DNA from: Fluviicola sp.
Lineage (GTDB): Bacteria > Bacteroidota > Bacteroidia > Flavobacteriales_D > Crocinitomicaceae
NCBI GenBank assembly: GCA_002734085.1
Contig: NVXV01000020.1
Span: 1-56,510, forward strand
Reading direction: 5' to 3'
DNA: 56,510 bases
In this document: piece by piece, positions 1 to 56,510 of the stretch
How positions within the stretch are numbered: the first letter of the stretch is position 1
How the letters are laid out: each line of letters opens with the position of its first letter
The notes under the pieces: model-generated
What the model was told of the DNA's origin: nothing
What the model saw: the letters and a program-made list of their open reading frames with translations, nothing else
Database searches by the model: none
Position numbers and translations under genes: made by a program

Positions 1-81
1 TGCTATAAACTAAATCGCAGGTACTTTGGTGAGAAGGTTTTCGATAGATTAACGTTAGCCGTTGCTAAATCCTACTGGTAA
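1..81 (+). pseudogene. C-terminal end of an IS1595/ISXO2-like transposase (cut by window edge)
   Basis: The first 26 codons read in frame 1 to a TAA at 79-81. They include CYKLNRRYFGEKVFDRL, which resembles the C-terminal end of DDE transposases of the IS1595 family, where an aromatic-rich F-x-Y-x-x-NRR segment is followed by a [LV]FDRL segment. The rest of the gene lies to the left of the window, so I cannot tell whether the element is intact. No terminal inverted repeat can be identified because the other end is absent. The family call rests on this short motif only. Confidence 0.55.
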
Positions 82-514
82 CATTTGGGGGAATCAAATA
101 TTTAAAGGGTCATTTAGTTAATAATAACGACAACTAAATTATAGCCTACCGCAACTATAACTAACACACTAAGCTTTTAGTTTGACAAATTGCTATAGGT
201 TGAATCATTAAAATTTACAGTTATGAAAAATATTCTGTTGATCTTACTTTAAATGATATCAGTGAAGAAAATATTAAAATCCCACATGATGATAGGTTAA
301 AGTTTAAGTTCTTTATCATGAACTTAAAAGATTACAGTAGCTGTTTTTTCAGAAAAAACAGCTACATACATTGACTAAGTCTTATCATCTAAAAAACATA
401 AAATCCTAAAACCTGCTTATTAATAGTCTACTGTTCAAAATTTAGAAGACAACACTACTTTCTGAGAGAAATCTATTGCGACCTTTACAGTTGAATCTTT
501 TAAACAAAAGAATT
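82..514. other. Gene-free interval with one long palindrome
   Basis: I see no convincing gene between the transposase end and the OmpA-like gene. A short open stretch starting near 223 (MKNILLILL) stops after nine codons. The only clear structure is a perfect 13-bp inverted repeat at 337-365 with a 3-base loop, described separately. The AT-rich stretch 380-514 presumably holds the promoter of the downstream gene, but I find no exact TAnnTTTG box. Confidence 0.5.
337..365. repeat. Perfect 13-bp palindrome with 3-base loop
   Basis: The arms are GTAGCTGTTTTTT (337-349) and its exact complement at 353-365, with a CAG loop. The T-run and A-run lie inside the stem, so either strand could form a hairpin with U residues in its 3' or 5' arm. 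There is no extra T-run after the stem. It could be a bidirectional terminator between the insertion-sequence remnant and the next gene, or part of the mobile element's flank. Confidence 0.6.
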
Positions 515-1477
515 ATGAAGTTTTTGCTTGGACTATCGGTTTCTATTATCCTTTTAAGCGCCTGTGTGCCTGCTAAAAAATATAACGATTTGCTTTCAAA
601 AGAAAAAGCGTGTAGTGAAGAGCTAAAAAAGTACAAAACTTCCTCCCTCGACAATGAAGCTAAACTAAAAACGGTAGAAGCTGAAGCTAAAATTTTACGT
701 GAAGATGTTAAGACCTTAAGAAAAGACACTTCTGATATGGGTCAAGCTTACCGTTCATTGCAAGCACAGTATAAAAAAGCCTTAGACGTAAGTGCATCTG
801 TTGAGAAACAACTCGATCAAATTAAAAGTGAAGATGCTAAACAACTTGCCAGAATGCGTGCTGACCTTGAAGCTAAAATCATTGAAACACAACGAAAGGA
901 AGATGCTTTGATTGCTTTAGAAAAAGAATTGAAAAACAAACAACGTCTGCTAATAGAAAGAGAACAACGCGTTCAGGAACTTGAAGAAATGATTGCGAGA
1001 AAAGATATGGCAGTCAAAGAATTGGAAGAAAAAATCGCTCAAGCTTTACGCGGATTTAAAGACAAAGGCTTAACCGTTGAAGAAAGAGATGGTAAAATAT
1101 ATGTTAGCCTAGAAGCTAAATTACTATTCGCTTCGGGGAGCACAGCTGTTGAACCCGAAGGGAAACAAGCTGTCATTCAGTTGGCGCAAGCCATTCAGGG
1201 AGATGATGACTTAGAAATTATCGTCGAAGGACATACGGATTCTGATGCACTCAATAGCAGAACTCACCCTAAAGACAACTGGGAGCTTTCTGTATTAAGA
1301 GCAACTTCAGTTGTTTCAATCATGACAGAAAATACGGATATCAACCCTGCAATTCTTTCTGCTTCTGGTCGCTCTAAATATCATCCAGTTGATGAATTTG
1401 ATAAAGCCAAGAACAGAAGGATTGAAGTGATTATTGCTCCTAACTTAGATGAACTATTTGAGATGATCTCTAATTAG
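515..1477 (+). CDS. OmpA-family lipoprotein with long coiled coil
   Basis: This is a predicted outer-membrane lipoprotein that anchors to peptidoglycan. I place the start at the ATG at 515, because translation from there gives a clean lipoprotein signal peptide with lipobox LLSAC (Cys at about residue 17); the upstream in-frame ATG at 476 would only add a charged, non-signal extension. Residues of about 20-190 are charged and heptad-like, a long coiled coil. The C-terminal 110 residues form an OmpA-like domain with VEGHTDSD and the NRRIEV segment, which in this family carry the residues that bind diaminopimelate. It stands alone, followed by a convergent ABC transporter operon. The general class is secure; the specific role (envelope spacer or tether) is inferred. 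Confidence 0.85.
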   Translation: MKFLLGLSVSIILLSACVPAKKYNDLLSKEKACSEELKKYKTSSLDNEAKLKTVEAEAKILREDVKTLRKDTSDMGQAYRSLQAQYKKALDVSASVEKQLDQIKSEDAKQLARMRADLEAKIIETQRKEDALIALEKELKNKQRLLIEREQRVQELEEMIARKDMAVKELEEKIAQALRGFKDKGLTVEERDGKIYVSLEAKLLFASGSTAVEPEGKQAVIQLAQAIQGDDDLEIIVEGHTDSDALNSRTHPKDNWELSVLRATSVVSIMTENTDINPAILSASGRSKYHPVDEFDKAKNRRIEVIIAPNLDELFEMISN

Positions 1478-1529
1478 ATTTTAATACTTTAAGACGATAG
1501 ATACGCTTGATTTTAGAATAAATGAATTT

Positions 1530-2330
1530 TTACAAGTCTCTTCTTTTTATTACCCAAAATGAAATGAAGAAGAACAAAATCATGTAAGTAATACATACTA
1601 AAATATTCATCCAACTATCTAACATAAAAGGTATTTCTCCAGTTCTTTCGTTTGCTGCATCTATCGTTTGTCTCAGTACAGGAAAAGGGGTAAGTTGAGA
1701 AAATGCATTTAGCGGGAAAAACGCATATATCACCTCTAATTTTGTTACTGTTAAAACGCCTCCAATAATAGCCTCAACAATAAATGATACTATAAAAAAG
1801 ATAATGGATAGTGCCGAACGCTTGACAAGCGTAGCAAAAAAGAATGCAAAGCTAAAATAACATAAAGTCTGCAGATAATAGACTGGTATTTTTGAAAAAC
1901 CGTCCCAAATATCGGCGTTTTCGGTATTCACTACACCGAAGACCATCCCCATTAAAAAAGTGTATATGGTAATAATTGTCGACAATAAGAATACAATAAT
2001 AAATTTACCGCCAATTACTTGACTCAGCGACATACCATCAATCACATTTTGTTTTAAGGTTTTGTACGAATACTCATTCGTCATCACAACTACAACTATT
2101 ACTCCCATTAAAACATTGAACCAGCTCGATGAATACGTTACCAATGCCCAAACATCTGGTGCTGCAAAAGGGTTCCAATCGGCGCCTAAAAGAGGGCCTA
2201 AAAACTTATTCAATATATAATAGAAAGCATATGCCACAAGTGGTGATAATGCAAAATAAACCAAGAGTAAAACACGAAGTGTATTTAACTTCTTTAATTT
2301 ACCAAGTTCTATAGCAAGTAATTTTTTCAT
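1530..2330 (-). CDS. ABC-2 type transporter permease
   Basis: This 266-residue integral membrane protein is the membrane half of an ABC exporter. It has a short cytoplasmic N-terminus (MKKLLAIELGKLKKL), then about six hydrophobic segments, and a basic C-terminal tail (FWVIKRRDL). This is the usual size and layout of single-gene ABC-2 permeases in Bacteroidota. Its ATG overlaps the stop codon of the ATPase gene in a TAATG junction, so the two are probably translationally coupled. The substrate cannot be told from sequence; relatives are involved in drug, lantibiotic or stress export. Confidence 0.85.
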   Translation of the reverse strand: MKKLLAIELGKLKKLNTLRVLLLVYFALSPLVAYAFYYILNKFLGPLLGADWNPFAAPDVWALVTYSSSWFNVLMGVIVVVVMTNEYSYKTLKQNVIDGMSLSQVIGGKFIIVFLLSTIITIYTFLMGMVFGVVNTENADIWDGFSKIPVYYLQTLCYFSFAFFFATLVKRSALSIIFFIVSFIVEAIIGGVLTVTKLEVIYAFFPLNAFSQLTPFPVLRQTIDAANERTGEIPFMLDSWMNILVCITYMILFFFISFWVIKRRDL

Positions 2331-3223
2331 TATTTTACAATTTCTAAGAATGTTGATTCTAAGTTCTTTTTATGGTCTCGTAAACCAGATAGATAAACAC
2401 CTTTTTCGGCAAACGTCTGATTGATTTGAGCATTTGTATATTTTTCATCCACTGCAATGAGTATCTCATCCACTACTTCGTCAATGATAGAAATATGATC
2501 AGTTGAGTCGATAACTGCTTTTATTTTTTCAGTATCCTCGGCTTTAATCATCAACATTCTGTCCTGCGTCATTATCTCATCAAGTGTACCAACCTGAAGT
2601 AATTCACCATACTTCAAAATGGCTACATGCGTACACATCTTTTCAATTTCGTCAAGTAGATGAGAAGCAATAATAATGGTCTTTCCTTCTCTGGCAATAT
2701 CCATAATCAAAGACCTAATCTCAGCAATTCCCTGAGGATCTAACCCGTTTGTAGGTTCGTCAAGTACTAAAACTTCTGGATCCGCCAACATACAAGATGC
2801 CAGGGCCAATCGTTGTTTCATACCCAATGAAAAAGTCTTAAACTTGGACTTCTTTCTTTCCCATAAATTCACTCTTTTGAGAACACGCTCTATTGCTTCG
2901 TCAACGTTCTCAACGTCTTTGATATTTGCGACAATTTTTAAATTATCTACGGGGTTCAAGTATGGATAAAAGTTCGGTGTTTCTAAAAGTGCGCCGATGT
3001 TTTTGCGGTTTTCATCTTTCTGCCCGTTCCCGAACCAACTAAATGTACCTTTTTTAGGTTTTATAACGCCCAATAATATGCCTAGTGTTGTCGTTTTCCC
3101 ACTTCCATTCGGACCTAAAAGTCCAAATATTTGTCCTTTTTCAACGCTAATACTGAGGTCGTTTAATGCAACGGTATCCTTATATACTTTCCTTAATCCA
3201 CTCGTTTGCAATATCTCACTCAT
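2330..3223 (-). CDS. ABC transporter ATP-binding protein
   Basis: This is the 297-residue nucleotide-binding subunit of the exporter formed with the downstream permease. It has the Walker A motif GPNGSGKTT (residues 37-45), the ABC signature SLGMKQRLALA (about 135-145), the Walker B motif VLVLDEPTNGLDPQG (about 153-167) and the H-loop in IIASHLLDEIE. The C-terminal 80 residues are the extension seen in the CcmA/NatA-like subfamily. It is the first gene of a two-gene operon read leftwards; its start is at 3223 in a 133-bp divergent region shared with the SDR gene. Confidence 0.9.
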   Translation of the reverse strand: MSEILQTSGLRKVYKDTVALNDLSISVEKGQIFGLLGPNGSGKTTTLGILLGVIKPKKGTFSWFGNGQKDENRKNIGALLETPNFYPYLNPVDNLKIVANIKDVENVDEAIERVLKRVNLWERKKSKFKTFSLGMKQRLALASCMLADPEVLVLDEPTNGLDPQGIAEIRSLIMDIAREGKTIIIASHLLDEIEKMCTHVAILKYGELLQVGTLDEIMTQDRMLMIKAEDTEKIKAVIDSTDHISIIDEVVDEILIAVDEKYTNAQINQTFAEKGVYLSGLRDHKKNLESTFLEIVK

Positions 3224-3351
3224 AAAAAATGATTTTAGGTAAATATAGTTTTATTGTTTAAAACAAAAATTAAATTGAAAAGAATTTTGAATTAATAGTA
3301 AGAAGTTGAGAAATTTAAAATCCTACTTGCTAAACTATTAGTCAAAATAAA

Positions 3352-3359
3352 TACCTTTG
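3352..3359 (+). promoter_or_regulatory. Bacteroidota -7 box (TACCTTTG) of the SDR gene
   Basis: TACCTTTG matches the Bacteroidota -7 consensus TAnnTTTG exactly. A TTG at 3327-3329 is a possible -33 element, with spacing slightly long. Transcription would begin near 3363-3366, about ten bases before the ATG at 3375. A possible in-frame TTG start at 3357 lies inside this box and would not be transcribed, so the box helps to fix the start codon. Confidence 0.6.
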
Positions 3360-3374
3360 GGGAAAAACACGGAG

Positions 3375-4157
3375 ATGAATATAGATTTAACAGGGAAACA
3401 TGCCGTAGTTTGCGGAAGTACGCAAGGTATTGGAAAGTGTGTCGCTATTGAATTAGCGAATTTGGGTGCATCTGTGACTTTGGTTGCGCGTAATGAAGAT
3501 AAACTTAAGAGCACATTAAAAGAATTAAAGCCAAATGATAAACACGATTATTTAGTTGCTGATTTTACAAAGCCTACTCAACTTCAACAGAAAATAAAAA
3601 GTTGGGCAAGTAAGAATACGGCCCACATATTATTGAATAATACAGGTGGTCCAAAAGGTGGTCCAATTCGCGATGCGAACGTCGATGAGTTTCAGAATGC
3701 TTTTACACAACATTTAATCTGTAATCATATAATGGTTCAGACGCTATACCCTGGAATGAAAGAAGTAGGTTATGGAAGAATCGTTAATATCATTTCAACA
3801 AGTGTAAAGCAACCACTTGACGGATTGGGTGTTTCAAATACCGTGCGTGGAGCTGTAGCGAATTGGAGTAAAACCATGGCAAATGAGCTTGGACAATTTA
3901 ATATTACTGTAAACAACGTACTTCCTGGTGCAACAAACACAGTTAGGTTACAATCTATTGCTGAAAACAAGGCGGCTCAATCTTCAGGGTTAAACTATGA
4001 TGAGATTCTTAAAAATATGGCGGCTCAGTCTCCAATGAAACGTATTGCTCAACCAGAAGAGATTGCAAACGCTGTGGCATTTTTAGCGAGTCCTGCCGCT
4101 AGTTATATCAATGGAATCAACGTCCCAGTAGATGGGGGAAGAACGAAATCGTTATAA
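3375..4157 (+). CDS. SDR-family oxidoreductase with altered catalytic residues
   Basis: This is a short-chain dehydrogenase/reductase of about 260 residues. The Rossmann motif GSTQGIG (14-20) and the NNTGG segment bind the nucleotide; PVDGG near the C-terminus is the usual family ending. The catalytic Ser region is present (NIISTS), but the place of the Tyr-x-x-x-Lys pair reads SNTVR in the stretch GVSNTVRGAVANWSK, so both Tyr and Lys appear replaced. SDR subgroups annotated as BKR-like that lack the catalytic Tyr are known, so a different chemistry or a binding role is possible. I prefer the ATG at 3375 to the upstream TTG because the latter lies in the promoter. It is followed after 14 bp by the DUF4286 gene, with which it may be co-transcribed. 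Confidence 0.85.
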   Translation: MNIDLTGKHAVVCGSTQGIGKCVAIELANLGASVTLVARNEDKLKSTLKELKPNDKHDYLVADFTKPTQLQQKIKSWASKNTAHILLNNTGGPKGGPIRDANVDEFQNAFTQHLICNHIMVQTLYPGMKEVGYGRIVNIISTSVKQPLDGLGVSNTVRGAVANWSKTMANELGQFNITVNNVLPGATNTVRLQSIAENKAAQSSGLNYDEILKNMAAQSPMKRIAQPEEIANAVAFLASPAASYINGINVPVDGGRTKSL

Positions 4158-4171
4158 TAAAATTTGAGAGT

Positions 4172-4486
4172 ATGATAGTCTATAATGTTACCGTAAGTAT
4201 CGATGAAAATGTCGGGGATGAATGGCTTCAATGGATGCGTGAAACACATATTCCAGACGTAATGGAAACAGGTCATTTCAAAGAAAGTAGACTCTGTCGC
4301 GTTCACGGTGAAGAGGAAGGTGGTGTGACTTATGCTATTACCTATGTCGCTTTTTCGGAAGATGCTTTGAATCAATACCAAGACGAACATGCTCCTCGAT
4401 TACAAGCTGAGCATAATGAAAAATTTGCAGGGAAATATGCAGCATTTAGAACCTTGCTTTCGGTGATTGACGAATTCAAAAAATAA
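4172..4486 (+). CDS. DUF4286 family protein
   Basis: This small soluble protein (104 residues) has no signal peptide. Its opening, MIVYNVTVSIDENVGDEWLQWM, and the later HAPRLQAEHNEKF segment fit the DUF4286 family, which is found almost only in Bacteroidota and commonly lies beside rsmA. Its stop codon overlaps the ATG of rsmA in a TAATG junction, so the two are translationally coupled, which hints at a role linked to translation or ribosome assembly. The fold is probably a ferredoxin-like alpha/beta barrel of the dimeric type, but this is a guess. No catalytic residues are recognisable. Confidence 0.8.
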   Translation: MIVYNVTVSIDENVGDEWLQWMRETHIPDVMETGHFKESRLCRVHGEEEGGVTYAITYVAFSEDALNQYQDEHAPRLQAEHNEKFAGKYAAFRTLLSVIDEFKK

Positions 4487-5265
4487 TGACAGTAGCTCCC
4501 AAAAAAGGACTTGGTCAACATTTTTTAGTCGACCAAAATGTAAGTCGTAAAATTGTTGCGCAAATAAAAGGTCATGAAGACTGTTCCAACATATTGGAAA
4601 TTGGACCGGGAATGGGAGCTATTACTAAATACTTACTTGAAATACCAGACACTTCATTACATGTGATGGAGGTTGATAGGGATTCAGTGGCTTACCTACA
4701 AGAGCATTATCCAAAATTAAAGGACAAGATCCATCAAAAAAACGTTTTAAAAACGGATTTTAGTGCCATTTTTGGTGAAAACCCTTTTATCATGGTGGGG
4801 AATTTTCCGTACAACATTTCTTCACAAATATTATCTACTTGTATTAAAAATAGAAATCAGATTCCCGAGATAATGGGTATGTTCCAAAAGGAATTAGTAG
4901 ATAGAATAATGGCTCCTGAAGGTTCTAAGCAATATGGTGTTTTGAATGTATTGTTGCAGACCTATTACGATGTTGAATATTGTTTTACTGTAGAACCAAC
5001 TGTTTTCAATCCGCCACCCAAAGTGAAGTCTGCAGTGATTAGCTGTACACGAAACGAACGCAAAACACTTCCTGTCGATGAGACGCTTCATGAAAAGATT
5101 GTGAAGACCTGTTTCAGTCAAAGACGAAAGACAATTCGTAATACACTCAAAAGCATAGTCGATGTAAAAAAGTTAGAAGACCATCCTCTTTTATCTGAGC
5201 GTCCTGAGAAATTGAGTATTGAAGACTTTATTGAATTGACACGCGTTGTAGAGGGTGTTGGGTAA
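4486..5265 (+). CDS. rsmA: 16S rRNA (adenine1518-N6/adenine1519-N6)-dimethyltransferase
   Basis: RsmA (KsgA) dimethylates two adjacent adenosines in the 3' terminal helix of 16S rRNA using S-adenosylmethionine, a late 30S assembly check. The 259-residue length is normal. The N-terminal KKGLGQHFLVD segment, the SAM-binding motif ILEIGPGMGAIT (about 37-48) and the catalytic NFPYNIS motif IV (about 106-112) are all present. The C-terminal SQRRKTIRN segment belongs to the small helical domain. It starts inside the stop codon of the DUF4286 gene. Confidence 0.95.
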   Translation: MTVAPKKGLGQHFLVDQNVSRKIVAQIKGHEDCSNILEIGPGMGAITKYLLEIPDTSLHVMEVDRDSVAYLQEHYPKLKDKIHQKNVLKTDFSAIFGENPFIMVGNFPYNISSQILSTCIKNRNQIPEIMGMFQKELVDRIMAPEGSKQYGVLNVLLQTYYDVEYCFTVEPTVFNPPPKVKSAVISCTRNERKTLPVDETLHEKIVKTCFSQRRKTIRNTLKSIVDVKKLEDHPLLSERPEKLSIEDFIELTRVVEGVG

Positions 5266-5350
5266 TCGCGAAGGAGACTTAGAGTTTGCAAGAATATGGT
5301 AGATCCAATTTGTTAAAATGAATTCAACTGCTTTACATCGGACTAAATAG

Positions 5351-5435
5351 AACCGCAGATTGAAGAATATGGAACAGCAGAAGTTAGAATTGGCGAGTTC
5401 GAAATTATTAAATCCATATTCGATATTCTGCGGTT
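5351..5435. repeat. Imperfect inverted repeat carrying a dispersed CTGCGGTT word
   Basis: The left arm 5351-5373 begins AACCGCAGA and ends AATATGGA; the right arm 5413-5435 is TCCATATT, six mismatched bases, then TCTGCGGTT. So two helices of 9 and 8 bp flank an internal loop. The right arm (5415-5435) matches 48278-48298 at 18 of 21 positions. It lies between the convergent rsmA and metG genes and may end transcription, but the related copy at 48.3 kb makes a dispersed repeat more likely. Confidence 0.55.
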
Positions 5436-5441
5436 AAAAAC

Positions 5442-7496
5442 TTAACGTATCTCCGACCCTGCCCGCAAATCTTTATCAGGTACCATAAACGAAAGCACAC
5501 CTTCTTGATCTTCTGCCATTAGAATCATTCCTTGAGAAACAACTCCTCTAATTTTTCGAGGAGGTAGGTTCATAAGTACAGTAACTTTTGTTCCAACGAT
5601 ATCTTCTGGTGAGTAATGTTGAGCAATCCCAGATACAATTGTTCTTTGATCTAAACCTGTATCTATTTTTAATTCTAAAAGTTTATCTGCCTTCTCTACT
5701 TTTTTTGCTTCCAATATTTGACCTACTCTTAAATCCATTTTCATGAACTCCTCAAATTGAACGGCTTCTTTTTCTGGTTCTGCAGTCATTTCTTCTGTTT
5801 TTGTAGCTTGTAAAAGTGCTTGTTCGTTTTCAACAAAAGCATCATCAATTTTTTGGAAAAGTATCGTCGGTTTATTTGCTTTCACTCCAGAAGGAATAAA
5901 ATCTATATGACCCGCTTTTGACCAATCTACAGTTTCTACATTTAAAAAGTCACGTAACTTTTTAGCCGTTCCCGGAATAAATGGGTCCAATAGAATAGAT
6001 AAACTTCCAGTAATTTGAATCGCTATATTCAAGATGGTTTTGACACGCTCTGGATCCGTTTTGACTAACTTCCAGGGCTCTGTTTCTGCCAGGTATTTAT
6101 TTCCTAAGCGAGCTAGTCCCATTACCACTCCTTGAGCTTCTCGAATTTTGTATTTGTAAAGTAATTCCTCAACAAGCTGTGGAGTTTCTGCCAATTGCTT
6201 AATTATTTCTTGATCATGATCCGTCAATTCCTGTCTAGCAGGAACTTCACCATCATAATATTTATCATTCAAAACCAAAGCTCGGTTGACGAAGTTCCCA
6301 AGTACATCAGCTAATTCGTTATTTACTCGTGACTGAAACTCATTCCAAGTGAACTCACTATCTCTACTTTCGGGTGCGATTGCGGTTAACGTATATTTCA
6401 ACTCGTCCACTTTGTCGGGATAACGCTCTAAATATTCGTGGAGCCAAACTGCCCAATTTCGTGAAGTTGAAAATTTATCTCCTTCTAAGTTTAAAAACTC
6501 TGAAGCAGGAACGTTATCGGGTAGAATAAATTCACCATGTTCTTTTAAAAGAATTGGGAATATGATTGCATGAAATACAATATTGTCCTTCCCTATAAAG
6601 TGAACTAGTTTTCTATCTCCCGTCCAATAGTCTTTCCAGTTTTTATTGTTGTCCTGTGCCCATTGTTTAGTTGCTGAGATATAACCAATCGGTGCGTCTA
6701 GCCAAACATATAATACTTTTCCGTCAGCTCCTTCGACAGGTACAGGAATTCCCCAATCTAGATCACGTGTCATTGCGCGGGGCTTCAATCCACCATCAAT
6801 CCAGCTCATACACTGACCCAATACTTGTTTTCTCCATTGTGAAGCATCATGTTGCTGAACGCCGTCTAAGGTTCCTTCTTGAATCCATTCTTTGAGCCAT
6901 TGCTCATGACGCTCCATAGGTAAAAACCAATGTGAAGTCTCTTTCATTACTGGAGATTTACCACTTAATTTCGAAACGGGGTTAATCAGTTCATTTGGAC
7001 TCAATGCCGATCCACATTTTTCACATTGATCCCCATAAGCTTCAGCATAACCACATTTTGGACATTCTCCCGTGATATATCGATCAGCCAGAAATTGCTG
7101 ATATTCTTCATCAAAATATTGCTCACTTCTTTGCTGCGTAAATTTATCGTTGTCGTTAAGTTTTTTGAAAAAGTCTTGTGCTGTTTCTTTATGTATATCA
7201 GTTGTTGTTCTGTGAAAAATATCAAATGAAATATCAAATTTCTTAAAAGAATCCGCTAGGATAGAATGGTATTTATCGACAATCTCTTGCGGAGTAATAG
7301 CTTCTTTTTTAGCTCGTAAAGTAATAGCTGCTCCGTGTTCGTCGCTACCACTAATAAAGGCTACATCGTGACCTTTGTGACGCAAAAAGCGCACAAATAC
7401 ATCTGCGGGAAGGTAAACTCCTGCAACATGTCCTAAATGAAGAGGGCCATTCGCATAAGGAAGCGCTGCTGTTATTGTATATTTTTGTTTTTCCAT
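5442..7496 (-). CDS. metG: Methionyl-tRNA synthetase
   Basis: This 684-residue class I synthetase charges tRNA-Met. The HIGH motif appears as HLGH (residues 20-23) and the KMSKS loop as KFSTSRN (near residue 340). A zinc knuckle with two C-x2-C pairs, CPKCG and CEKCG, lies near residue 145-160. The anticodon-binding helical domain follows. From about residue 580 there is a C-terminal EMAP/Trbp111-like tRNA-binding domain (MDLRVGQILEAKKVEKADK), as in the long dimeric MetRS form. It is transcribed alone from a -7 box at 7518-7525. Confidence 0.97.
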   Translation of the reverse strand: MEKQKYTITAALPYANGPLHLGHVAGVYLPADVFVRFLRHKGHDVAFISGSDEHGAAITLRAKKEAITPQEIVDKYHSILADSFKKFDISFDIFHRTTTDIHKETAQDFFKKLNDNDKFTQQRSEQYFDEEYQQFLADRYITGECPKCGYAEAYGDQCEKCGSALSPNELINPVSKLSGKSPVMKETSHWFLPMERHEQWLKEWIQEGTLDGVQQHDASQWRKQVLGQCMSWIDGGLKPRAMTRDLDWGIPVPVEGADGKVLYVWLDAPIGYISATKQWAQDNNKNWKDYWTGDRKLVHFIGKDNIVFHAIIFPILLKEHGEFILPDNVPASEFLNLEGDKFSTSRNWAVWLHEYLERYPDKVDELKYTLTAIAPESRDSEFTWNEFQSRVNNELADVLGNFVNRALVLNDKYYDGEVPARQELTDHDQEIIKQLAETPQLVEELLYKYKIREAQGVVMGLARLGNKYLAETEPWKLVKTDPERVKTILNIAIQITGSLSILLDPFIPGTAKKLRDFLNVETVDWSKAGHIDFIPSGVKANKPTILFQKIDDAFVENEQALLQATKTEEMTAEPEKEAVQFEEFMKMDLRVGQILEAKKVEKADKLLELKIDTGLDQRTIVSGIAQHYSPEDIVGTKVTVLMNLPPRKIRGVVSQGMILMAEDQEGVLSFMVPDKDLRAGSEIR

Positions 7497-7517
7497 TACT
7501 CTACGATTTCAAAAGCA

Positions 7518-7525
7518 CAAAGATA
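7518..7525 (-). promoter_or_regulatory. -7 box (TATCTTTG) of metG
   Basis: Read on the minus strand, 7525-7518 is TATCTTTG, an exact TAnnTTTG box. A minus-strand TTG at 7550-7548 is a possible -33 element. The predicted transcript starts near 7512, giving a leader of about 16 bases before the ATG at 7496. Confidence 0.6.
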
Positions 7526-7558
7526 ATGGAAAGGAATGATTGATAAGCAATGATGCTA

Positions 7559-10369
7559 TCAATCTTCTTCATACTCCTCCAAACCATAATTTTCCCCTTT
7601 GTCTATAGCTGGAATCCCTTCAACCAACCATTTCGGTGCAGGTTCGTTTAATAGATAATAATCAAAAAACTGTCGCATACGAATACTTAGATCTACTCTA
7701 TTTGCATTTTGCATTAAGTTGTGTTGGTCTCCGTTATAATTAAGCATCCAAACAGGCTTTCCTAATCGTTTCATACCTACGAACATTTCAATTCCCTGAT
7801 ACCACGGAACGGCCCCGTCACCATCATTATGCATAATAAGAAGTGGTGTTTCAATCTCTGGAATATGGAATATAGGTGAATTTTCGATGTATAGTTCTGG
7901 AGCCTCCCAAATTGTTTTACCTATACGACTTTGTGTTTTTTCGTATTGAAACTGTCTGTTTAAACCACTTCCCCACCTTATTCCTCCATAGGCAGAAAAC
8001 ATGTTACTCACAGGTGCACCCGCCATCGCAGCTTTATATCGATCAGTCATAGTAACGAGTTGAGCAGTTTGATATCCTCCCCAAGATTGACCTTGTAATC
8101 CCATTCTTGTACTATCTATGTTTGGGTACTTTTTAAGTACTTCATCAGTACCACTCATTATACAATCATATGCTCCACGAGCAGGGTAACCAGGATCATA
8201 TCGAATATCTGGAATAAATACTATATAACCAGCGGAAGTATACTCGGTCGGGTAAATTATTGATGCTGTAGGCTTTGGAATGTAATGGTAATTATATCTA
8301 TCATTATACAATTCATAGAAGTACACCATCATTGGATAGGATTTAGTAGAGTCAAAATCTTCTGGTTTATAAATAAGCCCTTCTAATTCTTTTCCATCAT
8401 AAGAGGTCCATTCTATTTTTTCTACAGTTGGCCAGATATATTCCGATTGCTGCGGATTCGTATTAGAAATTTTCCGTTCGTCCTCAAAGCTAGTAGTTGT
8501 AAGGTACAAGTCAGGGTAATCTTTAACATTCATTTTTCTATAAATCACCTCAGTGTTTTCTTTTGCTTTTTTAACTGAAGTTATTTTATGTTGCGTTTCA
8601 TTGAGCTTTGCCAAGTGAGAATGGTTGCCATGAAGCTGAAAACCATAAATACTCTCATTTTTATTGTCTTTGTTGAATCCAATTAAATACACATTTTTTA
8701 AATCAATGTAAGTACTATCATAATCCCATCTTCTTAAACGAAGTTCTGTGTTCATTTGTTTCCCTTTTTGGTTGGTTAACGATGAAAGTCGCTGTGTTTC
8801 GAAATCAAATTCCCAAACATCAAATTCAGAATGGAACAATAACGATCCTTTTGACTTAGTATACCCAGCGATTCCGAAAGTTCCTGCTTCATGAGGCATT
8901 CCATTGATATCCCTTTGAAGGTTTGCGGTGCTGTCCAAATCACATGTTATACAACCCGAAACGCCTGATTGTGTATTAATAAATTTATACTGAATTTCCG
9001 TTGGATCAAAATAAATAAAATGACTTCCATTTGGAGATAGACCAAAAGCATACCCTACTTCTTCCTTTATTAAGTTTACTTCACCAGTTGAAATATTCAC
9101 TTTATAATAATCACTAGGCCAAGGAAAAGACCAGTTGTAGCTTCCTTGATAACGTTCTCGGGAAACACCTAATGCAATTTCAGAATTACCTTGATCTAAC
9201 ACCCTGACTTTTAAAGTATCATCTTCCAAAGTGACTAACTCGTTTTCTTTTAAGTGAATGACACTTAAATAATTTTCTTTTTCATCGCTTTTTAATTCTT
9301 TTAATTGTTGAGGTTGAAGTCGATGATCTTCATAGTGCCACAAATCAAGTTTAGCTTTTTCATCTTCAAGCAAGCTATCTTCTTTAGAGTCTGGAGGAGT
9401 CTCCTCTAAACCAAAATAAAGTTTCTTCCCATCTAATGAAAAATAAGGTTTTTGATGAATGCTTGGTCGCAATCCAGAAGTGATATCAGATCGATTTGTA
9501 TCTACAATTATATTTGAAGTCGATTTAGATAAATCCCAATAATATAAACTGTGAGATTTATTTTCTTTAACAGTATCATTGGAAGCCATAAAAGCAAATT
9601 GAGACCCTTTTTTGCTAAAATTCAGTTGTTTGATACTTGAAAAGTTGCCTTGTACTTCCAGTGTTTTATTATTTTCGAGATCTAAAACAAACAACTGAAA
9701 ACTGTCTTTTTTATTTATCGTTTTTTGAACAACATAGTACAGTAAACTACCAGGTTTATTAAAACCATAATCAGTTACATACTTTATTTCTGTTTCCAAA
9801 AACGTATTCGGATCTAGTATTACTAATCGATTACCTTTGGACTCAATTTGTTTTTCTTTCTTTTTTCTATTAAATAGTTTACATTTCCTCTTAGGCTTCT
9901 CTTCAATAATAGAATCTGAAAAAACTTGATATGCAATTACAGATTCATTCTCTGGAATTTTAAAAGAAAGCACGTTAGGAATTTTAACAAGACTATCCTT
10001 TTCTAAGAATAAAATACCTAAAGAGTCTTTTACCATTTTATCCTTTTTCACTTTTTCAAGCTTCAAAGTCTTAATAGTATCGTAGCCGGGGTCAATTAAA
10101 AAAGTTAAAACGTCTTCATTATGACTAATGAGCGCGTTTTTTCCTCTAGGGAAAGAATCTAATATATTGCTTGAGTTATTATACAAATACAAAAAGCCAT
10201 CACCTCTATGTGGAGTGATTTCATACACCGAATACTTTCCAAAATCAGAAATCTGCTCATTTTTCAAGGATTTCCAGCCATCGTAGGCGTTATGATCCAA
10301 CCGATTTTTCTGAGCAACTAAAGTTTGACTGAAAATTAAAAAGCAAAAAGCGAATAGCAATCGTTTCAT
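7559..10369 (-). CDS. S9-family (prolyl oligopeptidase-like) serine peptidase, secreted
   Basis: This 936-residue protein has a signal peptide (MKRLLFAFCFLIFSQTLVAQ). A long beta-propeller-like region, about residues 20-660, is followed by an alpha/beta-hydrolase catalytic domain. The nucleophile is in GLQGQSWGGYQ (about residue 760), the acid in the NDGDGAVPW segment and the histidine in NGDQHNLM. This order of triad residues is that of peptidase family S9, clan SC. It is probably periplasmic and degrades peptides, perhaps Pro- or Ala-containing ones. There is no T9SS sorting domain. A highly charged insert with KRKCKLFNRKKKEKQ (about residues 160-175) in the propeller is unusual. It stands alone between metG and a divergent secreted-protein gene. 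Confidence 0.9.
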   Translation of the reverse strand: MKRLLFAFCFLIFSQTLVAQKNRLDHNAYDGWKSLKNEQISDFGKYSVYEITPHRGDGFLYLYNNSSNILDSFPRGKNALISHNEDVLTFLIDPGYDTIKTLKLEKVKKDKMVKDSLGILFLEKDSLVKIPNVLSFKIPENESVIAYQVFSDSIIEEKPKRKCKLFNRKKKEKQIESKGNRLVILDPNTFLETEIKYVTDYGFNKPGSLLYYVVQKTINKKDSFQLFVLDLENNKTLEVQGNFSSIKQLNFSKKGSQFAFMASNDTVKENKSHSLYYWDLSKSTSNIIVDTNRSDITSGLRPSIHQKPYFSLDGKKLYFGLEETPPDSKEDSLLEDEKAKLDLWHYEDHRLQPQQLKELKSDEKENYLSVIHLKENELVTLEDDTLKVRVLDQGNSEIALGVSRERYQGSYNWSFPWPSDYYKVNISTGEVNLIKEEVGYAFGLSPNGSHFIYFDPTEIQYKFINTQSGVSGCITCDLDSTANLQRDINGMPHEAGTFGIAGYTKSKGSLLFHSEFDVWEFDFETQRLSSLTNQKGKQMNTELRLRRWDYDSTYIDLKNVYLIGFNKDNKNESIYGFQLHGNHSHLAKLNETQHKITSVKKAKENTEVIYRKMNVKDYPDLYLTTTSFEDERKISNTNPQQSEYIWPTVEKIEWTSYDGKELEGLIYKPEDFDSTKSYPMMVYFYELYNDRYNYHYIPKPTASIIYPTEYTSAGYIVFIPDIRYDPGYPARGAYDCIMSGTDEVLKKYPNIDSTRMGLQGQSWGGYQTAQLVTMTDRYKAAMAGAPVSNMFSAYGGIRWGSGLNRQFQYEKTQSRIGKTIWEAPELYIENSPIFHIPEIETPLLIMHNDGDGAVPWYQGIEMFVGMKRLGKPVWMLNYNGDQHNLMQNANRVDLSIRMRQFFDYYLLNEPAPKWLVEGIPAIDKGENYGLEEYEED

Positions 10370-10506
10370 AATAGTTGTTATAATTAAATGATTCTGTAAA
10401 GATGCAAAAAAATTAAAAATCTATTTTTCGCCAACGAATCCGTTAAATTTATCGTATTAGATATAAGTGATATTAGATTATTAACGTGATGTTATTTTTC
10501 TTTTAT

Positions 10507-10514
10507 TATATTTG
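10507..10514 (+). promoter_or_regulatory. -7 box (TATATTTG) of the secreted protein gene
   Basis: TATATTTG fits TAnnTTTG. Transcription would start near 10519, leaving a short A-rich leader before the ATG at 10537. This makes the upstream in-frame ATG at 10486 impossible as a start from this promoter. Confidence 0.6.
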
Positions 10515-10536
10515 TTTCACAAAAATTAAAAAAGTT

Positions 10537-12339
10537 ATGAAAAAAATTTATTTACTAGCTGTGATGACAGCAGTTGGAACCATGAGTTTCGCACAGTCTT
10601 CACAAAGACTTTTGCAAAAAGCAGACTTTACAGGGAAAGCTAAAGCAGAAAATCTTACAATTACAGAAAAAGCTCCAGGAGTTACATTATGGAGTGATAC
10701 TTTTGATGATCCATCAAACTGGGTAATCGATGGTGACGGGCAGCAAGGTGCTTGGGAGATTGGTACAAATGCTGATCCAGCAATTGTAACTGATTATACA
10801 TTTTATGGTCCAATGGCATCTACAACTGCAGCAGATGGATTTGCATACTTTGATGGTGTTCCATTTTTAGTTTCTTCACCACCAGCAGTTGACCCTCAAA
10901 ACGCTTGGATTGAAATGGCAAATGCTATTGACATGACAGGTTACCAACGTGTAATATTTTCTTTCGAGCAAAGATACATGGCGTTCAACTCTGACAATAC
11001 AATTGTTGAAGTTAGTTTAGATAATGGTGCTACATGGACTGGTTCTGTTGATGTAAACGTAGATGTTCCAACGAACAATGATCCAGCTGTACAAAACACA
11101 ATTTTCCAAGAGTTCGTTGTAAATGCAGCTACCCAAGTTAAATTTAGATTTCGTTGGGAAAACCCAAGTGATGATGATCAGTTTGGTAGCGGATACGCAT
11201 GGATGGTTGATGATGTAAATATTGCAACTCTACCAGATAATGATATCGACGCATCAAACTTATACTTTGGAACTGAAGGTCTCCACTATTACCAAATACC
11301 AGAAACTCAAATTGCACCTATTGATTTTACAGTAATTGCTAGAAATGCAGGTGTAAATGATCAAGAAGGTGTTGCTTTAGAAGCAACTGAAACAGGTGGT
11401 TCAGGATATGTAGGTACTTCAACACCAGCAGTAATTGCAGCTGGAGATATGGACTCATTAGTAGTGAATTCAGCATTTACTCCAAGTGGACAAGGTACAT
11501 ACGATGTTGAATTTGCAATCTTAAATGATTCTGTTGATGATATTCCTTCAAACAACATGATGGCAGGATATTCATTCGAAGTTGGTGAATTTATCTACGC
11601 TCGTGACAACGGAATGGCTGGTGGATCTTTTGCTCCAGACATGGACTTTGAAGCAGGTAACTTATATGACATCTGGCAAAATCAAGATCTAACAGGAATT
11701 GATGTTAGATTTGGTGCAGGTCTTGATGAAGCAGGTCTTGAAACATTTGCTAGAGTGTATGAAATTGATACAGATGGAAACTTTGTTTTATTAGCAGAAA
11801 CTCCGTTGTACAATACTCAAACTGGAGATGCTGGATCAATTGTAACATATACATTTGAAAACCCAGTTTCTTTAGCTGCAGGAAACACTTATTTGGCTGC
11901 TGTAGGTTCATTCGCTACAGGAATGGCTGTATCTGTTGCTGGTACGTCTGCTGATCAAACATCTTTCCTTTATGGAGATTTAGGTTCAGGAGGTATCGCT
12001 TGGTACTTTGCAAATTCAACTCCTATGGTTAGAATGAACTTCGATCCACAACTTTCAGTTGAAAACAACGAAGTATCTAACTTAAACGTAAGCCAAAACT
12101 TCCCTAACCCATTCTCAACTGAGACTACTGTTGAGTATACATTAGAGAATGCTAGTGAAGTATCTTACACTTTAGTTGATTTAGCTGGTAATACAATCTT
12201 AGAAGTGAACGAAGGTAATGTAATGGCTGGTAAGCATGCAATTACTATCGATGGGTCTTCTTTAGCAAATGGAGTATATTACTTCAACATGACTGCTGGA
12301 GGTGCTCAAACAACTCACAAAATGATTGTGAACAAATAA
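10537..12339 (+). CDS. T9SS-secreted protein with choice-of-anchor J-like and type A sorting domains
   Basis: The protein starts at the ATG at 10537 with a Sec signal peptide (MKKIYLLAVMTAVGTMSFAQ). Residues of about 50-235 resemble a choice-of-anchor J/MAM-like beta-sandwich (TLWSDTFDDPSNW at the start, GYAWMVDDVNI at the end). A CARDB-like domain with LPDNDIDASNLYF and a further beta domain follow. The last 80 residues (NFPNPFSTETTVEY ... GVYYFNM ... HKMIVNK) are a type A T9SS sorting domain, so the protein should cross the outer membrane through the type IX system. It is acidic and rich in small residues. It has its own promoter and a strong terminator. No enzyme motif is visible; adhesion or a surface layer role is possible. 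Confidence 0.9.
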   Translation: MKKIYLLAVMTAVGTMSFAQSSQRLLQKADFTGKAKAENLTITEKAPGVTLWSDTFDDPSNWVIDGDGQQGAWEIGTNADPAIVTDYTFYGPMASTTAADGFAYFDGVPFLVSSPPAVDPQNAWIEMANAIDMTGYQRVIFSFEQRYMAFNSDNTIVEVSLDNGATWTGSVDVNVDVPTNNDPAVQNTIFQEFVVNAATQVKFRFRWENPSDDDQFGSGYAWMVDDVNIATLPDNDIDASNLYFGTEGLHYYQIPETQIAPIDFTVIARNAGVNDQEGVALEATETGGSGYVGTSTPAVIAAGDMDSLVVNSAFTPSGQGTYDVEFAILNDSVDDIPSNNMMAGYSFEVGEFIYARDNGMAGGSFAPDMDFEAGNLYDIWQNQDLTGIDVRFGAGLDEAGLETFARVYEIDTDGNFVLLAETPLYNTQTGDAGSIVTYTFENPVSLAAGNTYLAAVGSFATGMAVSVAGTSADQTSFLYGDLGSGGIAWYFANSTPMVRMNFDPQLSVENNEVSNLNVSQNFPNPFSTETTVEYTLENASEVSYTLVDLAGNTILEVNEGNVMAGKHAITIDGSSLANGVYYFNMTAGGAQTTHKMIVNK

Positions 12340-12362
12340 GAAATAATTTTAATTTCTATATT

Positions 12363-12392
12363 AAGGGAGTCTTTAAAGACTCCCTTTTTTGT
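12363..12392 (+). terminator. Strong intrinsic terminator
   Basis: AAGGGAGTCTTTAAAGACTCCC is a near-continuous palindrome (stem of 10 bp or more) followed by a run of T. It lies 24 bases after the stop of the T9SS-secreted protein gene. Confidence 0.9.
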
Positions 12393-12565
12393 TGTCCGAA
12401 AGTATTATATCACTTGGATTAATAATTGAAAGTCAACAGCTTATTGAGCTTCTAATGTTATGAGTAAAAATGATTACTATTATACTTCAAAAAGTAATTC
12501 ATGAACTTTAACATATATTTAGAAATATCATAAAACATTTTTGAAATTTGACAGTTATATACATT
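12393..12565. other. AT-rich interval before the RNA-element array
   Basis: No gene is seen here. Short open frames exist but lack coding character. The last 25 bases are TA-rich (TATATACATTG at 12556-12566) and may contain the promoter of the first array element, though no exact TAnnTTTG box is present. Confidence 0.5.
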
Positions 12566-12634
12566 GTTAGGTTTCATAAGTAGTAGTGTTAGTTTGAAAA
12601 GGAGAGGACGCCCGTTCTCTCCTTTTCTTTTTCT
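12566..12634 (+). ncRNA. Array element 1: candidate small RNA of about 65 nt
   Basis: The element begins with a 26-base block (12566-12591, starting GTTAGGTTTCATAAGTAG) that is identical in all three copies. It ends with a hairpin: AAAAGGAGAGGA (12597-12608), loop CGCCCG, TTCTCTCCTTTT (12615-12626) and a T-rich tail. Constant 5' block, constant loop and terminator-like end are the usual form of a small regulatory RNA. I do not recognise the family. Confidence 0.6.
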
Positions 12635-12721
12635 ATTATTTCGCTTAAAATTATTTTTAACATTTCTTGACAGATCTAATGTAACAAATCGCAATAACTT
12701 GAGTTATTATACCAAGTAGTA

Positions 12722-12786
12722 GTTAGGTTTCATAAGTAGTAGTGTTAACAAAGGAGAAAGCGCCCGTTTTCTCCTTTGTTGTTTTT
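12722..12786 (+). ncRNA. Array element 2: candidate small RNA of about 65 nt
   Basis: It has the same 26-base block at 12722-12747. The hairpin has a 13-bp stem, AACAAAGGAGAAA (12747-12759) with its complement at 12768-12780, around a loop containing CGCCCG, then GTTTTT. The outer stem sequence differs from copies 1 and 3, but pairing is kept by matched changes in both arms. TACCAAGT at 12710-12717 holds the TA of a possible -7 box at the right distance, but the TTTG part is missing. Confidence 0.6.
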
Positions 12787-12888
12787 AAGAAGTTTATACA
12801 GCTTAAGTGGTTTATCCTATCATTCAACCGTTTAACAGTTTTTAAGAGTGTAGGTCAATATTCCTCTTGAAATTGGTATAAGAATTGC

Positions 12889-12896
12889 TATATTTA
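12889..12896 (+). promoter_or_regulatory. -7-like box (TATATTTA) of array element 3
   Basis: TATATTTA differs from TAnnTTTG only in the last base. A TTG at 12867-12869 lies 19 bases upstream, the usual -33 spacing. The expected start site is about 12901, exactly where the conserved 26-base block begins. Confidence 0.5.
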
Positions 12897-12900
12897 AAGT

Positions 12901-12967
12901 GTTAGGTTTCATAAGTAGTAGTGTTATGTTAGAGGAGAGAACGCCAGTTTTCTCCTCTAACTATTTT
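12901..12967 (+). ncRNA. Array element 3: candidate small RNA of about 66 nt
   Basis: The 26-base block is at 12901-12926. The hairpin stem is 14 bp, GTTAGAGGAGAGAA (12928-12941) with TTTTCTCCTCTAAC (12948-12961), around loop CGCCAG, then TATTTT. It reaches the stop codon of the convergent GT9 gene, so its tail is antisense to the end of that gene. It has the best promoter of the three copies. Confidence 0.65.
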
Positions 12968-13949
12968 AAGACAAATGACTTTCAATTGATTTAACGATTT
13001 CCTCTACATTTTGTTGATTCATACAATTAAAATGTTTCTTTGGACATTTTTGAAACCCAATTTTTGAGCAAGGCCTACAAGCTAAACCCTCTACCTCATG
13101 AATTGAATATAAATCATCGTTTTGAGGCACGTAGGGATACATTCCAAACTCTGGAACAGTATTTCCCCAGACACTTACAATCGGTGTTTTAAATGCAGCT
13201 GCAATATGCATTAAACCTGTATCATGTGTTAATAACACTTTTGATTGTTTTACAACTGAAGCTGACTGGTTCAAATTTAATGCTCCGCAGGCGTTTATTA
13301 TATTGGAGTTACTTGATTTTATAATTTCCTCGGCATCATCATGGTCTTCCTTCCCTCCCAATAATACAACCTGCGTTTCTATTGTAGATAAAACTTCAAC
13401 CATCTTCGAAACAGGAAGCTTCTTAGTTGCAAATTGCGCACCTATTGCAACCGAAACTATGTCTGTAGTGCCAAACTGACCTGACAAATCAACCTCATCT
13501 TTCTTTGGAAGAAAAAAATCCAGCCCTTGCTGGTCATTTTCAATACTTAAAGGTTTTACTGCTTCAAAATAGCGATCTACAATATGAATATCTGGCATAT
13601 TATTCCATTTAAAATTCACATACAACCATTTTTGTACATTAAGTTTTGGAAATGAATATGACTTTGATTTTAATATAGATTTAATCTTTTTCGTGCGAAT
13701 GTTATTATGCAAGTCAATAATATAATCAAATCGCTCAGTTTTTAATGCTTTAATAACTTCCTTATTCTCCTTTCCCCACTTATGTATCTTGTCAACATTC
13801 GGATTAGATTCAAAAAGTAAACTATACTGCTGTTTAGTTAGAATATGTAATTCTACATTTTCTATTTGAGATTTTAAGCATCGAATAACTGGTGTTGTTA
13901 AAACAATATCCCCTATGGAACTAAACCGTATGACTAGAATTTTGGTCAT
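12966..13949 (-). CDS. Glycosyltransferase family 9 (heptosyltransferase-like)
   Basis: GT9 enzymes add heptose or other sugars to the lipopolysaccharide core at the cytoplasmic face. MTKILVIRFSSIGDIVLTTP at the start is the family's conserved N-terminus. I choose the ATG at 13949 because the longer form (to 13973) would begin upstream of the predicted transcript start. The second half has the donor-binding segment LLTHDTGLMHIAAAF and PIVSVWGNTVPEFGMYP. Near the C-terminus there is a cysteine-rich stretch, CRPCSKIGFQKCPKKHFNC, of a kind seen in Bacteroidota GT9 proteins and possibly a metal site. It is divergent from the next gene and convergent with the RNA array. Confidence 0.88.
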   Translation of the reverse strand: MTKILVIRFSSIGDIVLTTPVIRCLKSQIENVELHILTKQQYSLLFESNPNVDKIHKWGKENKEVIKALKTERFDYIIDLHNNIRTKKIKSILKSKSYSFPKLNVQKWLYVNFKWNNMPDIHIVDRYFEAVKPLSIENDQQGLDFFLPKKDEVDLSGQFGTTDIVSVAIGAQFATKKLPVSKMVEVLSTIETQVVLLGGKEDHDDAEEIIKSSNSNIINACGALNLNQSASVVKQSKVLLTHDTGLMHIAAAFKTPIVSVWGNTVPEFGMYPYVPQNDDLYSIHEVEGLACRPCSKIGFQKCPKKHFNCMNQQNVEEIVKSIESHLS

Positions 13950-13954
13950 GAAAG

Positions 13955-13962
13955 CAAATGTA
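13955..13962 (-). promoter_or_regulatory. -7 box (TACATTTG) of the GT9 gene
   Basis: Read on the minus strand, 13962-13955 is TACATTTG. It ends only five bases before the ATG at 13949, so the transcript would have almost no leader. Confidence 0.55.
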
Positions 13963-14026
13963 ATACAAATCATCGATTAATAATTCTATCTTTTCATGAC
14001 TTTCGTTGATTAGAATAAATATTTAA

Positions 14027-14034
14027 TACCTTTG
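14027..14034 (+). promoter_or_regulatory. -33/-7 promoter (TTG, TACCTTTG) giving a near-leaderless transcript
   Basis: TTG at 14006-14008 and TACCTTTG at 14027-14034 are 18 bases apart. The ATG at 14039 follows the box by four bases, so transcription should start at or next to the start codon. Confidence 0.65.
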
Positions 14035-14038
14035 CAAT

Positions 14039-14428
14039 ATGGATTACGCAGTAGAAATAAAATTTAAAAAATTAGTTGCGGAACTTGAAGAAACATTTGG
14101 CGGTGGGCTTGATGTTCAGGCTATTTTGTTTTTGATTGGTGTCCAAGAATTAGGGAAAGGCCGACAAACATTTTCAAAGCGCCAAAAAACAGAATTAATG
14201 CATGTGGCTGTTTGCACATTACTGGAACCTTATGGGTTTTATAAAACAGTTGGCAGGGATAAAGACAATTGGCCCCATTTTGAGTTCATCAAAGAATTAC
14301 CACCACTTGATGAACGCCAACAACAACATTTAATGAAAGAAGCCATTCTCGATTATTTTGATGCAGAGAAACAAGAACATCCAGAAAACATTGTACTCCC
14401 TGAGGTATTAAGGTATAATGAAAATTGA
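14039..14428 (+). CDS. Conserved hypothetical protein, about 130 residues
   Basis: This is a soluble, slightly acidic protein of 129 residues with no signal peptide or membrane segment. It contains DVQAILFLIGVQELGKG and ends with VLPEVLRYNEN. It reads like a conserved Bacteroidota housekeeping protein of unknown function; I do not recognise a named domain. The start is set by the promoter just upstream (box at 14027-14034) and there is no later sensible start. It is convergent with fbp. Confidence 0.75.
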   Translation: MDYAVEIKFKKLVAELEETFGGGLDVQAILFLIGVQELGKGRQTFSKRQKTELMHVAVCTLLEPYGFYKTVGRDKDNWPHFEFIKELPPLDERQQQHLMKEAILDYFDAEKQEHPENIVLPEVLRYNEN

Positions 14429-14463
14429 TTTTTTAGACTTTAAGACGAAACCAAATTTTAAAA

Positions 14464-15477
14464 TTAAGCTTCCACTTTATCTTTTAAGCAACTCATTGCT
14501 TTTTCCACCATTTGTTTTGAGCCTACAAAATATCCGCATCTTTGGTGAAGTTCTTTTGGTTCAATTTCTAAAATTCTTTGATGCCCATCTGTTGCCAGAC
14601 CTCCTGCTTGTTCAGCAATAAATGCTAAAGGATTACATTCATAGAGTAATCTTAAACGACCTTCTTTCCAATTATCTGTTGTTGGATAAATATAAATTCC
14701 CCCCTTCAATAAGTTTCTGTGAAAATCTGCAACCAATGAGCCAATATATCTCCCTGAATACGGTCTTTTCGTAGCTGGGTCGTCTTCTCGACAATATTGC
14801 ACGTAATCTTTTAAGCCCGGATCACAACGGTCTAGATTACCTTCATTCATAGAATACATTCTTCCAGTCTCTGGCATTTTTATATTAGGATGAGAAAGAC
14901 AGAATTCACCAATTGAAGGATCAAGAGTAAAACCGTTAACGCCCTTTCCTGTAGAATAAACTAACATAGTAGATGACCCAAAAATCACATAACCTGCGGC
15001 AACTTGTTCAGTTCCTTTTTGAAGCATATCTTCTTTTGTTGCAAGGCCACCAACCGGAGATTTTCTTCTATAAATAGAGAAGATTGTTCCAATTGAAACG
15101 TTTACATCAATATTTGAAGACCCATCTAACGGGTCAAATAACACAACATATTTACCATTTTTAGATTGCTCGTTGTCGAAAGCCACAAAATCGTCATTCT
15201 CTTCTGATGCAATCCCACATACTTCGCCCCCACTCAAAAAAGCATTAATAAATGCTTCGTCTGCAATGACATCAAGTTTTTGCTGATCTTCTCCCTGAAT
15301 GTTTTTCTCACCTTTAGCACCAAGTATATCAACCAACCCAGCACGATTTACATCGCGATTCACAATTTTAGAGGCAATTGAAATATCATTCAATAAACTC
15401 GTTAATTCTCCAGTCGCATAAGGAAAATCCTTTTGACGTTGCATGATAAACTCACTAAGAGTGATAATTTGTGACAT
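14464..15477 (-). CDS. fbp: Fructose-1,6-bisphosphatase, class I
   Basis: Fbp removes the 1-phosphate of fructose 1,6-bisphosphate in gluconeogenesis, in the cytoplasm. The 337-residue length is typical. The metal-binding motif [19 protein letters not shown] (about residues 112-130) with upstream Glu residues (SEEND) is intact, and the substrate-phosphate segments [18 protein letters not shown] and [19 protein letters not shown] are present. It is monocistronic, convergent with the 14039 gene and divergent from the Crp/Fnr regulator. Confidence 0.95.
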
Positions 15478-15654
15478 AACTAAATACGTTTTTGCAAATA
15501 TCGTGAAATGTTGGTGATTTTCAACATAAATTCAGTGAAGAGTTGTGTCACAATCAGAATAGAGAATCTGATTTGACTCATGTTGTTGTTTCAATATACT
15601 TTGTTTAGTATTTGTTTTAACGCCTTTTTATACAAAATTCAATAATTTAGTAGC

Positions 15655-16296
15655 ATGGAAATATTGGAGCATTTAAAAAAAATCTTTGAGCCTAAATTAT
15701 TAGAAGAGTTCGAAAAAAAAGCGAAACACGTTTCGGTAAAAGCGGGTGAAACAATATTGGATTATGGACAAATTGTTCGCAGTATGCCAATCATAGCGAA
15801 AGGAGTTGTGAAGGTATCACGCATGGATGAAGATGGAAAAGAGTTATTGTTATATTATGTCAATGCTCAGGAAAGTTGTGCTATGACTTTCACTTGTTGT
15901 ATGGAACAATTCCCGAGTGAGATCAAAGCTACAGCAGAGGAAGATGTCGAGATGTTAACTGTTCCCATTACAGTGATGGACGAATGGTTAATGAAATACT
16001 CATCATGGAAAAGTTTTGTAATGGGCACAATTCGCAATCGATTTAACGAAATGCTCCATACCATTGATCAAATTGCTTTTCAAAAACTCGATGAGCGTTT
16101 AAAGCATTATCTACAACAAAAATCTATTAACAGCGGATCGAAATTATTGAATGTATCCCATGAGGAAATTGCTCGTGATTTAGCAACCTCCAGAGTGGTA
16201 ATTTCGAGACTTTTAAAAAAGTTAGAAAACGACGAATTACTATTGCTTTATAGAAATCAGATTAAGCTTTTGAATTCTTTTAGTTTAGAAGATTAA
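15655..16296 (+). CDS. Crp/Fnr-family regulator with a three-cysteine motif
   Basis: This 213-residue transcription factor has an N-terminal cyclic-nucleotide-binding-like beta-barrel (about 20-120), a dimerisation helix and a C-terminal winged helix-turn-helix (NVSHEEIARDLATSRVVISRLL, about 164-185). In the sensor barrel the usual cAMP-binding sequence is replaced by ESCAMTFTCCM, with Cys at 75, 81 and 82. This suggests sensing of redox, metal or reactive sulfur rather than a nucleotide. Two rhodanese genes follow directly downstream, which supports sulfur chemistry. The barrel and HTH are clear; the ligand is inference. Confidence 0.85.
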   Translation: MEILEHLKKIFEPKLLEEFEKKAKHVSVKAGETILDYGQIVRSMPIIAKGVVKVSRMDEDGKELLLYYVNAQESCAMTFTCCMEQFPSEIKATAEEDVEMLTVPITVMDEWLMKYSSWKSFVMGTIRNRFNEMLHTIDQIAFQKLDERLKHYLQQKSINSGSKLLNVSHEEIARDLATSRVVISRLLKKLENDELLLLYRNQIKLLNSFSLED

Positions 16297-16306
16297 GACT
16301 ATATGT

Positions 16307-16314
16307 TATATTTG
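16307..16314 (+). promoter_or_regulatory. First -7 box (TATATTTG) upstream of the rhodaneses
   Basis: TATATTTG fits TAnnTTTG and lies just after the Crp/Fnr stop codon. It would give a leader of about 45 bases. Confidence 0.45.
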
Positions 16315-16340
16315 TTACCGAACAACTTTTAAAACTCCCT

Positions 16341-16348
16341 TAACTTTG
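16341..16348 (+). promoter_or_regulatory. Second -7 box (TAACTTTG) upstream of the rhodaneses
   Basis: TAACTTTG fits TAnnTTTG, with a start site near 16353 and the ATG at 16365. Having two boxes in 40 bases suggests a regulated or dual promoter, plausibly one controlled by the Crp/Fnr protein encoded just upstream. Confidence 0.45.
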
Positions 16349-16364
16349 AATAAAAATTAAAGTT

Positions 16365-16619
16365 ATGGAAAATAGAAAAATAATTGATGTAAGATCAAGA
16401 GTGGAGTTTATGGGTGGACATGTTGAAGGAAGTATTAATATTCCACTTCAAGAAATTCCAGATCACATTGAAGAAATTAAGGCCATGGGAGAAACAATTC
16501 TATGCTGTGCTTCAGGAAATAGAAGTGGGCAAGCAGTGAATTATTTAAAAGCTCAAGGTATAAGCTGCGAAAATGGCGGTGGATGGATGGAATTAAATTT
16601 TAAATTACAAAACGTATAG
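16365..16619 (+). CDS. Rhodanese-like sulfurtransferase, single small domain (1)
   Basis: This 84-residue protein is a minimal rhodanese fold. It has IIDVRSRVEFMGGHVEGSINIPL at the start and the active-site loop CCASGNRSG, in which the second Cys would carry the persulfide. There is no signal peptide, so it is cytoplasmic. It is followed after 2 bp by a second rhodanese gene, and both lie next to a cysteine-bearing Crp/Fnr regulator. A role in sulfide or persulfide handling is likely but not shown. Confidence 0.9.
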   Translation: MENRKIIDVRSRVEFMGGHVEGSINIPLQEIPDHIEEIKAMGETILCCASGNRSGQAVNYLKAQGISCENGGGWMELNFKLQNV

Positions 16620-16621
16620 TT

Positions 16622-16927
16622 ATGAGTTTTATAAGAAGCTTATTTGGTTTAGGACCTAAAGTTAACTACAAAGAAGTAGTTAACAATGGTGCGATTATAG
16701 TTGATGTGAGAACAAAAGGGGAGTTTAAAAGTGGTCATATTGAGGGCTCGTTAAACATTCCTTTACCAGAATTAAATAAAAAATTAAACAAGCTTGATAA
16801 GAGTAAAACAATCATAACCTGCTGCGCTTCAGGAGTTAGAAGTGGGTCAGCGAAAAGTATTTTAAAATCAAGCGGATTTGAAGCCTATAATGGTGGTGCC
16901 TGGAGGATTTTAAAAGGCAAAATTTGA
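16622..16927 (+). CDS. Rhodanese-like sulfurtransferase (2)
   Basis: This second single-domain rhodanese has 101 residues, with IIVDVRTKGEFKSGHIEGSLNIPL and the active-site loop CCASGVRSGSA. A 20-residue N-terminal extension (MSFIRSLFGLGPKVNYKEV) is hydrophobic and basic and may be a membrane-associated or targeting helix, as in other Bacteroidota rhodaneses. It is co-transcribed with the preceding gene. Confidence 0.9.
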   Translation: MSFIRSLFGLGPKVNYKEVVNNGAIIVDVRTKGEFKSGHIEGSLNIPLPELNKKLNKLDKSKTIITCCASGVRSGSAKSILKSSGFEAYNGGAWRILKGKI

Positions 16928-16960
16928 AGTCAATAATTTTTTAAAACAGTAAGAAATACG

Positions 16961-16968
16961 TACCTTTG
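16961..16968 (+). promoter_or_regulatory. -7 box (TACCTTTG) of the ncRNA
   Basis: This is an exact TAnnTTTG box that lies after the rhodanese stop codon and is followed by no open frame, only by a structured segment and a terminator. Confidence 0.6.
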
Positions 16969-16971
16969 CTA

Positions 16972-17072
16972 CACTAAATAGCGCAATTGCGTTATCAATT
17001 TCTCGAAGTCCAAAGTTGATTGGTTGATAATGCATTATTTAGAGACTCAATTATAAAATTGAGTCTTTTTTT
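16972..17072 (+). ncRNA. Candidate structured small RNA of about 100 nt (6S-like?)
   Basis: The segment has a promoter box just upstream and a perfect terminator hairpin at its end. In between, CTAAATA (16974-16980) pairs with TATTTAG (17036-17042), and GCGTTATCAA (16989-16998) pairs with TTGATAATGC (17024-17033). This makes a long interrupted stem with an asymmetric bubble (8 bases against 2) and an apical region that can form a further small hairpin. The size and the long rod with a bubble resemble 6S-type RNAs, including the flavobacterial 6S-like family, but I cannot confirm the family by eye. Confidence 0.6.
17043..17072 (+). terminator. Intrinsic terminator of the ncRNA
   Basis: AGACTCAATT (17043-17052), loop ATAA and AATTGAGTCT (17057-17066) form a perfect 10-bp stem followed by at least six T. 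Confidence 0.9.
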
Positions 17073-17123
17073 ATACCTTAAGTTTATTCATTCCCATTCG
17101 TATTTCTATCCGTAAACAATTGT

Positions 17124-17131
17124 TATTTTTG
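17124..17131 (+). promoter_or_regulatory. -7 box (TATTTTTG) of pdxA
   Basis: TATTTTTG fits TAnnTTTG and would give a leader of about 43 bases before the ATG at 17179. No clear -33 TTG is seen at the usual distance. Confidence 0.45.
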
Positions 17132-17178
17132 TACAGCTAAGCGATTGAAAAAATTATCTTAAGAAAAGACAACATACC

Positions 17179-18279
17179 ATGGATAAGAAAATTATTAAAG
17201 AAACTTTAAAATCAAGTAGACCACCAATTAGAGTAGGTATCACAACAGGAGATCTTAATGGTATTGGTCCAGAGGTAATAATAAAAGCTTTACGTGACCC
17301 ACAAATGTTGGCTGAATGTACTCCCGTTATTTATGGCTCGACAAAGACAATGTCCTACCATAAAAAAGCAATTAACGATGAATTTTTCAATTATCATCGT
17401 GTAGAAGACGCTTCAGAAGCAAAAAATCGCAAAATTAATATTGTTGCTTGCTGGAAAGAAATTGTAGAAATGGATCTTGGTGAAGCAAACGAAACTGGTG
17501 GCAAATATGCATTTCAATCTTTGGAACAAGCTACTCAAGATCTTGCTTCAGGTAAAATTGACGTATTAGTAACTGCTCCAATTTCAAAAGAAACGATTCA
17601 AAAAGCGGGTTTTGAATTCCCAGGACATACAGAGTATTTAGCTGACTTATCTGGAATGAAGGAAGCCTTAATGATGATGGTTTCAGGAGATTTGAGAGTG
17701 GCTTTGGTTACTTCTCATATTTCACTAAAGGATGTAATTGCTGCAGTTACCAAAGAGAAAATTGAAGATAAATTACGCCAGTTAGAGTCGAGTCTTAAAA
17801 AAGATTTTGGAATAGTTCGCCCAAGGATTGCAGTACTAGGTCTGAATCCACACGCTGGAGAAAAGGGTGCAATGGGTTCTGAAGAATCTGAAGTGATTAC
17901 TCCAGCTATTCAAGCAATGAAAGCTGAAGGAATTCTAGCATTTGGTCCTTATCCGGCAGACGGATTTTTCGGAAGTAGACAATATACAAAATTCGATGGT
18001 GTACTTTCCATGTATCACGATCAAGGTTTAACTGGTTTTAAATCTATAGCATTTGACGACGGAGTTAATTTTACTGCTGGTTTACCCATTGTACGCACCT
18101 CTCCCGATCATGGAACAGCATTCGATATTGCTGGGCAAGGAATTGCCGATGAACAATCCATGCGCAGTGCAATCTATTTGGCTATGGATGTGTATAGAAC
18201 CCGGAATTTTATAAAAGAAATGAATGAAGACCCACTTCCTGTAAGTAAAGAAGGAGATAGAAAACAATTTAAAAGATAA
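17179..18279 (+). CDS. pdxA: 4-hydroxythreonine-4-phosphate dehydrogenase
   Basis: PdxA oxidises 4-phosphohydroxy-L-threonine in the DXP-dependent pyridoxal phosphate pathway and needs a divalent metal. The 366 residues include GITTGDLNGIGPEV near residue 20, the PISKETIQKAGFEFPGHTE segment with a metal-binding His, MYHDQGLTGFK (second His) and RTSPDHGTAFDIAG (third His). The protein is slightly longer than the E. coli form because of an N-terminal KETLKSSRPP extension. The M42 peptidase gene follows 3 bp after its stop and is probably co-transcribed. Confidence 0.95.
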   Translation: MDKKIIKETLKSSRPPIRVGITTGDLNGIGPEVIIKALRDPQMLAECTPVIYGSTKTMSYHKKAINDEFFNYHRVEDASEAKNRKINIVACWKEIVEMDLGEANETGGKYAFQSLEQATQDLASGKIDVLVTAPISKETIQKAGFEFPGHTEYLADLSGMKEALMMMVSGDLRVALVTSHISLKDVIAAVTKEKIEDKLRQLESSLKKDFGIVRPRIAVLGLNPHAGEKGAMGSEESEVITPAIQAMKAEGILAFGPYPADGFFGSRQYTKFDGVLSMYHDQGLTGFKSIAFDDGVNFTAGLPIVRTSPDHGTAFDIAGQGIADEQSMRSAIYLAMDVYRTRNFIKEMNEDPLPVSKEGDRKQFKR

Positions 18280-18282
18280 CGT

Positions 18283-19335
18283 ATGGCTTTGGATCTCGAA
18301 TTATTAGAAAAAGTATGTCAAATGCCAGGAGCTCCTGGGTATGAACAAAAGATTCGCGCTTTTATATTAAATGAAATAAAAGACTTAGTTGATGAAGTAG
18401 AAGTTGACAACATGGGCAACATTTACGCTATCAAAAGAGGCAAGGCCGATAAAAAAGTAATGATCGGTGCTCACATGGATGAAATTGGTTTCATTGTGAC
18501 GCATATCGATGAAAAAGGGTTTATTCGTTTTCATACACTCGGTGGTTTCGATCCAAAAACATTAACCGCACAAAGGGTTTTAATTCACGGAAAAGAAGAT
18601 GTTATGGGGGTTATGGCAGCAAAGCCAATTCACGTTATGACGCAAGAGGAACGCAACAAAAACCCAAAAATAACGGATTACTTTATTGATACAGGACTCC
18701 CAAAAGAAGAGGTTGAAAAACTGATAAATGTTGGAGACCCAATAACGCGCGAACGCTCTTTTGTTGAGATGGGTGAATGTGTAAATAGTAAATCTTTAGA
18801 CAATCGTTTGGCTGTATTTATTTTGATAGAAACTTTAAGAAATCTAAAAGATAAAGAAGTCCCTTATGATATTTATGGTGTATTTACTGTTCAAGAAGAA
18901 GTGGGGATTCGAGGAGCAAATGTTTCTGCTCTAAAAATAAATCCTGATTTTGGATTTGGACTGGACACAACAATTGCATACGATTTGCCAGGTGCTTCAC
19001 CACATGAAAAAATCACTTCCCTCGGAGAAGGAACTGCAATTAAAGTAATGGATGCTTCTACAATTTGCGATTACAGAATGGTGGCCTTTATGAAGGAAAC
19101 CGCGGACAAACACAAAATAAAATGGCAACCTGAGATTCTCACTGCTGGAGGAACAGACACTGCTGGAATTCAAAGGATGACTGAAGGTGGGTCAATTGCT
19201 GGAGCGGTTTCTATCCCAACAAGACATTTACATCAAGTCATCGAAATGGCACATAAAAATGACATTCAATTGAGTATTGATTTACTAACAAGATGTGTGC
19301 AAGAGATAGAGACTTATGATTGGAGTTTTAAATAA
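18283..19335 (+). CDS. M42-family metallopeptidase (glutamyl aminopeptidase/FrvX-like)
   Basis: This 350-residue dinuclear-metal aminopeptidase is cytosolic. The metal ligands and catalytic residues can be seen in GAHMDEIGF (His and Asp), DNRLAVFIL (bridging Asp), TVQEEVGIRGA (catalytic Glu and ligand Glu), GLDTTIA (Asp) and SIPTRHLHQ (His). The start MALDLELLEKVCQMPGAPGYE is the normal M42 opening. It likely trims peptides from proteasome-like proteases. It lies 3 bp after pdxA with no functional link known to me, and ends at a bidirectional terminator. Confidence 0.93.
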   Translation: MALDLELLEKVCQMPGAPGYEQKIRAFILNEIKDLVDEVEVDNMGNIYAIKRGKADKKVMIGAHMDEIGFIVTHIDEKGFIRFHTLGGFDPKTLTAQRVLIHGKEDVMGVMAAKPIHVMTQEERNKNPKITDYFIDTGLPKEEVEKLINVGDPITRERSFVEMGECVNSKSLDNRLAVFILIETLRNLKDKEVPYDIYGVFTVQEEVGIRGANVSALKINPDFGFGLDTTIAYDLPGASPHEKITSLGEGTAIKVMDASTICDYRMVAFMKETADKHKIKWQPEILTAGGTDTAGIQRMTEGGSIAGAVSIPTRHLHQVIEMAHKNDIQLSIDLLTRCVQEIETYDWSFK

Positions 19336-19352
19336 GTAAGTTTTTTTCCATT

Positions 19353-19388
19353 AAACACCCTTCATTTTCTAAAAATGAAGGGTGTTTT
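19353..19388. terminator. Bidirectional terminator between convergent genes
   Basis: AAACACCCTTCATTTT (19353-19368), a CTA loop and its exact complement (19372-19387) form a 16-bp stem. Runs of T at the end of each strand's stem allow it to end both the pdxA/M42 operon and the aldo/keto reductase gene. Confidence 0.85.
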
Positions 19389-19407
19389 AATTCTAAGTCA
19401 GTTAGTT

Positions 19408-20358
19408 CTATCCCCAAAGTGCTTCTTGAGAATACTCTTTTCCTCCCGTTTCCCAGAAAGAACCATCAATAAATCGGAAATTATAATCAATTCCGTTTAT
19501 TTTTTCCATATCATCATTATCTAGTTTGATAGATGCTGCGTTCAGATTTTCTTGTATTCTTTTCGAATTGGTTGATTTTGGAATAACCACTACACCTCTG
19601 TGCAATTGCCAACTTATTAATAGTTGAGCTGGTGAAACATTGTGTTTTTCAGCGATATCATTAATCACTTCATTTTCCAATAAAGTTGGTTCATTATCTT
19701 TCTTCATTTGTTCAGAACGATCGCCTGAACCGAGGGGTGAATAAGCGGTAAGATGAATATCTCTATCATGACAATATGCTACCAATTCTTTCTGAGGTAA
19801 TAAAGGGTGCATTTCGACCTGATTCATTTCAGGAACAAAATCAGAGTTATCAATCAACTGTTGTATCTTTTCTTTTTTGAAGTTGGATACACCAATGTGT
19901 CGCGCCAATTTATTATCTACTGTTTTTTGCATTCCTTTCCATGTTTCTGTTAGAGGTGCGTCTTCCAAAGAAAGGAATCCTTCTGCATCTTCTGGAAATG
20001 AAACATCTGGTTTAAATGCTACTGGCCAATGTATGAGATACAAATCAAGATAATCCAGTTGAAGGTCTTCCAAGGTTTTTTCCAACGCAGGAATCACCTG
20101 TTCTTTCTTGTGTGAATCATTCCATAATTTAGATGTTATCCACATGTCTTCTCTTTTAACCATCCCTTCTTTAAAAGCTTGATTTAAAGCCTCTCCAATC
20201 TCTTTTTCATTTTGATATATAGATGCACAATCAATATGACGGTAACCCTCTTTTATTGCGGTTAAAACTGCTTTTTTTACCTCACCAGGTTCAGATTTCC
20301 ATGTTCCTAGTCCTAAAGCAGGCATTTGATCTCCATTCTTAAATTTTAAAGTCTTCAT
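19408..20358 (-). CDS. Aldo/keto reductase
   Basis: This 316-residue NADPH-dependent oxidoreductase is a TIM barrel. The catalytic tetrad is visible: Asp and Tyr in HIDCASIYQNEKEIG, Lys in TSKLWND and His in LYLIHWP. The C-terminal IPKSTNSKRIQENLNA segment binds the NADPH phosphate. It is closest in style to the AKR4/AKR5 group that reduces aldehydes and 2,5-diketogluconate, but the substrate is not certain. It is transcribed alone. Confidence 0.93.
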   Translation of the reverse strand: MKTLKFKNGDQMPALGLGTWKSEPGEVKKAVLTAIKEGYRHIDCASIYQNEKEIGEALNQAFKEGMVKREDMWITSKLWNDSHKKEQVIPALEKTLEDLQLDYLDLYLIHWPVAFKPDVSFPEDAEGFLSLEDAPLTETWKGMQKTVDNKLARHIGVSNFKKEKIQQLIDNSDFVPEMNQVEMHPLLPQKELVAYCHDRDIHLTAYSPLGSGDRSEQMKKDNEPTLLENEVINDIAEKHNVSPAQLLISWQLHRGVVVIPKSTNSKRIQENLNAASIKLDNDDMEKINGIDYNFRFIDGSFWETGGKEYSQEALWG

Positions 20359-20475
20359 AATATTCTGTTTGTTTTTTATCGGCTATTAATTTTTGCCGTT
20401 CTATTGAATTACTAAGAAGATAAGAATTATATAGAGAAATCCAAGGATTCTGAAGGTTCTTTATAGTGAATTAGA

Positions 20476-21723
20476 TCAATCCTTATACATAACAAATTCA
20501 TACACTTTATAATATTTTTCTACCCCTTTCTCCAAACTATAAACTTCTCTAGCTCCTTCTCGAATAGCAGAAATATCATAAGAATTTGGCTCTAAAGGCG
20601 TATCTGAATAATTTTTCTCATTTAAATTTGAGATAATCTTTCCAGCATTGTAATTTTCTACAATCGCGTCTGTATCCCCAACTCCTGAATTACATACAAT
20701 TGGAATGCCTAACGCCATTAGTTCGCCTTGCTTTGTGGGTGATGATGCTTTCTTAGAGAAGGTTGGACGAATGAAGAAAATTGAAAAATCAAATAAAGTC
20801 AAATGCAATGGAACGGCACTATGAGGAACACTTTTTACTACAATTTCCTCCTCAGGCACTCCTTTTTCTAGTGCTTTTGCTTTTATCAAAGACGATGATT
20901 CTCCAGAAATAAATAGAAGTTTGGGGGTTCTGTATCGCTGGCGAATTGAGTTATAAAAATCAAGCATCTCATCTAACATATACCACGTTCCAATTGAACC
21001 AACATAGCCTAAAATGAAGTCAGAATTCTCTAAGTTTAGTTCCTTTTTTGCTATCGCAACTTCTGATTGTTCTATTTTTTTAGGATCAAACTTATCCAAA
21101 TCAACACAGCAAGGTATAACTTCTATATAAGGAGGATTCGCTTTAAACTCTTTCCAGGATAGAATTTCATTTTTACCATTACTCGTTAACGAAATTACCG
21201 CATTGGCCTCTTTAAAAAATGATAGCTCTTTCTTTTTAAAATAATTGTAAGCCTTTTTGAAAACTGGATTTTTCAAACTCCATATACCACCTTCAACGCG
21301 CTCATCAGCCCAAAAACCACGCATATCAAAGATAAATTTTACACCTTTCTTTTGTAATTTGGTTCCAATTAAAGCAGGTAAGTCACTTCTGCAATGAACA
21401 ATATCAAAATCATTTTCTTTATGCAGTTTGAATGCCAACTTATGCATTTTACGCAAGTCTAAAATTGTAGAAATGAGTGGAGGATTCTTTGTATACATTA
21501 ATGGTGTCCATATTATTCTTGCTTTTTCACACCTTTCCTCAATCGTTTCTTTTAGTTGGTCAAATCGTTGACTTTTCTCAAAACTAATAATATGAAACTG
21601 AATTCCTTTCGAAGACAAGCCCTCTAAATAAGGGAGTATTTGTGACTGACCGAGAGGATCCGTTAATCCGTCGTATGATATGTAAAGTGCTTTTATATCC
21701 AACTTACTGATTTGATTTTGCAA
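20476..21723 (-). CDS. Glycosyltransferase family 4-like protein
   Basis: This is a 415-residue GT-B fold glycosyltransferase. The N-terminal domain opens with ALYISYDGLTDPLGQSQILPYL, which resembles other Bacteroidota GT4 proteins. The C-terminal donor domain has FILGYVGSIGTWYML, and TKQGELMALGIPIVCNSGVGD holds the conserved Glu that contacts the nucleotide sugar. Such enzymes build lipopolysaccharide or exopolysaccharide. There are no sugar-biosynthesis neighbours, so the polymer is unknown. It is transcribed alone. Confidence 0.88.
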   Translation of the reverse strand: MQNQISKLDIKALYISYDGLTDPLGQSQILPYLEGLSSKGIQFHIISFEKSQRFDQLKETIEERCEKARIIWTPLMYTKNPPLISTILDLRKMHKLAFKLHKENDFDIVHCRSDLPALIGTKLQKKGVKFIFDMRGFWADERVEGGIWSLKNPVFKKAYNYFKKKELSFFKEANAVISLTSNGKNEILSWKEFKANPPYIEVIPCCVDLDKFDPKKIEQSEVAIAKKELNLENSDFILGYVGSIGTWYMLDEMLDFYNSIRQRYRTPKLLFISGESSSLIKAKALEKGVPEEEIVVKSVPHSAVPLHLTLFDFSIFFIRPTFSKKASSPTKQGELMALGIPIVCNSGVGDTDAIVENYNAGKIISNLNEKNYSDTPLEPNSYDISAIREGAREVYSLEKGVEKYYKVYEFVMYKD

Positions 21724-21956
21724 GTTAATACAAATGACTGAAATGAAACATTAAGGAATTAATTTAGCTCGTTAAATCATTCGATCACAAGGTGTAATGC
21801 TCTGATTCAAAGTTTATTTCAGTATTTATTATTTAAAAATGGTTTTTGGTTAGATTATTTGAAGTCTTTTCATTAAGAATTATTGGCATTTTATATTGAT
21901 AATATTAAAGCTACAATGTAATTATTTATTAATATTGGTGACTCCAAATCGGAATC

Positions 21957-22994
21957 ATGAGAAACGAACTTTTAGCAATTAGAAAACTGTTATTAATACT
22001 TATTGTACCATTCGTATTGTATTTATTAAATCTTCTTTCTATCATTTTTATTCCATTGGTTTTTGCACTATTTGGAGCCTTATTGTTCATGCCCTTAATG
22101 CGTTGGTTCACGAAAAAAGGTATCCCAAACTTCGTGGGTATTATTACCGTCGTAATAATAATTGCTGGAGGTTTAAAAGGTGCTTACGAAGTCGTTGAAA
22201 TCTCTGGAAAAGAAATTGCCAACGCTAATGAAGATTTTTATGAAAAATTTGACAATAAGCTCAACGACATTGTTTCTCCCGTAGTTGAGTTTATGGGAAT
22301 TGAACCTGCTAAAGATGAAACGGATCTTGAAGCGTTTATGAATAATGAAAGCGTAAGTGCTAACCTATTTGGGAATGTCGGGAACGGTTTAAATTTCGCT
22401 CGAAAGTTTGTCAGTATGCTTTTAATGACCATTTTCTTTATGATACTGCTACTCGCAGGCTCCATGAATATTCAAAAAGTCATGGAGTTACTGATTTTTA
22501 AACAGCGCTTTGCCTCAGTAAAAACATTTAGGCAAATTGAAAAAGACATTTTTAAGTTTATTGTTGTAAAGTTTTTCCTAAGTTTATTTACAGGGATTGG
22601 ATTTAGCTTAGCATGTTATTTCTTTGATGTTAGTTTCCCTATATTTTGGGGTTTATTTGCATTCTTAATCAACTTTATACAAATGATTGGATCAGTCATT
22701 TCAGTCATTGTTCTCACAGCCTTTGCATTAGTTGAACTTGATCAAACAGGTACTCTACTATTCTTCATATTAGTAATAACTGGAGTTCAAGTCCTTTTCG
22801 GTGGAATACTCGAACCAATTTTAATGGGGAAATCATTCTCTATTAATACGGTCACCGTTTTATTCATGTTAGCTCTGTGGGGGTTCATTTGGGGAATTCC
22901 AGGGTTGATTTTATCTATTCCAATCACAGCTTTGGTCAAAAAGATCATGGAGCAATTTCCTGGGACAAAGGTCTATGCAAAAATAATGTCCTAA
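21957..22994 (+). CDS. AI-2E family transporter (PerM/YdiK-like permease)
   Basis: This 345-residue inner-membrane protein has about seven hydrophobic helices and one soluble loop (about residues 85-140). The pattern of a hydrophobic N-terminus, a soluble insert and conserved GGILEPILMGKSFSINTVTV and WGIPGLILSIPITALVK segments defines the AI-2E exporter family. Family members are proposed to be autoinducer-2 exporters or Na+/H+ exchangers; nothing here decides which. An inverted repeat downstream (22997-23030) may end the transcript. Confidence 0.9.
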   Translation: MRNELLAIRKLLLILIVPFVLYLLNLLSIIFIPLVFALFGALLFMPLMRWFTKKGIPNFVGIITVVIIIAGGLKGAYEVVEISGKEIANANEDFYEKFDNKLNDIVSPVVEFMGIEPAKDETDLEAFMNNESVSANLFGNVGNGLNFARKFVSMLLMTIFFMILLLAGSMNIQKVMELLIFKQRFASVKTFRQIEKDIFKFIVVKFFLSLFTGIGFSLACYFFDVSFPIFWGLFAFLINFIQMIGSVISVIVLTAFALVELDQTGTLLFFILVITGVQVLFGGILEPILMGKSFSINTVTVLFMLALWGFIWGIPGLILSIPITALVKKIMEQFPGTKVYAKIMS

Positions 22995-22996
22995 AA

Positions 22997-23030
22997 ATTA
23001 AGCCCACAACATATGTCATGGGCTTAATTA
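22997..23030. terminator. Possible terminator, 11-bp inverted repeat
   Basis: AATTAAGCCCA (22997-23007) and TGGGCTTAATT (23020-23030) pair perfectly around a 12-base loop. There is no long T-run, so the terminator call is moderate. It lies between the convergent AI-2E and ssb genes. Confidence 0.55.
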
Positions 23031-23080
23031 AACACCTAAATCAAAAAAATTGGTGGTTGGTCAGGTCAAATTTAGGTGGA

Positions 23081-23398
23081 TTATAAAGCTATTGCTCTAC
23101 TTACTTCTATTCCGGTGGTAGTCCTGGATTTTCCTTCTTTCGAAATGTACTTTTCCGTTCTCAGCTTTCCTGTAATCGCTAATTGTCTACCCTTTTTTCC
23201 AGATTTAGCTATGTAGCTAGCTGTCGGTCCCCAAGCATATACATTGTGCCATTGCGTTTTTTGTTTTTTATCGCCAGTTTTAGTAGTATACACTTCATTT
23301 GTCGCCAAGGAAAAACGTACTTTCTTTGCTCCACTTTCAAAATTGGTTACTTCTGGGTCAATCCCCATATTTCCGATTAATTGTACTTGGTTATTCAT
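23081..23398 (-). CDS. ssb: Short single-stranded DNA-binding protein (1)
   Basis: This 105-residue OB-fold protein has the SSB opening MNNQVQLIGNMGIDPEV, TQWHNVYAWG in the DNA-binding strand and KLRTEKYISKEGKSRTTTGIEV. It stops straight after the OB fold, so it has no flexible tail and no acidic C-terminal tip, the part that recruits DNA-repair partners. It therefore looks like an accessory SSB, perhaps for competence or mobile DNA, rather than the essential replication SSB. It lies 68 bp downstream of a paralogue. Confidence 0.88.
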   Translation of the reverse strand: MNNQVQLIGNMGIDPEVTNFESGAKKVRFSLATNEVYTTKTGDKKQKTQWHNVYAWGPTASYIAKSGKKGRQLAITGKLRTEKYISKEGKSRTTTGIEVSRAIAL

Positions 23399-23424
23399 GT
23401 AATTTCAGTTTAAATTAATAAAAG

Positions 23425-23456
23425 GGGAGCACACTTTTATATTTCTGTGTACTCCC
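23425..23456 (-). terminator. Hairpin between the two ssb genes
   Basis: On the minus strand GGGAGTACAC pairs with GTGTGCTCCC (one T-G wobble) around a 12-base A-rich loop, then CTTTTATT. It would attenuate or end the transcript of the upstream ssb (23467-23826). Confidence 0.6.
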
Positions 23457-23466
23457 ATAATTGTAG

Positions 23467-23826
23467 TTAGGCTTTGGTTGATTTTTCGTCTTTATCACGA
23501 TTCAACACCATAAATTCGCGAAGATTGACTTCTGTTTTATAGCGTTTTTCTCCTTCTTTTGTGGTATACTCATCATTCTGAAGTTTACCTTCAAGCACAA
23601 CTTCAGCTCCTTTTTTAAGCAACTTATTACTCAACTCGGCTGTTTTACCCCACGCAACAACATTGTGCCATTGTGTAGTGGTTACCCACTCGCCTTTTTT
23701 GTCTTTGTAAGACTCGTTTGTCGCTACTCTAAAACGTGCTAATGCGTTTCCTCCTTCTAATGTTTTAAATTCTGGATCACCTCCAAGGTTTCCAATTAAA
23801 CTAACTGTGTTTCTTAACGTGTTCAT
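23467..23826 (-). CDS. ssb: Short single-stranded DNA-binding protein (2)
   Basis: This second SSB has 119 residues, with MNTLRNTVSLIGNLGGDPEF, TQWHNVVAWGKTAEL and KLQNDEYTTKEGEKRYKTE. It ends MVLNRDKDEKSTKA, again without the DDxPF acidic tip. It shares the OB-fold pattern with its neighbour but is clearly diverged. The presence of two tail-less SSB genes side by side is described in the findings. Confidence 0.9.
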   Translation of the reverse strand: MNTLRNTVSLIGNLGGDPEFKTLEGGNALARFRVATNESYKDKKGEWVTTTQWHNVVAWGKTAELSNKLLKKGAEVVLEGKLQNDEYTTKEGEKRYKTEVNLREFMVLNRDKDEKSTKA

Positions 23827-24156
23827 GTCTGTAAATTTTAATTAATAATAGTTTGAACATTACGTCTGTTACTGACTTTCAGCAATCGACACTGCAAAGT
23901 TGAGACGACTTCATTTCTTTATTCGGTTATTTGTCGATTGTTGTCGAATGTCTTTCGTTTGTAAACGACTAAAACCGTTTATAGTCTTGGTATATCTAAG
24001 ATTCATTAAAAAAACAAAAGTTAGATTATTTTTCAAAAAAGATTATGCTCTTCATTTCTACAGCGCATAATTCACTAAAACATTTTCTCAACTCAACAAT
24101 AATCGTCATCTTTACGACGTTCTTAATTTGAACCCCTTTTACTAAAACCCGCAACT
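23827..24156. other. Gene-free divergent region
   Basis: This 330-bp AT-rich stretch lies between the divergent ssb and outer-membrane-protein genes. It must hold both promoters, but I find no exact TAnnTTTG box on either strand. A weak repeat of TTGTCGA words occurs near 23931-23948 (TTGTCGATTGTTGTCGAATG). I see nothing else. Confidence 0.5.
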
Positions 24157-24792
24157 ATGAGAAAAAAAATCCCATTTTTATTCTGCCTATTTGGCATTAT
24201 CTGTCTACAACCTATATTTGGACAGGAAGCAAAATCAAACATAAACAACTCTGGTTGGTTCTCACTTGGAGGAAGAAGCACCATTAGTCTTTTTGATCAC
24301 GATGGAGCTGGCATCGGAACCGGTGGTAGTTTTCGAGTACAATTAACCAACAAGGTAAATACGGATTGGTTTGCCGATTATATTACGATAAATCAAAGTA
24401 ACGGTGTACGAAGCGAATATGCTCATGTCGGCTGGTCAGTTATGTTTTATCCTTTTGAACAAAAAGGCCTCGCAGCAAAAAGGTTTCAACCTTATATAGT
24501 TGCTGGGCATTGTTTTGATTACAATAACAAAACAATAATGGACAATCCTACTATATCTAGAGATCGTTGGGGTTCAGCAGTGCAAGCTGGGCTTGGATTT
24601 CATTTCAACATTACTGAGCGTTTTGATATTTCATTGACTTCACAGTATATGATTCACTTGACACCTTCAATTGAGTTAGATAATCACGATGGACATTACG
24701 AATTTCACGAGCATTCACATAATGCACTTGAAGGACACTTGTTAACTACAGTTAGTATTAACTATAAAATATTTAAGATATGGAAAAGATAA
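24157..24792 (+). CDS. Outer-membrane beta-barrel protein with a His-rich loop
   Basis: The protein has 211 residues with a Sec signal peptide (MRKKIPFLFCLFGIICLQPIFGQ). The alternating hydrophobic pattern, glycine/aromatic ends of strands and a short C-terminal strand fit a small eight-stranded beta-barrel. A histidine- and acid-rich loop near the C-terminus (DNHDGHYEFHEHSHN) could bind a metal ion. I cannot assign a named family. Its end overlaps the next gene by 13 bases, and the two are probably made together. Confidence 0.75.
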   Translation: MRKKIPFLFCLFGIICLQPIFGQEAKSNINNSGWFSLGGRSTISLFDHDGAGIGTGGSFRVQLTNKVNTDWFADYITINQSNGVRSEYAHVGWSVMFYPFEQKGLAAKRFQPYIVAGHCFDYNNKTIMDNPTISRDRWGSAVQAGLGFHFNITERFDISLTSQYMIHLTPSIELDNHDGHYEFHEHSHNALEGHLLTTVSINYKIFKIWKR

Positions 24793-25346
24793 TCACCACA
24801 ATATTGTTTGCAAGTGTTATCCTACTAAACACAACGCAGGCACAAGACAAGCCTATTGTTCGAAAAGGTTTAATTCGAGCTCAATTAACGATAAGTTCAG
24901 CGACTATGCTAGACTATTCGGAATCTCCTTTCTATTTCCACGGATCACTTGAGGGCTACTTGAATAAAAAAACATCCCTAGTTGGTGAAAGTTACTTCTA
25001 TTTAGGCAATATTTCTGGTGAATCAACAGTATTTGATTTCAATCACAGTACTTTCTTCGGGGGCTCTTATCACATAGCGCAGGACAACGGTTCATTATAC
25101 ATTGGACTTCAACCAGGTGTTTCTTTTGCGAGAATAAAAACACAAAGTGGTCAAGAGCGCGGAGATTTAGGAATTAGTCCATTATTTTCGACCGTAGTTG
25201 GATACAATTTCTTTGTGCATCGGTTTTTTCACTTTTTTGTACAATCCAGACTCGTTTTAGGTCAGCACTTGCACAATGAAGCCATAAGTTTGAATGAACT
25301 CAGAGTTTCTGCAGGATTAGGAATAAACTTAAACACGTTTAAGTAG
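24780..25346 (+). CDS. Secreted beta-barrel-like protein of unknown function
   Basis: This 188-residue protein has a signal peptide (MEKIITTILFASVILLNTTQAQ) and a barrel-like strand pattern, with YIGLQPGVSFARIK and RVSAGLGINLNTFK near the C-terminus. It overlaps the preceding outer-membrane protein gene, so the two are likely partners. No domain is recognised. The lepA gene starts 110 bp downstream. Confidence 0.72.
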   Translation: MEKIITTILFASVILLNTTQAQDKPIVRKGLIRAQLTISSATMLDYSESPFYFHGSLEGYLNKKTSLVGESYFYLGNISGESTVFDFNHSTFFGGSYHIAQDNGSLYIGLQPGVSFARIKTQSGQERGDLGISPLFSTVVGYNFFVHRFFHFFVQSRLVLGQHLHNEAISLNELRVSAGLGINLNTFK

Positions 25347-25455
25347 ACTTCAATAATCTTCTTTATTTCACTTGAAAACTGACGAATTTCCCGTAAATTC
25401 GCACCGATTCTGAACGCTCAAAACGGCTTCAAAAAAATCAAAGGAAAAAAGATAC

Positions 25456-27252
25456 ATGAAGAACATTCGTAATTTTTGCATTATTGCTCACATTGACCAC
25501 GGGAAAAGTACACTTGCAGACCGTTTATTGCAAACGACTGGAACAATTTCAGATCGTGATATGCAGGAGCAGGCATTAGATGATATGGATTTAGAACGTG
25601 AGCGCGGAATCACGATTAAAAGTCACGCTATCCAGATGGATTACAATTTTGAGGGAATAGATTATACACTTAACCTCATCGACACACCAGGTCACGTAGA
25701 TTTTTCATACGAAGTCTCTCGTTCCATTGCAGCTTGTGAAGGGGCTTTACTTATAGTAGATGCATCACAAGGAATCGAAGCACAAACGATTTCAAATTTA
25801 TATTTGGCACTAGAACATGATTTAGAAATCATACCGATACTCAATAAAATGGACTTGCCGAGTGCGCAACCCGAAGAAGTAACAGATCAAATTGTGGAAC
25901 TTATCGGTTGTGATCCAAATGATGTAATTCAAGCTTCTGGAAAAACTGGACTTGGAGTAGAAGATATTCTAAAGGCTGTTATCAATCGTGTTTCATGCCC
26001 AAAAGGGGATCCGGATGCACCATTACAAGCAATGATATTTGATTCCGTTTTTAATCCTTTTAGAGGAATTATTGCTTATTACAGAATACTAAATGGAAGT
26101 CTTAAAAAAGGTGAGAAAATCAAGTTCGTAAATACTGGAAAAAGTTATGACGCGGACGAAGTAGGCATCCTTAAAATGACTCCACAGCCAAGAAAAGAGG
26201 TTAAAACAGGAGACGTAGGTTATATTATTTCAGGAATCAAGCAAGCTAAAGAAGTTAAAGTTGGTGAAACGATTACTTCTTTTGAAAATCCTTGTAAAGA
26301 AGCAGTAAAAGGTTTTGAAGATGTTAAGCCAATGGTGTTCTCAGGAATATATCCTGTCGATACGGATGATTTTGAAGAACTTCGATATTCAATGGAGAAA
26401 CTTCAATTGAACGACTCTTCTCTTGTATACGAACCAGAGTCTTCTGCTGCCTTAGGTTTCGGATTTAGATGTGGATTCCTGGGTATGTTGCACATGGAAA
26501 TCATTCAGGAACGCTTAGAACGCGAGTTTGATATGACTGTGATTACAACGGTTCCCAACGTATCTTACTTCTGTTATATGAGAAGTAAACCAGAAGAACA
26601 AATCATCGTTAACAACCCATCTGAACTACCAGATCCCGCAGCCATTGAATATATTGAAGAACCATTCATCAAAGCACAAGTAATTACGAAGTCTGAATAT
26701 GTCGGACAAATAATGACCTTGTGCATTGAAAAGCGTGGAGAACTTCAAAATCAAGTGTACCTAACTCAAGATCGTGTTGAAATTACTTTCCAAATGCCAA
26801 TGGCTGAAATTGTTTTTGATTTCTATGACCGATTAAAGTCAGTTTCGAGAGGATATGCATCATTTGATTATTTCCCGATTGGTTATCATCGATCTGATTT
26901 GGTCAAACTAGATATACTTTTAAATCACGAGCAAGTTGATGCACTTTCAGCGTTAGTTCACAGAAGTAATGCATTCGAATTGGGTAAGAAAATATGTATT
27001 AAATTAAAAGAACTTATCCCTAGACAACAATTTGAAATACCCGTTCAGGCCGCCATAGGAGCTAAGGTGGTTGCAAGGGAAACAATAAAAGCACTTCGTA
27101 AAGATGTTACTGCAAAATGCTATGGTGGTGATATCTCACGTAAAAGAAAGCTCTTAGAGAAGCAGAAGCAAGGAAAGAAAAGAATGCGCCAGGTAGGAAG
27201 AGTTGAGGTTCCACAAGAAGCATTTTTAGCTGTTTTAAAGCTGAATGAATAG
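25456..27252 (+). CDS. lepA: Elongation factor 4 (LepA), ribosome back-translocase GTPase
   Basis: LepA is a ribosome-bound GTPase linked to 30S biogenesis and stalled elongation. The 598-residue length is normal. The G1 motif [15 protein letters not shown] (about residue 10-24), the G2 region [21 protein letters not shown] (G3) and NKMDLP (G4) are all intact. The LepA-specific C-terminal domain is present ([20 protein letters not shown] near the end). It is transcribed alone. Confidence 0.97.
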
Positions 27253-27266
27253 ATTTCTTTTGTTCT

Positions 27267-27287
27267 AAGAGGTCTCTTATTTATTTG
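27267..27287 (+). terminator. Possible weak terminator after lepA
   Basis: A short stem TAAGA-GGTC-TCTTA is followed by TTTATTTG. The stem is only 5 bp, so confidence is low. Confidence 0.3.
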
Positions 27288-27368
27288 TTATTCAGCAAAC
27301 TGATTTCTCATAGTAGTTTATATGACTAATGTTAGTATTATATATTCTACTAATTGTTTTTCAAATGT

Positions 27369-27376
27369 TATTTTTG
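27369..27376 (+). promoter_or_regulatory. -7 box (TATTTTTG) of the LysE-type gene
   Basis: TATTTTTG fits TAnnTTTG. The start site would be near 27381 and the GTG start codon is at 27395. Confidence 0.5.
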
Positions 27377-27394
27377 TTAAACTAATTTAACAGT

Positions 27395-28045
27395 GTGTTT
27401 GAATTAATAATTAAAGGTGTAGTTACAGGTTTGATACTTAGCGTTATGCTAGGACCAGCTTTCTTTTTGCTGCTAGAAACAAGCATACGAAAAGGTATAC
27501 GATCTGCTTTAGCTTTTGATGCGGGTGTACTGGTCAGTGACATTGTTTACATTGTTGTTGCCTATGTATTTATTCAACAAGTTGAGGAATTATCTACTGG
27601 TGGTGATAATGCTCTCATTCGCGCTATCGGGGGAACTCTCTTTATTGTTTATGGCCTAATCACTTTCTTTAAAAAAGTAAGTACAACCCAAATAGATCCT
27701 GCAAGAGGCAAGTCAAAAAATTCACGTGATTTCTGGATACTTTTCATAAAAGGATTAGTGCTTAATCTTGCAAATCCACTTGTTATATTTTATTGGTTCT
27801 CTGTTATGGCACTGGGAAAATCTGGGCAAGAAGCTCAATTCACTGGATGGGATATGTTTTTCTACCTGGCTATAATATTGATTACTTTTTTCTCCATAGA
27901 CGTACTTAAAATATTTGGGGCAAAAAAACTTCGTCCTTTCATCACAGTTAAGCTCTTAAAATCTTTAAATCATGTAACGGGATCTATATTAATGGGTTTT
28001 GGCCTGTTTTTAGTAATTAATAGTATCGTGATGTGGTTTAGATAA
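27395..28045 (+). CDS. LysE-family amino-acid exporter
   Basis: This 216-residue inner-membrane protein of the LysE/RhtB superfamily has about six hydrophobic helices. The family motif is seen in SVMLGPAFFLLLETSIRKGIRSALAFDAGVLVSD, and LNLANPLVIFYW is the conserved Asn-Pro segment of helix 4. The start codon is GTG at 27395, the only in-frame start near the promoter box. The exported substrate is unknown. A short gap (53 bp to the preferred start) separates it from the next gene. Confidence 0.88.
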   Translation: MFELIIKGVVTGLILSVMLGPAFFLLLETSIRKGIRSALAFDAGVLVSDIVYIVVAYVFIQQVEELSTGGDNALIRAIGGTLFIVYGLITFFKKVSTTQIDPARGKSKNSRDFWILFIKGLVLNLANPLVIFYWFSVMALGKSGQEAQFTGWDMFFYLAIILITFFSIDVLKIFGAKKLRPFITVKLLKSLNHVTGSILMGFGLFLVINSIVMWFR

Positions 28046-28098
28046 TGTAACTATTGTTGTCAATATTCATTATACTTGTTATAAATCGAAAAAAAATT

Positions 28099-29811
28099 AT
28101 GCGTTTACTCTTGTTGGTTTTATTATTAAGTTCTTCTCTATTTGCTTTCAACCAGGAAGTCAAGAAAAGGAATTTGTCTAAACGTCAGATTTTTTATCAC
28201 GATATCAATAGAACTACCATCGAAAGTGATGGCTATTACTATGTGGATGATCTCGGAGAAACCACTTTAAGACATGGGCGTTGGCGTTTTTACGATACAG
28301 AAGGAACGCTAGTTGAGGAACGCAATTATTATAAAAATGACCTACACGGAAAAGTTGTTCGCTATTTCACCAATGGCCAGATCGAATCAGAAGGATACTT
28401 TGAAACGGGAAAGCAGGATAGTATTTACAAAGAATTCTATGTTGACGGAGATTTAAAAGAGAAAGGATATTACAACGAAGACCAGCCAACCGGTGAATGG
28501 GAGTATTACTACCGTGATGGTCGATTAAAAATGAAAGAAGAAATCGTTGATAGTACTTCATTTGTTTGGGAATTTTATCTTCCCGATTCACTTCACACCC
28601 AAACGATAATAGAGGGAGACGGTGAGATGATGACCTATTATACGAATGGTAAACTTAAGGAGTGGTACAACTATAAGGACGGTCTAAGACATGGAGATTT
28701 TGAAGAAGGTTCCGTACATGGATATTATTTGTTGAAAGGATCTTTCAAAGAAAACAAGCCTCATGGGAAATGGGAGTACTTTTACTATACTGGCGATTTA
28801 GAAAAAGTAAGTAATTATGTTGATGGTCAATTACAGGGAGAATACCGTTATTATTATGATAATGGACAAGTAAATGTAGAAGGACAATTTTCTGAAGGCG
28901 CAAAATCAGGTGAATGGACTTGGTATACAAATAGTGGTGGTCTTGACATGCAAGGCAATTTTAAAGAGGGTAAACAACATGGGAAATGGGTTTATTATTT
29001 TCCAAATGGAAATGTTTCTTATAGAGCAACTTTTAAAGAAGACAAGCGCCACGGAAAATGGAGTTATTTCTATGAAGATGGATCAAAATTTAAAAAGGGA
29101 ACTTTTGCCAATGACAAAAAGAATGGTACTTGGAAAACTTGGTATGAATCAGGTACACTTTTGATGGAAGGAGATTATAAAGATGATTTAGAACAAGGTG
29201 TTTGGAAAAATTATTTTGACAATGGTCAACTCAAGAATGAAGCAACTTTCGTTGACGGAGAACTCCAAGGAAAGTGGTTTTCTTATTTCCCAACTGGTGT
29301 TTTAAAAGAAGAAGGACAATACGAAAGTGGTCAAAAAACAGGAGAGTGGAAAGAGTATTTTGACAATGGTAGACTAAAAGATATCGCTGAATACAAAGTG
29401 GTAGAGGAGAAATCAAAAATAAAATACGGACCAATGAAAGACCGAGTGAAATTAAGTTCTGTCAAACATGGTGATTTTGTTTCTTACTCTTCAAAAGACT
29501 TTCAAAAAACACTCGAAGGTACTTACAAAAACGATGAAAAACACGGAGAATGGATAGCATATCATCCCGGAGGTGTAAATCCAGCGGTAATTTCTAACTA
29601 CAAAAATGGAAAGTTGCATGGAACAATGAAAACATATACGTTCAAAGGAAATAAAATTGTGTCCGAAGTCAATTATAAGGATGGACTTCAACATGGAAAG
29701 GTTATCATTTATGATAGAGATGGAAATATTTCCAAAGAAGAAAAATATGAGAACGGTATTCGTGTTATAGAAGGTACAAAATCCGGTACTGGTTTTAGTC
29801 CAGGGAGATAA
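28099..29811 (+). CDS. Large YwqK/MORN-like repeat protein, secreted
   Basis: I place the start at the ATG at 28099, which gives a signal peptide (MRLLLLVLLLSSSLFAFNQ); the upstream in-frame start at 28054 is not preceded by a good promoter. The mature protein (about 550 residues) consists almost wholly of repeats of about 22-24 residues of the form HGKWxYYYxNGxLxxEGxYKxG, at least twenty in number. This is the pattern of the YwqK family, often auto-annotated as an antitoxin. Here it has a signal peptide and no partner toxin, so a cell-surface or periplasmic beta-solenoid-like structural role is more plausible. It ends 2 bp before the convergent MFS gene. Confidence 0.85.
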   Translation: MRLLLLVLLLSSSLFAFNQEVKKRNLSKRQIFYHDINRTTIESDGYYYVDDLGETTLRHGRWRFYDTEGTLVEERNYYKNDLHGKVVRYFTNGQIESEGYFETGKQDSIYKEFYVDGDLKEKGYYNEDQPTGEWEYYYRDGRLKMKEEIVDSTSFVWEFYLPDSLHTQTIIEGDGEMMTYYTNGKLKEWYNYKDGLRHGDFEEGSVHGYYLLKGSFKENKPHGKWEYFYYTGDLEKVSNYVDGQLQGEYRYYYDNGQVNVEGQFSEGAKSGEWTWYTNSGGLDMQGNFKEGKQHGKWVYYFPNGNVSYRATFKEDKRHGKWSYFYEDGSKFKKGTFANDKKNGTWKTWYESGTLLMEGDYKDDLEQGVWKNYFDNGQLKNEATFVDGELQGKWFSYFPTGVLKEEGQYESGQKTGEWKEYFDNGRLKDIAEYKVVEEKSKIKYGPMKDRVKLSSVKHGDFVSYSSKDFQKTLEGTYKNDEKHGEWIAYHPGGVNPAVISNYKNGKLHGTMKTYTFKGNKIVSEVNYKDGLQHGKVIIYDRDGNISKEEKYENGIRVIEGTKSGTGFSPGR

Positions 29812-29813
29812 GT

Positions 29814-31037
29814 TTATTCAGCAGCTTTAACTCTTCTACCAAGAATTCGCAATGAGTTAAGGGTGCAAAGCAAGTAGAATAACAGTGCGAAAAATGCGAT
29901 ATCACTGAAGTCATAACCCGCATCCAACAATAAACCAAATGCCAGTGGTCCCAGTGCAGTTGAGAATACCATAACCGTTGTAAATAAACTTCTAACCGAT
30001 CCAATTATTCTTGTGCCATATACTTCTGCTAAAGCAACATTTTTTGCTGTTCCTCCAAAGCCATTGGTAATCCCAATACCACCAACAAGTGCAATATAAG
30101 CCCATTCTGAATTTGAGAACATCAAACAGACAAATCCAATACTTGCCGGGAGAAGATAGATAGGAAATATAGCTCTTCCGCTAAACTTATCCGACAGAAA
30201 ACCTGCTAAAATATTACTCAACGCATTTCCTGCTGCATAGGCGGTAAACCCTGCTGCAATAAATGTTGGTGCCCAATCATTTGAAAGACCAAGTTTCAAT
30301 TTGAATAGTAGAAAACCCGTTCCGATACTGGCAGAAGCCAAACTAGCTGGCATTAATATCCAAAATGCATTTGTTTTCATAACCTCCAATGGTCGAGATT
30401 GTTTTTTCTCGTCTGCAGAAAAAGGTGCTGGAATATACTTTCTTAACTGTTTAAAGTTTGAATTCTTACGTAAGAGATAAATCGCATAAGGAATCGATAA
30501 AACAACGATAATGACAGAACTAAGGATAGTATATCTCCAACCCACATAATACATTACCGAGACAATTATAATTGGTAAAATGGCTTCACCTAGTGGGTGA
30601 CCTAAGTTTGCAATGCTAATTGCTTTTCCTCTGCCATCATCAAAAAAACGAGCCATACTAGTGATAGCAGTATGAGACATCATTCCTTGGCCAAATAAGC
30701 GCAATCCATAAATGGAAAGAAATAACAATGGTATGTAATAAGAAATAGAAAGCAATCCCATGAAAAAGACAAGCCCCATCATCATTAGAATAGTAAATCT
30801 AGTCAGGCGAATTTTATCGATAAAGCGTCCGAGCCAAGTAATTGTAAAAGCACTTGCTAATGTCGCTCCAGCATAAATAGAACTAAACCCTGAATCTGAT
30901 AAATCAAATGACTCCTGAATTCCTGGAAGGTAAAGTGAGATTAAAAATGTTTGCCCGAAGCTTGATAAAAATGCAAGTAAAAAACCAAATCCTAAAAGAT
31001 AACGGTTGCTTTTTAAATATTTTGTTAGTCTCCCCAT
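29814..31037 (-). CDS. MFS transporter
   Basis: This is a 407-residue inner-membrane protein with twelve predicted helices. Segments such as SSIYAGATLASAFTITWLGRFIDKI (motif A region after helix 2) fit the major facilitator superfamily, and the overall style is that of oxalate/formate-like or monocarboxylate-like MFS proteins in Bacteroidota. The substrate is unknown. It is convergent with the YwqK-repeat gene with only 2 bp between stops and no terminator that I can see, so the 3' ends of the two mRNAs probably overlap. Confidence 0.88.
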   Translation of the reverse strand: MGRLTKYLKSNRYLLGFGFLLAFLSSFGQTFLISLYLPGIQESFDLSDSGFSSIYAGATLASAFTITWLGRFIDKIRLTRFTILMMMGLVFFMGLLSISYYIPLLFLSIYGLRLFGQGMMSHTAITSMARFFDDGRGKAISIANLGHPLGEAILPIIIVSVMYYVGWRYTILSSVIIVVLSIPYAIYLLRKNSNFKQLRKYIPAPFSADEKKQSRPLEVMKTNAFWILMPASLASASIGTGFLLFKLKLGLSNDWAPTFIAAGFTAYAAGNALSNILAGFLSDKFSGRAIFPIYLLPASIGFVCLMFSNSEWAYIALVGGIGITNGFGGTAKNVALAEVYGTRIIGSVRSLFTTVMVFSTALGPLAFGLLLDAGYDFSDIAFFALLFYLLCTLNSLRILGRRVKAAE

Positions 31038-31074
31038 GAGGGCGCGAAAATAGTCTTTTTTATATTCAAGACAA

Positions 31075-32424
31075 CTATAAACTAAACACTGCCATGCCCA
31101 CCATGAAGTAAATAAATAGACCTACGACGTCATTCAAGGTGGTGATGAATGGTCCTGTCGCAACGGCAGGATCAATATTATATTTGTTCAGCACCAAAGG
31201 TATAAGCGTACCAAAAATAGCGGCAAAGAAGATAACTATAAACAACGCAATACTCACGGATAACCCTAACATTACATTTTGCAGTAACCAGGTGATCAAA
31301 AAGATAATGATACTACAAACAAGACCATTTAACATACCTAAAAGCGCTTCTTTTTTTACTTTTGAAAGAATACTGCTAAATTGATTGGTTCCATTAGCAA
31401 TAGACTGCACAACAATTGCGCTAGACTGAACGCCAACATTACCTCCCATCGCGGCTACTAACGGAATAAAAAATGCTAAAGCTGGTATTTTCCCAATTTG
31501 CGTTTCAAAATTTCCGATTACCTGAGCTCCAAGAATTCCTCCTAACATCCCGATTAACAGCCAAGGCATTCTCGAACGTGACATTCTCCAGATACTCGCT
31601 GTAGACTCCACACTTTCAGAGATACCAGAAGCCATTTGAAAATCTTTATCTGCCTCTTCACGAATTACATCTACAATATCATCAATCGTAATTCGTCCTA
31701 CTAATTTCTTTTGTAAATTGAGTACTGGAATAGAAACTAAATCATATTTATCCATGATTCTTGCTACCTCCTCGCCTTCAACGTTAGTGGTAACATAAAC
31801 CATGTTTTTATCCTGATAAATATCTTTAACCAGTGCCTTTTTTTCTGCAAATAGTAAAGATTTTAATGATAAAAATCCAACCAGTTTATCTTGATTGTCA
31901 ACTACGTATATTGTGAATACTTTTTCAACATCTTCGGCTTGTCTTCGAAGCTCAATCACACAACGATTTACTGGCCAATCTAATTTCGCTTTAATGAACT
32001 CCGTTTGCATCAAACCACCTGCAGAACTCTCGTCGTAGTTTAATAATTTTACTAGTTGTGCAGCATCCTCATTATCCATTTCGGAAATAACCTCAAGCTG
32101 TCTGTCGACATCTAATTCACCCAAGACATCCACCGCATCATCCGAGTCGAGGTTTTCTAATTGTCTGGCAAGCTGCTTTGGGTTCAGAAGTTCAACAAAC
32201 TGTTGTCGGACCTCATCCTCAAGCTCCATCAGAACTTCTCCCTGACGATCATTATCTAAATGTTGATAAATGAATTTTGCTTCATCCGCATCCAATTCAT
32301 CAATAATTTCAGCAATATCAGCTGGATGAAGTTGGATAATACGTTTGTCAATGTAGGCAGAGTTATTCTGCTCTATCATCTCGCGTATTTCCTCAAGAAA
32401 CTCCTTGGTTAACTCAAACTGCAT
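31075..32424 (-). CDS. mgtE: Magnesium transporter MgtE
   Basis: MgtE is a Mg2+-gated Mg2+ channel of the inner membrane. The 449 residues show the order of the family: an N-terminal superhelical domain (about 1-120, with HPADIAEIIDELDADEAK), two CBS domains (about 130-255) and five membrane helices. The pore segments GGNVGVQSSAIVVQ and PAVATGPFITTLNDVVG, with the pore Asp, are intact. It has its own -7 box and is the only gene of its unit. Confidence 0.95.
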   Translation of the reverse strand: MQFELTKEFLEEIREMIEQNNSAYIDKRIIQLHPADIAEIIDELDADEAKFIYQHLDNDRQGEVLMELEDEVRQQFVELLNPKQLARQLENLDSDDAVDVLGELDVDRQLEVISEMDNEDAAQLVKLLNYDESSAGGLMQTEFIKAKLDWPVNRCVIELRRQAEDVEKVFTIYVVDNQDKLVGFLSLKSLLFAEKKALVKDIYQDKNMVYVTTNVEGEEVARIMDKYDLVSIPVLNLQKKLVGRITIDDIVDVIREEADKDFQMASGISESVESTASIWRMSRSRMPWLLIGMLGGILGAQVIGNFETQIGKIPALAFFIPLVAAMGGNVGVQSSAIVVQSIANGTNQFSSILSKVKKEALLGMLNGLVCSIIIFLITWLLQNVMLGLSVSIALFIVIFFAAIFGTLIPLVLNKYNIDPAVATGPFITTLNDVVGLFIYFMVGMAVFSL

Positions 32425-32440
32425 GCTGAAAAAGTTTGCC

Positions 32441-32448
32441 CAAATTTA
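32441..32448 (-). promoter_or_regulatory. -7 box (TAAATTTG) of mgtE
   Basis: On the minus strand 32448-32441 reads TAAATTTG, an exact TAnnTTTG match. The start site would be near 32436, about 12 bases before the ATG at 32424. Confidence 0.5.
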
Positions 32449-32494
32449 AGAAAGAAAAGACGAACTAGAGTTTTTTGTTAGTTTTTATATGTAA

Positions 32495-32587
32495 TCAATA
32501 TTTTGGATGATATAAATGATAGTATTGTGAGTTAGGTAGTCCTAAAGAACAGAGAGCCATATTACGAATTCGAAGACTACTGTTCAT
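32495..32587 (-). pseudogene. Remnant of the C-terminal region of a T9SS enzyme (30 codons)
   Basis: Directly after the stop of the lipoprotein gene, in the same TGATG junction as at 35012, a frame opens with NSSLRIRNMALCSLGLP. This matches the start of the fragment at 34500-35012 (NSSLRIRNMALSVLGIP) for about 18 codons, then diverges and stops at 32495. It is the trace of a duplicated unit whose downstream part was lost. It is not expected to encode a functional protein. Confidence 0.7.
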
Positions 32588-33015
32588 CACTCAATATAAG
32601 TATCAGGTCGAAACTCATATCTAATATACTGTTCACCATGTGGTCGTTTAAGTTCTATATCTTGAAAACCCACAACATTTCCCTCTTCTGTATAAAAAAT
32701 ATCAATATTCACAGTTGTTTTACCTGTTGAATCGTTGTTTTCGGGAATGGTTCCAGTTATAGTAAAACAAGTTTCTTCATAACCCTTTTCGATTTCGTAG
32801 TTGTAGTTTCCATTTCCAAGATAATTCAAATTGTTAAAAGAACCCTGAGGTAGAAAATTTGAACCTGGCTCGCAACTCCTATAAATACGGAAATAGGTTA
32901 CTGTATCATTGGTGTTGGCTTCAATGGTAATGGCATTTCCAGTTAAGTCCTTTTGGCAGCTTGTCGCTGTAAGGAACATTAAGATTATTGGTATGAATAG
33001 GAGTTTATTTTTCAT
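32587..33015 (-). CDS. Small lipoprotein, copy A of a duplicated pair
   Basis: This 142-residue lipoprotein has a signal peptide and lipobox LTATSC. Beyond the lipid-bearing Cys it differs from copy B (35012-35440) at only 7 of about 122 positions, whereas the two signal peptides differ at many more. The mature part has beta-rich sequence with two further Cys (RSCEPG and EETCFTITG), which could form a disulfide. No family is recognised. Its ATG lies 11 bases inside the end of the preceding outer-membrane protein gene, exactly as in copy B. Confidence 0.8.
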   Translation of the reverse strand: MKNKLLFIPIILMFLTATSCQKDLTGNAITIEANTNDTVTYFRIYRSCEPGSNFLPQGSFNNLNYLGNGNYNYEIEKGYEETCFTITGTIPENNDSTGKTTVNIDIFYTEEGNVVGFQDIELKRPHGEQYIRYEFRPDTYIE

Positions 33016-33763
33016 TTTCTTTGTTTTTTTGAGGGAGGGTGTAACCTAGGCGGAGACCAAACATAAATAAATTCCGTTTTTTAGAGGTGGTTGGATAAAT
33101 ACGTTGGTCAAAAGGGGAGTATCCTGTAAAAATAATTATTTGATACTTTGACTTAAATGTATACCTATATTCAATTGAAATATTCATATTGCTATTTTCT
33201 TTTACCCACTTATTTCTATATCCAATTTTATTATAATCTAATCTATTATCTAATTCTGAAGTTGAGTAAAGCGGACTGTGGTTATCAATTTCATCTTTTG
33301 GCACATCATATTCCTCAAAAGTTGATTCCATATGTAAAATTTTTATCTGGTTTATGAAAAACTGATGAAAATTGACCTTGAAGACAAGTGCTGACAGTTT
33401 CCTTACACGCCATTTATACCCTATTGAAAAACCAAGTCTAAAAGTTTGAATATTTGATTCAAACCTTCCTCCATAAACATCTGTACCGCCAATAGAATTA
33501 CTAACAATTCTTTCTTGATCATGTAGAATATTATGAAAATCTATACCCGTGTTAATAGAAAAAAGGAAATTGTTTTTTAAAGTATATTCTCCAATTAAAT
33601 TACATCGATTAACAAAATCCCATTTAGAATTCATCTTGATATTAGGACTATTATCTTGGAACTTCATTGCTCCTAAATCATAGCCTGATTGAATATTAAA
33701 TTGACCAAAATTCAAGTATGAATTGAGTATAAAAAGAATTAATATTTTTAGGTTTAGATTCAT
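33005..33763 (-). CDS. Outer-membrane beta-barrel protein (OMP3 of the cassette)
   Basis: The protein has 252 residues with a signal peptide (MNLNLKILILFILNSYLNFG), then QFNIQSGYDLGAMKF and a C-terminal FMFGLRLGYTLPQ. The two other barrel genes of this locus have the same layout (WNIQxGYDFG near the start, LRLGY or equivalent at the end), so the three are paralogues. The strand pattern fits a barrel of 8-10 strands. It overlaps OMP2 by 4 bases and the lipoprotein gene by 11. I do not recognise a named family; it lacks the features of PorP/SprF proteins. Confidence 0.78.
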   Translation of the reverse strand: MNLNLKILILFILNSYLNFGQFNIQSGYDLGAMKFQDNSPNIKMNSKWDFVNRCNLIGEYTLKNNFLFSINTGIDFHNILHDQERIVSNSIGGTDVYGGRFESNIQTFRLGFSIGYKWRVRKLSALVFKVNFHQFFINQIKILHMESTFEEYDVPKDEIDNHSPLYSTSELDNRLDYNKIGYRNKWVKENSNMNISIEYRYTFKSKYQIIIFTGYSPFDQRIYPTTSKKRNLFMFGLRLGYTLPQKNKENEK

Positions 33764-34488
33764 TTATCTTTTTCTAAAAAATAGCCCATTCGAACTCCAA
33801 TCATAAAAATATGATTAAAACTGGATTCTGGACCATTATTAATTGTAAATCCTCGTCTCATAGGAGCGTACCCTAAAAAACCATTCAGACTATATTGGTT
33901 AATTTCATAACGATATTCAACAGAAAAACTAATAGGATGGAAGCCAATTCTATCTGAGCCATAAAGCTCCTTAAAATCAACTAAATCTACAAAATCAGAC
34001 TGATAAGCTAAAAGATTTTCATTCGAGACATTATCACCAGAGAATGTTTCATTTGTAACTTGTGATTCATTGATTTTGTAATCAGAAATAAAAAAAACAC
34101 CAGAATATACTTTTACTACTAACGTGGATCTATGATCTAAACTCCATGAGTATCCAGTTCCAATTTCTAATCGTAGGTTTTTTACATTTGTATCGTATGA
34201 AAAATTAGTAACTCTCGTATTGTTTGATACTGTAGTTCTCGAGAAATTCGCTTTTGAATTATAATGGTCATATCCTATATTTAAGGAAAAAAGAAGTCCA
34301 TTATTTAAAATAGACTCAACAACAAAATTGGTGCGATGTAGAGTATTAAAATTTATTTTTCTATCTAAATTTTCTACTTTAGGAAATTTTATCAATCCAA
34401 AATCATAACCTGTTTGTATATTCCACTGACCAAAAATCAGTTGTGAATTTAGAATAAATAAAACAACAATTATTTTATGCAACTTCAT
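33760..34488 (-). CDS. Outer-membrane beta-barrel protein (OMP2 of the cassette)
   Basis: This 242-residue paralogue of OMP1 and OMP3 has a signal peptide (MKLHKIIVVLFILNSQLIFG), QWNIQTGYDFGLIKF at the mature N-terminus and FMIGVRMGYFLEKDK at the C-terminus. It follows the truncated enzyme fragment by 11 bases and overlaps OMP3. Unlike the other two barrel genes it is not followed directly by a lipoprotein gene. Confidence 0.78.
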   Translation of the reverse strand: MKLHKIIVVLFILNSQLIFGQWNIQTGYDFGLIKFPKVENLDRKINFNTLHRTNFVVESILNNGLLFSLNIGYDHYNSKANFSRTTVSNNTRVTNFSYDTNVKNLRLEIGTGYSWSLDHRSTLVVKVYSGVFFISDYKINESQVTNETFSGDNVSNENLLAYQSDFVDLVDFKELYGSDRIGFHPISFSVEYRYEINQYSLNGFLGYAPMRRGFTINNGPESSFNHIFMIGVRMGYFLEKDK

Positions 34489-34499
34489 AGTCTAATATT

Positions 34500-35012
34500 T
34501 TAGTTGATAATTATCTTTTTTCTAATTGTCTTATCAGAATAAACAACTTCTACAGAATAAACACCTGAATTAAAATAATTTAATGTATAACTGTTTTGTT
34601 TAAAAACCTCATTTCTGGAGTCTACAACTTGACCTAAATTATTTGAAATATAAATTCCTTTAACAGTCTCAGGGTTTTCTAACAATACTACGAAATTTCC
34701 ATCGTTCGGGTTAGGATAAATTAGTACCTCTTGTTTCTGTAATTCATCGTTCGATCGTTTTTTTATTTCTTTATCTTTTGAAGTGGTGTCATTCGTTGCA
34801 CTTTTAAAATTTTCTCCCATTGGAAACACTTCAAATAAGATAATCTCTAAGGTATCCATTTCAGGAAACTCTAAAGTGAGTTGTGGAGCCCACCTTGTTT
34901 CCTCTTTGATAGAGTTTACTTGGTCGTAAGGGCTATAGTATTTTATTTTGTATTCTTTAGGAATCCCTAACACACTAAGAGCCATGTTGCGGATGCGAAG
35001 ACTACTGTTCAT
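34500..35012 (-). pseudogene. C-terminal fragment of a T9SS-secreted enzyme, no signal peptide
   Basis: The roughly 170 codons correspond to the last part of the enzyme encoded at 36205-39021. Both have IRNM, then YKIKYYSPYDQ, then a YPNPNDGxFVV sorting domain and a C-terminal IRKKI[IV][IVL]N. The fragment opens directly at the stop of lipoprotein copy B (TGATG junction; a GTG lies one codon upstream) and has no signal peptide, so its sorting domain could not be used. The nucleotide and protein sequence is diverged from the intact gene, so it probably comes from a lost second enzyme copy. It may be translated but should be inactive. Confidence 0.75.
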
Positions 35013-35440
35013 CACTCAATATAAGTATCAGGTCGAAATTCATACCTAATATACTGTTCATCATGCGGACGTTTAAGTTCTATATCTTGAAAACCAACAA
35101 CATTTCCCTCTTCCGTATAAAAAACATCAATATTTACAGTTGTTTTACCTGTTGAATCATTGTTTTCGGGAATTGTACCAGTAATCGTAAAACAAGTTTC
35201 TTCATAACCCTTTTCGATTTCGTAGTTGTAGTTTCCATTTCCGAGATAATTCAAATTATTAAAAGAACCCTGAGGTAGAAAATTTGGACCGGGTTCGCAG
35301 CTTTTGTAAATGCGAAAATTGGTTACTGTATCATTGGTGTTGGCTTCAATGGTAATGGTATTTCCTGTTAAATCTTTTTTGCAGCTTGATACTGTAAGAA
35401 TAAACAAAGCTATTAGTGTTAGTAGGAGTTTATTTTTCAT
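35012..35440 (-). CDS. Small lipoprotein, copy B of a duplicated pair
   Basis: I start at the ATG at 35440, which gives a lipoprotein signal (MKNKLLLTLIALFILTVSSC); the longer frame to 35515 has no signal-like start. The mature protein is nearly identical to copy A (7 differences in about 122). The nucleotide sequence is also close to copy A across the whole gene, pointing to a fairly recent duplication. The ATG overlaps the end of OMP1 by 11 bases. Confidence 0.82.
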   Translation of the reverse strand: MKNKLLLTLIALFILTVSSCKKDLTGNTITIEANTNDTVTNFRIYKSCEPGPNFLPQGSFNNLNYLGNGNYNYEIEKGYEETCFTITGTIPENNDSTGKTTVNIDVFYTEEGNVVGFQDIELKRPHDEQYIRYEFRPDTYIE

Positions 35441-36197
35441 TTTTGTTGTTTTTTTTGTTGAAGGTATAACCAAGATTAAGGCTAAACAAAAACATTGTTT
35501 GTGGTAGTGGAACAACCAAGATTGGATCTACAAAACTATTATTTATAGGTGACCAGCCTAATGATGGGCTAATAAAAAAATTTCTAATTTGGTGTCGATA
35601 GCCTAAAGAAAAAATTATATGACTATTTTCTTTTTTAAACTTGTTTCTATATCCAATTTCATCCAAATCAATCATCGCACGATACTCATTAACAGTATAC
35701 AAAGGGTTGTCGTTTTCAACATCTGAAGTTGAATAGTAATTGGTAATAAAGGAGCTCTGCTTGTTTGTAATTTTATTAATGAAAAAATGATCATAATTTA
35801 AGGTAAAGAAGATACTAGAAATATCATTAAATGAAAAGTTGTATCCTATTGAAAGACCTACCCTATAGGTTTGTAAAATTGAATGGTTGATGGAAGTACG
35901 ATTTCGCACTACTGAATTACCACTAAAATTAGTATTTTTTAAAGATTGTAACTCAGAACGAACTTCATGTATATTAACACCTGTATTTAAAGAAATCAAA
36001 AAATTATTTTTAAACTGATATTCAAGTCTGCCGTTTATTCGATGTAAATGATGAGAGTCTTCTTTTTTACTTAATAAATGACTCTCGTGGTAATCAGTTG
36101 TAAAAACCCCAAAATCATAGCCTGCTTGAATATTCCACTGACTAAAACTAATATTAGAGATAAAGATGATTAAAAGCAATGCAAAAATTGGTTTCAT
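35430..36197 (-). CDS. Outer-membrane beta-barrel protein (OMP1 of the cassette)
   Basis: This protein has 255 residues, a signal peptide (MKPIFALLLIIFISNISFS), QWNIQAGYDFGVF after it, and FLFSLNLGYTFNKKNNKNEK at the C-terminus. It is a paralogue of OMP2 and OMP3. It follows the intact enzyme gene by 7 bases and overlaps the lipoprotein B gene. The tight spacing and the conserved overlap suggest that enzyme, barrel and lipoprotein act together at the outer membrane. Confidence 0.78.
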   Translation of the reverse strand: MKPIFALLLIIFISNISFSQWNIQAGYDFGVFTTDYHESHLLSKKEDSHHLHRINGRLEYQFKNNFLISLNTGVNIHEVRSELQSLKNTNFSGNSVVRNRTSINHSILQTYRVGLSIGYNFSFNDISSIFFTLNYDHFFINKITNKQSSFITNYYSTSDVENDNPLYTVNEYRAMIDLDEIGYRNKFKKENSHIIFSLGYRHQIRNFFISPSLGWSPINNSFVDPILVVPLPQTMFLFSLNLGYTFNKKNNKNEK

Positions 36198-36204
36198 GGA
36201 ATAC

Positions 36205-39021
36205 TTAGTTTAGTACAATTTTTTTTCTTATTATCTTGTTTTCAGAGAATACTTCAACAAAGTAAATTCCAGCTTTAAACTCTGATTGATTATAATAATT
36301 TTTATTTTGAACATTATACCTTGAGTTGACTCGTTTTCCAAGATTATCAGAAATATGTATCGCTTTAATCTTTTCCGAATTATTAATAATAATCACGAAA
36401 TCTCCGTCATTAGGGTTGGGATAAATAATCACATTCTCTTTCTGATTTCGTTTTTGCTGTGTTTCAACTAAGTATTTAGTATCATCAGTGTCGGTCTCCA
36501 TATTTTTAAAACTTCCACCTAATAAAAAAGCTTCAAATAAAACGATATCTAAAGTGTCAAAATCCGTAAAATTCAATCCTAACCTAGGGGAAATTAATTC
36601 TGTTAGAATTGTTTCCTCTTTGATTGGGTTAATCTGATCATATGGGCTATAATATTTTATCTTATAATTTTTAAGTGATTTCATATTACGAATACTGACT
36701 CTTGAAAGAGGGGTGTTAGGGACTGAGCCATAGGTCTCTAATTCTTCAGGGACTGGTGGAGCTGTTTTACTTTCATCGACACAGTCTCCATACCCCAACG
36801 TCCAATAATTTGCTTTCCTATTCGTAATCACACCAAATGCTTTTTCTTTGTTTCCAGATCGCAAGTAAACAACATCAACCAGTTCATTTTCACTAATACA
36901 ATCATCCCGATAACCCTTTTTATACTCCCAATCTCCTTGGTTACCTAATTTCACCATCCCAGAATGCCAGTCACCACCTTCCAAATCTACCCCTTGGGTA
37001 AATTCATCCACACGTTTATAGATATCCAAGTTACGAAATTCTTTAGGAAGTATTTCATGTTCCCAGTCTAAAGTTCCAGAGACTCCCCAAAACATGTTCT
37101 GCCAGATGTTTCTGCGGGTTTCTATAAAGTTATCGCATTTCCAGAGGTGTTGCGCACCAGATTCACTGAAGAATAGTGGTTTATTATAATTACCCCAAAG
37201 TATTTCTCCTGAATCAAAATCATTATTCCCTCCGCTGTTTGCAATTCTTGAAGGAATTATATTTCTATGAAAACCATGAACATTAGAAATATAATAGTTG
37301 TATTGGTTCACTGTAATAACATCAATATTTCCATGTAAGAAAGACTGGTCTGATTGCAAATTAAGTTCATCAGTGTAACTTAACGTTAAAAGCTGAGGGA
37401 TCTCTAATTTTTCCTTTAAATACCAACTCATTTCACCATGCCAGTCAGAAAAGACTTCTTCATTTCCTTCGTATTGACCCGTTCCTTGAATTTCACTGGC
37501 ATCCACGTAGTCGTATTTTTTACCGATTTGATTAATTTCTGAAAAATGTTCAAACATGGCTATATCAGGAGAATACCCCCATCTTGCAACAATATATCTG
37601 AGTCTTTCTTTATAGTATTTCTTGGCATTTTCGCTTGTCAAAAAATCTAAAGGCGTTTCAACATCATTCAATTGAGTGTTATAACAGTAGCCTTGTGTGG
37701 GTGTACTTGAAGTAGTATCACTTGGCTCAGTACTCCAGTCCCAATCATTTATAAAAAAACCATTCGTTTGCAATGTATTATGCAACATTAAGTTCCAATG
37801 AATCAATAGATCATTTTGTTCTGCCCTTTCTAATATCAAATCCATTTCTTTTGCAATATGCATTCTATCTGTGTAGTCTCCCAATTTTTCATATTCAATA
37901 TCTAAAGAGAAAGGATTCATGATTAGTCTGAAATAATTTGCTCCATTCATAGCCAAGGTATCCATCATTCTCAAATATTGTTCATAATGAGCAATTGGTG
38001 GTAGTTGACTATAATACTGAGGTTCATTAACTAGCTTATTTCCATTTTCAAGTCCTCTGAGTGGATATCCATTGCGAATGGGCCAAGGATAGTTTACACC
38101 AATAGGTCTAAATGACTCACCCTCTCTTTTTAAAAATCGATTGTTATTGTCTGCTTTAAGGTAGCCTTTTTTATTTGAGTTTATAACATTAAACGTAAAA
38201 GTCGGAGAGATATAAACTTGTTGCCCCTGTTGTACGCTTATTTTTATTTGGCATGTCCATTCACCAACTTGAGGTGGCGCAAATCTCACTCTGAATGGAT
38301 AGTCGCTGTCTGATACTGTCCAGCCACCGCCCAGATTTTTATAATCCTCACCAACAATGTGATTGTTATTACTAGCCGAAGGATGATTGTATAAGTCATC
38401 GAAACCACTAATATCTCTTTCCACTTCTTTAGTAAAAAACCCATCACGTCTTTTAATAATTGAATCAGTAAATATAACCTCCTCTGGAGGATTTGGAGGA
38501 TCATAATAAGTAACAGTATCTGTAGTGATATGTTTGAATACAGCTTCTATATGAATCTCATCTGACATATATGGATTTAATGCTGGACTACCTGTTTCAT
38601 TTAGAAAATTTTGAATAGCTGTTAAAACAGTATCTGGTGGTTTGATTCCCAATTCAAACTTTGAAAGTTTAGGAACACTATTTAAATCAGCAACATACGC
38701 CACAACTTCAAATGAAAGGGGTTCAATATGCGCATAAAAAGAACCTCCCGTTTCTGGGGTAAGTGTCATTGAATCTGAAAATTCAAAATAAGAAGCTGCT
38801 TTAATCTCTCTTTCTGAATCAAAGGTGTATTGACTTAAAGATGACGATTGTGCCTCGGGCAACTCAAAGCAGTACGTTTCGTAAATAGGAGGCATAAAAT
38901 CAAATATATAAGGTGAATATGATTCACAACTACTATTCCCGAAAACATTAATCTGTGCTTGACTTTTAGTTACATAAAAAGCTAAAAGGCAAATAATAAT
39001 ACATATTTTTTTAAACGACAT
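36205..39021 (-). CDS. T9SS-secreted multidomain protein with DUF5060 and glycoside-hydrolase-like barrel
   Basis: The 938 residues begin with a signal peptide (MSFKKICIIICLLAFYVTKSQA). An N-terminal beta region is followed by a DUF5060-like sandwich (about 195-285; FAPPQVGEWTCQIKI). A TIM-barrel resembling GH5/clan GH-A enzymes follows (about 290-720), opening with RPIGVNYPWP. Likely acid/base and nucleophile glutamates are in MFEHFSEIN and LFFSESG. The last 90 residues form a T9SS sorting domain (NPNDGDFVI ... IRKKIVLN). A surface or secreted polysaccharide hydrolase is likely, with the substrate unknown. It is the second gene of an operon starting at 40653. Confidence 0.85.
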   Translation of the reverse strand: MSFKKICIIICLLAFYVTKSQAQINVFGNSSCESYSPYIFDFMPPIYETYCFELPEAQSSSLSQYTFDSEREIKAASYFEFSDSMTLTPETGGSFYAHIEPLSFEVVAYVADLNSVPKLSKFELGIKPPDTVLTAIQNFLNETGSPALNPYMSDEIHIEAVFKHITTDTVTYYDPPNPPEEVIFTDSIIKRRDGFFTKEVERDISGFDDLYNHPSASNNNHIVGEDYKNLGGGWTVSDSDYPFRVRFAPPQVGEWTCQIKISVQQGQQVYISPTFTFNVINSNKKGYLKADNNNRFLKREGESFRPIGVNYPWPIRNGYPLRGLENGNKLVNEPQYYSQLPPIAHYEQYLRMMDTLAMNGANYFRLIMNPFSLDIEYEKLGDYTDRMHIAKEMDLILERAEQNDLLIHWNLMLHNTLQTNGFFINDWDWSTEPSDTTSSTPTQGYCYNTQLNDVETPLDFLTSENAKKYYKERLRYIVARWGYSPDIAMFEHFSEINQIGKKYDYVDASEIQGTGQYEGNEEVFSDWHGEMSWYLKEKLEIPQLLTLSYTDELNLQSDQSFLHGNIDVITVNQYNYYISNVHGFHRNIIPSRIANSGGNNDFDSGEILWGNYNKPLFFSESGAQHLWKCDNFIETRRNIWQNMFWGVSGTLDWEHEILPKEFRNLDIYKRVDEFTQGVDLEGGDWHSGMVKLGNQGDWEYKKGYRDDCISENELVDVVYLRSGNKEKAFGVITNRKANYWTLGYGDCVDESKTAPPVPEELETYGSVPNTPLSRVSIRNMKSLKNYKIKYYSPYDQINPIKEETILTELISPRLGLNFTDFDTLDIVLFEAFLLGGSFKNMETDTDDTKYLVETQQKRNQKENVIIYPNPNDGDFVIIINNSEKIKAIHISDNLGKRVNSRYNVQNKNYYNQSEFKAGIYFVEVFSENKIIRKKIVLN

Positions 39022-39051
39022 ATCAGCAGTATAATTAAGATGATTAGAAAA

Positions 39052-40653
39052 TTATTCTAAACGTGACAACTTCAGCTTTAGGGCTTCTATTTCTTTCTGA
39101 AGTTGCTCCGTTTTATCACTCTGATCTAGCAGATAAAGTGTCAATTCTTCCACTTTTTGCATCAATAACTTGTTCATTTCAGCCAAATCTAGTCCCTCTT
39201 CTACTAACTCATCTTCACTTGGAATGTCAGGAAGATGATTGTTTTTAGCTATGTAGGTTTTTAAATCTGCTAAGGGCATCAGTGGGTAATCCTCTTCAAA
39301 AACAAAATCAGACCAACTTTCTAAGTCAATCCTTATTTTTCTTGAACGCAACAAACCGTTGTTTTCTAGTTCAAGTAATTTTCTATTATCGCTCTCTGAC
39401 CTAATTGTCAAAGCCTGCCCCTGTCCTAAATAGTTAAGGTATAAGTTTCCTTCATCATTTACTTTCAACACATTAGCACCTTCTGAATTGATAGAGAGTA
39501 TTTCACCTGTTGAACCTTGTTGTAGTTCTTTATAATTTAAACTTAACTCACCAGAAGAAGTAAGCCCCAATGCAAGACGTTCTGTTTGTGTCTGCGGATT
39601 ATACTGTCCTAATGATAATAATGAAGCGCTTGCTACACCCTCTCTATATCCACTTATCAATGAAAAATCTGAATATTCTCTACCTACCTCAAGTATTCTG
39701 GTTTGAGTTGTACCTCTTACATCCAATAATTTCTGAGGGTCATTGGTTCCAATTCCCACAAATACCTCAGGACAAAAACTGTAAATTTTATTGGGTCCAT
39801 TACTCCATGTAGGGTTTTGTTGAACTCCTTGAATCTTACACAGAGAAGCAGGTAAATCTCCAATGGGAGCTGCATACAGATCGTTCTTCAATTGATCTAA
39901 GGTTTTAGGAAAAGTCCGTCCATTTTGATCAACAAATAAAAGCTTGCCCGTAGAATCATTCACATCTGCATAATCAGAAAAAATTGCATCTCCTGAAAGT
40001 TTAAAATTTCCTTGTAATTCAAGGTTTTCCAATGGATTTGTTACTCCTATTCCAAATTTTCCATCGTCAGTAAGACGCATTCGTTCTATGTTGTTAGTAC
40101 GAAACCTCAAATCAGATTGATTAACTGTACCTATAAAAGCAGATGTATCACAACTATTACCATTGGTATCCCATTCTGAACCATCGCCATTCCCTCCCGC
40201 AGTTGGCTCTAAGGTTATGGTTTGATTTGGAATCCCCGCTCCTTCAATTACAAGATCAATAGAGTTACAATCTAACGATTCAATCGTTGCAGTTGCACAA
40301 TCGGAGTTGCTATTCCAAGGGTTACCCTGTGTGACATCACTTCCATTTCCTCCATTATTCGGCAGATCAAAATAGATTCCCTGATTTGATCCACAAGTCA
40401 AATATCCTGAAAGTGTATACAAATTAGAGCTTCCCCCTACAATTTCAATATCATAGTCATAGGCAACATCATAATTGTAACCCCATTGACAGGTACTTTG
40501 TGCTGGAACAATATCTGTAAGTACGATTTCAATGTTTACCGTATAACTTTGCCCACCCGAAGCATTAATAGAAGTTGAATAGGTCGTTTGTCCAAAAGTT
40601 GTTGCACCAAATAGACACAACAAAACGGTGGTTAAGCTAAATTTTGATTTCAT
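39052..40653 (-). CDS. Surface protein: four-Cys N-terminal domain, tail-fibre-like middle, coiled-coil end
   Basis: I use the ATG at 40653; the ATG at 40659 is equally possible. After a signal peptide (MKSKFSLTTVLLCLFGATTFG) comes a domain of about 135 residues with four Cys (CQWGYNY, LTCG, DCA, DCN). The gene at 50025 has the same domain. The middle has phage tail-fibre-like motifs (NNIERMRLTDDGKFGIGVTN). The C-terminal part has NHLPDIPSEDEL and a coiled coil (about 495-535), common in Bacteroidota surface proteins. There is no T9SS domain at the end, so it may sit on the cell another way. It is the first gene of the cassette operon, 30 bases before the enzyme. Confidence 0.8.
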   Translation of the reverse strand: MKSKFSLTTVLLCLFGATTFGQTTYSTSINASGGQSYTVNIEIVLTDIVPAQSTCQWGYNYDVAYDYDIEIVGGSSNLYTLSGYLTCGSNQGIYFDLPNNGGNGSDVTQGNPWNSNSDCATATIESLDCNSIDLVIEGAGIPNQTITLEPTAGGNGDGSEWDTNGNSCDTSAFIGTVNQSDLRFRTNNIERMRLTDDGKFGIGVTNPLENLELQGNFKLSGDAIFSDYADVNDSTGKLLFVDQNGRTFPKTLDQLKNDLYAAPIGDLPASLCKIQGVQQNPTWSNGPNKIYSFCPEVFVGIGTNDPQKLLDVRGTTQTRILEVGREYSDFSLISGYREGVASASLLSLGQYNPQTQTERLALGLTSSGELSLNYKELQQGSTGEILSINSEGANVLKVNDEGNLYLNYLGQGQALTIRSESDNRKLLELENNGLLRSRKIRIDLESWSDFVFEEDYPLMPLADLKTYIAKNNHLPDIPSEDELVEEGLDLAEMNKLLMQKVEELTLYLLDQSDKTEQLQKEIEALKLKLSRLE

Positions 40654-40835
40654 AAGCATATAGTTTTTAGTGAATTAAAGTACTAACGTAACGATTTTTT
40701 AATTATTTAACGAATACATTACGATAATTAACACGTTTCGTGTAAAACTAAAATTTGTTTTATAAGGGTCTTTGGGTACCCTTATTTTAATCTAAAATAT
40801 CTATGAAAACATTTGTGGGAGGACTAAAAAGGGGG

Positions 40836-42230
40836 TCACTTCTCCCCCACCATCTTAGCAGGATCAACCCATTCATCGTATTCCTCAGAAGTAAGATATC
40901 CGAGTTCAAGTGCTGATTCTTTCAAAGTTGTACCCTTTTCATGGGCGTTCCCCGCAATTTCAGCAGCTTTATAGTATCCTATTTTTGTGTTTAACGCAGT
41001 CACCAACATCAATGAGTTATTCAATAATTCATCAATTTTGGATTGGTTTGCTTCAATACCCTCCGCACAATTTTCTGCAAATGAAACACATCCATCTCCA
41101 ATTAAACGAGCTGACTCTAATAGGTTCTTAGCCATAACGGGTTTAAAAACATTCAATTCGTAGTGACCTTGCGTGCCTCCTACAGAAATAGCAACATCAT
41201 TACCAATAACTTGAGCACAAACCATTGTTAAAGCTTCACACTGTGTTGGGTTTACTTTCCCTGGCATGATTGAAGATCCTGGCTCATTTGCAGGAATAAT
41301 AAGTTCACCAATTCCAGAACGTGGTCCAGATGCCATCATTCGGATGTCATTCGCAATTTTGTTTAAAGAAACAGCAATTTGCTTTAAAGCACCATGTGTT
41401 TCTACAATTGCATCGTGTGCGGCAAGTGCCTCAAATTTATTTTCTGCTGTTACAAATGGAAGTCCTGTAAACTCAGCAATTTTTTTCGCTACCAATACAG
41501 AGTAGCCTTTAGGTGTATTTATTCCCGTTCCAACGGCTGTTCCACCTAGTGCCAATTCTGAAAGGTGTGCTAAAGTATTCTTTAGAGCCTTTAACCCATG
41601 ATCTAACTGACTCACATAACCAGAAAACTCTTGTCCTAAAGTTAAAGGTGTTGCATCCATTAAGTGAGTTCTACCAATCTTCACAACATCTTTAAATTCT
41701 TTTGCTTTTTGGTCTAAAACGTTCCTCAATTGCTCAACACCAGGAATCGTTGTTTCCACAATCATTTTATAAGATGCAATGTGCATACCCGTAGGAAAAG
41801 TATCGTTTGATGACTGTGATTTGTTCACATCGTCATTTGGTTGAAGCGTTTTTTCACCTTCGCCCAGTTTCTTGCCCGCAATTACATGTGCACGATTTGC
41901 AATCACTTCGTTTGTATTCATGTTTGACTGCGTTCCCGATCCTGTTTGCCAAATCACTAAAGGAAATTGATCGTCGTGTTTTCCTTCAAGAATTTCTTCA
42001 CATACTTTTGAAATTAAATCCCTCTTTTCTTCTGCTAAAACACCCAATTCGCAATTGGTATGCGCTGCCGCTTTTTTCAAATAAGCAAAACCGTATACTA
42101 TTTCTAACGGCATACTACCAGCTGGTCCTATCTTAAAATTGTTTCTAGAACGCTCTGTTTGAGCTCCCCAATACTTGTCGGCAGGTACCTTTACTTCGCC
42201 CATCGTGTCTTTTTCAATTCTATATTCCAT
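40836..42230 (-). CDS. fumC: Fumarate hydratase, class II
   Basis: FumC converts fumarate to malate in the TCA cycle. The 464-residue length is normal for the iron-independent class. The family signature [15 protein letters not shown] (about residues 315-330) carries the catalytic Ser. [18 protein letters not shown] and [16 protein letters not shown] form the rest of the active site with the catalytic His. It has its own -7 box and is divergent from the small membrane protein gene. Confidence 0.96.
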
Positions 42231-42283
42231 TTTTTATGTATTGTTTATGAATTATTTTCTATTTTTACAGCATAATTGTTTTA

Positions 42284-42291
42284 CAAAAATA
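42284..42291 (-). promoter_or_regulatory. -7 box (TATTTTTG) of fumC
   Basis: Minus-strand 42291-42284 reads TATTTTTG, fitting TAnnTTTG, with a leader of about 48 bases. The box lies only 8 bases upstream of the divergent small gene's ATG, so the two promoters must overlap. Confidence 0.45.
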
Positions 42292-42298
42292 ATATAAC

Positions 42299-42457
42299 AT
42301 GAGTATTTTCGGTTTAGTTCTGTTTCTTTTATTAGGTGGAATGGCATTTTGGCTATTGGTTTTCCTACTTGCTTTTGCAGTTCCATACTGGATTACACTT
42401 GGGGCAATCGATCAACTGCGCCCGAAAAGAGTATTCGACGAAGAAGAAAGTCAGTAA
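42299..42457 (+). CDS. Small membrane protein, 52 residues
   Basis: The frame starts at the ATG at 42299 and ends with TAA at 42455-42457. It encodes MSIFGLVLFLLLGG, then a hydrophobic stretch to about residue 33 (AFWLLVFLLAFAVPYW), and a charged tail ending RPKRVFDEEESQ. One or two membrane helices with a cytoplasmic tail are likely. A good intrinsic terminator follows 25 bases after the stop, which supports a real gene. I do not recognise the family. Confidence 0.7.
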   Translation: MSIFGLVLFLLLGGMAFWLLVFLLAFAVPYWITLGAIDQLRPKRVFDEEESQ

Positions 42458-42481
42458 GTTTATTTACTGTTGATATAATTG

Positions 42482-42507
42482 AAGGAGCGCGAAAGTGCTC
42501 CTTTTTT
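42482..42507 (+). terminator. Intrinsic terminator of the small membrane protein gene
   Basis: AAGGAGCGC-GAAA-GTGCTCCTT forms a 9-bp stem with a GAAA tetraloop and a run of T. Confidence 0.85.
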
Positions 42508-42639
42508 GTTTATCTATATATTAGAATGCTTTTCAAAAGTCTTTTTGTCACAATTTTTGACCTTCGATATTTTTAGCACGCGAATTCAAAAGCTCAAGAA
42601 TCGGACAAAAATTCCGCCAAAAAGATGAATGTCTAACAT

Positions 42640-42692
42640 CTTTAGCCATGGGTTAAAACCCACGGCTAAAGAAATGTCGTCCCTATCGGGAC
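42640..42692. repeat. REP-like double hairpin
   Basis: CTTTAGCCATGGGTT (42640-42654) pairs with AACCCACGGCTAAAG (42657-42671) with one A-C mismatch. A second small hairpin, GTCCC-TATC-GGGAC, follows at 42679-42692. TGAATGTC flanks the pair on both sides (42626 and 42693). This two-hairpin form is that of REP elements mobilised by single-strand (Y1) transposases. It lies between the terminator and the end of the EnvC gene. Confidence 0.6.
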
Positions 42693-42715
42693 TGAATGTC
42701 GTTAGTCACTAAGGA

Positions 42716-44029
42716 CTACTGTGCAATCCAAAGATTTGGATTTAATTGAGTAACTGAACTTCCTTTTACTTCGTGGATTTCAAAATGAGCAACAGAAACA
42801 TTACCTGACTTATTTGGTAATAAAGATCCAATTTTAGTTTTTGTAGAAACTTGTGACCCTTTGGTGACATATACATCTTGAAGGTTGGAATATACCGTTC
42901 TATAGTTCCCATGTTTAATGATGACCACTTTTCCAGCGCCTGGAATATTAATTACACTTGTTACTTCTCCTTCAAAAATAGCTCTGACGTTGGCGTTTTT
43001 TGCGGTACTGATATCTACACCATTGTTTTGAGTAAATACACCCTCCAAAGTTGGATGCGCATTTTTACCGTAATTCTGAGTGACCGCACCCTTTTCTACT
43101 GGCCATGGTAACCTACCTTTGTTGGATGCAAAATCCTTCCCTATAAGTTCATTGTCTTTTGTAGATAAAAAAGAAACTGCATCCTCTTTATCGTCAGGTT
43201 TTTCAACTGTTGGAGTATTTGCTTTCCTATTCGCCTCCAGTTCTTTTCGTCTAGCTTCAGCCTCTTTTCTAGCCTTTTCAATTCTGGCTTGCTCGGCAGC
43301 TATTTCCCTTTGGATTGCAGCCTGAATTTCTTGTTGCAATTTACGTTTAGATGCTTCTTGCTGTTCTAATTCTGCTAGAATTTCTTCCTCTTTCTCTTTG
43401 TACCTTTTATAAATCTTTTCCTTTTCTACTTTCGCAGCTAGAATTTCCTTTCGTTCTTCTTTCTTCTTATCGGCTAAAAGCAATTGCTGTTGTTTCTCGG
43501 CATCCAGTTGTTCAATCTCTTCCGCAAGGAGATCCATATTTTGGTTAATAAGTCGCAGTTGTTTTTGTTGGATTTCTGCCAACTTCTCTAAATACAACTT
43601 TCTTTTTAGCGCTTCTTCTACCGAACGCGCGCTAAAAATAAACATTAGATCACCGTACTTATTTCGTTTTTTATAAGCATAAAGTAACAGGTCTGCATAT
43701 TGCTTTTTAAGCTTTTCTATTTCTGCCTTAAGCTCACCTATTCTGCCTTGTTTTTGTTCAATTTTAAGTTCAGAGGATCGGATTTGATTATTAATATTTC
43801 TCAATAATTTTTCTCTGTACTTAACTTGTTGGTCAATTAAATTCACCTCTTCCAAAGAAAGATTCGTATTTTTTTTAGACTTTTCTAATAAAGACTTAGT
43901 AGTGGCTATTTGCTTTTCAAGCGCTTTTTGCTCTTTTCTAAGACGTTCTGAACCCGTTTGAGACCAACTTGTAAGCTGAACACAAAGCAAAAGTAAAAGG
44001 ACAAAAATATGTTTACTCACATTTTTCAT
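42716..44029 (-). CDS. envC: EnvC-like murein hydrolase activator with degenerate LytM domain
   Basis: This 437-residue protein has a signal peptide (MKNVSKHIFVLLLLLCVQLTSWSQ), a long coiled coil (about 25-270) and a C-terminal LytM/M23 domain (about 320-437). The zinc and catalytic positions of M23 are lost: the HxGxD site reads NNGVD, the YAHL His reads YSNL, and the HxHFE site reads VAHFE. So it cannot be a metallopeptidase and probably activates a cell-wall amidase at division, as EnvC and NlpD do. It overlaps the DUF4292 gene by 17 bases and closes the envelope cluster. Confidence 0.88.
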   Translation of the reverse strand: MKNVSKHIFVLLLLLCVQLTSWSQTGSERLRKEQKALEKQIATTKSLLEKSKKNTNLSLEEVNLIDQQVKYREKLLRNINNQIRSSELKIEQKQGRIGELKAEIEKLKKQYADLLLYAYKKRNKYGDLMFIFSARSVEEALKRKLYLEKLAEIQQKQLRLINQNMDLLAEEIEQLDAEKQQQLLLADKKKEERKEILAAKVEKEKIYKRYKEKEEEILAELEQQEASKRKLQQEIQAAIQREIAAEQARIEKARKEAEARRKELEANRKANTPTVEKPDDKEDAVSFLSTKDNELIGKDFASNKGRLPWPVEKGAVTQNYGKNAHPTLEGVFTQNNGVDISTAKNANVRAIFEGEVTSVINIPGAGKVVIIKHGNYRTVYSNLQDVYVTKGSQVSTKTKIGSLLPNKSGNVSVAHFEIHEVKGSSVTQLNPNLWIAQ

Positions 44030-44831
44030 ACCTATTAGGAATAGCTAAATATAATACTCTCGGGTCATTAACACTCGATTTATTATATTCAATTTCTATA
44101 TTAATTGTATCTCTTGGGGTTTCAATTCTAATATTGCCAGCTGTAGGGATACTAAAACCTTGGTTCATTTCTCTACTGAGGTATCGAACGTCAATTGTAG
44201 TAGTGTCAGCGGGGCTATCAATAACTACACGTTCCAAATCTTTAGAGTCATTTGATAGATAATAACGAATATAAACTTCTCCAGAATCATCCTTATTTTG
44301 TCTTCTTAGACTTCTCTTATTATGTGAAGAGACAATGTAATTATAGGGATCCTTAATTTGGAAATAGTCCTCTTCAGCATCCCAACCAATCGGCATCCCA
44401 AGAATTAATTCCTCCACGTTAGAATGTTGAAAGTCAACATCAAATGTGTTTTTTAAATAGATCATGTCTTCTTTGATATAGCAATTGTTTCTTTTATCAA
44501 CTATAGTTAATGTGTCAGGTGTTACCATAGAATTGTAAATCGGAATTCTTGCATAGGTAATCAAGGCATGTAATGCACTATCCGCTCGCATTCTGATTGA
44601 AGTTTTAAAAGAAATATTGTATTCACTATCAGAATATTTTGAACTCAGTTTTGTATAGAAATGTTCAGGACGTTGCTTAGAAAGACTATCCAATCGATTT
44701 ATAAGCAACGATTCTTTTACTTTTGGTAACTTATCCGTGTTTTCCTCAAATTCTTGTTTTCTATTACCACAAGAGACAAGGAAAAAAATGAGTGATGTTA
44801 CAAAGAAGTAATTAGTAATACTGCGGTGCAT
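44013..44831 (-). CDS. DUF4292 lipoprotein
   Basis: This 272-residue lipoprotein has the lipobox FLVSC and fits the DUF4292 family, whose fold resembles the LolA/LolB lipoprotein carriers. Supporting segments are ISFKTSIRMRADSALHALI and VEELILGMPIGW. It overlaps EnvC downstream by 17 bases and the TPR gene upstream by 20 bases. A role in outer-membrane assembly is plausible because of the fold and neighbours, but it is not proven. Confidence 0.85.
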   Translation of the reverse strand: MHRSITNYFFVTSLIFFLVSCGNRKQEFEENTDKLPKVKESLLINRLDSLSKQRPEHFYTKLSSKYSDSEYNISFKTSIRMRADSALHALITYARIPIYNSMVTPDTLTIVDKRNNCYIKEDMIYLKNTFDVDFQHSNVEELILGMPIGWDAEEDYFQIKDPYNYIVSSHNKRSLRRQNKDDSGEVYIRYYLSNDSKDLERVVIDSPADTTTIDVRYLSREMNQGFSIPTAGNIRIETPRDTINIEIEYNKSSVNDPRVLYLAIPNRYEKCE

Positions 44832-46557
44832 AAAATGTTTGTTCTTTAATTTTTTTATTTAATAAAGTATTCCTTGATTCAAGCTCCAATGCCTTTTCCC
44901 AAGCCTTTGTAGCTTCGTTTGGTTTTTCAATACTTATGTAAACGTCTCCTAATAAATCATATAATTCTGCTTTATAATCTAAACTAGAGATCCCATTTTC
45001 TAAAGTAGAAATCGCCTTTTCAGAATCATCCATTTTCCATTGAAGCAAACCAAGAGCGTAATAAAAGTTTGCCCCGTGATCTTTCGACTCAACTGAAGAC
45101 AACAAGGTCTTCGCCTTTTCCAAATTCTTTCCTGCATTCGTTAAAGACAATGCATAATTGATCTTAATTACGTGTGCATCAGGCTCAATTTCAAGGGCTT
45201 TATTGAATTTTTCCATTCCTTCTTTTATTTTATTTTGATAGAAATAGATTTGACCTTTTCGCATTGCAAATCTTGCCTTTTGCGTGTCATCGTCAAGTAT
45301 ATATAGTTCTCCTGCCGCTAAAAATTCGAGAGCTTCATCTGGCTTATCTATAAACAAGGCTCCTTCAGCCGCGGCATAATAGACGAATGGTAATGTTGGG
45401 AAATAACTCATAGCATCTTGTGCATCTTCATAAAGCGCTTGATAATCTTTATGTGCACTTTCAAATCCTAATACGCTTGTCCATAACCTAAATTCTGAAC
45501 TATTGTTTTTTATCGCTTCCCGATAAAACCTAAGTGCTTCTTTTGTCTGACCTGTTTGACTCAATACTTCAGCTCTGAAGGTAAGTGATTCTGCACTATT
45601 CTTATGTGTTTCAGCCAAAGATTTACTCAGTTCCATAACAAATGATTGATCAATATTTGGAAGTGAATACATATGTTTTAATAACTGCATTTTCTCCGGT
45701 ACTTGAATATCAGGACTTGCAATTATTGAGGGTAAGGCGTTTAAAAAACCTTCTCGATTCTCATTGCGAATATATTCCTGAGCCAATATAAATTGAGCGA
45801 CACCATTTTCGGGCTCGTTTTCAACAAGCTCCTTTATCAATTGAATTGCTTTTTCTTGATTTCCTCTTTCTTCGTAAAAACCAATAACTGTTTTTAGTAC
45901 TTCTATGTTTTGAGGGAATTCTTTTTTGAGTTGGAGTAATGTCTCTTCCGCCTTATCATCCTGACTTATTTCTTGATATAAGTCAGCTTTCATTATCATT
46001 ATTTCAGGAATAATCCCTACCTGATCTTGCAACTTATTAAAGGTTGCTATTGCTTCCTCATAATTCTTGCTATATACCAAAACCTGTCCATAACCATAGA
46101 GCCAATCAATATTTCTCGGTTCGTGCTCAGTAAGTTTTTTAAAGTTTGGGACAGCATCTTCAAAGTCTGCTTTTTCATATTGAATATAGGCCACCTCCTG
46201 AGTATAAAAAATGTTTCCTGGGTCTATCTTAGCTGCTTTTTGAAAATACTGGAGTGCTTCAGTTTTCATTTTCTGGTCGCGTGCAATTTCTCCAAGTCCA
46301 AAATAAACAGCGTCATCATTTGGGTTCTCTTCAAGACACACTTTATAGAGTTTTTTTGACTCTTCCAAATTGCCAGCCATTTTCTCTCGCACGGCCTGAT
46401 GAAATCGTTCGATGTAAGGAAAGTCTTTAGACGATAAAGCCTCTATATCATCCATTCCTTCTTGTTGCAAAGATTCTTCCATATTCTTATCCTTCCGCTG
46501 ACTAAAACCAGACAGTGAAACAGATAGTAAAATCAATATGTAAAAAGCCTTTTGCAT
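44812..46557 (-). CDS. Secreted TPR-repeat protein
   Basis: The 581-residue protein has a signal peptide (MQKAFYILILLSVSLSGFSQ). From about residue 55 to the end it consists of TPR repeats, such as DDAVYFGLGEIARDQKMKTEALQYFQKAAKIDP and similar units of 34 residues. It should form a superhelical scaffold in the periplasm or on the outer membrane. Its start overlaps the nucleotidyltransferase stop by 1 base. The gene order is one I recall as common in Bacteroidota. Confidence 0.88.
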   Translation of the reverse strand: MQKAFYILILLSVSLSGFSQRKDKNMEESLQQEGMDDIEALSSKDFPYIERFHQAVREKMAGNLEESKKLYKVCLEENPNDDAVYFGLGEIARDQKMKTEALQYFQKAAKIDPGNIFYTQEVAYIQYEKADFEDAVPNFKKLTEHEPRNIDWLYGYGQVLVYSKNYEEAIATFNKLQDQVGIIPEIMIMKADLYQEISQDDKAEETLLQLKKEFPQNIEVLKTVIGFYEERGNQEKAIQLIKELVENEPENGVAQFILAQEYIRNENREGFLNALPSIIASPDIQVPEKMQLLKHMYSLPNIDQSFVMELSKSLAETHKNSAESLTFRAEVLSQTGQTKEALRFYREAIKNNSSEFRLWTSVLGFESAHKDYQALYEDAQDAMSYFPTLPFVYYAAAEGALFIDKPDEALEFLAAGELYILDDDTQKARFAMRKGQIYFYQNKIKEGMEKFNKALEIEPDAHVIKINYALSLTNAGKNLEKAKTLLSSVESKDHGANFYYALGLLQWKMDDSEKAISTLENGISSLDYKAELYDLLGDVYISIEKPNEATKAWEKALELESRNTLLNKKIKEQTFYAPQYY

Positions 46558-47567
46558 TATTTTTCAAAGGTAGAATAATCCCCCAAACTCAAGTCTGAAG
46601 CTTCTTGTTTTAAACTCACTTTGTTTCCAATCATACTGTTTTTCAAGTTGGCATTTGAAATTTTCGTTTCTGTTTGAATTATCGTGTTTACTATTACACT
46701 ATTTTCAACTACAGAACCTTTTCCTATGGATACGTGAGGCCCAACCACTGAATTATTAATTTCAACATTATCACCAATGTAGCAAGGTGGGATAATAACT
46801 GCATTATTTAGTTTAGCACTATTACTCACAAGTTGCACTTGCTTTTCTCTGTCAAATTCTAAAATACGTTGATTTGCCTGAACAGTTACTTTTTTATTTC
46901 CACAGTCCAACCACTCTTGAACTTTACCAGGCTTAAACTTCTTTCCTTTTTCAGTAAGTCGCCTAAGCGCATCGGGTAATTGATATTCTCCTCCTTTTAT
47001 AATGTTGTTGTCAATCAAATAATTTAATTCCGTTTTTAGACCGGCTCCATCTTTAAAGTAATAAATACCAATCATGGCTAAATCAGAAACAAATGTTTGA
47101 GGTTTCTCAACAAAATCGATAATCTCTTCCTTTTCATTCATCTTGATAACACCAAAAGCACTCGGATCATCAATTTGCTTCACCCATAATATTCCATCAT
47201 CGTCAGGATCTATTTTAAAATCTGCTTTAAATAGAGTGTCTGCAAAAGCGACTACCACAGGTCCTTCTAATTGTTCTTTCGCACACAAAACGGCATGTGC
47301 TGTTCCCAATGGTTCTGTTTGATGATAAATATGACCTTTTGCTCCTAAATTTTTAGCCAAAACAAGTAACTCTTGTTCTACTTCATTTCCAAAATCACCA
47401 ATAACAAAAGCAATTTCATCTATTGGTTCACTACAAACTTTAGCTATATCCTCTACTAAGCGATGTACGATTGGTTTACCTCCTACTGGAACCAATGGTT
47501 TAGGTACTGTTAAAGTATGTGGTCTTAGGCGAGAACCTCTTCCCGCCATGGGTACGATTATTTTCAT
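46557..47567 (-). CDS. Sugar-phosphate nucleotidyltransferase with left-handed beta-helix
   Basis: This 336-residue enzyme transfers a nucleotide to a sugar phosphate. The N-terminal Rossmann-like domain has VPMAGRGSRLRPHTLTVPKPLVPVGGK, the RmlA/GlmU-type nucleotide motif. The C-terminal 90 residues have hexapeptide repeats (VIIPPCYIGDNVEIN, VGPHVSIGKGSVVEN), forming a left-handed beta-helix. The domain pair is like that of GlmU and mannose-1-phosphate guanylyltransferases, but the acetyltransferase part is short. The product is probably an NDP-sugar for the envelope. It is followed directly by the TPR gene. Confidence 0.9.
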   Translation of the reverse strand: MKIIVPMAGRGSRLRPHTLTVPKPLVPVGGKPIVHRLVEDIAKVCSEPIDEIAFVIGDFGNEVEQELLVLAKNLGAKGHIYHQTEPLGTAHAVLCAKEQLEGPVVVAFADTLFKADFKIDPDDDGILWVKQIDDPSAFGVIKMNEKEEIIDFVEKPQTFVSDLAMIGIYYFKDGAGLKTELNYLIDNNIIKGGEYQLPDALRRLTEKGKKFKPGKVQEWLDCGNKKVTVQANQRILEFDREKQVQLVSNSAKLNNAVIIPPCYIGDNVEINNSVVGPHVSIGKGSVVENSVIVNTIIQTETKISNANLKNSMIGNKVSLKQEASDLSLGDYSTFEK

Positions 47568-47680
47568 CCGTTTAAATTTTATTCACTCTTGTTTTTTTCA
47601 AATGTGCTTCCCGTAAAATAGGAAAGTCTATGAGATCGTTTCACTAAGTTTTTATGCAAGGATTCTTTTAACACTTTCAA

Positions 47681-48115
47681 TTAATTTTTCCCAGTGCTTC
47701 CAAATCCACCTTCTCCTCGTTCAGTCTGTGTTAATTCTTCTGTCACCACCCATTCTGCTTGGGAAACCTCAGCAAATACTAATTGAGCTATACGATCACC
47801 ATCTTCAATAACGAAGGGGCTCTGTGAAATGTTAACCAAAATCACGCCAACCTCACCGCGATAATCCGCATCTATAGTACCAGGACTATTCAAAACAGTG
47901 ATTCCCTTTTTCAAAGCCAATCCACTTCTTGGTCGTACTTGAGCTTCAAAGCCTTTTGGTATTTCTAAAAAAAGTCCGGTTTTAACAAGTGTTCTTTCCA
48001 ATGGTTGAAGTGTGAAAGACTCATCCAAATTTGCTCTCAAGTCTAATCCCGCAGATGCTTCCGTTTCATATGAAGGAAGGTCATGCTTAGATCTATTTAT
48101 AACTTTTACTTTCAT
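47681..48115 (-). CDS. dut: dUTP diphosphatase
   Basis: Dut hydrolyses dUTP to dUMP and keeps uracil out of DNA. I start at the ATG at 48115, where MKVKVINRS begins; the upstream ATG at 48130 is less likely. All five trimeric dUTPase motifs are seen: [50 protein letters not shown] and the C-terminal [10 protein letters not shown]. It is the first gene of the envelope cluster, separated by 113 bp from the nucleotidyltransferase gene. Confidence 0.95.
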
Positions 48116-48165
48116 TAATATGTGATTCAAATTTTTTGAAAAAACGCATAAAGTTTCAGAATCTT

Positions 48166-48173
48166 CAAAATTA
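48166..48173 (-). promoter_or_regulatory. -7 box (TAATTTTG) of dut
   Basis: Minus-strand 48173-48166 reads TAATTTTG, fitting TAnnTTTG, with a leader of about 45 bases. It lacks a clear -33 element, so it is tentative. Confidence 0.35.
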
Positions 48174-48267
48174 GCCTTTTTTAATGACTTTTCGGGGTGG
48201 CTTGAGTTGATTTTTCAACAGTTGAATACTTATGACGAGGTTGGTTGAACGCTCCATTTCTAAAATC

Positions 48268-48310
48268 TGCGGTTTCATATTCAGCATTCTGCGGTTCACA
48301 TTCAGCCACG
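48268..48310. repeat. Tandem 21-22-base repeat with CTGCGGTT word
   Basis: Two near-copies of the unit CTGCGGTT-(TCATATTCAGC or CACATTCAGC) lie side by side. The second half matches the inverted repeat at 5415-5435. It sits between dut and the next minus-strand gene. Confidence 0.6.
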
Positions 48311-48388
48311 ACCAAAGTAGAAATAAAGAAATTTGCTTTGAAAAATAGGAGTACCTTTTGGTTTAACTAGTTCTTTGAAATAGCTTCT

Positions 48389-49729
48389 TCACTTTCTCCA
48401 TTGTCGAGGGATAGCTCTTTTATAGAACTCTTTTATATCATCTATGTGTTTGACGAAATAAGTAAAGAACAACATAAATGCAATTGCACAAACAATCGCG
48501 TACCAAGGATCAAGAGCGCGGCTAATAATTTTATTCAAACCAAAGCCAAACAGTCCTGCATATAAAATCATCACGTGAATAATGTATATTGAAAGTGTGT
48601 TTTGACCCATTTTAATAAACACATTGTAGTTCCAGTTGATCAGTTTCGCACTTGTTAAAACAACTCCCAAGAATAAGAAAAACTGACCTAGAGCACTAAG
48701 TGATAACGTTGAAAAAATCATAATTCTCTCAGCAGAACCAGACGCTCCTATCTGATAAAAATGAAACGCTAATAATGTGATTCCAATAATAAAACTGCCA
48801 ATAGGAAGCATCCAACTTCTCAAAAATGATAGTTTTCTATAATATAAAAGTCTGAGGTAACGCTTATGCTTTCCAACGATTATAATAATTGCAAATACAA
48901 AAAGTGCTTGTCCAAATCGAGCTAAAAGATACCCTAGTCCAACAAACGGTTCCATCTCAAACAATCTGAAAAAGGGTTGAACTAAAGAGAGAAGTTTATC
49001 TGGAATCGTATTTAAAAGTATGGCTATAGTTGTTAGCGCCAATGGAAACCAATTTGTATAAACATGTTGTGGTCTTTTACTAACAAAAGCGCCAACCATT
49101 CCTCCAAGAAGAGTAAAACCAACCCAAGGAAATAGTGCAAAAACTGATTTGAAGCTGCGGTCTTCTGAAGTAATAACAAATATATTTTCAATCATTGGGT
49201 GAACACCAGAAAAGTCGATGCTATAAATGGTTGGTTTTAAAATAAACCCAAGCAATCCACCTAAAGCCAGGATCAAGAAAAAAGGAACTACTTTTAGAAG
49301 CTTATATACTCCATAAAGCAAAATAACGACAAATAAACTAAGCCCAATACATTGTAAAACATGAAATATGTAGAAATACCCGCTGAACTCACCTTTGATG
49401 ATATAAAGCAAATTTAATTGCAAAGCATAACCCCATAAGATTAATTTCACCGTCCTAGAAACTCCTTTTTTTACGCGCAGGCTCTTAAAAAAAGGTTCTT
49501 CCTTTCGAACAAGTAAATAAGTAAAGACTAAACCAGAAACAGTAAAAAAAAGTGGGGCTGTAAGTCCACGGGTAAACCTCCATATATCGTAGAGGAAATA
49601 TTCATTTCCACGATAACTTTCACTTAGAGCCATCACTATAAAGTGCCCCTCAAGCATCATTAGTATTGCTATTGATCTCGCAATATCAATAAATACAAGT
49701 CGATTATGTGTTACTTTTTGAGCTGCCAA
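48389..49729 (-). CDS. Multi-pass membrane protein, HGSNAT/DUF1624-like acyltransferase
   Basis: This 446-residue integral membrane protein has 10-11 predicted helices. The N-terminal RLVFIDIARSIAILMMLEGHF is typical of the heparan-alpha-glucosaminide N-acetyltransferase/DUF1624 group, in which the His after the first helix is thought to be catalytic. TAPLFFTVSGLVFTYLL follows in helix 3. Such proteins are proposed to move acyl groups across the membrane onto envelope sugars. The substrate is unknown. It is transcribed alone. Confidence 0.8.
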   Translation of the reverse strand: MAAQKVTHNRLVFIDIARSIAILMMLEGHFIVMALSESYRGNEYFLYDIWRFTRGLTAPLFFTVSGLVFTYLLVRKEEPFFKSLRVKKGVSRTVKLILWGYALQLNLLYIIKGEFSGYFYIFHVLQCIGLSLFVVILLYGVYKLLKVVPFFLILALGGLLGFILKPTIYSIDFSGVHPMIENIFVITSEDRSFKSVFALFPWVGFTLLGGMVGAFVSKRPQHVYTNWFPLALTTIAILLNTIPDKLLSLVQPFFRLFEMEPFVGLGYLLARFGQALFVFAIIIIVGKHKRYLRLLYYRKLSFLRSWMLPIGSFIIGITLLAFHFYQIGASGSAERIMIFSTLSLSALGQFFLFLGVVLTSAKLINWNYNVFIKMGQNTLSIYIIHVMILYAGLFGFGLNKIISRALDPWYAIVCAIAFMLFFTYFVKHIDDIKEFYKRAIPRQWRK

Positions 49730-49986
49730 TTATCCTGTTTCGAAGGTTTTAAAGTGGCAAAGATAATAGGAATAATATTGAAAAATGTGCAGTCTACAGA
49801 TTGATATAAACTAATTGGATAAAATGGTGTAAAATATTCAGTTTTGAAAGCATTTTTAATTTTCCTTTCGCAAACTACGCAATAATACGTATTCATTTAA
49901 TAGTAATTTATCTTCAAAAAATGAAACATGGTCGAAAAATAGCAGTATTTGTTATAAATATATTATGCGCGCATTGTTATATGATT

Positions 49987-49994
49987 TATGTTTG
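49987..49994 (+). promoter_or_regulatory. -7 box (TATGTTTG) of the T9SS gene at 50025
   Basis: TATGTTTG fits TAnnTTTG. The start site would be near 49999, about 26 bases before the ATG at 50025. Confidence 0.5.
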
Positions 49995-50024
49995 CATTAT
50001 AAATAGTTAAATATTAAACAAGCT

Positions 50025-51014
50025 ATGAAAACAATTTTACTTAACATTTTTACCCTTTTCGCTCTATCTTCAACAGTTTTAGGGCAAACATTGACGTATA
50101 CAACATCCGTCAATTCTTCACCTGGACAAAATTATTCTGTGAATATCACCATTATACTCACAGAAATTATTCCAGTACAAAACAATTGTACTTGGGGGTA
50201 TAATTATAATATTGCATATGACTATGATATTCAAATTGTGCACAATGGAAATGGAAACAACTTCATAAATCTAAATACCCTCCAAGGTTATTTAACTTGC
50301 GGATTAAACCAAGGAATCTATTTTAACTTACCCAATAACGGTGGAAGTGGAAGTAGCATAACTCAGGGAAATCCGTGGAATAGTAATTCAGATTGCGCTA
50401 TATCAACAGTTGAATCACTACTGTGCAATACGATCATCTTTCAGGTTCAGGGTCCGGGCATTCCAAATCAATTTATTTCTCTAGAGCCTAATTCAATTTT
50501 ACCCGTAGAATGGTTGTCTTTCGATGTGAAAAATAAAAATAATACTGCCAAAATCAATTGGTCAACAGCATCAGAAAAAAACAATGATTATTTTACGGTA
50601 GAAAAATCAATTGATGGTAAACAATGGGTTTCTTTAGCAAAAATTGACGGAGCGGGAAACACTAATTCTACTTCTAGCTATACTTGGGTAGATAATAATC
50701 CTTCAATAGGTACATCTTATTATCGAATCAAGCAAACAGACTTTGATGGTCAAACAGATTATTCAAGTATAGAGTCATTCATCCTAGAAGGTAGTGAAAT
50801 TAAATTATATCCAAATCCTGCAACGAATGTCATAAATATTAAATCATCAAATAAAATTAATGACGATAGTGTTCTTATATTGAATAGCTTTGGTCAAGAC
50901 GTATCAAATAAGCTAAACAGAATTAGTACTAATCAGATTGATGTTTCATCATTACCTGCTGGTTTTTATTCAATAATAATAAATGGAAATTCTACGAAGT
51001 TCCAAAAGCTGTAA
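50025..51014 (+). CDS. T9SS-secreted protein sharing a four-Cys N-terminal domain
   Basis: The 329 residues start with a signal peptide (MKTILLNIFTLFALSSTVLG). Residues of about 22-158 match the N-terminal domain of the protein at 39052: same four Cys (CTWGYNY, LTCG, DCA, LCN), the same NPWNSNSDC and a PGIPNQ segment. A fibronectin-like beta region (about 160-245) with WLSFDVKNKNNTAKINWSTA follows, which is common in T9SS proteins. The end is a short sorting domain (LYPNPATNVINIKSS ... LPAGFYSIIINGNSTKFQKL). The protein should be surface-exposed or released. Confidence 0.85.
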   Translation: MKTILLNIFTLFALSSTVLGQTLTYTTSVNSSPGQNYSVNITIILTEIIPVQNNCTWGYNYNIAYDYDIQIVHNGNGNNFINLNTLQGYLTCGLNQGIYFNLPNNGGSGSSITQGNPWNSNSDCAISTVESLLCNTIIFQVQGPGIPNQFISLEPNSILPVEWLSFDVKNKNNTAKINWSTASEKNNDYFTVEKSIDGKQWVSLAKIDGAGNTNSTSSYTWVDNNPSIGTSYYRIKQTDFDGQTDYSSIESFILEGSEIKLYPNPATNVINIKSSNKINDDSVLILNSFGQDVSNKLNRISTNQIDVSSLPAGFYSIIINGNSTKFQKL

Positions 51015-51044
51015 TTAAGAAAAGTTCAGCGATTTATTTGTGGT

Positions 51045-51075
51045 AAACCTCTCAGAAATTCTGAGGGGTTTTTTT
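51045..51075 (+). terminator. Intrinsic terminator after the T9SS gene
   Basis: AAACCTCTCAG-AAATT-CTGAGGGGTTT is an 11-bp stem with one wobble, followed by a run of T. Confidence 0.88.
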
Positions 51076-51180
51076 ATTCTCTAAAATGTATTCTGTTAGT
51101 GCTAAACATTTCTTTCTTACAGAAAATCCAAAATACTAAAACAAAATTCCGATATTTAACCCTCCAAAACGAAAAGCACG

Positions 51181-52722
51181 ATGGATTTAAACGAAAAACT
51201 GACAGGTAAAAGAGAAGAAGCTCAACTCGGAGGAGGTGAAAAACGAATTAAAGCCCAACACGCTAAAGGAAAACTAACAGCCCGCGAACGTATTGAACTG
51301 CTCGTTGATGAAGATTCTTTCCAAGAGTTGGGTATGTTTGTAGAGCATCGTTCCATAGATTTTGGACTAGACAAACAGAAAATTTCTGGGGATGGTGTTG
51401 TAACAGGGTACGGAACAATTCACGGGAGAGCCGTTTATGTTTTTTCTCAAGATTTTACCGTTTTAGGAGGCTCGTTGTCTGAGACACATGCTGAAAAAAT
51501 CTGTAAAATAATGGATCTTGCTTTAACGAGTCAAACTCCGTTGATTGGATTAAATGATTCTGGTGGAGCTAGAATTCAAGAGGGTGTCGTTTCTCTCGCT
51601 GGTTATGCTGATATTTTTTACAGAAATACACGAGCTTCAGGTGTGATTCCTCAGTTGAGCGTTATTATGGGACCTTGTGCTGGTGGGGCGGTTTATTCTC
51701 CTGCACTAACAGACTTCGTATTCATGGTAGAAGACACTTCATACATGTTCGTTACTGGACCAAATGTTGTAAAAACAGTTACGCACGAGGAAGTAACTTC
51801 AGAAGACTTGGGTGGAGCAAAGGCGCATGCTGAGAAATCGGGTGTGAATCACTTCACGAGTCCGAATGACGTTACAGTGCTCAAAGAAGTACGTGATTTA
51901 ATGTCTTATTTACCTCAAAACCACAATTCATTAGCTCCACATACTTCTAATTTCAGTTATAACAAAAGTAAATTAGATACAATTTCCTCAATTCTCCCAG
52001 AAAACAATAACATGCCTTATGATATTCGTGAGGTAATTGACTGCGTAATTGACGATGAAACTTTCCGAGAAGTGCATAAGGATTTTGCGACAAACATTGT
52101 TGTAGGTTTTGCCCGTGTTGAAGGTAGAACTGTTGGTGTGGTTGCTAATCAACCGATGTCACTGGCTGGTGTTTTAGATATTGATTCATCGAGAAAAGGA
52201 GCTCGTTTTGTTCGTTTTTGTGATGCATTCAATATTCCATTATTAACATTCGAAGATGTGCCTGGATTCCTACCTGGGACAGATCAAGAATGGAATGGAA
52301 TTATCGCTCATGGAGCTAAATTGTTGTACGCATTTAGTGAGGCAACAGTTCCTAGAATTACAATTATCACTCGTAAAGCTTACGGTGGTGCATTTGATGT
52401 AATGAACTCTAAAAATATTGGTGCAGATCTCAATTTTGCGTGGCCAACTGCGGAAATTGCCGTTATGGGGGCAAAAGGAGCCGCTGAAATTATTTTCAAA
52501 CGAGAAATTGCTGATGCAAGTGATTCAGAAGCAAAACTTCAAGAAAAAGAAGCAGAGTATGCAGAAAAATTTGCAAATCCATATCGCGCAGCAGAAAGAG
52601 GAATCATAGATGATGTTATTTTACCATCAGAAACACGTAACAAAGTAGTGGCTGCATTCAAAATGTTGGAAAATAAACGTGAAGAATTGCCTCCTAAAAA
52701 ACATGGGAATATTCCTTTGTAG
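51181..52722 (+). CDS. Acyl-CoA carboxylase beta subunit (propionyl-CoA carboxylase-like)
   Basis: This is a 513-residue carboxyltransferase of the PccB/MmdA type. The N- and C-terminal crotonase-like halves are both present: [33 protein letters not shown] and [17 protein letters not shown] in the first; [35 protein letters not shown] and [10 protein letters not shown] in the second. It transfers a carboxyl group between biotin and propionyl- or acetyl-CoA. No biotin carboxylase or BCCP gene is in the window, so the partner is encoded elsewhere. Its ending [10 protein letters not shown] is typical of the family. Confidence 0.93.
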
Positions 52723-52727
52723 GGTGT

Positions 52728-52748
52728 AGAGGCTAACGAGCTCTTTTT
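52728..52748 (+). terminator. Possible terminator after the carboxylase gene
   Basis: AGA-G-GCT-AACG-AGC-TCT forms a short, bulged stem followed by TTTT. The stem is weak, so confidence is low. Confidence 0.4.
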
Positions 52749-52766
52749 CTATTCATTATCTCCACA

Positions 52767-52774
52767 TATTTTTG
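52767..52774 (+). promoter_or_regulatory. -7 box (TATTTTTG) of the lipoprotein gene
   Basis: TATTTTTG fits TAnnTTTG; transcription would start near 52780, about 23 bases before the ATG at 52803. Confidence 0.5.
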
Positions 52775-52802
52775 TACATTAGAACCACAAAAACAGTCGA
52801 GA

Positions 52803-53477
52803 ATGAAAAAAACAGTTTTAATACTTTTTACAGGAGCTATATTCGTTTCGTGCAACACAGAAGTCTCTGAAGAAAAAACAACTTCAAAAGCACCTCAAGA
52901 CAAAACCGAAAACGAAGAAGTTCACAATCTCACAGATTTAGATATTGAGTACACACCAATTTCCTCAAAAGAAGAAAAGATAGCTACAGCTTTACTAGCC
53001 GCGCCTGAAGCAAGTCGTGAAAACAGTACCGTAAAAGGATACAATAAAGAAGGGGAATTCGTAACTTTAAAAGAAGGAAACAATGAATTTATTTGTCTGG
53101 TCGACAATCCTAATCAAGATGGTTTTAGTGTTGCTTGCTACCACAAAAGTTTAGAACCATTCATGGCTCGAGGAAGAGAGTTAAAGGCAGCAGGAAAGGA
53201 CGGTCGTGAAGTATTTAAAATTCGCGAAGAGGAAATAAAGTCTGGAAAACTTGAAATGGGTGAAGCAGGATCTACGTTACATATTTATTACGGTCCAAAA
53301 GCTGTTTATGATCCTATCACAGGAGTAGTTCTTGACGCAAAATACCGTTATGTTGTTTACATGCCTTTTGCAACAGCTGAATCTACAGGGTTGCCAGAGT
53401 CTCCGATAGCTCCAAATCATCCATGGATTATGGATCCTGGGACTCATAAAGCACATATTATGATTTCTCCTATATAA
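52803..53477 (+). CDS. Conserved hypothetical lipoprotein
   Basis: This 224-residue protein has a lipoprotein signal with lipobox FVSC (Cys at residue 17), followed by an acidic linker (about 18-55). The C-terminal domain ends APNHPWIMDPGTHKAHIMISPI, which is rich in His and Pro and may be a metal or ligand site. I recognise no named family. It does not overlap its neighbours. Confidence 0.75.
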   Translation: MKKTVLILFTGAIFVSCNTEVSEEKTTSKAPQDKTENEEVHNLTDLDIEYTPISSKEEKIATALLAAPEASRENSTVKGYNKEGEFVTLKEGNNEFICLVDNPNQDGFSVACYHKSLEPFMARGRELKAAGKDGREVFKIREEEIKSGKLEMGEAGSTLHIYYGPKAVYDPITGVVLDAKYRYVVYMPFATAESTGLPESPIAPNHPWIMDPGTHKAHIMISPI

Positions 53478-53558
53478 AAAGGTAAAGCCTATTTACGAAA
53501 TACATTTTAGATAAACTAAAGAGTTTCTTCGGCTAGTATTTATAGGTCTATCAGAAGT

Positions 53559-53574
53559 CGAAAATTATTTTTCG
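53559..53574. repeat. Small hairpin upstream of the sigma operon
   Basis: CGAAAA-TTAT-TTTTCG forms a 6-bp stem with a 4-base loop. It may end the preceding transcript; it is short and AT-rich, so tentative. Confidence 0.35.
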
Positions 53575-53628
53575 ATAATTCCAACCTTTTAGATTCCAAA
53601 TTCGACTTTAAATTAGATACCTTATAAT

Positions 53629-54315
53629 ATGAAACACTTAGTTTTAATCTTAGTAATAGTTCTTTTAGCTTTAACAGCATGCAAAAAGAATGAACTTAAA
53701 AAACCAACAGATGTCGCTATAAGTATTGACATCAATCGGAATCCAAGTTCTGAAGGCCACCTCTCTTTTCATGATGGTTATATTCGTTTAGCTTCATTTA
53801 GCGTGGAAGGCGTTCGGCAAGAAGGAGCTGATGTAGAATTAAGTAAAGAGTTTGAACAAGGAAATCTTACTTATTTTAGCTCAAGCTCTCCCATCAATAA
53901 TTTAGATATTGACATTCCTCAAGGAAATTATACAGATTTAGATATTGCCTTTAACACTTTTGATGACAATGATGAAACTACAATTCGCGTAGAAGGCTTG
54001 TATACCAATCAATCTAATCAAACGTATCCCATTATTTTTGAATTTGCTTCGAGTGAATCCTTCAGTATTAATAGTGAGGCAGATGACGGAGGATCTATTA
54101 TCATCCTGGATAAAAACATAAGTTCTTCTGTTTTAATAAAACTAGATCCTGTTTACTGGTTTGATATTGTTAGCTATAACCTTTTTGACAATGCTAGTTT
54201 AATAGAAGTAAATGGATCAATGACCATTGTTGTAGATGAAAATACAAATGAAGATATTTACGACTTAGTTGTCGATCGTTTAGATGAGCAAACCTCATCT
54301 GTTTTTAGTAATTAA
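53629..54315 (+). CDS. Lipoprotein at the head of a sigma/anti-sigma operon
   Basis: The protein has 228 residues, with a lipoprotein signal and lipobox ALTAC (Cys at residue 18). The mature part is beta-rich with many Asp and Asn residues: DVAISIDINRNP, HDGYIRLASFSVEGVR and NNLDIDIPQGNYTDLDIAFNTFDDNDE. The last motif is of the kind found in DUF4382-like lipoproteins, though I do not insist on this. It lies 2 bp upstream of the sigma factor gene, so the three genes form one operon; it may be a signal input or a target of the regulon. Confidence 0.7.
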   Translation: MKHLVLILVIVLLALTACKKNELKKPTDVAISIDINRNPSSEGHLSFHDGYIRLASFSVEGVRQEGADVELSKEFEQGNLTYFSSSSPINNLDIDIPQGNYTDLDIAFNTFDDNDETTIRVEGLYTNQSNQTYPIIFEFASSESFSINSEADDGGSIIILDKNISSSVLIKLDPVYWFDIVSYNLFDNASLIEVNGSMTIVVDENTNEDIYDLVVDRLDEQTSSVFSN

Positions 54316-54317
54316 TT

Positions 54318-54878
54318 ATGAGTAGTTCAATTGGAAATAAAGACCAAATTACGGATGCAACTCTTGTGGAAGGGTGTATTAATGATGACCGAAAATATCA
54401 GGAAATACTTTATAAAAAGTATGCAAAAAAGATGTTTTCAGTATGTAAATCATACGCAAGAGACCGAGATGAGGCAATGGACTTTTTACAGGAAGGATTC
54501 ATCGAGGTTTTTAAGAAGTTAGAGAATTACAGGTTTGAAGGATCTCTTGAAGGATGGATTAGGAGGGTTGTAGTATTCAAATCGATTGACAAACTAAGAA
54601 AAGAAAAACGTTATCAAGAGGTTGTAAAAGCATTTGATGAAAAAGGGGTTAGCTTACCTGTAGAGTTTGAATTAGAAGAAACAAATTCCAATTCTAAAAA
54701 TAAAATCCGTGAACTCGTGGATGAACTTCCTGGAAAAGCAGGACTTATCCTCAAGTTATTTGTACTTGAAGGTTTAACTCATAAAGAAATTGCAGAACAT
54801 CTTGAAATTTCAGAAGGAACTTCAAAGTCCCAACTCAACAGAGCAAGAACTTTACTTAAGACGGCACTAGGAAAATGA
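54318..54878 (+). CDS. ECF RNA polymerase sigma factor
   Basis: This 186-residue alternative sigma factor directs RNA polymerase to a stress or surface regulon. Region 2 is seen in ILYKKYAKKMFSVCKSYARDRDEAMDFLQEGFIEVFKKL. Region 4 is the helix-turn-helix with LTHKEIAEHLEISEGTSKSQLNRARTLLKTAL (about 150-182). It lacks region 3, as ECF proteins do. Its stop overlaps the start of the next gene by 4 bases (ATGA), which is the usual layout for a sigma and its anti-sigma. Confidence 0.92.
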   Translation: MSSSIGNKDQITDATLVEGCINDDRKYQEILYKKYAKKMFSVCKSYARDRDEAMDFLQEGFIEVFKKLENYRFEGSLEGWIRRVVVFKSIDKLRKEKRYQEVVKAFDEKGVSLPVEFELEETNSNSKNKIRELVDELPGKAGLILKLFVLEGLTHKEIAEHLEISEGTSKSQLNRARTLLKTALGK

Positions 54879-56239
54879 GCGACAATAATAAAAATATTGA
54901 CGATATAATCAAAGGCGGTTTTGATGACGCGAATGATGACTTCAACCTAGATTCTTGGGATGATCTTGCTGAGCGTTTGAATAAAAATAAAGATTTGGAC
55001 AAATCTATATCGGCAGCTTTTAGTGGTTCAGAAGAAGAGATTCCCTCTTCGATATGGAGTAATATAAATGATGACCTAGATGTTAATACTGTCTGGAATA
55101 GAATTGATAAAGCATTAACAAAACGCAAAAGACGAGCCTTCATTTGGTGGAATGCTGCCTCCATTGCTTTTTTATTGATTTTAATAGGTAACTTTTTCAC
55201 AAAACTAGATTCCAATAATATGGTATCTAAATACAGGAAGGAATCCATATCTAGTTCTGATCATAGGGAGAGACAAATCGACATTAATAGCAAAACTCTT
55301 TCAGAATCAACAACAAAGGAGTTTGACAATAAGGACTTAACTCAAGGATCTGGGTCTGCGTCTGCGTCTTCTTCACCTGCAAATGACAATTACTCCGCTT
55401 TATTGGAAAAGAAGGAAATTAAAACTCAAGAAAACCTTAATTCGTTAGATCAGTTAGTGACCACCACTAGAAAAGACGATTATTTCAGGTATCCAGTATC
55501 TATGTTAGAGCCTTTATTGCCAAATTTTAATGTCCTTCTATTAGATACTCAGTTGGTTGCAGTTTCCAGCATTATAGATACAAATAATGTTCAAAGCGAA
55601 GTAGCGAATATTCAGCCAAAAGAAGAGCATGCAAAAAAATGGATAGTTGGTATAAAAGCTTCGTTAGTAAATAGTACTATACTCGACGGTCTTTCCAGTG
55701 AGGCAAATTCAGAAAATTCACTGGTTTCTAACAACTTCACTGTTTCCGTTAATCCTGCTCTATTCGCGCAGTATAATCTAAGTAATGGATTCTTCCTCCA
55801 ATCAGATGTTTATTGGAACTACAGAATTAAACGATCTGTTAACACTTATAACCAGCTAAAATACGTTTCAAAAACAACTGAATTAGACTACTTTAAGCTT
55901 AAATTAAATGCTGGCAAAAGTTTAAACCTTTCTCAAACTTCTGGAAAATTAAAATTAAATGTTGCCCTGGGGGGATATTGGGATTATCTCAAATCACAAC
56001 GAGAATATCGTAATCAAACATTAATAAGTGAACAAAAAAGCTATAAATCAAATAATTTTGGAATAGCATCAGAAATAGCAGTTCAACATGACTACAATCG
56101 ATTCTCATTCTCCTATGGGGCTCAAGTTGAACTTGGTCTTCAAAATATAAACGTGTCAAGTAATAAAAAACTGAATACATTGAACAGTGCGCGAACCTTA
56201 TCTTATGGACTATTCATGAGACTGGGTTACAGATTTTAG
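54875..56239 (+). CDS. Putative envelope-spanning anti-sigma factor with C-terminal outer-membrane barrel
   Basis: The 454 residues fall into four parts. Residues 1-85 are cytoplasmic and contain three short similar helices with a Trp (DSWDDLAERL, SIWSNINDDL, TVWNRIDKAL), followed by KRKRR. One membrane helix spans about 88-106 (FIWWNAASIAFLLILIGNFF). A linker of about 145 residues rich in Ser, Asn and Gln crosses the periplasm. Residues of about 252-454 form an outer-membrane beta-barrel-like domain (KKWIVGIKASLV at the start, FMRLGYRF at the end). The gene overlaps the sigma gene. Proteins of this type, dual membrane-spanning anti-sigma factors, have been reported in Bacteroides. It would pass outer-membrane state directly to the sigma factor. 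Confidence 0.8.
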   Translation: MSDNNKNIDDIIKGGFDDANDDFNLDSWDDLAERLNKNKDLDKSISAAFSGSEEEIPSSIWSNINDDLDVNTVWNRIDKALTKRKRRAFIWWNAASIAFLLILIGNFFTKLDSNNMVSKYRKESISSSDHRERQIDINSKTLSESTTKEFDNKDLTQGSGSASASSSPANDNYSALLEKKEIKTQENLNSLDQLVTTTRKDDYFRYPVSMLEPLLPNFNVLLLDTQLVAVSSIIDTNNVQSEVANIQPKEEHAKKWIVGIKASLVNSTILDGLSSEANSENSLVSNNFTVSVNPALFAQYNLSNGFFLQSDVYWNYRIKRSVNTYNQLKYVSKTTELDYFKLKLNAGKSLNLSQTSGKLKLNVALGGYWDYLKSQREYRNQTLISEQKSYKSNNFGIASEIAVQHDYNRFSFSYGAQVELGLQNINVSSNKKLNTLNSARTLSYGLFMRLGYRF

Positions 56240-56357
56240 TGTGAATATCATTGCCTCCAAACTAAAAAATTATTTATTTCTTTCAGAATTTTTCCAACCT
56301 ATGTGATTTAATATTCGGCTTATAATAAAGTATAATTAATTTTTAAAATTTTGCATT

Positions 56358-56510
56358 ATGAAAAAGACAAGAACAGTTTTAACAGTTTTATTAGCGGTAG
56401 GATTTATTATTGGAATAAGTTCGTGTAAAAAATACCGTAAATATGATGACGGAGAAGTTGTAGAAAACACATTTACAGGAAATTTTGATGTTGGGAGTAC
56501 AGGTTCAAAT
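56358..56510 (+). CDS. Lipoprotein, N-terminal part (cut by window edge)
   Basis: The frame opens at the ATG at 56358 with a lipoprotein signal peptide (MKKTRTVLTVLLAVGFIIG) and lipobox ISSC (Cys at residue 23). The mature part starts KKYRKYDDGEVVENTFTGNF and continues past the window. It follows the anti-sigma-like gene by 118 bp and may belong to its regulon. It cannot be assigned to a family. Confidence 0.65.
   Translation, partial: MKKTRTVLTVLLAVGFIIGISSCKKYRKYDDGEVVENTFTGNFDVGSTGSN

Follow-up and report, generated by a model that had tools for sequence, protein, structure and literature searches.

The window analysed here, the whole 56 510-nt stretch of contig NVXV01000020.1 of a Fluviicola sp., contains a 26-base block (GTTAGGTTTCATAAGTAGTAGTGTTA) that occurs exactly three times, at spacings of 156 and 179 nt, between a gene for a protein with a T9SS C-terminal sorting domain and a convergent gene for a family 9 glycosyltransferase (Table 1). 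Each block is followed by a terminator hairpin and a T-rich tail; the loops read CGCCCG in units 1 and 2 and CGCCAG in unit 3, while the outer stems vary between copies and keep their pairing. The first-pass annotation, made from the letters alone, had reported the identical blocks and the varying yet paired hairpins and had considered the spacers not to be conserved. All three observations hold, the 40 nt 5' of the three copies being dissimilar and the remaining spacer having been compared by eye. The sequence AAGTAGTA lies directly 5' of the unit 2 block and may be part of the predicted RNA. The hairpin and tail of unit 3 (12928–12968) extend to the stop codon of the convergent glycosyltransferase gene and may thus terminate transcription on both strands. 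A small ORF in the block was considered and rejected, since the block contains no ATG. When the 4.03-Mb genome was searched with the first 18 bases of the block, allowing two mismatches, three matches were obtained, all of them in these units, and one was obtained with the reversed control.

Table 1. Array, neighbouring genes, putative promoters and sister units in the window and its genome (G000)
Feature	Position	Strand	Description
T9SS C-terminal sorting domain protein (Por_Secre_tail), neighbour	10486..12339	+	homologue beside units in nine loci, window included
Putative unit 1 promoter, AACA ... GTTAT (ECF-like)	12534..12558	+	upstream TTTAACATATATTT element at 12507-12520
Predicted small-RNA unit 1	12566..12636	+	block 12566-12591, hairpin 12597-12626, T tract; R1 match 83.3 bits (unit in R1's own alignment)
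Putative unit 2 promoter, AACAAA ... GTTAT	12683..12707	+	class of unit 1, greater distance to block
Predicted small-RNA unit 2	12722..12788	+	block 12722-12747, hairpin 12748-12779; R1 match 84.2 bits (unit in R1's own alignment)
Sigma-54-type -24/-12 site of unit 3	12873..12888	+	TTGGTATAAGAATTGC, TTGGTAT-N5-TTGC
Predicted small-RNA unit 3	12901..12969	+	block 12901-12926, hairpin 12928-12961; R1 match 81.6 bits (unit in R1's own alignment)
Glycosyltransferase family 9, convergent neighbour	12966..13973	-	from domain search of window protein
lepA (EF-4)	25456..27252	+	~12.5 kb from array in window
Type C copies, window genome	C1:41573, C1:41757, C8:16749, C14:114140, C16:130, C21:39472		starting GATTTAGGTGGTTAGGTTAGGTTGATTAG or close variant
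Type C copies, window genome, remainder	C25:378354, C31:89679, C36:114825, C36:183325		starting GATTTAGGTGGTTAGGTTAGGTTGATTAG or close variant
Type B unit, AGTAGTAGTAGGTTAGGTTGATTAGTGTGA with CGCCCG hairpin	G000:C32:411-483 (L297); F. taffensis C1:2665486		one copy read in each of three genomes

The genomic position of these units recurs among relatives. A unit or array lies directly upstream of lepA, in the same orientation, in 25 of 56 loci (a hand count to which some genomes contribute more than one locus, lepA being identified by a Pfam match of the window copy). In two congeners the T9SS-protein gene, or a different ORF at that position, is followed by three units and then by lepA; the window array keeps the T9SS-protein neighbour, with lepA at 25456 instead of adjoining. 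No unit was found in 80 loci collected via glycosyltransferase homologues. Within the genus Fluviicola, a unit also adjoins a metF-like gene (name read from the protein).

Both a search of relatives for the block and a covariance-model search had been proposed in the first-pass annotation, and both were carried out. With up to two mismatches, the 18-mer was present in 25 of 59 genomes (own included), a count that proves little because the reversed control was present in 30 of the 59; exact matches (40 of the 58) fall in 14 genomes, and every one of the 10 genomes of the genus is among them (hand count). A stronger argument against chance than these counts is the covariation of the hairpin. In an alignment of 29 units, in which TTAG and TTTCATAAGTAGTAGT are invariant, the hairpin comprises 14 pairs, 13 of which show two-sided changes, 94.8 % of the cells pair, and the covariation score was reached by none of 500 shuffles, which bears out the earlier suggestion of selection on RNA structure. 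The fold given by RNAalifold contains this hairpin, with no pairing in the 5' region. The covariance model built from these 29 units (R1) had matches at E<=1e-3 in 132 of 200 genomes of the taxonomic family, the window genome being one of them. These matches span 17 of 24 genera and include the genome taken as the type strain Fluviicola taffensis RW262; the weaker matches in the R1 genome counts are partly sister types and not units of the window's kind (type A). Across the order, 76 of 299 genomes matched, eight of them outside the taxonomic family, and of these eight G228 alone is strong. This genome (locus L229) is 71 % complete and carries a lepA-side array; the array resembles those of genus g18, which points to a possible misplacement or contamination of the bin.

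As the first-pass annotation had anticipated in recognizing no named family, a search of the window against Rfam 15 placed no family above its gathering threshold, and the same was obtained for types B and C (see below). Stretches from 10 relatives yielded two SAM riboswitches and nothing else in Rfam 15. Two congeners have SAM riboswitches in the vicinity of their arrays, at L155:4861-4968 (-) and L161:7857-7974 (+), both near methionine-synthase-like genes (names read from the proteins). Plasmid and phage records contained no match to unit 2; in IMG/VR the type A core was found in 107 stretches, none of which, among those read, has the complete block. By their sequence, the units look like small-RNA genes of a widespread family, of which no description was found in the open-licence literature; nor was any report joining Crocinitomicaceae and small RNA found there. 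The three window units are probably paralogous small-RNA genes, each expected to produce an RNA of ~65–80 nt.

Several weak R1 matches, when read out, proved to be other small-RNA-like units, designated type B (AGTAGTAGTAGGTTAGGTTGATTAGTGTGA plus hairpin) and type C (GATTTAGGTGGTTAGGTTAGGTTGATTAG plus hairpin). The stretch common to B and C is longer than that which either shares with type A, and beyond the UAG/UUAGG motifs and the hairpin the sister types have little in common. A type C model built from 16 units, with two-sided changes in 12 of 14 pairs, found 10 copies above 64 bits in the window genome, six of which belong to the model's own alignment. Some of these 10 copies have a TAnnTTTG promoter box just 5'. 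Matches to the type C model were obtained in 21 of 40 relatives (the window genome counted) and, across the class, in 24 of 395 genomes, of which 19, mostly weak, lie outside the taxonomic family. A consistent relative is present in five genomes of g82, a genus of another taxonomic family; the R2 model gave at most three copies per genome outside the taxonomic family. Type C units were also seen in two IMG/VR contigs, at L484:5937-6009 in a contig with a Mu-type portal protein (a Mu-like phage) and at L483:9324-9399 beside a DNA methyltransferase gene. At four loci (L269, L270, L272 and L274) a conserved terminator-like hairpin is followed by TTTCAT(T/C)AGTAGTA, which is akin to the type A block, but with the hairpin upstream.

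The constant 5' region is marked by UAG, which exceeded mononucleotide shuffles in all seven hand-chosen representative 5' regions (P 0.0006–0.035). Among 45 distinct 5' regions, UUAGG occurs once in 31, twice in six and not at all in eight, three of which are cut short by the folded hairpin start, leaving five of the 45 truly without it. Type A units of the GTTAGG lineage have the UUAGG at position 1 and those of the GTTAGT lineage at ~21–28, with two to seven UAGs. This relocation of UUAGG, together with the varying number of UAGs, suggests that at least part of the constant region binds protein and is thus a candidate protein site.

Hfq was above the cut-off in none of 40 genomes, the one sub-threshold match being in the window's own genome. 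A protein with an RRM_1 domain was detected in 179 of 200 genomes of the taxonomic family, and in at least one genome of all 14 genera with strong type A, versus four of 10 other genera (p=0.0016, uncorrected for phylogeny). There are exceptions: strong type A occurs with no RRM gene detected in at least three genomes (G062, G112 and G166, which are 84, 94 and 89 % complete), no RRM_1 gene was detected in genus g4, where a type C small RNA is clearly present, and four genera with the RRM gene lack strong type A. The link between the small RNAs and the RRM protein is accordingly a correlative one. Of 12 RRM genes, four (hand count) have TAGGT no more than 40 nt from the start codon, versus 12 of 318 other starts, a post hoc comparison that hints at autoregulation. 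At L276, L278, L279 and L281 there is a second RRM paralogue that carries a long acidic tail, three of the four genomes having the GTTAGT block variant. RbpB, an RRM protein of Bacteroides thetaiotaomicron, favours GUAGGAUA, with a KD of 5.1 uM according to a passage of PMC12119571. In the present family, UAG/UUAGG would be a predicted binding motif for a widely conserved bacterial RRM protein.

Promoters were sought upstream of 101 type A places (up to two substitutions) in the window and 80 stretches, a non-random sample of mostly best matches, from which three places with fewer than 60 nt upstream were left out (n=98). A sigma-54-type -24/-12 pattern, TGGYRY-N5-TTG, precedes 41 of the 98 units, compared with ~0.6 expected from its density in the same DNA and 0.04 from mononucleotide shuffles, although the 41 sites are not independent, since the units are related and most, from a total of at least eight genera, come from genus g18. 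Twenty-seven of the 41 lie exactly 25 nt from the block. In unit 3, the TTG-N19-TATATTTA promoter read by the first-pass annotation is probably wrong; the sigma-54-type TTGGTATAAGAATTGC fits better, and in two congeners that share the three-copy layout the third copy has a still better sigma-54 site (TTGGCACAATAATTGG in one, TTGGCACAATACTTGC in the other). The window genome has one RpoN gene, and no GAFTGA-type sigma-54 activator motif was found among the 576 ORFs of the window and 80 stretches around arrays.

The promoter class of copies 1 and 2, AAC-GTTA, resembles ECF promoters as judged from sequence; the ECF-type promoters of Flavobacterium psychrophilum are described, in a passage of PMC9723704, as having a CGT -10 box. 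Among 45 units with at least 85 nt upstream, drawn from three genera of the taxonomic family of which one is that of the window, 23 belong to the loosely defined AAC-GTTA class (or a variant), eight to a sigma-A class (TAnnTTTG) and three to the sigma-54 class, the other 11 being in none of these. The same RNA body thus stands behind sigma-54-type and ECF-like sites in the window genome and behind housekeeping ones in congeners. A palindrome, TACC(A/T)(T/A)GGTA, is located ~40 nt 5' of the block, ahead of the housekeeping -7 box, at L154, L156, L158, L160, L162 and L163, and in these lepA-side units it is a likely operator. By analogy, the units may plausibly respond to envelope or protein-folding stress, because the sigma-54 promoters of F. 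psychrophilum are reported to drive chaperone, envelope-stress, gliding and exported-protein genes as well as the putative sRNA Rfp36 (in part of PMC9723704).

Starting from what sequence comparison establishes, namely the conservation of the family, the covariation of its hairpin, many sigma-54-type sites and more than one promoter class per RNA body, we consider it probable that the units encode RRM-linked, trans-acting small RNAs with several promoter inputs, similar to FopS and RbpB. Each unit would give an RNA of ~65–80 nt that is UAG-rich and unpaired in its 5' region and carries an intrinsic terminator hairpin; the 5' UAG/UUAGG motifs would be bound by the RRM-domain RNA-binding protein, Hfq being undetected; and the RNAs would act in trans after transcription through mRNA pairing, competition for the RRM protein, or both, with different stress or nutrient signals reaching the paralogues via their different promoters. 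The near-frozen unpaired 5' end and the differing promoters suggest one RNA signal wired to several inputs, and the presence of the same RNA body behind different promoters implies that inputs and output are separable.

Among the alternatives, antisense regulation is a tentative but real possibility. In this view TTTCATAAGTA would be the seed; by pairing with ACUUAUGAAA at start codons (AUG AAA) it would block translation, much as FopS is described, in a passage of PMC11697453, to repress susC translation at the start codon. The core is invariant across the 29 aligned units and predicted to be unpaired, and start-codon pairing was tested because the seed complement contains AUGAAA. Duplexes at <= -14 kcal/mol were predicted at 45 of 664 starts of the window genome, compared with a shuffled-seed mean of 28.6 and none of 40 shuffles as high, and at <= -18 kcal/mol there were six at starts versus 1.8 for shuffled seeds. 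However, coding-sequence controls equalled the starts (46 of 664 and four, respectively), and F. taffensis showed no excess at <= -14 kcal/mol (44 of 301 starts; coding controls, 43 of 301; shuffled mean, 43.3). Duplexes of the type C seed at starts were not in excess either. An early duplex run, in which the fifth-best energy was beaten by none of 40 shuffles, was discarded, as its set included loci chosen for seed match. Near-full complements were below their control: with up to three mismatches to the 20-base seed complement, 10 genomes gave six matches outside small-RNA-like sites versus 19 for the reversed control (hand counts). One 17/20 match covers the start codon of a gene for a T9SS-sorted protein in one congener. 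Secreted-like proteins were not clearly enriched, with no excess among the top predictions in the window genome and nine versus 6.5 expected among the top 15 in F. taffensis (four of 40 shuffles as high). In the latter, MK starts numbered nine versus 4.9 (two of 40 shuffles as high), an excess that may be explained by the AUGAAA carried by the seed complement. By these predictions, mRNA targets are not established, and a few real ones could still exist. Thus, of the constant unpaired 5' seed envisaged in the first-pass annotation, the family and the predicted unpaired 5' region stand, while a seed for mRNA pairing is not borne out, controls being as high.

The lack of target enrichment at starts would suit a purely protein-directed role, in which the RNAs mainly titrate the RRM protein through repeated UAG/UUAGG, as CsrB does CsrA, with no mRNA pairing, and in which only the UAG motifs of TTTCATAA would be needed, its other bases being dispensable. 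The varying number and position of a motif that is mostly retained, the sister RNAs with little in common but motifs and hairpin, and the post hoc excess of TAGGT near RRM gene starts all point the same way. Nevertheless, such decoys are rather unlikely, as TTTCATAAGTAGTAG is conserved in both lineages beyond the need of scattered UAG sites and type C occurs in genus g4, where RRM_1 was not detected. Also speculative, and on balance unlikely, is a superfamily of short bacterial RNAs comprising types A, B, C and their relatives, with little in common except single-stranded UAG/UUAGG sites and a terminator hairpin, that would set the level of free RRM protein by Csr-like titration, the RRM protein taking the place of CsrA, through paralogues under different sigma factors. 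The co-oriented position directly upstream of lepA could reflect a leader or attenuator whose hairpin stops transcription ahead of lepA while the block senses something. This is very improbable for units that form multi-unit arrays, each with a terminator and many with their own promoter-like site, that carry the same RNA body under different promoters, and that in 31 of 56 loci, the window's among them, are not directly upstream of lepA. Finally, multiple tandem copies are typical of what a repeated DNA element (REP, MITE or transposon end) with no RNA function would show, an explanation that the first-pass annotation had itself kept in view. Its probability is close to nil: it is contradicted by the two-sided changes in 13 of the 14 stem pairs, by the constant spacing between promoter-like sites and the block and by the shared position in many genomes, and none of the seven window proteins scanned for domains is a transposase.

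The favoured reading, that of RRM-linked trans-acting small RNAs, can be set beside several known systems. The Qrr small RNAs of Vibrio, which share a constant 5' part and end in a terminator, are encoded by several near-identical sigma-54-driven genes; they need Hfq and act in quorum sensing. Sigma-54-type sites are likewise found by sequence at copy 3 and 40 other units, but here Hfq was undetected (0 of 40 genomes) and no GAFTGA-type activator motif was found around the arrays. CsrB and CsrC are protein-titrating RNAs with repeated short protein-binding motifs, and the enrichment of UAG as a candidate motif is reminiscent of them, although the motif, the protein fold (RRM) and the much shorter RNA are different; titration of the CsrB/CsrC type is outlined in a passage of PMC12119571. 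Rfp36 and Rfp18 of Flavobacterium psychrophilum, compared by their description in part of PMC9723704, are likewise flavobacterial putative regulatory RNAs, Rfp36 being listed under a sigma-54 promoter, whereas Rfp18 is strongly structured and pairs via its third stem-loop.

The nearest working analogue is FopS with RbpB in Bacteroides. FopS of B. thetaiotaomicron, as a passage of PMC11697453 describes it, is a 14-member family of ~65–70 nt RNAs with a common 5' region and a 41-nt motif shared by its members, is bound by the RRM protein RbpB and also occurs in a phage; a type C unit was found here in a Mu-like phage contig, and the FopS host is described in a passage of PMC7366714 as having no obvious Hfq. 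The likeness, which is one of anatomy with RNA length predicted, extends to multicopy short RNA genes with a constant 5' region and a terminator. FopS was compared by description rather than by sequence, and the counterpart of its RRM binding is gene co-occurrence. The promoters differ, those of FopS being described as of the housekeeping type (sigma-ABfr), whereas 41 of 98 units here have sigma-54-type sites. FopS and GibS with RbpB are the worked cases found of small-RNA action in Bacteroidota, which generally lack Hfq, and the present RNA family extends that picture to another order, including the type strain Fluviicola taffensis RW262.
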